A DNA stretch of 33,954 nucleotides, taken from contig CAINRG010000006.1 in the NCBI GenBank assembly GCA_903852585.1, positions 1 to 33,954 on the forward strand. The letters run 5' to 3'. This stretch comes from an uncultured Actinomycetes bacterium (lineage in GTDB: Bacteria; Actinomycetota; Actinomycetes; Nanopelagicales; Nanopelagicaceae). This document shows positions 1 through 33,954 of this stretch, piece after piece. Under the pieces are notes generated by a model. It did no database searches. It was given only the letters and a program-made list of their open reading frames with translations, and was not told where the DNA came from. The position numbers and the translations under genes were made by a program. Position 1 is the stretch's first letter. Every line of letters begins with the position of its first letter.

Positions 1-885
1 GCCCTAGTTTCCTTTGAACGAGTATTTGAAGTTCTTGATTTGCAGCCCATGGTGAAAGACCCACTTCATCCAGTGCATTTCCCGCCCCAGCAACCAGATG
101 TTGAGTTTAAGGATGTTCGCTTTTCCTATCCAAAGGCCGACGAGATCTCTCTTGCATCACTTGAAGGCGTTGCAAAAAAGGAGATTGTAGAAAGTGGTGA
201 AGTTCTTAAAGGAATTTCATTCACAGTTCAACCCGGGACCCTTACTGCGATTGTTGGCCCATCAGGTGCGGGCAAGAGCACTATTTCCGGCTTATTGCCA
301 CGCCTTTACGACGTCACGAGTGGTTCCATCAATGTAAATGGCATCGATATCCGCGATGTCTTGATTACTGAACTTCGTTCAACCATCGGTGTGGTGACTC
401 AAGATTCTCATATGTTCCACGATTCCATCGAAGCAAATCTTCGGTATGCGCGGAAGGATGCAACCGAGGAAGAGCTATGGGCTGCTTGTGATGCTGCACA
501 AATTGGTGAATTCATCCGTGCATTGCCAAATGGATTTAATACCGTTGTAGGGGAGCGCGGGCACCGATTATCTGGTGGAGAAAAGCAAAGATTGGCCATC
601 GCTCGCTTGTTGCTCAAGGCACCAAAGATCGTGATTTTGGATGAAGCGACTGCACATTTGGATTCTGAAAACGAAGCTCTCGTTCAGGAAGCGTTGAAGA
701 GTGCGCTCAAGGATCGAACCAGCATCGTGATTGCTCACAGACTTTCAACTGTTGTGCAGGCTGATCAGATTCTCGTACTGGAAAATGGATTGATTGCTGA
801 ACGCGGAACCCATGAGGAGCTAGTCGCAAAGCAGGGTCTTTACTTTGATTTATACCAACGTCAGTCTTTAACTCCCGGCTTATAA
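1..885 (+). CDS. ABC exporter, C-terminal part (linker plus nucleotide-binding domain), 5' truncated
   Basis: This is the C-terminal portion of a fused membrane/ATPase ABC exporter. The frame is open to the first base of the window. The residues before the first possible start read ALVSFERVFEVLD, the usual link from the last membrane helix to the ATPase domain, so the gene starts upstream and no start codon should be placed here. Visible motifs are the A-loop (VRFSYP), Walker A (GPSGAGKST), Q-loop (VTQDSHMF), signature (LSGGEKQR), Walker B (IVILDEAT) and H-loop (IAHRLST), so the ATPase looks complete and active. An acidic/hydrophobic insert of about 20 residues lies between the A-loop and Walker A; I recall such inserts in other actinobacterial exporters. 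The substrate cannot be inferred. The PaiB-like gene follows after 19 nt on the same strand and is probably cotranscribed. Confidence 0.93.
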   Translation, partial: ALVSFERVFEVLDLQPMVKDPLHPVHFPPQQPDVEFKDVRFSYPKADEISLASLEGVAKKEIVESGEVLKGISFTVQPGTLTAIVGPSGAGKSTISGLLPRLYDVTSGSINVNGIDIRDVLITELRSTIGVVTQDSHMFHDSIEANLRYARKDATEEELWAACDAAQIGEFIRALPNGFNTVVGERGHRLSGGEKQRLAIARLLLKAPKIVILDEATAHLDSENEALVQEALKSALKDRTSIVIAHRLSTVVQADQILVLENGLIAERGTHEELVAKQGLYFDLYQRQSLTPGL

Positions 886-904
886 AGAGTAAGTTTCTAG
901 CCCT

Positions 905-1558
905 ATGTATATTCCAAAACCTTTTCAGATTGAAGACTGGAATGAGATCACAGCATTTGTGAAGCGCCATCCTGCAATCAATCTTGTGACTGTTGGAGAA
1001 GGTGGCTTGCCACTGGCGACACTTTTACCTGCCGTTTGGGATACAGATAATTTGAGTGAAGGTTCATATGGAACTCTCATCACACATATTTCAAAAGGAA
1101 ATCCCCAGTGGAAAGGGATTAAGAATGGCGACATTGCGCTTGCAATTATTCAAGGTGCCCAGGCATATGTCTCCCCAACAAATTACGAGAAAAAATTAAC
1201 AGACCACAAAGTTGTACCTACCTGGAATTATCAAATGGTTCACCTCACCGGGACTTTGGAGGTGAGCGAAGATAAAGAAGTTCTTCGCAAAATTGTTTCG
1301 GACTTAACTGATTTTCACGAAAAGGATCGTGCAAAGCCGTGGAGCGCAGCAGAATCAGATCCTACGTATATGGAAGCCCAACTTGCTGGGATTGTTGCAA
1401 TCACTATGAGCGTCACAAAAGTGGAAGCAAAATATAAGCTGAGCCAAAATCGAAGTGAAATTGATCAGCGGACTATCGCAGCCGATCTGACTCAATCAGA
1501 GAAACTTGAAGAGCGTTCCATCGCCGCAGAAATGCAGCGCGGAATGAATCAAGGATAA
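905..1558 (+). CDS. PaiB-like FMN-binding split-barrel protein
   Basis: A 217-residue protein of the PaiB / FMN-binding negative regulator family. Family hallmarks are visible in order: the N-terminal MYIPKPF followed by a RHP segment, GNPQW, the AYVSP motif in the middle, VVPTWNY, and near the C-terminus KLSQNR. In Bacillus, PaiB is linked to control of sporulation and protease genes. Most family members are known only as flavin-fold proteins, so a regulatory role here is an inference from the family name. The length is normal for the family. The gene follows the ABC exporter by 19 nt. Its last 10 nt overlap the end of the convergent glutamate dehydrogenase gene, so there is no room for a separate terminator between them. 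Confidence 0.85.
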   Translation: MYIPKPFQIEDWNEITAFVKRHPAINLVTVGEGGLPLATLLPAVWDTDNLSEGSYGTLITHISKGNPQWKGIKNGDIALAIIQGAQAYVSPTNYEKKLTDHKVVPTWNYQMVHLTGTLEVSEDKEVLRKIVSDLTDFHEKDRAKPWSAAESDPTYMEAQLAGIVAITMSVTKVEAKYKLSQNRSEIDQRTIAADLTQSEKLEERSIAAEMQRGMNQG

Positions 1559-2799
1559 AGTCCACGCAATTTGTGGGCTTCTGCAACACGGCTCACTCCA
1601 AGCATCATTGCCGCTTCGCGCCAAGTAACTTTTTTGGAATCTGCCATCGCTTCAACTTCTCGAACTGATTTCATCAAAATCTCATTGAGATTCTGCTTCA
1701 CTTCATCAGCGCTCCAGAAGTAATTCTGCTTATCTTGAACCCACTCGAAGTAAGAGACGATTACACCACCGGCGTTAGCCAAAATATCTGGAACAACGAG
1801 AATGCCCTTGTCCTTCATGATGGCATCGCCTTCAGGTGTTGTTGGGGCGTTTGCACCCTCAACAACAATCTTTGCTTGAATGCCCACTGCAGTCTTTTCA
1901 GTGATTGCATCAGCGAGTGCTGCAGGAATAAGGACATCAGCCTTGAAATGAAGGAGTTCCTCATTCGTCAGTTTTTCACTCCCTGGAACATTGATGTTTC
2001 CAGTGGATTTGAAATGCTCCCAAACATCGTTAATGGATTTAAATCCGGTGATTGCTCCGTGAACATCGCTAACAGCCACAACCTTCATACCCATCGCTTC
2101 GCATGCGACTGCGGCCCAATAACCGACCTTGCCAAATCCTTGGATGGCTACGGTGGCGTTTTGTGGGTCGATTCCACGAACGCGGAGCGCTTCGCGGGCA
2201 GCGATTGCTACGCCATCGCCTGTAGCGGATGTGCGCCCGAGGGATCCACCAAGAACGATTGGTTTTCCTGTCACAACACCAGGAACAGAGAAACCGGCAT
2301 TTACAGAGTATGTATCCATCATCCACGCCATATTTCGTTCATCAGTTCCAACATCAGGGGCTGGGATATCGCGCTCTGGTCCAATGATCGGCAAAATTTC
2401 AGATGTATAGCGACGTGTGAGACGTTCGTTTTCAGCAAGTGAGAGTGAACCGGCATCGACAGCGATGCCACCCTTTGCGCCACCATATGGAAGATTTGTG
2501 AGTGCACATTTCCATGTCATCAACATCGCGAGAGCTATTGTCTCGTTCATATCGATATCGGGATGGAAACGAACGCCACCCTTTGAGGGACCACGAGTAG
2601 TTGAGTATTGAACGCGGTATCCGCGATACATTTCAACATTTCCATTGTCGCGACGAAGTGGAACTGCAACTTCAAGAACGCGTCGTGGGGTGGATAAGGT
2701 TTGCCAATCATTCTCTGAAAGTCCAAGCTGATGTACTGCTTGCTTTAATTGAGAAAGGGCTGTGTCGAGTGCTGACTCCGTTGTCATGAAATTGAGCAT
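1549..2799 (-). CDS. gdhA: NAD(P)-dependent glutamate dehydrogenase
   Basis: A 416-residue Glu/Leu/Phe/Val dehydrogenase, catalysing reversible oxidative deamination of glutamate to 2-oxoglutarate and ammonia in the cytoplasm. The N-terminal catalytic domain has GGVRFHP, the lysine-containing LPYGGAKGG (Lys109) and PAPDVGT with the catalytic Asp149. A Rossmann domain follows with GFGKVG at residues 221-226, and then NAGGVIVSYFEW near the C-terminus. The cofactor preference (NAD or NADP) cannot be read safely. Two starts are possible: ATG at 2799, used here, or an in-frame ATG at 2787 (MTTES). A -10-like TACTGT lies 9 nt before the first, which favours a nearly leaderless mRNA. The gene is divergent from the acetyltransferase at 2820 with a 20-nt gap and overlaps the PaiB-like gene by 10 nt at its 3' end. 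Confidence 0.9.
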   Translation of the reverse strand: MLNFMTTESALDTALSQLKQAVHQLGLSENDWQTLSTPRRVLEVAVPLRRDNGNVEMYRGYRVQYSTTRGPSKGGVRFHPDIDMNETIALAMLMTWKCALTNLPYGGAKGGIAVDAGSLSLAENERLTRRYTSEILPIIGPERDIPAPDVGTDERNMAWMMDTYSVNAGFSVPGVVTGKPIVLGGSLGRTSATGDGVAIAAREALRVRGIDPQNATVAIQGFGKVGYWAAVACEAMGMKVVAVSDVHGAITGFKSINDVWEHFKSTGNINVPGSEKLTNEELLHFKADVLIPAALADAITEKTAVGIQAKIVVEGANAPTTPEGDAIMKDKGILVVPDILANAGGVIVSYFEWVQDKQNYFWSADEVKQNLNEILMKSVREVEAMADSKKVTWREAAMMLGVSRVAEAHKLRGLYP

Positions 2800-2807
2800 A
2801 CTCTCGC

Positions 2808-2814
2808 TACAGTA
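2808..2814. promoter_or_regulatory. Shared divergent -10 element (gdhA / GNAT gene)
   Basis: The heptamer TACAGTA reads as -10 hexamer TACAGT on the plus strand (2808-2813), exactly 6 nt before the GTG of the acetyltransferase. On the minus strand it reads as TACTGT (2809-2814), 9 nt before the ATG of gdhA. The gap between the two genes is only 20 nt, so both promoters must overlap. No clear -35 was seen on either side. Confidence 0.55.
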
Positions 2815-2819
2815 CCTTT

Positions 2820-3527
2820 GTGAATAACGTAGATGTGAAAGAACTCATAACTATCGATGAACAATCGATGGCACGGGCAATTTTTGATGAAGTTTGGCCA
2901 GTAATGGGTGGTGGCACTGAAGTTACGCCTAACTTAATGCAGGCACTTGTGCATAATGGCGCTTACCTTTCTGGAGCGTTTGTCGAAGGAAAAATCGCTG
3001 GCGCAGCCTTCGCCTTCCCTTCAATCACAGATGAGTTGCATTTACATTCGCATATGACAGCAACACTTCCGCAATTTCGTGATTCCGGTGTTGGCACTGC
3101 CCTAAAAATGCACCAATACAAATGGGCCCGTGCTGCAGGTTATAAATCAATACGTTGGACATTTGATCCACTTGTTCGCCGAAATGCAAAAGTGAATATT
3201 GTGAAGCTCGGCGTTGACGTAATTGGCTACTATCCAAATTTTTATGGAGCGATGCCAGATATGTTGAATTCAGGGGATGAATCAGACCGCCTCATGGCGC
3301 GCTGGGATCTCACTGATGAACTCCCGCTTGTTCGCCCACTCGTAACAAAGATCCCTGATGGTGCGATGAGAATTGCTATCCCCGAAGATATTGTGAAGCT
3401 TCGTGGAGAAGACCCAGCAAAAGCGAAGGAGTGGCGCATGAATGTCCGCCAAGTCTTTATGAACGCCCTAAAAAATAAGCGCGAGCTTGTTGGCTTTTCC
3501 GATAACAACGAATACATTCTTATCTAA
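2820..3527 (+). CDS. GNAT-family N-acyltransferase (COG3375-like)
   Basis: A 235-residue acetyltransferase-fold protein of the group often placed next to MenC/N-acylamino-acid racemase genes. The acyl-CoA binding loop is visible as RDSGVGTALK around residues 87-96, followed by KWARAAGYKSIRWTFDPL. The later segment with asparagine and YYPNFYG is typical of this group. The family transfers an acyl group (acetyl or succinyl) from CoA to an amine. In some bacteria the partner trio is a succinyltransferase, an N-succinylamino-acid racemase and a desuccinylase acting on D-amino acids. The start is GTG at 2820 with a -10 hexamer 6 nt upstream and no Shine-Dalgarno, so a leaderless transcript is likely. 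The stop overlaps the next ATG by 1 nt (TAATG), indicating translational coupling. Confidence 0.8.
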   Translation: MNNVDVKELITIDEQSMARAIFDEVWPVMGGGTEVTPNLMQALVHNGAYLSGAFVEGKIAGAAFAFPSITDELHLHSHMTATLPQFRDSGVGTALKMHQYKWARAAGYKSIRWTFDPLVRRNAKVNIVKLGVDVIGYYPNFYGAMPDMLNSGDESDRLMARWDLTDELPLVRPLVTKIPDGAMRIAIPEDIVKLRGEDPAKAKEWRMNVRQVFMNALKNKRELVGFSDNNEYILI

Positions 3528-4633
3528 TGAAGATTCAAGAATTCGAGCTTCGCACAATTCTCTTGCCATTGGTGCGCCCATTCCGCACATCCTTTGGAAC
3601 TCAGACTTCTCGCGAGGTGCTTGTCGTTAAGGTCACTGATGAGAATGGGAATGTGGGTTGGGCCGAAGATGTAGCCATGTCTGAACCGCTGTATTCGCCA
3701 GAATATGTTGCAGGAAATCTGGATCTCATTAAACGTTTTCTTATCCCAGCTCTCTTTGAGCGAAGTGAAATTCGCGCCGAAGATATTGCCGAAGTTTTGG
3801 CCCCATATCTTGGCGCTCCGATGGCAAAAGCAGCACTTGAGACGGCGATTTTAGATGCCCAACTTCGAGGCGAAAAAAAGAGCCTTGCTTCGTATCTTGG
3901 TGCGACAAAGAGCAAGGTCGAATGCGGAGTCTCGGTTGGTATTGCTCCTTCGATTGATGCATTGCTCGAAGAAGTTGGCTCGTACATTGATGCCGGTTAT
4001 CGACGTATAAAATTAAAAATTGAGCCAGGCTGGGATATTGAGCCTGTACGAATTGTTCGTGAAACATGGCCAACAATTCCTTTGCAAGTCGATGCAAATC
4101 AGGCATATGCGCGAAACGATGGAGATCATTTGGCGAAACTAGATCCCTACAATCTTTTGCTCATTGAACAACCACTCGATGAACATGACATTTTGGGCCA
4201 TGCTGGTCTTGCAAAGAAAGTAAAGACTCCAATCTGTCTTGATGAATCCATAGTCTCTTTACGTGCCGCCGAAGATGCTTTGGCTCTTGAAGCGACAACA
4301 GTTATCAATATCAAACCGGGCCGTGTTGGTGGATACCTTGAATCGGTGCGCATCCATGACCTTTGTGTTGAACGAAAGATTCCTGTCTGGTGCGGCGGAA
4401 TGCTTGAAACAGGAATCGGACGTGCGGCCAATCTCGCACTTGCAGCAATGCCTGGATTTACTTTGCCGGGGGATACATCGGCTTCATCGCGCTACTTCAA
4501 GGTTGATGTCACCGATCCCTTTGTGATGGACGATGGATATTTGGATGTTCCAACCGGCTATGGCATTGGCGTTGAGCCGCACATGGATTTCTTGGAAGAG
4601 ATCACAAAATCTAAAGAAATCGTTACACGGTAA
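3527..4633 (+). CDS. o-Succinylbenzoate synthase / N-acylamino-acid racemase family enolase-superfamily enzyme
   Basis: A 368-residue member of the muconate-lactonizing subgroup of the enolase superfamily. All catalytic residues are in place: Lys162-x-Lys164 (IKLKIEPG), metal ligands Asp189 (VDANQAY), Glu214 (LIEQPL) and Asp239 (CLDES), and the second base Lys263 (NIKPGRVGG). The GGMLETGIGR segment follows. The family contains both OSBS (menaquinone synthesis) and N-acyl/N-succinylamino-acid racemases, and some members do both. The length and residue numbering are, from memory, nearly identical to the Amycolatopsis racemase. The coupled GNAT gene upstream and the absence of any other men gene favour the amino-acid racemase role, but OSBS cannot be excluded. 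No M20-type deacylase gene lies nearby. Confidence 0.85.
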   Translation: MKIQEFELRTILLPLVRPFRTSFGTQTSREVLVVKVTDENGNVGWAEDVAMSEPLYSPEYVAGNLDLIKRFLIPALFERSEIRAEDIAEVLAPYLGAPMAKAALETAILDAQLRGEKKSLASYLGATKSKVECGVSVGIAPSIDALLEEVGSYIDAGYRRIKLKIEPGWDIEPVRIVRETWPTIPLQVDANQAYARNDGDHLAKLDPYNLLLIEQPLDEHDILGHAGLAKKVKTPICLDESIVSLRAAEDALALEATTVINIKPGRVGGYLESVRIHDLCVERKIPVWCGGMLETGIGRAANLALAAMPGFTLPGDTSASSRYFKVDVTDPFVMDDGYLDVPTGYGIGVEPHMDFLEEITKSKEIVTR

Positions 4634-4646
4634 TTTAGAAAATCTC

Positions 4647-4676
4647 TTGTCGCGGGCTTATACCCACCCGTACCGT
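4647..4676 (+). promoter_or_regulatory. Candidate promoter for trpB2
   Basis: TTGTCG at 4647-4652 and TACCGT at 4671-4676 are separated by 18 nt, a reasonable housekeeping sigma match in the 77-nt gap before trpB2. Unlike many genes in the window, trpB2 has a leader and a Shine-Dalgarno-like AAGGGG (4698-4703) 7 nt before its ATG. Confidence 0.45.
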
Positions 4677-4710
4677 TAGCCACTCGAACCTACTACCAAG
4701 GGGCTAATAC

Positions 4711-6087
4711 ATGGGACTCAATAACGATCCGCATTCCTTCACAAAGATCACTCTTGATGAAAGTGAAATGCCAACGCAGTGGTACAACATCGTTCCGGAT
4801 CTTCCATCACCTCCACCACCACCATTACACCCAGGAACGCATGAACCTGTTGGCCCTGCAGATCTTGCGCCGCTCTTCCCAATGGATTTGATCATGCAGG
4901 AAGTTTCTACAGATTCGTATATCGATATTCCGGGAGAAGTTCTCGATGTTTATCGCACATGGCGCCCATCTCCACTTTTTCGCGCTCGTCGCCTCGAAAA
5001 ACTTCTTGATACTCCTGCACGTATTTATTACAAGTATGAAGGCGTATCTCCTGCAGGTTCACATAAAACAAATACCTCAGTTCCTCAGGCCTATTACAAC
5101 AAGAAGGCTGGAATTAAAAAACTCACAACCGAAACCGGTGCAGGTCAATGGGGAACCGCGCTTTCATTTGCCTGCGCACTCTTCGATTTGGAATGTGAAG
5201 TTTGGCAAGTCGGTGGCTCTTATGACATGAAGCCATATCGCCGATTAATGATGGAAGTTTTCGGTGCAAAGGTTCATCGCTCACCTTCGCAATTGACTGA
5301 AGCTGGTCGTCGCCTTGCTGCAGACCCAAAGAACCTTTCAGGCTCTCTCGGTATTGCAATTTCAGAAGCGGTTGAAGCCGCAGTTCAAGATCCATCGATT
5401 GCATATGCACTCGGCTCGGTTTTGAATCACGTTCTCTTGCACCAAACAATCATCGGAGAAGAAGCGCTCTTACAGCTGGCAAAGGTTGGGGAAACGCCTG
5501 ATCTTCTCGTGGGTTGCACCGGTGGCGGATCTAACTTCGCCGGTCTCTCATTCCCATTCATGCGCGAGAAGATGAAGGGGAAGATGAACCCTGAAATTCG
5601 CGCAGTTGAGCCAGCCTCATGTCCTTCACTCACTCGTGGAACCTACGCTTATGACTTTGGTGATACTGCCGGAATGACACCATTGATGAAGATGCACACA
5701 TTGGGTCACGATTTCATTCCAGATCCAATTCATGCCGGTGGCCTTCGCTATCACGGCATGGCACCTCTTGTTTCTCATATCTACGAGCTTGGCATGATGA
5801 CCGCAACAACCGTTGGACAGAAGGAATGTTTCGAGGCTGCTGTGCAGTTTGCTCGCACAGAAGGAATCGTTCCAGCCCCAGAACCTACTCACGCAATTGC
5901 CGTTGCCATTCAGGAGGCGTTGAAGGCGAAGGAGACAGGTGAGGAGAAGGTGATCCTTACAGCCCTCTGCGGACACGGACACTTCGATCTTGCCGCTTAT
6001 GACCAATTCCTCAGTGGAAATATGATTGACTCCCAGCTTCTCGATGCAGACTTCGAGGCCGCACTAGCCGCAATCCCTACAATTTAA
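4711..6087 (+). CDS. trpB2: Tryptophan synthase beta-like PLP enzyme TrpB2
   Basis: A 458-residue TrpB2-type enzyme, the longer, stand-alone branch of the tryptophan synthase beta family. The N-terminal proline-rich stretch (residues 28-42, with five consecutive Pro), the PLP lysine in GSHKTNT (Lys119), ETGAGQWG (Glu141) and the phosphate-binding GCTGGGSN are visible. The family condenses indole with serine or, in some members, phosphoserine to give tryptophan. No trpA or other trp gene is adjacent, so indole salvage or moonlighting is as plausible as de novo synthesis. The ATG at 4711 has an AAGGGG ribosome-binding site. The small secreted protein follows 13 nt later and a strong terminator closes the pair. 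Confidence 0.93.
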
Positions 6088-6100
6088 AGGACTCCTATAT

Positions 6101-6340
6101 ATGAAGAAGATTCTTGCAGCAGCACTTGTACTCGGAGTTGTTATCCCAACAGCTTCCCACGCAGCAACTACTACAAAGAAGCCAGCCGTAAAGGTAGCAG
6201 CCGGAAAAGAAGGAACTGCAACTCACGAAATGTCTGAAGCAACTTCTGGTACTGGCGAAGAAGGAACAAAGAAAGTTGCAAAGGCAAAGACTTCTGTCAT
6301 TAAGAAGAAGGTAACAACAAAGGCAAAGCCAAAAAAGTAA
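6101..6340 (+). CDS. Small secreted lysine-rich protein, function unknown
   Basis: A 79-residue protein with a clear Sec signal peptide: two N-terminal lysines, a hydrophobic core, and a likely cleavage after the Ala of the SHA motif at residue 21. The mature part is about 58 residues with roughly 15 lysines and many Ala and Thr, no Cys and no predicted fold. The C-terminus is almost pure Lys/Thr/Ala/Val. It could bind a polyanion such as teichoic acid, nucleic acid or phosphate-rich polymer at the surface, but that is speculation; I do not recognise a family. AAAGGA lies about 8 nt before the ATG. It sits 13 nt after trpB2 and just before the strong terminator, so it is probably cotranscribed with trpB2. 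Confidence 0.75.
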   Translation: MKKILAAALVLGVVIPTASHAATTTKKPAVKVAAGKEGTATHEMSEATSGTGEEGTKKVAKAKTSVIKKKVTTKAKPKK

Positions 6341-6350
6341 TTCATCATTA

Positions 6351-6385
6351 AAAAAGCCCCGGTGAATAAATCACCGGGGCTTTTT
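6351..6385. terminator. Bidirectional rho-independent terminator
   Basis: A perfect 15-bp inverted repeat, AAAAAGCCCCGGTGA against its complement, with a 5-nt ATAAA loop. A-tract and T-tract on both sides make it work in either direction. It lies between the convergent small secreted protein gene and ctaE, and is the only textbook intrinsic terminator I found in the window. Confidence 0.95.
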
Positions 6386-6395
6386 ACTTTAGGTA

Positions 6396-7007
6396 TTAGA
6401 TGATGCCTGTTGTAATTGCACAGAGCACCGCAGAGATTGCAATCCATGTAAACCATGAACTTGCAGTCAATTGGCGCCAGTATTCAAGTGTTGGATCTAC
6501 CTTTGCACGTGAGCGACGAATAAAGAGACCAAGCGCGAGGAATGTGCCAATGATGTAGTGGAACATATTTGCTCCACCTAAAACGGCCCAGTTAGAGGCA
6601 TATGCGCCTTCAAAGAAGTGGCGTCCGCCATCATCAACTGAGATGAATGGCATGTGTGCTAGTTGGTGCCATTGGAGATATCCACCAACGAGCATTGACA
6701 GAAGGACGATTCCAGAAGTAACGACATTACGAGATTTCGCACCGATCTTGTGAGCGATTGCCGCTATGACAAGCGGAGCGGCAACAACCCAACCAGTTGA
6801 TGCAGAAAGTGTGTGGCCTCCCTTAGGAACCCATCCACCATTTGCATTCAACCCACGGAGATAGAAGTACGAGAAAATCATTGCTACGACAAATGCTGCG
6901 TCAGCAACGATGAGCAAGCGAACGCCTAGGCGCTCACGACGACCAACAACTGCTGGTGCATCGTGATGGATATGGAAGGTGTGATTAGCACTGGTATCTG
7001 TAGACAT
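6396..7007 (-). CDS. ctaE: Cytochrome c oxidase subunit III
   Basis: A 203-residue heme-copper oxidase subunit III of the short, roughly five-helix form. Visible features are the RRERLG stretch before helix 1, the FSYFYLRG motif at the end of helix 1, FFEGAYASNW, and NMFHYIIGTFLALGLF with the conserved His. It is an integral membrane protein that stabilises the subunit I proton uptake path. It is the last gene of the minus-strand cox operon (cupredoxin, ctaC, ctaD, ctaE). Its ATG overlaps the ctaD stop by 1 nt (TAATG), and the bidirectional terminator lies just past its end. Confidence 0.93.
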   Translation of the reverse strand: MSTDTSANHTFHIHHDAPAVVGRRERLGVRLLIVADAAFVVAMIFSYFYLRGLNANGGWVPKGGHTLSASTGWVVAAPLVIAAIAHKIGAKSRNVVTSGIVLLSMLVGGYLQWHQLAHMPFISVDDGGRHFFEGAYASNWAVLGGANMFHYIIGTFLALGLFIRRSRAKVDPTLEYWRQLTASSWFTWIAISAVLCAITTGII

Positions 7008-8872
7008 TAGTTGCCCTTTCCGTATCCATAAGGATCGCTTGTAATGACTGGGAGTTCATCAAAGTTCTCTAGAGGGACTGGGTAAGGAACAGTCCATTCA
7101 AGAGTCTTTGCACCCCATGGGTTTTGTGGAGCGATATCGCCCTTACGCCATGAGTGAATAACTGCCCAAAGAAGGATGATGAATCCAGTACCAACAAGGT
7201 AGGCACCGCCGGTGCTAATCATGTTCTGGTACTTGTACATCGCAGCAAAGCTAACAACACGTCGAGGTTGTCCTTCTGCGCCGGCGATAAACATTCCAAG
7301 GAAGAGGATCTGGAAACCAATCTGGGTGAACCAGAATGAAATATATCCAGCACGTTCGTTCAGCATGCGACCTGTCATCTTAGGGAACCAGTACGCAAGG
7401 CCAGCAACAGCGCCGGTAAGCGCCGCACCCATCAATGTGTAGTGGAAGTGTGCAGTTACATACATGGAACCATGGAGGTAGTTATCTGCAGGAACGTCTG
7501 ACAAGTAGATGCCTGTGATTCCGCCAATGAGCAGGTTCCAGATAACTGCAAAGAGAGCAAGCATTGGAAGTTTCATCCAAGGCTTACCGCGCCAGATAGT
7601 TCCAAGAAGTACGAGGAAGAGCAATCCGGTCGGAACAGAAATCATTTCTGTTGTCACCATGAATGGTCCATTTAAGGTTGGGGTCCAACCTGAGATGTAC
7701 ATATGGTGAGCCCAAACCAAGACTGAAAGTCCAGCGATACCTGCAAAGCCCATGACCGCTGCATTGAATGAGAAGAGAGGCTTTCGGACGAATACAGGTG
7801 CAATTTCCATAAGAATTGCAACGCCCGGCAACAAGATTACGTAGACCTCAGGGTGTCCCATGATCCAGAAGAGGTGGGCGTAAAGCCAACCGCTACCGCC
7901 TACATTTGCATCGTAGAAACCGGTGTTGAATACGCGATCGGTTGCTGTCTGAACCATAGCCAACATAAATGTTGGGAAGGCTGGGATAGCAAGAGCAACA
8001 GACATTGTTGCGCCGATTACGAAGATTGGAACTCGATTCCACTTCATACCCTTTGCACGCATTGCCACAACAGTTGCAGTGATATTCATTCCAGCAACTG
8101 CGGTAGAGAATGCAAAGATAATGATTGTTGCAATAAATGCATTCATTCCTGGGCCCGCTTGAACGCTCAAAGGAGCATAAGCAGTCCATCCTGTTGGGAT
8201 TCCACCGAGGAACCATGCGCTGCAAAGCACAGGAATAGCAGTGAAAAGAACCCACCATGAAAGTGCATTCAATCGAGGAAAGGCCATATCGCGGGCACCA
8301 ATCATGATTGGCATGATGTAGTTACCGAAAGGACCGGTAGCAACAATAATCATCGCAATGATCATTGTTATTCCGTGAAGTCCAACGAGAGAGTTGTAAA
8401 TAGTCGCTCCGACGAAGTGGCCACCTGGAATAGCAAGGCTTGTACGAATCATCATTGCCATAGTGCCGCCGACACCAAGCATTGCCATCACACCGACGAG
8501 ATATTGGATACCTACTACTTTGTGATCGGTGCAGTACTTGAAGTAGCGCTTAATGCCTTGTCCGTCACCAGCAAGATAGAGCTGCTCTTCTGCAGTCAGA
8601 TCTTTGCCAATTAACCAACGGAATGGCCCAATGAATGCGCCAATACCAACAAGGAATCCAATACTCCATGCAAACATTCCTGCAAGAAGAGCCTTGTTCT
8701 GCTGGTTGTAGAAATTTGCAGCATCAGCAGCGGGACGTAGCGCGTAGTAAGCGCCTAGAGCGAAAAGAATACCAACGACTGTTCCTGTTCCCATATTGAG
8801 TTTTGTTATCAAACTCTTTGCTGGGTTAGGGATTGGTCGCGAGTGCGTTGAGGTGTTGTGGAGAGTTGTCAT
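7007..8872 (-). CDS. ctaD: Cytochrome c oxidase subunit I with N-terminal extension and no K-channel lysine
   Basis: The 621-residue catalytic subunit of an A-type heme-copper oxidase. Ligands are present: His166 (low-spin heme a), His340/Glu342/Tyr344 in GHPEVY (CuB, D-channel Glu, cross-linked Tyr), His389-His390 (CuB), His475 and His477 in HFHY (hemes). The D-channel is complete: Asn184, Asp195 and Asn202 in GNY/DMAFPRLN. Two oddities stand out. The canonical K-channel lysine in VPTGIK is Leu418 here (VPTGLL), and the HD pair near the Mg site is His467-Gly468. The first 105 residues are an extension with about two extra hydrophobic helices before the usual DHKVVG start of the core. The ATG overlaps the end of ctaC by 4 nt. 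Function as an oxidase is secure; its proton-pumping behaviour is open. Confidence 0.96.
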   Translation of the reverse strand: MTTLHNTSTHSRPIPNPAKSLITKLNMGTGTVVGILFALGAYYALRPAADAANFYNQQNKALLAGMFAWSIGFLVGIGAFIGPFRWLIGKDLTAEEQLYLAGDGQGIKRYFKYCTDHKVVGIQYLVGVMAMLGVGGTMAMMIRTSLAIPGGHFVGATIYNSLVGLHGITMIIAMIIVATGPFGNYIMPIMIGARDMAFPRLNALSWWVLFTAIPVLCSAWFLGGIPTGWTAYAPLSVQAGPGMNAFIATIIIFAFSTAVAGMNITATVVAMRAKGMKWNRVPIFVIGATMSVALAIPAFPTFMLAMVQTATDRVFNTGFYDANVGGSGWLYAHLFWIMGHPEVYVILLPGVAILMEIAPVFVRKPLFSFNAAVMGFAGIAGLSVLVWAHHMYISGWTPTLNGPFMVTTEMISVPTGLLFLVLLGTIWRGKPWMKLPMLALFAVIWNLLIGGITGIYLSDVPADNYLHGSMYVTAHFHYTLMGAALTGAVAGLAYWFPKMTGRMLNERAGYISFWFTQIGFQILFLGMFIAGAEGQPRRVVSFAAMYKYQNMISTGGAYLVGTGFIILLWAVIHSWRKGDIAPQNPWGAKTLEWTVPYPVPLENFDELPVITSDPYGYGKGN

Positions 8873-9660
8873 GCGTTGTGACCTCCGTTAGCGGTAACCC
8901 AGTTTTTGAAGTTATCTTCCGTTACAACTTCGCCGCTGGTTTCCATGTAGGCGTGATAAAGGCCGCAGAGTTCTGCGCACTTCACATCAATTGCGCCAAG
9001 TTTATTTGGGACTGTATGCACGGTTGTGGTTTGCAACTTATTTGCATCCACTTTCACACCGAGTTGGACCGGCCAGAATGAGTGATTTACATCTTCTGAA
9101 GTCACATCAAATTCAACCGGACGATCAATTGGCAAAATCAACTTATCTGATTCGACGCCTTGGTCAACATACTTGAATGACCAAACCCATTGTGAGCCAA
9201 TGACTTGAACATGGATAGCTTCTTTTGCATCCGTTGTTGCTGCATTTGCCATTGTGTTGAGTTCTGCGATACCCCAGACAACTGCAACAAGTGCAAAAAT
9301 TCCGGAGACCAAGGACCAAACAACCACAACTGGCCCATTTGTACGTATAGCTGGGCCGTCAGGTGGAGGCGTATCGCCTTTGTGGCGATTTGTGACTGCT
9401 TGTGTTGCAATTCCCATAACAAGGCCGGCAATCGGTGCAGAGATGACGGTGAAGGCAACCATGATGCGCTCCATAGCCTTCATATCTGTACTCATAATTG
9501 TTGGCATCCATTTTGGATAAAACACAAGACCTAGAACAACAAAAATCGCTGTCCAGATAATTGTAAAGACTGCTGTTCGCGCCACATCGGGGCGTTTTAA
9601 AAGAGCAGTTGCGCGAGCGCCAGGTGTTGGCTTGAGATCTGGTTCGTCGTGGTTCGACAT
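8869..9660 (-). CDS. ctaC: Cytochrome c oxidase subunit II (CuA subunit)
   Basis: A 263-residue subunit II. The CuA ligands are all present: His193 (NHSFW), Cys228, Glu230, Cys232, His236 and Met239 in the segment KCAELCGLYHAYM. The aromatic electron-entry motif QWVWSFKY is at 157-164. Three hydrophobic segments can be seen (about 30-50, 68-86 and 110-133), one more than the usual two, with no lipoprotein box and no Sec signal. There is no fused heme c (no CxxCH). It accepts electrons at the outer face of the membrane and passes them to heme a in CtaD. The ATG overlaps the cupredoxin stop by 1 nt, and the 3' end overlaps ctaD by 4 nt. Confidence 0.95.
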   Translation of the reverse strand: MSNHDEPDLKPTPGARATALLKRPDVARTAVFTIIWTAIFVVLGLVFYPKWMPTIMSTDMKAMERIMVAFTVISAPIAGLVMGIATQAVTNRHKGDTPPPDGPAIRTNGPVVVVWSLVSGIFALVAVVWGIAELNTMANAATTDAKEAIHVQVIGSQWVWSFKYVDQGVESDKLILPIDRPVEFDVTSEDVNHSFWPVQLGVKVDANKLQTTTVHTVPNKLGAIDVKCAELCGLYHAYMETSGEVVTEDNFKNWVTANGGHNA

Positions 9661-10394
9661 TACTTCACCGTTACCTTTCCTGACATATATCCGTATGTGC
9701 TCATTGCAGCACCGAATTTGGCGTATGAACCATCACCACATGGGTATTCACAATTCCATACATAATCGCCAGCACCGCCGGTGATAAATGAAAATGTGAC
9801 TGTGTGTCCCTTGAAGTGAGTTCCAGGATCTTGAGTTGGAAGGAAGCCTTTGTCGCCTTCCTTTACCTGTGGAAGTGGAACGTTAACGAAAAGTGGGTCC
9901 TGTGAAGTCGAAGGAATTCCATGCAATGTAAATGTGTGTTGCACGTTATCCGAAGCCACATTGGAAACGTCAACGCCATCAATATTGATAGTGCCGCCGA
10001 CAGTTCCAACAACCTTTCCGAAGTAAGGATTGTTTAATTGTTCACCACCGTCATATGCATGAATTGTCACTGTCACATATGTGTGCGCAGGAAGAACGAG
10101 ATGAGTGGAGGGACCGTATTGAACGTAATCCTTCTTATTGATTTTGTAACCATCTTCTGCGGCGGTCGCTTTATCGGGATAGACCCCGAGGGTTGCGCTC
10201 GCTTTTGGATAGGTCTTTCCGTCCACAACAATTGTCTCTGAGCTCTTTGTTGCATACAGCGGCTTCTGTGGATCAGCGCTGAGTGAATGCAGCGTGAATC
10301 CGACAGCGCCGACAACGGCAACACCAAGAACGACAAAGACGAGTGCGCTGATCAGGCGCTTACTCGACGTTGTTCCCGAGGTAGTGGTTTGCAC
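9660..10394 (-). CDS. Membrane-anchored cupredoxin-like protein heading the cox operon
   Basis: A 244-residue protein with a single N-terminal membrane anchor (about residues 14-36) and an extracytoplasmic beta-rich domain. The C-terminal part resembles a cupredoxin: His153 and His158 in VQHTFTLHGIP, then Cys215-x3-Cys219-Gly in CEYPCG, and Met231 and Met237. The Cys-x3-Cys-Gly spacing is that of a CuA loop, but the second CuA histidine is missing and the loop to the Met is longer. The site may be mononuclear, a variant CuA, or a copper-transfer site. It starts with GTG at 10394 after a GAAGGA ribosome-binding site and is the first gene of the cox operon, coupled to ctaC by TAATG. It could be an electron carrier to CtaC or a CuA assembly factor; sequence alone does not decide. 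Confidence 0.8.
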   Translation of the reverse strand: MQTTTSGTTSSKRLISALVFVVLGVAVVGAVGFTLHSLSADPQKPLYATKSSETIVVDGKTYPKASATLGVYPDKATAAEDGYKINKKDYVQYGPSTHLVLPAHTYVTVTIHAYDGGEQLNNPYFGKVVGTVGGTINIDGVDVSNVASDNVQHTFTLHGIPSTSQDPLFVNVPLPQVKEGDKGFLPTQDPGTHFKGHTVTFSFITGGAGDYVWNCEYPCGDGSYAKFGAAMSTYGYMSGKVTVK

Positions 10395-10410
10395 TATTCC
10401 TTCTTTCTGT

Positions 10411-10450
10411 TACTTACTAGGATTTACTAAGACTTACTTGGACTTTCCAT
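10411..10450. repeat. 10-bp-phased direct repeats upstream of the cox operon
   Basis: Three consecutive decamers (10411-10420, 10421-10430, 10431-10440) fit GAYTTACTWR with one or two mismatches, and a fourth half-copy starts at 10441 (GACTT). The period is one DNA helical turn. The array lies 17-56 nt upstream of the GTG of the cupredoxin gene, in the expected core promoter or leader of the cox operon. Confidence 0.65.
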
Positions 10451-10465
10451 GGATTTGGGCTGAAA

Positions 10466-10505
10466 TCACCTGTGAGAAGATTGAGGAAAAACCCCTCAGA
10501 GGTGA
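10466..10505. repeat. Imperfect 11-bp inverted repeat in the cox/ctaG divergent region
   Basis: TCACCTGTGAG (10466-10476) and CTCAGAGGTGA (10495-10505) pair over 10 of 11 positions with only the central pair mismatched, separated by 18 nt. Each arm is itself near-palindromic (TCAC-CT-GTGA and CTCA-GAGG-TGAG). It could be paired operators for a dimeric regulator, or a hairpin in a leader RNA. Confidence 0.6.
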
Positions 10506-10516
10506 GAGCAGTCACA
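10501..10516. promoter_or_regulatory. Crp/GlxR-like operator candidate
   Basis: GGTGA-N6-TCACA at 10501-10516 matches the TGTGA-N6-TCACA consensus of actinobacterial Crp/GlxR regulators at 9 of 10 specified positions. It is centred about 73 nt upstream of the start point expected from the TATAAC box of ctaG, a usual distance for activation from upstream. Corynebacterial GlxR is known to control respiratory genes, which fits the neighbours. Confidence 0.5.
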
Positions 10517-10569
10517 ACGAGAGGGTACGCCTGTGAGTACGCTTAGGGAAGAAAAAGAGGACACAGAGT

Positions 10570-10575
10570 TATAAC
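10570..10575 (+). promoter_or_regulatory. -10 box of the ctaG promoter
   Basis: TATAAC, 26 nt before the GTG of ctaG. No good -35 lies 16-18 nt upstream, consistent with an activator-dependent promoter. A purine-rich ribosome-binding site (AAAAGGGGA, 10591-10599) precedes the GTG, so this gene is not leaderless. Confidence 0.45.
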
Positions 10576-10601
10576 GATTACATGAGAGAAAAAAGGGGAT
10601 T

Positions 10602-11342
10602 GTGAAGCTCAACCTGATCTGGGATCTCTTCTTTGGAGCGGCAATTTCTGGCGCTGGTTGGGGTTATTTTCGCGCTAAGCCATCAAAATTCGGCATCTCA
10701 GCAGGCCGCCAGGCTCTTTTTGGGGTTTCCCTCGCTCTCCTGACCATCGTTCTCGTAGGTCCAATTGCCCATACCGCCGTCAATAACTTCACCTTCCACA
10801 TGATCCAGCACATCCTTTTGATGATGCTCATCGCCCCACTTATCGTTTTAGGCGCCCCATTTCGAATCTTGCGCATTGATCAAACACTCATCAAATACTT
10901 ATTGAAACCCGAAATCGGTTTTGGAATATTTCTTGTAACTTTAATTGCAACCCACTTCTCACCTTTAGCAAATGCAGGAATGCGAAATCCAAATATCCAC
11001 TCCCTAGAACTCATCCTCTTTATCCTGGGCGGAGTCATCTATTACTACCCTGTAATGGAGGGAAATCCACATCCATTTCACGTTCCGTATTCGACTCGTG
11101 TTATCTCACTTTTTGCGATGATGTTGCCGGAAACGATGACTGGGTTTTTTTTGTATTCAGGAAATCGAATGGTGCATTCTCTTCCCAGCACCACACCTTT
11201 TGCCACGGGTTTAAAAGAACAGCATGCCGGCGGTGCGATTATGTGGGCAATGGGAATGATGATTGATACAGTGTGGATTGTGCTTGCCGCCAGAGATTGG
11301 TTTTTGAGTGAAGCAAAGCTAGCGGAAGAAGAAGATGAATAA
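10602..11342 (+). CDS. ctaG: Cytochrome c oxidase assembly factor CtaG (caa3_CtaG family)
   Basis: A 246-residue polytopic membrane protein of the caa3_CtaG family. The signature FHMIQHILLMM with His66 and His70, followed by APLIVLGAP, is clear, and about six or seven hydrophobic helices follow. A second conserved region has METMTGFF-like residues (LPETMTGFFLY). In Bacillus the family is needed for caa3 oxidase activity, probably in copper delivery. This is distinct from the Cox11/CtaG of Proteobacteria. It starts with GTG at 10602. It is divergent from the cox operon and shares its 207-nt control region, so the oxidase and its assembly factor are likely controlled together. The small membrane protein gene overlaps its end by 8 nt. 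Confidence 0.9.
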   Translation: MKLNLIWDLFFGAAISGAGWGYFRAKPSKFGISAGRQALFGVSLALLTIVLVGPIAHTAVNNFTFHMIQHILLMMLIAPLIVLGAPFRILRIDQTLIKYLLKPEIGFGIFLVTLIATHFSPLANAGMRNPNIHSLELILFILGGVIYYYPVMEGNPHPFHVPYSTRVISLFAMMLPETMTGFFLYSGNRMVHSLPSTTPFATGLKEQHAGGAIMWAMGMMIDTVWIVLAARDWFLSEAKLAEEEDE

Positions 11343-11571
11343 CGAAACCACACCAGAACCAAAGCGGAAGTGGTTACTTTTAGGAATTCCACTGTGTATT
11401 GCAATGGGTCTTTTGCAATTTGACCGAGCGCTCAGTGGAAATAGTAGAAGCTGGTTATACGTGCTTGAGTGGCCATTTTTTGCACTCTTTTTATATTACA
11501 TGTATTGGAAAATGTCACAACCACAAGAACCCTATGATGATTCCCAGGACCCACCTCGAGAAGTGAAGTAG
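11335..11571 (+). CDS. Small two-helix membrane protein coupled to ctaG, function unknown
   Basis: A 78-residue protein with a charged N-terminus (KRK at 10-12) and two hydrophobic helices (about 13-29 and 41-60), ending in an acidic/proline-rich tail. The start ATG at 11335 lies inside ctaG with an 8-nt overlap and is preceded by the purine-rich GGAAGAAGAAG, which acts as a ribosome-binding site. Tight coupling to ctaG suggests a role in oxidase assembly or as a small accessory subunit; this is guilt by association only. I do not recognise a named family. Its stop codon abuts the stop of the convergent guaB1 gene with no intervening base. Confidence 0.75.
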   Translation: MNNETTPEPKRKWLLLGIPLCIAMGLLQFDRALSGNSRSWLYVLEWPFFALFLYYMYWKMSQPQEPYDDSQDPPREVK

Positions 11572-13022
<1,451 letters not shown>

Positions 13023-13040
13023 CGCCGCAGGGGTCGGAAA

Positions 13041-14714
13041 TCAAACAGAATGGCTGCGGAAGCTTGAAATGAACTTTTCTGCGCGTAGTGCAGCCCAAGT
13101 TACTGCAGGAAGATCGCGTGATTTTGGATAGAGGACATAACGGGTTTGCCATTCTGGATCAAACTTGGCGTTGAATCGGTATAGGGACTCCACTTGAAAG
13201 AAATTGGATAAAAAGCGTATGAAATTTCGGGTTCCGCGAGTTATTGGCCCGGCGCTAATTTTATCGGCTCGCTCAAAGAGAGATCGAAAAGCTGCAAAAT
13301 TAAGAGATATGTATTTGTAGCCTTTCTCTTTGGCGTAATTCACCGATGTCACAATCATTAATTCATTGACGCCCGAGTCTGCTCCGCGTTCACGTTGCAT
13401 GCGATCAAGAGACAAACTGTGATTGGACCAAGGAACAAAATAAAGAAGTCCCTTAATTTCACCTTCTTGTCGAGTAATAGTAATAAAAGCTTCACCATCT
13501 GAATCATCACCAAAGCGATCCATGGACATAGAGAACCCACGCTCTGGAACCCCATATCTCCATTTCTTAGCAAGGTGGCGAAGTTCTTGTTTTGTGGATT
13601 CATCAAGCTCGCTCCAACGAGAAGTTGATGCTTCATAACCTTTTCGACCAATGCGATTGACCATATGTCGAACATTTCCCATAGTGCGACCTTCAAGAGT
13701 GAAATTTGAAACGTTGATAATCGCTTCATCGCCGATATCAATGGCTGTCATTCCAGCTTTTTCAACCCAGACTTCTCCGCCGCGATCACTTGCACCCATA
13801 ACGGCTGGTGTCCACGCATGAACCTTTGCCTCTTCAAGAAATGCCTCGATTGCATCGGGCCACAAACTAAATTCACCAAATGGGTCACCACTGGCAAGCA
13901 TCACTCCATTTTGCACGCGGTATGCAATTCCAGCCTTCCTATTACTACTGAATATCACTGACTTATCTCGTCGGGTTGCAAAGTACCCCAAAGAATCTTG
14001 ATCTCCATCATGGGCTATCAATTTCTTTACAAGATCGCATTGCTCATCTGTCATGACCGCAGTTGGATTTACTCGGCGGAAAAACATCGCGAATGGAACA
14101 AGAAGGACGAAGAAACCCAGGATTAGCAAAGTCGTTGAAACGAGATCTGACATTCGCTCACTCACGAAAGTAAGGGGCCCTGAGATTCCTACAAATCCCA
14201 GGAGAACCGTGAGGGCGAGATTGGAAAGTGAGGGGGTTGTGGCAAATGCATCCTTATGTCTGTTGAGGAGGATGAGTAATCCCGCAGCAAACATGACAAT
14301 AAATGTGAATATAAAGCCGTAAAGTGGACGAAGTTTTGTCGATGGATCAGATAAGGCGTAAAACTCTTTCCTAAATGCGATAAGCAAAATCAAAAGCAGG
14401 AGCGCGGTGGAGACTTGGTACGGATGATAATGAAGTCGAAAGAGATCTGATGAAATGTTAAGAATTAAAATTCCAACCGTAAGAGCCCAAGCTCGTCTCT
14501 TGCGGCGAATTAAATTGCGGGCCAAGATAATCATCGCGACACCAGTAAAGACTGCAGTAGCAAAGGCTGCTGAATTTACAAAAATGGGCAGATATCGATC
14601 AAATTCTTTCGCACGAATCTTTACCGGCGTAAGAACGTTCGCCAAAATATCAGCGATGCCAGCGAGATAAGTAAAGCGCCCAATAATGAGCGGAACAGAA
14701 TTTTTTAATGACAT
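13041..14714 (-). CDS. Phosphatidylglycerol lysyltransferase-like membrane protein (DUF2156)
   Basis: A 557-residue protein with about six or seven N-terminal membrane helices (up to about residue 213) followed by a soluble C-terminal domain of the DUF2156 / MprF catalytic type, a tandem GNAT fold. Visible family segments are GDPFGE, the long basic-rich NVRHMVNRIGRKGY, PERGFSMSMDRFGD, YFVPW, the repeated RMQRERGADSGVNELMI, and YISLNFAAFRSLF near the end. The family transfers an aminoacyl group from tRNA to phosphatidylglycerol, reducing surface negative charge. There is no fused lysyl-tRNA synthetase, unlike mycobacterial LysX. The amino acid used cannot be read. The ATG overlaps the propeller gene stop by 1 nt (TAATG). 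It is the last gene of a three-gene envelope operon. Confidence 0.88.
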   Translation of the reverse strand: MSLKNSVPLIIGRFTYLAGIADILANVLTPVKIRAKEFDRYLPIFVNSAAFATAVFTGVAMIILARNLIRRKRRAWALTVGILILNISSDLFRLHYHPYQVSTALLLLILLIAFRKEFYALSDPSTKLRPLYGFIFTFIVMFAAGLLILLNRHKDAFATTPSLSNLALTVLLGFVGISGPLTFVSERMSDLVSTTLLILGFFVLLVPFAMFFRRVNPTAVMTDEQCDLVKKLIAHDGDQDSLGYFATRRDKSVIFSSNRKAGIAYRVQNGVMLASGDPFGEFSLWPDAIEAFLEEAKVHAWTPAVMGASDRGGEVWVEKAGMTAIDIGDEAIINVSNFTLEGRTMGNVRHMVNRIGRKGYEASTSRWSELDESTKQELRHLAKKWRYGVPERGFSMSMDRFGDDSDGEAFITITRQEGEIKGLLYFVPWSNHSLSLDRMQRERGADSGVNELMIVTSVNYAKEKGYKYISLNFAAFRSLFERADKISAGPITRGTRNFIRFLSNFFQVESLYRFNAKFDPEWQTRYVLYPKSRDLPAVTWAALRAEKFISSFRSHSV

Positions 14715-15823
14715 TATCTAAAGATCCCTGTGTGACCGATTGAGTAGCGGCCGGGCTGTGGGTAGAGAGAAAGACCGTGGGGTTCTTTCCCGACCTTTAT
14801 AGATTTGATGAATTTACGATTTTCCAGGTCAAAGACATACACAACTGCGTTGTAGCGGCCAGATACCCAGAATTGTTTTCCATCAGCGGTGATTCCACCC
14901 ATATCTGGGCTACCACCTCCAGGGATTTTTATTTTGGAAACAATCTTGTTATCGCTAAATCGGAGTAGGGAGATCGAACCTTCGCCGCGATTTGAGATCA
15001 CCATATATTTTGAATCTCGTGTCACGTAGAGGCCATGTGCCTCGAGCCCTGTTGGAATAAATCCAAACTTTCCGAAATTGTCTGCTGGCATTGTCCAAAC
15101 ACCATTCGACATCATGTCGGCAATGTAAAAGGTAGAGCCATCAGGTGAAATTTTTACATCCTGAGGCATGGGAAGATTTTTTGAATGTGTGCGAGGAAGG
15201 GTCGTATATTTTTCAACTTTCATCTTCGCTGTATTCACCCAGAGAAGTTGGCCAGTAAATTCGCATGTAGCCACAAAATAATTTCCGTCTTTGGTCCAGT
15301 CTGCGTGATTTAGTCCCTTGCATGTAACCGGAACAACCTTTTTGATCGCCATCGTGTGAGGGTCACGGAAAACAAGTTGTTGGTCTGCTTCAGCCATCAC
15401 AATCGCGTACTTTCCATTTGGCGTGAAGTAGAGATTGTATGGATCATGCACATAAACAGGCTTGCCGGGCTTTCCATTTGCAGGATTTATAGGGGTTAAG
15501 TAGTTGCCTTCATTGTTATTTACCCACAACGTCTTCAAATCCCACGATGGAACAACATGTTGGGGTCCACGCTTCATGGGATATGTTGCAATGACTTTCA
15601 TTGTCTTGATGTCGATTTCAGTGAGCGAATTCGATGTGTGATTGGGGACGTAGGCAATCTGCGGAAAATTCTTTACAACATCACTGAATTGGTTAGGACG
15701 ATCGGCTGCATAAATATCGTTTTGATCTAGAACCGGTGGCATGCCGGCAAGAGGTGCTGAGGCGGTTGCAACACTTGAACCAAGAAAAGTAAGAGCAAGC
15801 AGAATTACAAATTTCTTTCTCAC
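14714..15823 (-). CDS. Secreted YncE-like beta-propeller protein
   Basis: A 369-residue protein with a Sec signal peptide (about residues 1-23, ending ATASA) and about seven repeated blades of the YVTN/YncE type. Typical blade signals include KTMKVIATYP, PDGSTFYIAD, SKYMVISNRGEGS and NRKFIKSIKVGKEPHGLSL. Several histidines recur at equivalent blade positions (GPQHVV, GLNHAD, EAHGLY, EPHGLS), as in some metal- or heme-binding propellers, though no known site is recognised. It probably acts outside the membrane as a binding or scaffold protein. The GTG start follows the stop of the NodB-like gene directly (TAA GTG), so translation is coupled. Confidence 0.85.
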   Translation of the reverse strand: MRKKFVILLALTFLGSSVATASAPLAGMPPVLDQNDIYAADRPNQFSDVVKNFPQIAYVPNHTSNSLTEIDIKTMKVIATYPMKRGPQHVVPSWDLKTLWVNNNEGNYLTPINPANGKPGKPVYVHDPYNLYFTPNGKYAIVMAEADQQLVFRDPHTMAIKKVVPVTCKGLNHADWTKDGNYFVATCEFTGQLLWVNTAKMKVEKYTTLPRTHSKNLPMPQDVKISPDGSTFYIADMMSNGVWTMPADNFGKFGFIPTGLEAHGLYVTRDSKYMVISNRGEGSISLLRFSDNKIVSKIKIPGGGSPDMGGITADGKQFWVSGRYNAVVYVFDLENRKFIKSIKVGKEPHGLSLYPQPGRYSIGHTGIFR

Positions 15824-16522
15824 TTAAATTTTTCCAATCAGAGTTGTCAGCGAAACGGGGGTGTATCCAGCGCTATGTAACTGCGTTAATAAAGTGGGCA
15901 GAGCTTCCACAGTGTTCTTATGTCCAAAGTGAAGACTGACAATAGATCCACCTTTAATATTTGTCATCACATTCTTGATAACAGCTGCTTTTCCTGGATC
16001 TTGGTAATCGTGTGAATCAACGTCATAGGAGATGCATTGGGAATATCCATACTTCAGGGCCGTTTGGCGAATTAATGCATTTGAATATTGAGTTCCTGAA
16101 GGTCTAAAGAATGCACCATGGTTTCCGATAAGAGATTTTAATTCAGCCGCACATCCTGCAATTTCGCTTTTAACCTTTGCGGCATTGAGAGTTTTCATTT
16201 GGTAATGATTCATTGTGTGGTTACCAATATCGTGGCCACCGTCAAGAATCTTTTTTGCCATTGTTGGGTTTTCTTTGATCCACGCACCGATTGCAAAAAC
16301 AGTGACAGGAGCTGAGCCACTCTTGAGTATCTCGAGAATGGAATTTGCATACGAAGTCGATCCAGCGCCGTGAAAAGTGAGAGCAATATTCTTCGCATTT
16401 CGAGGACCGTGGGTAATATCAGGTGAAAGAGCTTGGGCAACCGGCGTGAGGAGTGGATCCAGTAAAGCACCGGCCGTCAGCGCTGTCCCAAATTTTAAGA
16501 AAGTCCGCCGATTTACGCTCAT
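15824..16522 (-). CDS. Tat-exported NodB-fold (polysaccharide deacetylase-like) protein with altered motif 1
   Basis: A 232-residue protein with a twin-arginine signal (NRRTFLKFG, residues 4-12) and a NodB-homology domain. Motif 2 is intact (His102-x3-His106 in NHTMNH), as are motif 3 (RPSG, 140-143), motif 4 (DVDSHDY, 167-173) and motif 5 (SLHFG, His198). Motif 1 is TFHG (49-52) where active deacetylases have TFDD, so both the catalytic base and the metal-binding Asp are lost. I recall TFHG forms in other actinobacterial relatives, so this may be a lineage trait. The start is ATG 16522: TACGAT lies 6 nt upstream and the twin-arginine signal starts here. A longer in-frame reading to 16696 would overlap the divergent gene and is rejected. 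It heads the envelope operon. Confidence 0.85.
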   Translation of the reverse strand: MSVNRRTFLKFGTALTAGALLDPLLTPVAQALSPDITHGPRNAKNIALTFHGAGSTSYANSILEILKSGSAPVTVFAIGAWIKENPTMAKKILDGGHDIGNHTMNHYQMKTLNAAKVKSEIAGCAAELKSLIGNHGAFFRPSGTQYSNALIRQTALKYGYSQCISYDVDSHDYQDPGKAAVIKNVMTNIKGGSIVSLHFGHKNTVEALPTLLTQLHSAGYTPVSLTTLIGKI

Positions 16523-16528
16523 GTGCCT

Positions 16529-16534
16529 ATCGTA
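16529..16534 (-). promoter_or_regulatory. Leaderless promoter -10 of the envelope operon
   Basis: TACGAT on the minus strand, exactly 6 nt before the ATG at 16522. There is no Shine-Dalgarno. This fixes the short start of the NodB-like gene. Confidence 0.55.
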
Positions 16535-16582
16535 GTTCCGGCGTTGCGCGGTTAGCCACAGCCCCTGCTGAGGTGATTTTGC

Positions 16583-16588
16583 TAGTGT
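16583..16588 (+). promoter_or_regulatory. Leaderless extended -10 of the TPR gene
   Basis: TGC-TAGTGT: an extended -10 (TGN) with the hexamer 7 nt before the ATG at 16596. It overlaps the GTG at 16587, which argues against that upstream in-frame start. Confidence 0.5.
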
Positions 16589-16595
16589 GGCGGCT

Positions 16596-17534
16596 ATGAG
16601 CGATGACGATATGGAGTCAGAAGACTCCACAGATATTGTTACTGAGGAAATGCTGTGGGAGCGCATCCCTGAAACAAGCGGTCTGGATCGAGCCAATACC
16701 TATTACGAATTAAGCGCGCGCATCTACGCCCGCGGTCAATACGACGAGGCCCTTGCTCTGGCTGAAACAGCGCGAGATATTTATACAGAACTGGATCCAG
16801 GCGCAGCGATGGATGGACTCGCACAGGCATATTCAGCAATTGGATACAACCTCAACCAGCTCAAACGCATGGGAGAAGCTGCACATGCAATGAGCAAAGC
16901 AGTTGAGCTTCTTCGCGAGTCCAAATCTCCGATTGCTATTGATTTAGCGTGCACCTTGGGTGAGTGGTGGTTTGGCTCCAAGGAATTTCGAAAGACGATC
17001 GAATGTATGCGCGATTGCGTACAAGAACACCTTGTCGACGGAAATGATTCTGGCGCAGCAAATGATCTTCACCTTATTGGATGTGCCCATCGCGAGCTTG
17101 GCGAACATGAAGAAGCCCTTGATGCATTTACAGAAGCCCGTGCACTTTTTAAGAATCTAAAGGAAGTAATAAACGTTGCTCGATGCGATCAGAAGATTGC
17201 ACATTGCCACACAGAACTTGGTAATGGAGAAGCTGCGCTCGCTTCAGCTCAAAAATCTTTAGATGTCTTTGTTACTGCCCACGATCATCGCCGAGAGACT
17301 TATTCATTGCTTGAACTCGGTAAAGCACAAGTTCTTTGTGGCCGCCCACAAGAAGGCTTTGATACTTTGCAACGAGTTCTCGACGTAACAACGGAGTCAG
17401 AGTGGAAAGACTTTGAATTTATTGTAGAAATTGAAAAGAAAATTGCCGGAGTTCTTCGCATTCTTGGACGTGAAGTTGAAGCAGAGGAAATTGAACGTCG
17501 AATCGCTTCTGTGATTGAGATTATCGAAGATTAA
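16596..17534 (+). CDS. Cytoplasmic tetratricopeptide-repeat protein
   Basis: About 312 residues with no signal peptide or membrane helix. After an acidic N-terminus of about 30 residues, roughly six TPR-like helical hairpins follow at 35-40-residue spacing. Examples are YYELSARIYARGQYDEALALAE, AIGYNLNQLKRMGEAAHAMSKA, HLIGCAHRELGEHEEALDAF and KIAHCHTELGNGEAALASA. It is a protein-protein interaction scaffold; the partner is unknown. I chose ATG 16596 over the in-frame GTG 16587 because a -10 hexamer covers that GTG. The end overlaps the convergent SpoU methyltransferase gene by 4 nt. It is a single-gene unit between two divergent/convergent neighbours. Confidence 0.85.
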   Translation: MSDDDMESEDSTDIVTEEMLWERIPETSGLDRANTYYELSARIYARGQYDEALALAETARDIYTELDPGAAMDGLAQAYSAIGYNLNQLKRMGEAAHAMSKAVELLRESKSPIAIDLACTLGEWWFGSKEFRKTIECMRDCVQEHLVDGNDSGAANDLHLIGCAHRELGEHEEALDAFTEARALFKNLKEVINVARCDQKIAHCHTELGNGEAALASAQKSLDVFVTAHDHRRETYSLLELGKAQVLCGRPQEGFDTLQRVLDVTTESEWKDFEFIVEIEKKIAGVLRILGREVEAEEIERRIASVIEIIED

Positions 17535-18166
17535 TTATTAAGGTGCTGCATCGCCCATGCATACATGGCGATTGCACCGGCAGCTGATGCGTTCATGGAA
17601 CGTGTCGACCCATATTGGCGAATTGCTAGAACTTCAGTACAGACAGAAACTCCTTCATCAGACATTCCTGCACCCTCTTGTCCAAAAAACATTACACATT
17701 TTTGAGGAAGTTTGCTCTTCTCGAGTTCCTTTGAAATTGGAAGATTATCTATTCCAACAATTGGTACAGAATTTTCATCACACCACTTTTTAAAATCTGC
17801 AACAGTTGGATGATGCAATACGTGGAGATAGCGATCTGTAACCATCGCGCCGCGCTTATTCCAATCGCGCTTTCCGACGATATGTACTTTGCTGACATTA
17901 AATGCATTTGCAGTGCGAACAATTGAACCAATATTTAGATCATGCTGCCAATTTTCAATGGCAATTTGTAAGTCATGGCGCTTTGTATCAAGGTCGGCAA
18001 CGATTGCTTCGACTTTCCAATAACGGTAATGGTCGAGAACATTCCTGCGGTCGCCATTCTCCAAAAGCTCTGGTTCAAAGTGGTCTTCAGTAGGCCATGG
18101 TTTAGGATGAGGACCTACGCCAACAACGGGGTAGAACTCACCCGGCCCAATAACCGCTTCAGTCAT
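17531..18166 (-). CDS. SpoU/TrmH-family RNA 2'-O-methyltransferase
   Basis: A 211-residue SPOUT methyltransferase. The three SpoU motifs are visible: NIGSIVRTANAF (motif 1), FFGQEGAGMS (motif 2) and RQYGSTRSMNASAAGAIAMYAW (motif 3), the region that forms the AdoMet-binding knot. It should methylate a ribose 2'-OH in tRNA or rRNA; the target cannot be assigned. The N-terminal 40 residues are a poorly conserved extension rich in Pro and Glu. Start ATG 18166 has TAGAGT exactly 6 nt upstream and no Shine-Dalgarno, so it is probably leaderless. It is divergent from the EamA gene by 37 nt and overlaps the TPR gene end by 4 nt. Confidence 0.9.
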   Translation of the reverse strand: MTEAVIGPGEFYPVVGVGPHPKPWPTEDHFEPELLENGDRRNVLDHYRYWKVEAIVADLDTKRHDLQIAIENWQHDLNIGSIVRTANAFNVSKVHIVGKRDWNKRGAMVTDRYLHVLHHPTVADFKKWCDENSVPIVGIDNLPISKELEKSKLPQKCVMFFGQEGAGMSDEGVSVCTEVLAIRQYGSTRSMNASAAGAIAMYAWAMQHLNN

Positions 18167-18172
18167 GGCGTT

Positions 18173-18178
18173 ACTCTA
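18173..18178 (-). promoter_or_regulatory. Leaderless promoter -10 of the SpoU gene, overlapping a plus-strand -10
   Basis: TAGAGT on the minus strand, 6 nt before the ATG at 18166. The complementary strand offers TACTCT at 18172-18177 as a possible -10 for the divergent EamA gene, which unlike its neighbour has a Shine-Dalgarno (GGAGG at about 18187-18191). Confidence 0.5.
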
Positions 18179-18203
18179 GATGCTTCGGAGGTCAATCTGA
18201 AAA

Positions 18204-19091
18204 ATGAAAAATAAGAATTGGCTTCCTGCATATCTGGCGCTTGGAACAGTTTGGGGTTGCTCATTCCTATTTATTAAAATGGGGCTCGAATTCTTAACAC
18301 CATTTGGGGTCGCTTTTGGTCGTTGTGCTCTTGGGGCGATCACCTTGTTGATATATGCAAAAGCTCGAAAGATTTCACTTCCTCGCGAACGTCACATCTG
18401 GCTCAAACTTTGGTTTGTTGCCCTAACTCTCAATATCATTCCGGGCATTTTGTTTGCATATGCCGAAGTACGAGTTACATCAGTTTTAGCAGGAATTATT
18501 AATGCAACGACGCCTCTTGCAACCCTCATCGTCATATTGATTGCATTTAGAGACGAGAGACCAAAACGATTCCAATTAATCGGACTTCTTACAGGCGGTC
18601 TTGGAGTATTGACAGTTCTTGGCGTCTGGAGAGGACTCGGCCACAATAATATTGTGGGCATTATTGCCTTGCTTGCAGCAGTAACCTGTTACGGAATCTC
18701 ATTCCCGTTCACAAAAAAGTTCGTCATCCCTCTTGGATTAAAACCCGAAGCGGCCGCAACAATGCAGATCTGCCTTGCAGCGATAACCCTTCTTCCTCTT
18801 TACTTGTACGACGGAATTGCAAAAGATCAGTATCGTCCTGCACCACTTCTTGCGATGCTTGCTCTTGGGGCTATTGGAACGGGATTTGCCTATATCTGGA
18901 ATTTCTCAATAATTGCTTCTGCAGGAAGCTCCATTGCAAGCACGGTGACATATGTGACGCCAGTTGTTGCTGTTTTTGTGGGATGGCTCTTCAAAGGCGA
19001 AAACATCACATGGAATCAACCGCTGGGTGCCATTGTCGTGGTTTTTGGCGCAGCGATTTCACAGGGTCGATTCCAAAAATTGAAGGCATAA
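18204..19091 (+). CDS. EamA/DMT-family transporter
   Basis: A 295-residue integral membrane protein with about ten hydrophobic helices in two EamA-type halves. Each half has the typical small-residue-rich pattern: the first begins LALGTVWGCSFLFIK, the second ILALLAAVTCYGISFPF-like around residue 150, and both halves end in a VxxVxxGxxL-type helix. Members of the drug/metabolite transporter superfamily move small organic molecules or amino acids; the substrate cannot be inferred. GGAGG lies about 12 nt before the ATG, a long but usable spacing. The stop is 7 nt before the dacB start, and a dacB -10 overlaps the stop. Confidence 0.88.
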   Translation: MKNKNWLPAYLALGTVWGCSFLFIKMGLEFLTPFGVAFGRCALGAITLLIYAKARKISLPRERHIWLKLWFVALTLNIIPGILFAYAEVRVTSVLAGIINATTPLATLIVILIAFRDERPKRFQLIGLLTGGLGVLTVLGVWRGLGHNNIVGIIALLAAVTCYGISFPFTKKFVIPLGLKPEAAATMQICLAAITLLPLYLYDGIAKDQYRPAPLLAMLALGAIGTGFAYIWNFSIIASAGSSIASTVTYVTPVVAVFVGWLFKGENITWNQPLGAIVVVFGAAISQGRFQKLKA

Positions 19092-19092
19092 T
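19087..19092 (+). promoter_or_regulatory. Leaderless promoter -10 of dacB
   Basis: CATAAT, exactly 6 nt before the GTG start of dacB. The hexamer covers the stop codon of the EamA gene. There is no Shine-Dalgarno between the two genes. Confidence 0.5.
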
Positions 19093-19098
19093 CTCCCC

Positions 19099-20262
19099 GT
19101 GAAGTTGACGCGCCTATTAATCCCATTGATTGCACTTTCAGTGCTTGGAACAAGCTTCACTCCTTCCTACGCAGTTACTCTCCCTACCTCCTTTCTCTCC
19201 CTCACGAAGCAATCTGTCTTAAATGACCCAGGAATTATTGTTTTGGATCCAAAGAGCAATGAAATTGTTTACGAAAGTAATCCTGATGTTACGCGCGCAC
19301 CAGCCTCCGTGCTCAAATTGGTTTCTACAACTGATGCTTTGAAAACATTCGGTGCGGATAAAACATTTAACACAAATCTTTACGCAACCGATAAAGGAAA
19401 TAAATTCCTCTTGGTTGGCGAAGGCGATCCTTGGCTCACAACAAGCCAACTAGAGGCAAGCAAATATCACCGCGCTTACCTTCCATATTTAATAAACAAG
19501 GCTCTTGCAAAGCAACCTCACATAAAGGCAATTTCACTCCAGTACAAAAATATTTATTATCAAGATATCCAAGCCCTTCAACGTTTCTATAAGGGCAGAG
19601 TCAAGATTTATCCACACCTTGTGGCGGATGCGCCAGTTTCTGAAAGTCCTATCGCAAAAGTAACCTCACCAAAGTTGAGTTCGATAATAGAATTCACACT
19701 TTTGTGGAGCGATAACTTACTTGCCGCTCGCATGGCCTTTATGGCAGCAAAGAGCCAAGGCTTTCCTGCCGACTCTGCAGGCATACAGCAATCTTTCGAA
19801 AAACTTTTCACCGAGCTGAATGTTTCAGCACCAGGGCTTGTCGTGAAAGATGGAGCAGGTTTATCTCACGAGACGCGCATATCTGCTCGGACAATCGCAG
19901 AACTTCTCGTCAAGATTAAGAGTGAACCATCACTGGAAACAATTTATGCGGGCCTTCCACTTGCCGGCGTCTCAGGCACCTTGAAAAATCGTTTTACAAA
20001 AGATGCCCCAACCGCTGTTGGACTTGTTAAGGCAAAGACAGGATGGATTAATACAACCGTCAGTCTCGCAGGTTATGTGAACGTAGGCGAGAGCGATTAT
20101 GTATTTGCAGTTATTGCCGATCGCCTTCCCAATCGCGAGAGCGTGCGTCAAAGTGCTCGAATAGCCATAGATAAATTGCTTGCGACCATTGCAAAACCCG
20201 CCCCAGGCGCTGCTCCGATTGCCCCAGCCACCGATACAACCGTCGTTCCTGTGAACGATTAA
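19099..20262 (+). CDS. dacB: D-alanyl-D-alanine carboxypeptidase / PBP4-type (S13)
   Basis: A 387-residue secreted penicillin-binding protein of the S13 family, with a Sec signal ending near residue 25 (PSYA). The catalytic triad motifs are Ser70-x-x-Lys73 (APASVLK), Ser204-Asp-Asn206 (SDN) and Lys313-Thr-Gly315 (KTG). The protein trims or cross-links peptidoglycan peptides outside the membrane. It is shorter than E. coli PBP4 because the inserted domains between the first two motifs are reduced. The C-terminal 25 residues are a Pro/Ala-rich tail. The GTG start at 19099 has a -10 hexamer 6 nt upstream and no ribosome-binding site, so the mRNA is likely leaderless. Confidence 0.92.
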   Translation: MKLTRLLIPLIALSVLGTSFTPSYAVTLPTSFLSLTKQSVLNDPGIIVLDPKSNEIVYESNPDVTRAPASVLKLVSTTDALKTFGADKTFNTNLYATDKGNKFLLVGEGDPWLTTSQLEASKYHRAYLPYLINKALAKQPHIKAISLQYKNIYYQDIQALQRFYKGRVKIYPHLVADAPVSESPIAKVTSPKLSSIIEFTLLWSDNLLAARMAFMAAKSQGFPADSAGIQQSFEKLFTELNVSAPGLVVKDGAGLSHETRISARTIAELLVKIKSEPSLETIYAGLPLAGVSGTLKNRFTKDAPTAVGLVKAKTGWINTTVSLAGYVNVGESDYVFAVIADRLPNRESVRQSARIAIDKLLATIAKPAPGAAPIAPATDTTVVPVND

Positions 20263-20271
20263 CCGAAGGGG

Positions 20272-20277
20272 TAGGGT
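20272..20277 (+). promoter_or_regulatory. Leaderless promoter -10 of ctaB
   Basis: TAGGGT, exactly 6 nt before the GTG of ctaB, in the 21-nt gap after dacB. Confidence 0.5.
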
Positions 20278-20283
20278 TCGCGA

Positions 20284-21159
20284 GTGAGTACAACGAAAAA
20301 GAGCTCCCCTATTGCGCCGTATATAGCGCTCATGAAGCTTCGAGTTGTCGAACTCCTTCTTGTCACAACTCTTCCTGCGCTCTTTTTGGCCTCAGATGGA
20401 GTTCCTGGTTTAAGTATCACTGTTGCAACACTTATCGGTGGAACTCTTGCAGCAGGTGCTTCAAATGCATTCAATATGGTTATTGAAGTTGATTCGGATA
20501 AATTAATGAAGCGCACCGCAAAACGGCCGCTTGCCTCAGGTGCAGTATCTGTTCGCGCAGCAACTTTATTTGCGACAGCTCTTTCCATAATTTCACTTGC
20601 AATATTTTGGATCTGGACAACACCCCTTGCAACATACTTAACCCTCGCGGCCATTCTTTTTTATGTTGTGGGATACACAATCGGCTTGAAGCGTCGCACA
20701 TCGCAAAATATTGTCTGGGGCGGCATCGCAGGATGCATGCCTGTTCTTATTGGCTGGGCCGCTGTAACAAACTCTCTTTCCGCAACTGCTTGGTATTTCT
20801 TTCTACTTATCTTCTTCTGGACACCTCCGCATTTCTGGGCACTTGCAATTAAGTATCGTGATGATTACGAGGCTGCAGGAATTCCTATGTTGCCCGTTGT
20901 TGCTTCCATTAAAAATGTACAGATGCAGATGTGGTTCCACACGACCGGGATGGTGATTACATCTCTCGCAGTTGTTTGGAGTGCGCACTTCTCGCTCTGG
21001 ATTTGGATTGTGACGATTGCTCTTGCATTTGGATTTAGCCAACAGCTCATAAAGCTCAACACTCACGAATCAGAGAAATCGGCGGGCAAGCTTTTCCAAT
21101 GGTCGATTACCTATTTAAGCGTCTACTCGCTTCTCTTGGTAGCAGGCGTCTTTCTCTAA
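20284..21159 (+). CDS. ctaB: Protoheme IX farnesyltransferase (heme O synthase)
   Basis: A 291-residue UbiA-superfamily membrane prenyltransferase with about eight or nine helices. It adds a farnesyl group to heme b to give heme O, the precursor of the heme a needed by CtaD. The first prenyl-diphosphate motif is N64-M-V-I-E68-V-D70-S-D72 followed by LMKRT and RPL; the usual first Asp (NxxxDxxxD) is Glu. The second motif YRDDYEAAGIPMLP is intact. The short loop WTPPHFWALAI is typical of CtaB. No ctaA (heme A synthase) lies in this window. A weak hairpin at 21175-21194 follows. Confidence 0.94.
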   Translation: MSTTKKSSPIAPYIALMKLRVVELLLVTTLPALFLASDGVPGLSITVATLIGGTLAAGASNAFNMVIEVDSDKLMKRTAKRPLASGAVSVRAATLFATALSIISLAIFWIWTTPLATYLTLAAILFYVVGYTIGLKRRTSQNIVWGGIAGCMPVLIGWAAVTNSLSATAWYFFLLIFFWTPPHFWALAIKYRDDYEAAGIPMLPVVASIKNVQMQMWFHTTGMVITSLAVVWSAHFSLWIWIVTIALAFGFSQQLIKLNTHESEKSAGKLFQWSITYLSVYSLLLVAGVFL

Positions 21160-21174
21160 GTAGCTATCCACATT

Positions 21175-21194
21175 TCTGAGAACTCTTTCTCAGA
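21175..21194. repeat. Inverted repeat between ctaB and the ABC ATPase gene
   Basis: An 8-bp perfect stem (TCTGAGAA / TTCTCAGA) with a 4-nt CTCT loop. There is no T-tract, so it is a poor intrinsic terminator. It overlaps the expected -35 area of the next promoter and may be an operator. Confidence 0.45.
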
Positions 21195-21203
21195 GCCGCC
21201 TGT

Positions 21204-21209
21204 TATGGT
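21204..21209 (+). promoter_or_regulatory. Leaderless extended -10 of the ABC-2 operon
   Basis: TGT-TATGGT: an extended -10 whose hexamer ends exactly 6 nt before the ATG at 21216. There is no Shine-Dalgarno. Confidence 0.55.
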
Positions 21210-21215
21210 GCCCCT

Positions 21216-22118
21216 ATGCCGCCATTAGCTATTTCAGTTCAAGATCTCTCAAAAATTTATGGAGATCAAACCGCTGTTTCCCATGCAACCTTTGACGTTC
21301 CTCTTGGATCGGTCTGCGGGTTTGTTGGTCCAAATGGATCGGGAAAGACAACAACAATTCGAATGTTGCTCGGATTAATCACACCCTCAGGCGGCAGTGG
21401 AAAAGTTCTTGGCGAGGACATCGGCTCGCCAGAAAAATATCTTTCAAAAGTTGGAGCGATGATTGAAGGTCCAGCTTTTTACCCAATGCTCTCAGGAAGA
21501 GAAAACCTAAAAGTTCTTGCCGATTTAGGGGGTTTTTCTCATAGCCGCGTCGATGTATTGCTTGAAAAAGTAGGACTTGGCCAACGTGGAAATTCAAAAT
21601 TTAAAACATATTCCTTAGGAATGAAACAGCGTCTTGGAATTGCAGCAGCCCTTCTACCAAATCCACAATTACTCATTTTGGATGAACCCACAAATGGTTT
21701 AGACCCTAGCGGTATCCAAGAAATTCGTGAGCTCATCAAGGAACTTGCAGATGGTGGAACAAGCGTCTTTGTCTCCTCACACATACTTGCTGAACTAGAA
21801 ATGATCTCTGAATATTTAGTCATGCTTCGAAAAGGAAAAGTACTTTTTAGTGGGCGAACTCAAGAACTTCTTGGTCGACAAAAAGCAATCACAACTGTCA
21901 AGCCAGAATATTTAGTAGACCTTAATAAATTGGTTGAAATGGCGAAGAACTTTGGTTATGAACCTGTTGTAGAAAATGGAGCTGTACAAATTCCTGTGGG
22001 CCCTGAATTTGGCGCGACATTTAACCGTGCTGCTTTTGAAGCTGGAATCACTTTGTCAAGCATCTCTACTCAACAACCAACTTTGGAAGAGACATTCTTT
22101 GAAATGACGGGGGAATAA
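21216..22118 (+). CDS. ABC-2 type transporter ATP-binding protein
   Basis: A 300-residue ATPase of the CcmA/DrrA group. Motifs: Walker A GPNGSGKTTT (about 34-43), signature YSLGMKQRLGIA, Walker B LLILDEPTNGLDPSG, and H-loop SSHILAELE. The C-terminal 80 residues are a typical DrrA-like tail ending TLEETFFEMTGE. It energises the membrane partner encoded 2 nt downstream. Export of a lipid, glycan or drug is possible; the cargo is unknown. The position beside ctaB recalls actinobacterial loci where ABC-2 genes sit near heme A genes, but that link is loose. The start ATG is leaderless by promoter position. Confidence 0.9.
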   Translation: MPPLAISVQDLSKIYGDQTAVSHATFDVPLGSVCGFVGPNGSGKTTTIRMLLGLITPSGGSGKVLGEDIGSPEKYLSKVGAMIEGPAFYPMLSGRENLKVLADLGGFSHSRVDVLLEKVGLGQRGNSKFKTYSLGMKQRLGIAAALLPNPQLLILDEPTNGLDPSGIQEIRELIKELADGGTSVFVSSHILAELEMISEYLVMLRKGKVLFSGRTQELLGRQKAITTVKPEYLVDLNKLVEMAKNFGYEPVVENGAVQIPVGPEFGATFNRAAFEAGITLSSISTQQPTLEETFFEMTGE

Positions 22119-22120
22119 GC

Positions 22121-22915
22121 ATGTTCAATGTCGTTAAAGCTGAACTTCGCAAAATGAAGCGACCAAGTCTTACATTGGTGACTTTTTCAATTGTTGCAGC
22201 CCTTTCAACGCTATTTACCTCTCTTATTTTTCTTCGACTTGGTACTTCGTCAAATCGACCTCGTGGACGTGAAATGGTTCAGAGCGTTGCATCAATGTCT
22301 AAATCCGATGGTGGTTATTACAGCTTTTCACTGATGGGTTTATTTATTGGTTTAATTGCTCTGACAGTTTTTGCAAGCCAAAGCTCTAATGAATACACAT
22401 ACGGAACCCTTCGAAATTTATTGGTACGCCAACCATCGCGAATGAAATTGCTTGCCGGAAAATTTCTTGCAATGACGATATTTTCCGCTCTTTTAACCCT
22501 TGTTGCGGCTGCCGTTAATATTTCACTTTCTTATCTTGAATCAAGCCACGGCAGCGTTGATACAAAGCTGTGGATGTCGAGTGCAGCAATTTCTGGTTTC
22601 CTCAAAACTTTTGGAAATATGCTTTTGGGAACAATTGGGTACGGCTTAGTGGGAATGTCACTCGGCATTATTTTAAAATCCCCAATGTCTGCAATTTCAA
22701 TCTCTTTGCTTTGGTTTATGGTCTTAGAAAATATTTTGAGCGCCGTTCTTTCAAGCGCAACGAAATGGTTGCCTGGAAACGCACTTTCAGCAGTTTCTGC
22801 AGGTGGTGCGAAGATCTTTAGTTATCAACGAGGACTTGTGGTCTCGGCTGTGTACTTGTTGATCTTTGGTGGCGCTGCCACAGTTCTTTTCAAGCGCCGA
22901 GATGTAGCAAGCTAG
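22121..22915 (+). CDS. ABC-2 type transporter permease
   Basis: A 264-residue membrane protein with about six helices of the ABC-2 permease type. The cytoplasmic N-terminus VKAELRKMKRPSL precedes helix 1, and the conserved NEYTYGTLRNLLVRQPSRMKLLAGKF motif, which couples to the ATPase, follows helix 2. The start ATG is 2 nt after the stop of the ATPase gene, and GGGGGAATAAGC provides a ribosome-binding site, so the two are coupled and should form one transporter. Nothing in the sequence points to a substrate. Confidence 0.88.
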   Translation: MFNVVKAELRKMKRPSLTLVTFSIVAALSTLFTSLIFLRLGTSSNRPRGREMVQSVASMSKSDGGYYSFSLMGLFIGLIALTVFASQSSNEYTYGTLRNLLVRQPSRMKLLAGKFLAMTIFSALLTLVAAAVNISLSYLESSHGSVDTKLWMSSAAISGFLKTFGNMLLGTIGYGLVGMSLGIILKSPMSAISISLLWFMVLENILSAVLSSATKWLPGNALSAVSAGGAKIFSYQRGLVVSAVYLLIFGGAATVLFKRRDVAS

Positions 22916-22927
22916 AGACACAATCCC

Positions 22928-22967
22928 AATCTGAGAGGCAATCTCATAGATTTATGAGGTTCAACCT
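22928..22967. promoter_or_regulatory. Hairpin and dyad upstream of the NlpC/P60 gene
   Basis: 22928-22952 can fold into a 9-bp stem with a 2-nt bulge and a GGCAA loop (AATC-TGAGA / TCTCA-GATT). Just after it, 22957-22967 holds the perfect 11-nt dyad AGGTTCAACCT. Both lie in the 113-nt gap upstream of the NlpC/P60 gene. They may be the weak end of the ABC operon plus an operator, or a structured leader. Confidence 0.4.
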
Positions 22968-23028
22968 TTACCCTTTATTACTGAGTTATCGCCGATTCCC
23001 CTAAGTCCGACGGTAATGGAGGAGAGAA

Positions 23029-24234
23029 GTGTCATTTCGCAAGAACCATGTCGCAGCACTCGTTGCGCTACTTGTCATCTCCTCCGCCCCTGAAGTTGCT
23101 TATGCAAAGACGCCGGCGCCTACCCAGGCACAAATTGATGCTGCAAAGGCTGCGGAAGCAGTAAAGGCAAAAGCGGCATCTGCGGCTCAATCAAAATTAA
23201 ATTCTGCAACCCAAACACTTCGCCAGCTCACATCTATCGCTGATGCTGCTGCAGCAAAGTACAAAAAAGCTCAAGCCGATTTGATCATTGCGACAAAGCA
23301 AGCAAATACCGCCGCCGCTCACTATGCACTTGCACAAGCTTCGGTAAATCAGGCGAATAAAACAATTGGTCGCATGGCACAAAATGCTTACATCATGGGT
23401 GGTGGATTTACCGATCTCGAATCAGTTCTCCACGCAAGCGGACCCCAAGATCTTATGGATCGACTTTCCACACTCAACTCACTCGGAGCAAATAACTCCG
23501 CAGCGCTAGCTCGTTTTAAGGCAGCATCGATTGTTGCCCAAGCTGCAAAGGTAGAAGCAGATCGGACAAAGGCTGCACAGGCGGTTGCAACGGATAAAGT
23601 TGCAGCTACAAAAAAAGCCGCCGATGAATCAAAAGCAATTCAACAAAAAGAAGTTGATCGTTTGCGTTCTGTTCAAAACCAATTGGCGAAAGAGTTAGCA
23701 AGTGCTCGAAATGTTCGAATCACTCTTGAACAACAGCGCCAACTTGCTCTCCTTGAGGAAGCAAGCGCTGCGAAGGCAGCGGTAACTCCAGGACAATATC
23801 GAGTCTGGGGCGGCACATTTAAGGGGCGTTCAACAATTCGCTCGACTGATTCAATTCGCGCAGCAGCAGTCGCATTTGCTTCCAAACAAGTTCTTGCGCA
23901 CAAGCCATATGTTTGGGGTGCACAAGGTCCAAATAGTTTTGATTGCTCCGGCCTTGTTTATGCCGCTTACAAGGCAGCAGGCTTGGGTTATCCGAACTGG
24001 TCTCGATTGAATGCCGCGTTGTACTTTGTTGACACACAGCGGGTGCCCCTGAGCCAATTAATTCCAGGAGACCTACTTTTCTATTCTTATGATGGCTCCG
24101 TACAAAATATCCACCACATCACTATTTATGCTGGAAATGGAAAGATGTGGGAAGCAAACTCCACAAAGACAGGCTTAAAGTTTTCAGATATTTACAGCAT
24201 CAAGGGACTTATGCCATCAGGTGGCCGCGTTTAA
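23029..24234 (+). CDS. Secreted NlpC/P60 peptidoglycan endopeptidase with coiled coil
   Basis: A 401-residue protein. The signal peptide covers about residues 1-26 (ends VAYA). A long Ala/Lys/Gln-rich coiled coil spans about 30-250, and a C-terminal NlpC/P60 domain starts near 278. The catalytic Cys306 is in FDCSGLVY and His363 in IHHITIYAG; a polar third residue, perhaps Asn377, follows. It should cleave D-Glu to diamino acid bonds in stem peptides, probably at division, as in RipA- or CwlO-like hydrolases with regulatory coiled coils. The start is GTG 23029 with a strong GGAGGAG (23018-23024) ribosome-binding site, in contrast to the leaderless neighbours, so it probably has a real 5' leader. 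Confidence 0.9.
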   Translation: MSFRKNHVAALVALLVISSAPEVAYAKTPAPTQAQIDAAKAAEAVKAKAASAAQSKLNSATQTLRQLTSIADAAAAKYKKAQADLIIATKQANTAAAHYALAQASVNQANKTIGRMAQNAYIMGGGFTDLESVLHASGPQDLMDRLSTLNSLGANNSAALARFKAASIVAQAAKVEADRTKAAQAVATDKVAATKKAADESKAIQQKEVDRLRSVQNQLAKELASARNVRITLEQQRQLALLEEASAAKAAVTPGQYRVWGGTFKGRSTIRSTDSIRAAAVAFASKQVLAHKPYVWGAQGPNSFDCSGLVYAAYKAAGLGYPNWSRLNAALYFVDTQRVPLSQLIPGDLLFYSYDGSVQNIHHITIYAGNGKMWEANSTKTGLKFSDIYSIKGLMPSGGRV

Positions 24235-24245
24235 TAATTCTTGAT

Positions 24246-24251
24246 TAGGAT
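24246..24251 (+). promoter_or_regulatory. Leaderless promoter -10 of tilS
   Basis: TAGGAT, exactly 6 nt before the ATG at 24258, in the 23-nt gap after the NlpC/P60 gene. It may be the first promoter of the long tilS-to-coaX run. Confidence 0.55.
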
Positions 24252-24257
24252 TGCCGC

Positions 24258-25199
24258 ATGAAGGCGACACTGATTGCACGTCAAGCTGTTCGCCCCTGGA
24301 TTGAAAAAAGTACCGGCACAATCCTGCTTGGTGTATCCGGCGGTGCCGACTCAATCTCTCTAGCGATTGCAACACTTCTTGAGGCAGGCGATCGTGAAGT
24401 AATCCCTGTTGTGATTGACCACGGACTTCAAGAGCGTTCAGATATTGTGGCAGCGCAGACGGTGGAAAAACTTCTGAAGATTGGTTTTGCGAAGGTCGAA
24501 AAAATTCAGGTGGCGGTTGATATCACAGATGGAATTGAAGCATCAGCTCGTCGAGCACGATATGCCGCATTTGATGATGTTGCTAAAAAGTATCAATCAA
24601 AGATTTTTTTTCTTGGACATACCGAGAATGATCTTGCAGAAAGTGTCCTTCTTGGATTGGCCAGAGGATCAGGCACGCGTTCACTTTCTGGAATTGCAGA
24701 AGTACATGGAATTTATATTCGCCCCTTTCTAAAGATTATTCGCGCGACAACGGAGTTGGTCTGTCAAGAAAATGGAATTGAACCTTGGAAGGACCCACAT
24801 AATGAGGATCTTCAATTTGCTCGCGTAAGAGTTCGTAAAAATATTTTGCCGGCGATGGAAAGAGATTTAGGACCTGGAATCAGCGATGCACTAGCGCGGA
24901 GTTCACGAATTTTGCGTGAGGATGCAGATGCTCTTGATGAATTGGCAGAAGAATTTATCGAGAGCTCCGATCCCCTGGATGTCCAAGCCCTTTCAACCCT
25001 GCCCAAGGCCATCAGAATTCGGGCGCTTCGAGCCCTGATCTATCGGGCTGGATCCCCAGTCGGCAGCCTGACATATGACCATATTGAGCCTATTGAGGCC
25101 CTCATCACAGCCTGGCACGGTCAGGGAGCCACATCTTTACCAGGTGGTGTGAAGGTAGAGAGAATTTCGGGCAGACTTTCGCTCTCACAGCAGAGCTAG
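24258..25199 (+). CDS. tilS: tRNA(Ile)-lysidine synthase
   Basis: A 313-residue PP-loop ATPase that converts C34 of the CAU-anticodon isoleucine tRNA to lysidine, so that AUA is read as Ile. The PP-loop SGGADS is at residues 27-32, followed by the family segments VVIDHGLQERS, HTENDLAE with the catalytic Asp/Glu, LARGSGTRSLSGI, RPFL and the RVRVRKNILPAME region. The C-terminal part is short, as in other compact actinobacterial TilS proteins that lack the extra C-terminal domain of E. coli. It is followed by hpt and ftsH, the conserved actinobacterial order. Confidence 0.93.
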   Translation: MKATLIARQAVRPWIEKSTGTILLGVSGGADSISLAIATLLEAGDREVIPVVIDHGLQERSDIVAAQTVEKLLKIGFAKVEKIQVAVDITDGIEASARRARYAAFDDVAKKYQSKIFFLGHTENDLAESVLLGLARGSGTRSLSGIAEVHGIYIRPFLKIIRATTELVCQENGIEPWKDPHNEDLQFARVRVRKNILPAMERDLGPGISDALARSSRILREDADALDELAEEFIESSDPLDVQALSTLPKAIRIRALRALIYRAGSPVGSLTYDHIEPIEALITAWHGQGATSLPGGVKVERISGRLSLSQQS

Positions 25200-25224
25200 T
25201 AATAGGACAAGTAAAGGGAGCGCC

Positions 25225-25776
25225 GTGGATCTGGCAACAGCAGGCAGCGATATCGAACGCGTAGTCGTCACTCAAGATGAAATTCATGCACGTCTTGCAG
25301 AATTAGCACGACAAGTGGAGAAAGATTACGAGGGTCGCGAGATTCTCTTAATCGGAATTCTCAAAGGCGCAGTGATGACAATGGCTGATTTTGCACGGGC
25401 ACTTAATCGTCACATTGAAACTGATTGGATGGCTGTTTCATCTTACGGTTCCGGAACAAAGTCCAGCGGTGTTGTCCGAATTCTCAAAGATCTTGATCGA
25501 GATATCACAAATCGCGAAGTTCTCATTGTTGAAGATATTGTTGATACTGGTTTAACACTCGCCTGGCTCAAATCAAATCTCGAATCCCGTGGCACAAAGT
25601 CAGTAGAAATTTTGACGATGCTTCGCAAACCTGAAGCAGCAAAAGTAGATGTCGATGTTAAATATGTCGGCTTTGATATTCCAAAAGATTTCGTTGTTGG
25701 CTATGGCCTTGATTACAACGAGAAGTATCGCAATCTTGATTTCATTGGCGTTTTAGCAAAGCACGTGTATTCATGA
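25225..25776 (+). CDS. hpt: Hypoxanthine phosphoribosyltransferase
   Basis: A 183-residue purine salvage enzyme joining hypoxanthine or guanine to PRPP. The PRPP-binding motif VLIVEDIVDTGLTL is at residues 99-112, with the upstream ILKGAV loop and the SYGSGTKSSG flexible catalytic loop. The C-terminal DFVVGYGLDYNEKYRNL is the usual base-binding segment. It starts with GTG at 25225 after AAAGGGAG. The end overlaps ftsH by 4 nt (ATGA). With guaB1 in the window it links purine salvage and GMP-to-IMP recycling, although the two are not in one operon. Confidence 0.94.
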   Translation: MDLATAGSDIERVVVTQDEIHARLAELARQVEKDYEGREILLIGILKGAVMTMADFARALNRHIETDWMAVSSYGSGTKSSGVVRILKDLDRDITNREVLIVEDIVDTGLTLAWLKSNLESRGTKSVEILTMLRKPEAAKVDVDVKYVGFDIPKDFVVGYGLDYNEKYRNLDFIGVLAKHVYS

Positions 25777-27788
25777 GCCAAATGGAACCTCTCAAGAAGA
25801 TGAAAGCACCAAAGAACAAGATCCGTAAATGGATGCGCGGCCCACTTTTCTGGATCGTCGTTGGACTTGTCGTAGTTACTTTCTTTGGACGACTCTCTAA
25901 TTCTGGCGCGACATATGTCAAAGTAGACACTTCAACCATTTTGGCTGATATTTCAGCAAACAAGGTTGAATCTGCCCTCATTGTCGATCGCCAGCAAAAG
26001 ATTCAAGTAGTACTTCTTCCTGGAAATTTTGTTAAGGGATCATCACATCTTGAGGCAAATTATGTAGCAAACCAAGAGCCTCAAATTGTTGAACTTCTTA
26101 CAAGCAATCCTCCACCCAAGTCGTGGAATGTAAAGATTGCCACATCCTCATTTTTAGCAACACTTCTCTATAGCTTTGGCCCTATTCTGCTCATCGGCTT
26201 CTTGTTGATGTTGATGATGGGAAATGCCGGAGGCGGAAATAAAGTATTTAGCTTTGGTAAGTCTCGTGCAAAAATGCACAATAAAGAGCTTCCAAAGAAT
26301 ACCTTTGCCGATGTGGCAGGTGCCGATGAAGCTGTCGCAGAACTTGAAGAGATTAAAGATTTTCTTAAAGAACCACAGAAGTATCAAGATATGGGTGCAA
26401 AGATTCCGAAAGGAATTTTGCTGTACGGCCCTCCGGGAACAGGAAAGACACTTCTCGCTCGTGCCGTAGCCGGCGAAGCCAGTGTTCCTTTTTATTCCAT
26501 CTCTGGTTCTGAATTCGTGGAAATGTTTGTCGGCGTTGGCGCTGCCCGTGTTCGCGATTTGTTCAATCAGGCAAAAGAAAATGCTCCTGCAATTATTTTC
26601 GTCGACGAAATTGATGCTGTTGGTCGCCAACGCGGCGCAGGCATGGGTGGAGGTCACGATGAACGTGAACAAACACTCAATCAACTTCTTGTTGAGATGG
26701 ATGGCTTTGACGGAAACGGCCAAGTGATTTTAATTGCCGCTACAAACCGCCCAGATGTTTTGGATCCGGCGCTTCTACGTCCTGGTCGATTTGATCGACA
26801 GATTCCTGTTGATCGCCCCGACCTTAAGGGACGCGCTGCCATCTTGAAGGTACATGCAAAGGGAAAGCCGCTTGCAAAGGCGGTGAATTTAGAAGATTTT
26901 GCAAAGCGCACTCCTGGATTTACAGGCGCTGACCTTGCAAATGTTCTCAACGAGGCAGCACTTCTCACGGCTCGAGAAAATGCAAAGATCATTACCGTCG
27001 AAGCTATGGATGAATCCATTGATCGCGTGATGGCAGGACCGCAGCGTAAGAGTCGATTGATGACTGAAGAAGAACGTCTCATTACCGCGTATCACGAGGG
27101 CGGACATGCGCTCGTTGCGCACGCACTGCCTCATACCGATCCTGTTCATAAAATCACGATCATGCCGCGGGGTCGCGCACTTGGTTACACGATGGTTCTC
27201 CCAGATGAAGATCGTTATGCAACAACTCGTAATGAGATGCTCGATCAATTGGCATATTCATTGGGTGGTCGCGCAGCTGAAGAATTAATCTTCCATGACC
27301 CAACAACGGGTGCTGGAAATGATATTGAGAAGGCCACAAGTCTTGCTCGCTCGATGGTCACCCAATATGGAATGACAGAGAAGCTTGGTGCAATAAAGCT
27401 AGGTTCTAGCGATTCAGAACCATTTATGGGCCGAGATTATGGACATCAGCGCGACTATTCCGAAGAAGTTGCTGGAATCATCGATGAAGAAATACGCAAG
27501 ATGATTCAAAATGCACATCAAGAGGCTTATGACATCTTGGTTGCAAATCGCGACATTCTCGATGAACTCGTCGTTGCTCTCCTTGAGAAGGAAACTCTTT
27601 TGAAGGATGAGATTGAAGAATTGTTTCAGAAAGTGCGTAAAGTGAATTCACGTCCGGCTTGGACAGGATCTCCACTTCGTATTCCATCCACAAAGCCACC
27701 TGTTGCCGCAAAGGCAAAGGAAGCAACTTCATCGGAAGAAAAGCCGGTTCGAAAGACTCGCAAGAAGGCAGCGCCAGCAAGTGAATGA
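25773..27788 (+). CDS. ftsH: ATP-dependent membrane zinc metalloprotease FtsH
   Basis: A 671-residue AAA+ protease. Two membrane helices (about 24-39 and 127-150) flank a short outer domain. The AAA module has Walker A GPPGTGKT (219-226), Walker B IIFVDEID (274-281), the pore motif [10 protein letters not shown], and the arginine-finger region (LRPGRFDR). The peptidase zinc motif is HEGGH (441-445) in place of the more common HEAGH, still a valid HExxH. It degrades misfolded membrane proteins and some cytoplasmic regulators. The C-terminal 40 residues are a Lys/Pro/Ala-rich disordered tail. The GTG of folE lies inside its last codons (8-nt overlap). Confidence 0.96.
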
Positions 27789-28410
27789 TCACGACATCAA
27801 TGAAGTTGCTATGGGCCCACACGATGGACGGGCCAAAGCAGCTTTTGATGCCGAACGCGCAGAGCGAGCAGTAACAGAACTTCTTCTTGCGATGGGTGAA
27901 GACCCGACCAGAGATGGACTTCGAGATACTCCAAAGCGAGTAGCTCGCGCGATGAAAGAAAATTTTGAAGGACTGTGGCAAAGTCCCGAAGATGTTCTTA
28001 CAACAACTTTTGATCTTGGGCATTCAGAGCTAGTCATTGTCCGAGACATTGAAGTATTTTCACATTGCGAACATCACCTAACTCCCTTCCATGGAGTTGC
28101 GCATATTGGCTATATCCCGGGTTCAAGCGGGCGCATCACTGGATTATCAAAGTTGGCGCGTCTTGTTGATATGTATTCACGTCGCCCGCAAGTTCAAGAA
28201 AGATTGACGACTCAAATAGCCGATGCAATGGTCGAGGTACTGGAACCAGCCGGCGTGATTGTTGTTATTGATTGCGAGCATTTATGCATGTCGATGCGCG
28301 GAGTCAGAAAGTCTGAAGCTCGAACGACAACATCTGCTGTTCGTGGCCATCTTCGTAATCCAGCCACTCGTGCCGAAGCAATGGCACTCATTACAACTCT
28401 CAAAAAATAA
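27781..28410 (+). CDS. folE: GTP cyclohydrolase I
   Basis: A 209-residue FolE, the first enzyme of folate synthesis, converting GTP to dihydroneopterin triphosphate. Zinc ligands are visible in [11 protein letters not shown] (Cys and His) and [13 protein letters not shown] (second Cys). Other hallmarks are [18 protein letters not shown] and [16 protein letters not shown]. Start: I chose GTG 27781, which overlaps ftsH by 8 nt and gives the N-terminus MNDHDINEV. An in-frame ATG at 27811 is a possible alternative. A longer reading back to 27703 would lie within ftsH and yields a non-family Arg-rich stretch, so it is rejected. folP follows after 1 nt. Confidence 0.93.
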
Positions 28411-28411
28411 T

Positions 28412-29215
28412 ATGGAGAATGAATCAACCCTAGTCATGGGGATTCTCAATATCACTCCTGACTCTTTCGCAGATGGCGGAAGGCATTACGAATTTGAAGA
28501 TGCACTCAATCGCGCTCGAGAAATGATCTCCGAAGGTGTCGATATTATTGATATCGGGGGAGAATCCACTCGTCCCGGTGCCGAAAGAATTTCCGTCGAT
28601 GAGGAGCTCAACCGCGTTATTCCCGTCATCACAGAATTACAGCCTTTCGGAATTCCACTTTCGATTGACACAATGCGATCTGAAGTGGCCCAAGCAGCAA
28701 TTGGGGCTGGCGCAACTATCGTGAATGATGTCAGCGGGGGACTAGCAGATTCGACGATGGCAAAGGTGATTGCAAAAAATTCTTCAGTTCAATATGTTGC
28801 TATGCACTGGCGGGGGCACTCAACAGAAATGCAGAAACTGGCGATTTATAAGGATGTCGTTCGAGAAGTTCGCGAGGAGCTAGAAGCCCGCGTCGAAGAT
28901 CTTCTTAAAGCAGGTGTCGACCCTGAGCGGATAATTTTGGATCCAGGAATCGGCTTTGCAAAAGATTCTGAACACAATTGGGCCCTTCTACAAAATATTG
29001 ATCGCCTTCAATTGTTGGGGTATCCACTTTTGATTGGCGCATCAAGAAAGCGCTTTCTCGGAGATATAACAAAGGCGGATAGCCCGGATGAGCGCGAGGC
29101 AGCCTCCATCGCAGTGACTTCTGAAATGGCACGCCATAAAGTTTGGGCTGTGCGAACACATTCCGTTAAGCCTCACAAAGATGCAATAGCCGTAATGAAT
29201 CGAATGGGGAAGTAA
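28412..29215 (+). CDS. folP: Dihydropteroate synthase
   Basis: A 267-residue TIM-barrel enzyme joining p-aminobenzoate to hydroxymethyl-dihydropterin diphosphate. The hallmark motifs are in order: GILNITPDSFADGG, IIDIGGESTRPGA, the Asp of SIDTMR, NDVSGG, DPGIGFAK and the phosphate-binding GASRKRFLG. It is the target of sulfonamides. ATG 28412 lies 1 nt after the folE stop. The open frame continues upstream to 28259 inside folE, but those residues do not resemble the family. folB follows with no gap. Confidence 0.95.
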   Translation: MENESTLVMGILNITPDSFADGGRHYEFEDALNRAREMISEGVDIIDIGGESTRPGAERISVDEELNRVIPVITELQPFGIPLSIDTMRSEVAQAAIGAGATIVNDVSGGLADSTMAKVIAKNSSVQYVAMHWRGHSTEMQKLAIYKDVVREVREELEARVEDLLKAGVDPERIILDPGIGFAKDSEHNWALLQNIDRLQLLGYPLLIGASRKRFLGDITKADSPDEREAASIAVTSEMARHKVWAVRTHSVKPHKDAIAVMNRMGK

Positions 29216-29578
29216 ATGGATCGCATTTACCTCACAGGCATTTCAGCTTTTGCTTTTCATGGCGTTTATGAAAATGAGCGAAAAGAGGGTCAGAAATTCT
29301 CTGTGGACCTTGTCGTAGACCTAGATCTTTATAGTGCAGGAATAAGTGATGAACTTTCAGATTCTGTTGACTATTCACAAATAGCTCGAATCGCGCATGA
29401 GGAGCTAACCGGCGAACCGTGTAATCTGATTGAAGCCGTTGCAGAACGTATTGCATCACGATTGCTTGCAGAATTTTCACAGATACTTTCAATTACGGTC
29501 AAGCTTCATAAACCTGATGCAGATGTTGGAGTTTCACTCTCTGACATTGCAATTGAAATCGAACGCCGACGTCAGTGA
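29216..29578 (+). CDS. folB: Dihydroneopterin aldolase
   Basis: A 120-residue DHNA. The N-terminal ITGISAFAFHGVYENERKEGQKF motif (GVYENE, with the catalytic Glu) is typical, as is the C-terminal VKLHKPDADV with a catalytic Lys. It converts dihydroneopterin to hydroxymethyl-dihydropterin and glycolaldehyde. ATG 29216 directly follows the folP stop. The GTG of folK overlaps its stop by 4 nt, so the four fol genes are translationally chained. The length is normal for the family. Confidence 0.95.
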   Translation: MDRIYLTGISAFAFHGVYENERKEGQKFSVDLVVDLDLYSAGISDELSDSVDYSQIARIAHEELTGEPCNLIEAVAERIASRLLAEFSQILSITVKLHKPDADVGVSLSDIAIEIERRRQ

Positions 29579-30012
29579 AATTTGTAGTTTCTCTCGGCTC
29601 AAATCTTGGGAATCGCCACGACATCTTGCAAAGAGCTATCGAATCAATCCGTCTCATTTCAACAATTGAGGCAGTTTCCTCTTTCTATGAAACTGCTCCT
29701 GTTGGCGGACCTGAGCAGCCGGATTACATCAACGCAGTCCTCATCGCGTCAGCAAATTTTTCCCCGGAAGAGTTTCTACAAAAGTTGAACGAAATTGAAA
29801 ATGAGGCTGGTCGTGTACGTGAAGTCAGATGGGGTGCGCGAACTCTTGATCTTGATTTGATAACTGCCGATGATGTTGAGCAAGAATCAGAATTTCTCAC
29901 TCTCCCTCATCCTCGTGCGCACGAGCGTGCATTTGTGCTTCAACCATGGTTGGAGATTGATCCTGCTGCGTATATTCCAGGCAAAGGAGCCGTAGTAGAA
30001 TTTCTTTGTTAG
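29575..30012 (+). CDS. folK: Hydroxymethyl-dihydropterin pyrophosphokinase
   Basis: A 145-residue HPPK that moves diphosphate from ATP to hydroxymethyl-dihydropterin. Motifs: SLGSNLGNR, YETAPVGGPEQPDYINAV, RVREVRWGARTLDLDLI (the ATP/metal site) and LPHPRAHERAFVLQPW. The start is GTG 29575, overlapping folB. It is shorter than many HPPKs because the C-terminus ends soon after the last motif. panC follows after 29 nt. Confidence 0.94.
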   Translation: MKFVVSLGSNLGNRHDILQRAIESIRLISTIEAVSSFYETAPVGGPEQPDYINAVLIASANFSPEEFLQKLNEIENEAGRVREVRWGARTLDLDLITADDVEQESEFLTLPHPRAHERAFVLQPWLEIDPAAYIPGKGAVVEFLC

Positions 30013-30041
30013 CCCGGTACCTGAAAGGACTGGAGCCATAA

Positions 30042-30836
30042 ATGGAGCTCGATAAAGCATTTGTCCCAACCATGGGAGCGCTTCATGCTGGGCATTTATC
30101 TTTAATTGAAATCGCTAAAAGCTTTTCACAAAATGTTGTTGTGAGTGTCTTTGTTAATCCCCTTCAATTTGAAAACTCTGATGATCTTAAAAACTATCCG
30201 AGAGACATTGATGGAGATATTGCCGCAGCACATTCTGCCGGAGCAACCGAAGTGTGGACGCCTTCATATGAAGAGATTTACCCCGGTTCCGTTGAGAAAA
30301 TTAGCGCTGGTGATTTGGGAATGAAATACGAGGGAGAAGGCCGCGCGGGACATTTTGATGGGGTCTTAACGGTTGTGGACCGACTTTTTCGCAAGGTACA
30401 GCCAGGCTGGGCCATCTTTGGCGAGAAAGACTTTCAACAACTTTTCATTATTAAAAAATGGGTTAAGGCTTCGGGGCTCCCTATTGAAATTATTGGTGCC
30501 CCACTTATCCGAGATATCGATGGATTGGCACTATCGTCGCGAAATATCCGTCTCAATAGAGATGACCGAAAGTCTGCACTGATTATCTCTCGGGCACTCA
30601 AACAAGCAACGCATGAGCGTTCGGTGGATTCAGCTCGCGATCGACTGCACGATGTCTTGGCCTCAGAACCAAGCTTTACCCTCGACTACGCTGAAATTAT
30701 CAATGAAGATAATTTCGAACCAGCAACAAGTCCGCGAAAGGGCCGTGCAATTGTGGCCGGTTGGGTAAATGGAGTTCGTTTACTCGACAATATGCCCATG
30801 GCTCCACAGCAACAAACACAAAAGGTCTCCCCATGA
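30042..30836 (+). CDS. panC: Pantothenate synthetase with a shortened N-terminus
   Basis: A 264-residue enzyme that joins pantoate and beta-alanine with ATP. Motifs: FVPTMGALHAGHLSLI (HxGH at 15-18), VFVNPLQFE, YPRDIDGD, RAGHFDGVLTVVDRLF, IFGEKDFQQL and RDIDGLALSSRN. Family members usually have about 20 more residues before the PTMG strand. Here an in-frame TAA directly precedes the ATG at 30042, so the short N-terminus is real for this sequence. GGAG lies 6 nt before the ATG. No panD or panB is found in the window; nadB follows with a 4-nt overlap. Confidence 0.92.
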   Translation: MELDKAFVPTMGALHAGHLSLIEIAKSFSQNVVVSVFVNPLQFENSDDLKNYPRDIDGDIAAAHSAGATEVWTPSYEEIYPGSVEKISAGDLGMKYEGEGRAGHFDGVLTVVDRLFRKVQPGWAIFGEKDFQQLFIIKKWVKASGLPIEIIGAPLIRDIDGLALSSRNIRLNRDDRKSALIISRALKQATHERSVDSARDRLHDVLASEPSFTLDYAEIINEDNFEPATSPRKGRAIVAGWVNGVRLLDNMPMAPQQQTQKVSP

Positions 30837-32449
30837 AGCTACTTGCTGCAAATCCTGGTTGGAGCGTTGAAGCCGATGTCATCGTTATTGGATCTGGTGT
30901 AGCTGGTTTAACAACTGCCCTTAATTTGCGTGCAGCCAATCTTTCAGTTCTTCTTGTTACAAAAGCAAAGATTGATGAAGGTTCAACAAAATGGGCACAA
31001 GGCGGGATTGCAGCAGCTCTTGGTCCAGGCGATTCTCCTGATCAACACAAGGTTGATACATTGGTTGCAGGTGCTGGGTTGTGTGATGCCGAAGCTGTCA
31101 ATGTTCTTGTTACACAAGGACCTGAAGCGGTTCGTAAATTAATTGCACGTGGTGCAGTCTTTGATAAGTCTTCCTCCGGGGAAATTGATCTCACCCGAGA
31201 AGGCGGCCACCATAGAAATCGCATTTTGCATGCTGGCGGAGATGCAACCGGTGCAGAAATTTCTCGCGCACTCCTCGCCGCGGTTAACGACGATAAGGGC
31301 ATCGAAGTCATTGAGCACGCGCTTGTTATCGATGCTCTCCAAGATGAATCAGGGAAAGTCTGCGGTGTTACCGTCCACGTTATCGGTGAAGGAAGTCGCG
31401 ATGGAGTTGGGCAAGCCCTTGCTCGGGCAGTTGTCATTGCAACGGGTGGACTCGGTCAGGTTTATTCACAAACCACAAATCCCTCTGTATCAACAGGTGA
31501 TGGCGTTGCAATGGCCCTACGAGCAGGTGCTGAGGTAGCAGATGTTGAATTTATTCAATTCCACCCGACAGTTTTGTGGCGTGACAATCCTGCTGGAAGT
31601 GGAGGACAACAGCCACTGATTAGCGAAGCAGTTCGTGGTGAAGGAGCTCTCTTGCTCAATCATAAGGGCGAAAGATTTATGGTTGGTAAGCACGAACTCG
31701 CGGAATTAGCTCCGCGCGATATCGTTGCAAAAGAAATTTTCAATCAAATGAAGATGGCAAATGTTCCACATGTCTGGCTTGATGCAACACATCTTCATGA
31801 CTTTCCAGAACGCTTTCCAACAATATTTCATTCTTGTATCGAAAACGGAATAGATCCACGTGTTCAATTGATCCCAGTCGCCCCAGCATCTCACTACGCT
31901 TCTGGCGGTGTTCTTGTAGATTTACAGGGTAGGACGAGTGTTTCAGGTCTTTATGCATGCGGTGAAACAGCGTGTACAGGAGCGCATGGTGCAAACCGAT
32001 TGGCTTCAAATTCACTTCTTGAGGGCCTAGTTTTTGGCGCAGCGATTGCGGAAGATATTTCTAAAAATCTCCCATCAAAAGGGGTACCGGTAAAGCGAAG
32101 TGAAGAGAGTTTGTTGATTGATCCTGCAGTACGACTTTCGCTTCAACTTTCAATGACTGAAGGAGCAGGTGTTCTTCGTTCCGAAAGTTCACTAAAAGAA
32201 ACCCTCGCTCAGCTTGAGCAACTTGGCAAAAGGCGATCAACGCAGCCGTGCATTGAGGCGTGGGAGGTTTCTAACCTCTATCTCTTGGCGACTGCAATCG
32301 TGAGGAGCGCTCTTTTGCGCACTGAAAGTCGTGGCTCTCACTGGAGAAGTGATTACCCGGATACTTCCGAATTGTGGAAGAAGCGAATCATTCAAAAATT
32401 TGGCGTTAATGCTGAATGGAGCACCACAGAGATAGAGGTAAAAAACTAA
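30833..32449 (+). CDS. nadB: L-aspartate oxidase
   Basis: A 538-residue flavoenzyme that oxidises L-aspartate to iminoaspartate for NAD synthesis. The FAD-binding GSGVAGL is at residues 20-26, followed by KWAQGGIAAAL, EGGHHRNRILHAGGDATG, QFHPTVLW, LISEAVRGEGALL, PASHYASGGV and GAHGANRLASNSLLEGLVFG, all family hallmarks. Start ATG 30833 overlaps the panC stop by 4 nt; an upstream in-frame start at 30761 lies inside panC and is rejected. nadC follows with a 1-nt TAATG overlap. No nadA is in this window. Confidence 0.95.
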   Translation: MKLLAANPGWSVEADVIVIGSGVAGLTTALNLRAANLSVLLVTKAKIDEGSTKWAQGGIAAALGPGDSPDQHKVDTLVAGAGLCDAEAVNVLVTQGPEAVRKLIARGAVFDKSSSGEIDLTREGGHHRNRILHAGGDATGAEISRALLAAVNDDKGIEVIEHALVIDALQDESGKVCGVTVHVIGEGSRDGVGQALARAVVIATGGLGQVYSQTTNPSVSTGDGVAMALRAGAEVADVEFIQFHPTVLWRDNPAGSGGQQPLISEAVRGEGALLLNHKGERFMVGKHELAELAPRDIVAKEIFNQMKMANVPHVWLDATHLHDFPERFPTIFHSCIENGIDPRVQLIPVAPASHYASGGVLVDLQGRTSVSGLYACGETACTGAHGANRLASNSLLEGLVFGAAIAEDISKNLPSKGVPVKRSEESLLIDPAVRLSLQLSMTEGAGVLRSESSLKETLAQLEQLGKRRSTQPCIEAWEVSNLYLLATAIVRSALLRTESRGSHWRSDYPDTSELWKKRIIQKFGVNAEWSTTEIEVKN

Positions 32450-33330
32450 TGCTGAGCCCAACACTCACAAAAGCAATTACTGTTGAAGGTCTAGATGCTC
32501 TTTCTATTGAAGACCTTGCTCGCCGTACAATCACCGAAGATCTCAATGGTGGGGTTGATCTGACTTCTGATTCAACTATTCCAACTTCGCAGGAAAGTTC
32601 GGCGCAATTTCGCGCCCGCAAGACGGGAGTAGTGGCCGGTGTTCTTGTGGCGGCAGCTGTTCTTGAAGTTTGCGAGATTACCGAATACATCATCCATATT
32701 TCTGATGGAGAAACGGTAGAAGAAGGCCAAGTCATTATTTCTGCGAAGGGAAATACGCAGAAGTTGCTGCTTGCAGAGCGTTCGGCGCTCAATTTTCTTG
32801 GGCACTTATCCGGAATTGCATCGCTTACAAGACGGTGGGTTTTAGAGGTAGCCGGTACATCGACGAAAATTCGCGATACTCGAAAGACAACTCCACTTCT
32901 TCGAAACCTTGAAAAGTTTGCAGTCCGTATGGGTGGCGGAGTAAATCATCGGATTTCGCTTTCTGATGCGGCGCTCATCAAAGATAATCACATTCTTGCT
33001 GCAGGTGGAATCCGTGCCGCTTTCGAGTCAGTTCGCGCAAAGTACCCAGATGTATCTGTTGAAGTCGAAGTGGATACATTGGAACAACTTAAAGAAGTTC
33101 TCGCCGCAGGTGCTGACCTCGTACTTCTCGACAACATGTCTGTGCAGCAGACACGCGAAGCGGTGGAGATTGCTGGAGGAAGAACAAAACTTGAATCATC
33201 GGGCGGCCTTTCGATTGAGAATGCAAAGGCGTATGCATCAACCGGCGTTGATTACTTAGCTATTGGAGCGTTGACTCATTCTGCTCCGGTCTTGGATATC
33301 GGATTAGATTTCACAGAGCAGGGAAGGTAG
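32449..33330 (+). CDS. nadC: Nicotinate-nucleotide diphosphorylase (quinolinate phosphoribosyltransferase)
   Basis: A 293-residue enzyme converting quinolinate and PRPP to nicotinate mononucleotide. Motifs: LAERSALNFLGHLSGIAS, RDTRKTTPLLRNLEKFAVRMGG, NHRISLSDAALIKDNH, EVEVDTLEQ, LLDNM and LESSGGLS near the C-terminus. Start ATG 32449 overlaps the nadB stop (TAATG). A longer reading from 32416 would lie in nadB and is rejected. coaX begins 3 nt after its stop. Confidence 0.95.
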   Translation: MLSPTLTKAITVEGLDALSIEDLARRTITEDLNGGVDLTSDSTIPTSQESSAQFRARKTGVVAGVLVAAAVLEVCEITEYIIHISDGETVEEGQVIISAKGNTQKLLLAERSALNFLGHLSGIASLTRRWVLEVAGTSTKIRDTRKTTPLLRNLEKFAVRMGGGVNHRISLSDAALIKDNHILAAGGIRAAFESVRAKYPDVSVEVEVDTLEQLKEVLAAGADLVLLDNMSVQQTREAVEIAGGRTKLESSGGLSIENAKAYASTGVDYLAIGALTHSAPVLDIGLDFTEQGR

Positions 33331-33333
33331 AAA

Positions 33334-33954
33334 ATGCTTTTAACAATCGATGTAGGAAACACAAATACCGTTCTTGGAGTATTTGATGGCGACTCCCTCG
33401 CTCGCTCATGGCGAGTAAAGACAGACCCACGAGATACTGCTGACGAACTGTGGCTTCAATATCGTTCACTCATTGAAGGATTTGAAATTACAGGGCTTTC
33501 TGTTTGCTCCACAGTCCCTGCCACACTTCGTGAAATTCGCACGATGATTACGCGATACTTTTCAACAATCCCAACGACCATCGTTGAACCAGGTGTTAAA
33601 ACAGGAGTACCTCTTCTCGTTGATAACCCAAAGGAGATTGGCGCAGATCGCATTGTTAATACCCTTGCTGCGCACACGTTGTATGGCGAGGACGGACCAT
33701 GCATTGTGGTGGATTTTGGAACCTCTACAAATCTGGATGTTGTTTCGCCAAAAGGTGAATTTCTTGGCGGAGCTCTTGCTCCAGGAATCGAAATATCTGT
33801 CGATGCACTCGCAGCTCGAGCAGCCCAACTTCGAAAGATTGAATTAATAAAGCCGAAGTCAGTTATCGGAAAGAACACCGTTGAAGCGCTTCAATCCGGA
33901 ACCATTTACGGTTTTGCAGGGCAGGTTGATGGCTTGGTACATCGAATCATCGAA
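33334..33954 (+). CDS. coaX: Type III pantothenate kinase, 3' truncated by the window end
   Basis: The first 207 residues of CoaX, the ASKHA-fold kinase that phosphorylates pantothenate as the first step to CoA. Visible: the N-terminal phosphate loop TIDVGNTNTVLG, the substrate motif GADRIVN, DFGTSTNLDVV (the common form is DFGTATTFD), and GGALAPGIEIS. The frame is open to the last base of the window, so the C-terminal quarter is missing. ATG 33334 lies 3 nt after the nadC stop. It completes the panC-nadB-nadC-coaX cofactor run. Confidence 0.92.
   Translation, partial: MLLTIDVGNTNTVLGVFDGDSLARSWRVKTDPRDTADELWLQYRSLIEGFEITGLSVCSTVPATLREIRTMITRYFSTIPTTIVEPGVKTGVPLLVDNPKEIGADRIVNTLAAHTLYGEDGPCIVVDFGTSTNLDVVSPKGEFLGGALAPGIEISVDALAARAAQLRKIELIKPKSVIGKNTVEALQSGTIYGFAGQVDGLVHRIIE

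Follow-up and report, generated by a model that had tools for sequence, protein, structure and literature searches.

A subunit I gene of an uncultured Nanopelagicaceae bacterium encodes a heme-copper oxidase with leucine in place of the K-channel lysine and with a Glu (Glu409) and a Ser (Ser412) on helix VIII, and the neighbouring subunit II lacks the Glu of the K-channel entrance. These changes occur together in two separate clades of subunit I: clade 1, which includes the present enzyme, and clade 2. The gene lies in the window, by which we mean the whole stretch of 33,954 nucleotides that was analysed (contig CAINRG010000006.1, assembly GCA_903852585.1). We put at roughly 50% the probability that it encodes a working second CuA-type D-channel oxidase in which the K-channel has been taken apart and the active-site tyrosine, Tyr344, is served instead by a buried Glu409/Ser412 relay. 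A-type oxidases, among them the mitochondrial enzyme, are held to depend on the K-channel Lys. Natural A-type enzymes that lack this Lys and carry a three-position, two-subunit signature reveal which residues have to be exchanged jointly, and the signature is a ready set of residues for exchange with the Rhodobacter oxidase, as regards both tyrosine reprotonation and pumping.

Sousa et al. (2011) defined type A by a K-channel that includes Lys; 4 of their 1216 sequences were without the channel residues of their type, and none of these was placed in type A (PMC3084760). Loss of the K-channel in family A was reported in 2021 (PMC8239418), and, measured against the main text of that paper, the window enzyme is a further variant. 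Our full-text literature search found only this paper on K-channel loss in family A, and it did not turn up an account of the two-subunit swap; for PMC8239418, whose K-channel classification is given in Supplementary Figure 7, the comparison covered the main text.

A family A subunit I without the K-channel lysine

The following features were mapped in subunit I; domain and subunit names throughout were assigned by homology.

7007..8872, minus strand: subunit I (CtaD-like), 621 aa, Pfam COX1, with the GHPEVY active site and without the K-channel Lys
8642..8794, minus strand: two extra predicted N-terminal TM helices (residues 27-77), ahead of the 12-helix core
8267..8323, minus strand: D-channel Asn184, Asp195 and Asn202, kept (alignments)
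7841..7849, minus strand: Glu342-Val-Tyr344, equivalent to D-channel Glu286 and active-site Tyr288, kept (alignments)
7808..7810, minus strand: Met355 at the position of K-channel Ser299, lost in clade 1 only
7646..7648, minus strand: Glu409 at the Met353 position, invariant among Lys-less relatives
7637..7639, minus strand: Ser412 at the Ala356 position, third residue of the swap (relatives and column scan)
7619..7621, minus strand: Leu418, aligned with Lys362 of the K-channel (alignments)
7469..7498, minus strand: Asp459, gained, and Gly468 at the Mg-site Asp (412), both features of clade 1 and not of the swap itself

Judged by homology, the window enzyme is a family A heme-copper oxidase that departs from the strict A1 fingerprint at the K-channel. 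Family A features are the COX1 homology (Pfam, 1.4e-114), the CuA subunit II and the heme and CuB ligands (H166, H340, H389, H390, H475 and H477); R537/R538 are also retained. Among solved structures, actinobacterial aa3 subunits are the best matches, and similarity to ba3 is only weak. On NCBIfam CtaD_CoxA the protein scores 519.6, under the cut-off of 670.75. COX1 homology starts at about residue 114, and the predicted N-terminal helices span residues 27-45 and 54-77 in an AlphaFold2 model built from 37 sequences. The fold of this model is correct; its pLDDT is below 50 at residues 393-417, so the model does not place Glu409.

The original prediction of an intact D-channel was borne out. Asn184, Asp195, Asn202 and Glu342, which we take to be the equivalents of Rhodobacter N121, D132, N139 and E286, are all present, and Y124, S205, S256 and N263 complete the set. 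The enzyme thus carries the D-channel fingerprint of type A1 (Asp, three Asn and Glu278 in P. denitrificans numbers; PMC3084760), and, as in that type, the active-site Tyr is on helix VI (Tyr344 of GHPEVY). B- and C-type oxidases are defined by the lack of a D-channel and, for C-type, by a Tyr on helix VII; the window enzyme has a D-channel and its Tyr on helix VI. Subunit I of one close relative (L045) has Gly instead of Asp195; Glu at position 196 occurs once among the 82 relatives, probably in this same sequence, as if the acid had shifted by one residue.

The K-channel fingerprint of type A1 consists of Lys354, Thr351, Ser291 and Tyr280 in P. denitrificans numbers (PMC3084760). In the window enzyme Lys is replaced by Leu418 and Ser by Met355, and Thr415 and Tyr344 are retained. 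Residues 383-430 align without gaps to residues 327-374 of R. sphaeroides subunit I (1m56_A), and in this alignment Leu418 stands opposite K362, Glu409 opposite M353, Thr408 opposite T352 and Thr415 opposite T359, just as had been claimed from the sequence. Residue identities are exact, and Rhodobacter numbers outside 1m56_A 327-374 come partly from family knowledge. The solved K362M mutant (3om3_A) has its Met in the same column as Leu418, and this internal check fixes the register of the alignment. A local shift that brings a Lys to this site was not found, since Lys aligned to column 418 in 78 of 78 Lys-type enzymes in an alignment of 108 sequences. Nor did a scan of 505 columns reveal a compensating Lys elsewhere: only columns 409, 412 and 418 separate both clades from the Lys-type enzymes. 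Misalignment, sequencing error or a pseudogene has next to no probability as an explanation; the assembly is fragmented (77 contigs) and nothing in favour of an artefact was found, and it is ruled out by 82 relatives with the same residues, the open reading frame, the conserved operon and the gapless match to 1M56.

Operon and genome context

The genes around subunit I, and the altered position in subunit II, are as follows.

9660..10394, minus strand: cupredoxin with a membrane anchor, encoded by the first operon gene, possible electron donor (conservation, fold matches)
8869..9660, minus strand: subunit II with a complete CuA motif (CAELCGLYHAYM; homology)
9325..9327, minus strand: subunit II Val112 at the position of the K-channel entry Glu (Rhodobacter II-Glu101; subunit II alignment)
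6396..7007, minus strand: probable subunit III (position and operon conservation), without a Pfam or NCBIfam COX3 match
10602..11342, plus strand: caa3-type CtaG, a copper-assembly factor whose gene points away from the operon (homology)

The order cupredoxin, subunit II, subunit I and probable subunit III, together with the divergent CtaG gene, is conserved across relatives. In one of these, IMCC19121 (L049), the genes are on a complete chromosome. The product of 6396-7007 is probably a very divergent subunit III, or else another protein. The cupredoxin gene accompanies most clade 1 oxidases. Its product has no Pfam match and no convincing NCBIfam match; the best fold matches are rusticyanin and auracyanin, both weak. 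His152, His157, Cys214, Cys218, Met230 and Met236 (alignment A3 numbering) are invariant in it, and its CxxxC resembles CuA, although the second His that is usual in CuA is out of place. A beta-propeller protein encoded at 14714-15823 (minus strand) weakly matches the lactonase-type N2O reductase model; it scores 96.6 bits where the cut-off is 700, and we therefore do not call it an N2O reductase. Its gene lies near the oxidase operon in a few relatives. One relative, L069 (1784-3661 and 5903-7777), has the entire cupredoxin-II-I-III operon twice in tandem, both copies Glu-type.

The window oxidase is an accessory enzyme and not the sole oxidase of its genome, because a second subunit I on contig 38 (L001) has the ordinary VPTGVK motif and is accompanied by the subunit II entry Glu, and because second copies are found across the order. 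In a sample of 61 genomes of the order, all had a subunit I match, and about 25 of these, including all nine sampled from the window's genus, have an additional, lower-scoring and usually longer subunit I that is window-like, as typed by score and length and not residue by residue. Heme A can be made, since CtaA is encoded in the genome and CtaB within the window.

In both sequence and fold, the closest solved relatives are the actinobacterial aa3 enzymes of the bcc-aa3 supercomplex (M. smegmatis 6adq/7rh6 and C. glutamicum 7q21). These share the ligands, the Tyr and the D-channel with the window enzyme, but they keep Lys and a residue other than Glu at 409, as does L001 of the same genome, which also retains the subunit II Glu. 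What sets the window enzyme apart from them is its N-terminal extension, Glu409/Ser412 and the cupredoxin neighbour. It also resembles the "2TM" COX1 class, which has two extra N-terminal helices and often CtaG nearby, and belongs to acidophilic iron oxidisers and other deep lineages (PMC8239418); the window enzyme has two predicted extra N-terminal helices and a caa3-type CtaG beside its genes. The best fold match of its cupredoxin neighbour, a weak one, is rusticyanin. The window enzyme, however, is from freshwater actinobacteria.

Coupled exchange in two subunits and its origins

We aligned 82 relatives (window copy counted), and the contig search that supplied them returned actinobacteria only. 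T407, T408, E409 and S412 are invariant in all 82, and residue 418 is Leu in 56, Ile in 25 and Met in one. The Glu409 codon is GAA in 48 and GAG in 34 and the residue never changes. This looks like selection to keep Glu409, because the codons alternate at a fixed residue while 418 drifts among Leu, Ile and Met. A wider set of 108 subunit I sequences came for the most part from evenly drawn Actinomycetota genomes, with a few plasmid-borne loci, and is thus a census of almost one phylum. It comprised 78 sequences with Lys and without Glu409, 26 with Glu409 and a non-Lys residue at 418 (Leu, Ile, Val and one Thr), four with Gln at 418, and none with both Glu and Lys. The few plasmid loci are Lys-type or Gln-type. 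DNA-pattern scans of 396 Actinomycetota genomes likewise yielded Glu with Lys in none, a hydrophobic residue with Lys in 165 and Glu with a hydrophobic residue in 29; about 21 of the latter look like true subunit I (Ser412 codon and flanking motif), and the remainder look like chance.

When each subunit I was paired with its neighbouring subunit II, all 25 Lys-type pairs had the subunit II entry Glu and all 28 Glu-type pairs lacked it, and one further pair had a truncated sequence. Fisher values are tiny but overstate the case, because the sequences are related; what counts is how many times the events took place independently. In a tree of subunit I computed without the helix VIII columns, Glu-type enzymes split into clade 1 (20 rows, long N-terminus, window included) and clade 2 (five rows, short N-terminus), and the latter is nested near ordinary Lys-types. 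Constraining them to one clade was 57.7 log-likelihood units worse (AU p=0.0016). Therefore, the swap of Lys and the subunit II Glu for Glu and Ser most likely occurred at least twice. Column 418 is Leu throughout clade 2 and mixed in clade 1 (Leu, Ile, Val and one Thr).

It is distinctly improbable, in our judgement, that Lys was merely lost in a slow accessory oxidase and that Glu409/Ser412 are structural, for example in packing of the heme a3 side chain. The window enzyme is indeed accessory, beside a Lys-type oxidase, and other family A lineages have lost the K-channel: Degli Esposti et al. (2021) describe K-channel variants and, in one scenario, arrive at seven losses within family A (PMC8239418). 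However, simple loss leaves unexplained that the same Glu and Ser are found in two clades, that Glu never occurs with Lys, and that the subunit II Glu is lost each time.

Two further groups were observed. A sister subgroup with the QHHLF motif (L088, L089, L092 and L120) has the same swap and a changed D-channel mouth, with Arg or Lys at D132, Glu at N139 and Glu286 kept, so that both canonical channel entrances are altered. Four sequences (L117, L118, L119 and L172) with Gln at the Lys position form a separate clade and represent a third state of the K-channel; two of the four have Glu at 409, and most have altered D-channel residues.

Proton supply to the active-site tyrosine

In the reading that we favour, O2 would be reduced at the usual heme-CuB-Tyr site, and substrate and pumped protons would be taken up through the intact D-channel. 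The K-channel would have been taken apart in both subunits, with Leu for Lys362, Met for Ser299 and Val for Glu101 of subunit II, and the buried carboxylate of Glu409, with Ser412 and Thr408/Thr415 on helix VIII, would act as a proton reservoir or relay for Tyr344. Glu409 would be refilled from the active-site side and not via the old cytoplasmic K entrance. In model enzymes, the K-channel delivers only 1-2 protons per cycle, to the tyrosine, and Lys mutants still perform the first reduction step (PMC8079940, PMC8239185); only a small, specific job would therefore need replacing. The K-channel entrance of these enzymes is subunit II Glu101 (PMC8239185). A barrier lies between the end of the D-channel and the tyrosine in model enzymes (PMC8079940), and this counts against the proposal. 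The weakest step of the proposal is the orientation of Glu409, which on an ideal helix is about 180 degrees from residue 418, though Pro414 intervenes. Glu409 may face away from the channel, because the structural model is unreliable at 393-417 and no solved Glu-type enzyme was seen among the PDB alignments listed.

An alternative would be a cytoplasmic K-path that is re-routed, in which Glu409/Ser412 replace Lys362 in the upper part and the lower part opens between helices VI, VIII and subunit II. Thr415 and Thr408 are retained in swap enzymes, and C- and B-type enzymes build K-paths without Lys (PMC3084760). Indeed cbb3 (C-type) and ba3 (B-type) are likewise oxidases without the K-channel Lys, but they have Ser/Thr/Tyr K-paths and no D-channel (PMC3084760), whereas in the window enzyme both the D-channel and the Tyr of helix VI are retained. 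The lower half of the path is hydrophobic in clade 1 (Leu418, Met355, Val421 and subunit II Val112), and in the column scan no other position had turned polar in both clades. We thus consider re-routing unlikely. As the lower K-path is hydrophobic in both subunits and the D-channel is whole, entry through the D-channel, with Glu409/Ser412 serving the tyrosine, is the simplest reading.

This D-channel reading does not extend to every swap enzyme: the ordinary D-channel is not the proton source in all of them, because L088, L089, L092 and L120 are altered at D132/N139. More generally, we propose tentatively, and with more doubt than conviction, that Lys and the subunit II Glu were exchanged as a unit for Glu and Ser of helix VIII in at least two A-type lineages as an alternative to the K-channel, and that these enzymes may be functional O2 reductases whose tyrosine is fed without a cytoplasmic K-path.

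Substrate protons might instead come from the periplasm, as in cytochrome c-dependent NO reductase (cNOR), in which case the enzyme would be a non-pumping or low-efficiency oxidase or an NO reductase. cNOR lacks a path from the cytoplasm, and the pair Glu280/Ser277 lies near its active site, where oxidases have the upper K-path (PMC3431322); NorB thus shares with the window enzyme a Glu and a nearby Ser there and the lack of a K-channel. In clade 1, Asn446 and Asp459 have appeared along helix IX in the direction of the periplasm, and the Mg-site Asp has mostly been lost. On the other hand, the window enzyme, unlike NorB, has CuA, a D-channel and the active-site Tyr, which is absent from NORs and kept in all swap enzymes, and it lacks both NOR motifs, H-X-Arom-X-E and H-H-X-Arom-Arom-X17-E (PMC3084760), with H340-P-E-V-Y344 in place of the former, and HHMYI with Glu after 15 residues in place of the latter. 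An intact D-channel would serve no purpose, and Asn446 and Asp459 are missing from clade 2 despite the same swap. A NOR-like route is therefore quite unlikely.

The original prediction held that protons are handled in another way, perhaps via Glu409, and also noted Gly in place of the Asp beside the Mg-site His. The first part gains support from the invariance of Glu409, its exclusion of Lys in two clades and the loss of the subunit II Glu in step. The trait is not specific to this lineage. Gly468 is indeed present in 82 of 82 relatives; we do not count it as part of the swap mechanism, since in clade 2 the swap occurs with the Mg-site Asp retained. Asp459 occurs in all 21 clade 1 sequences, most of which have Gly468 in place of the Mg-site Asp, and the two residues together possibly mark a moved metal site.
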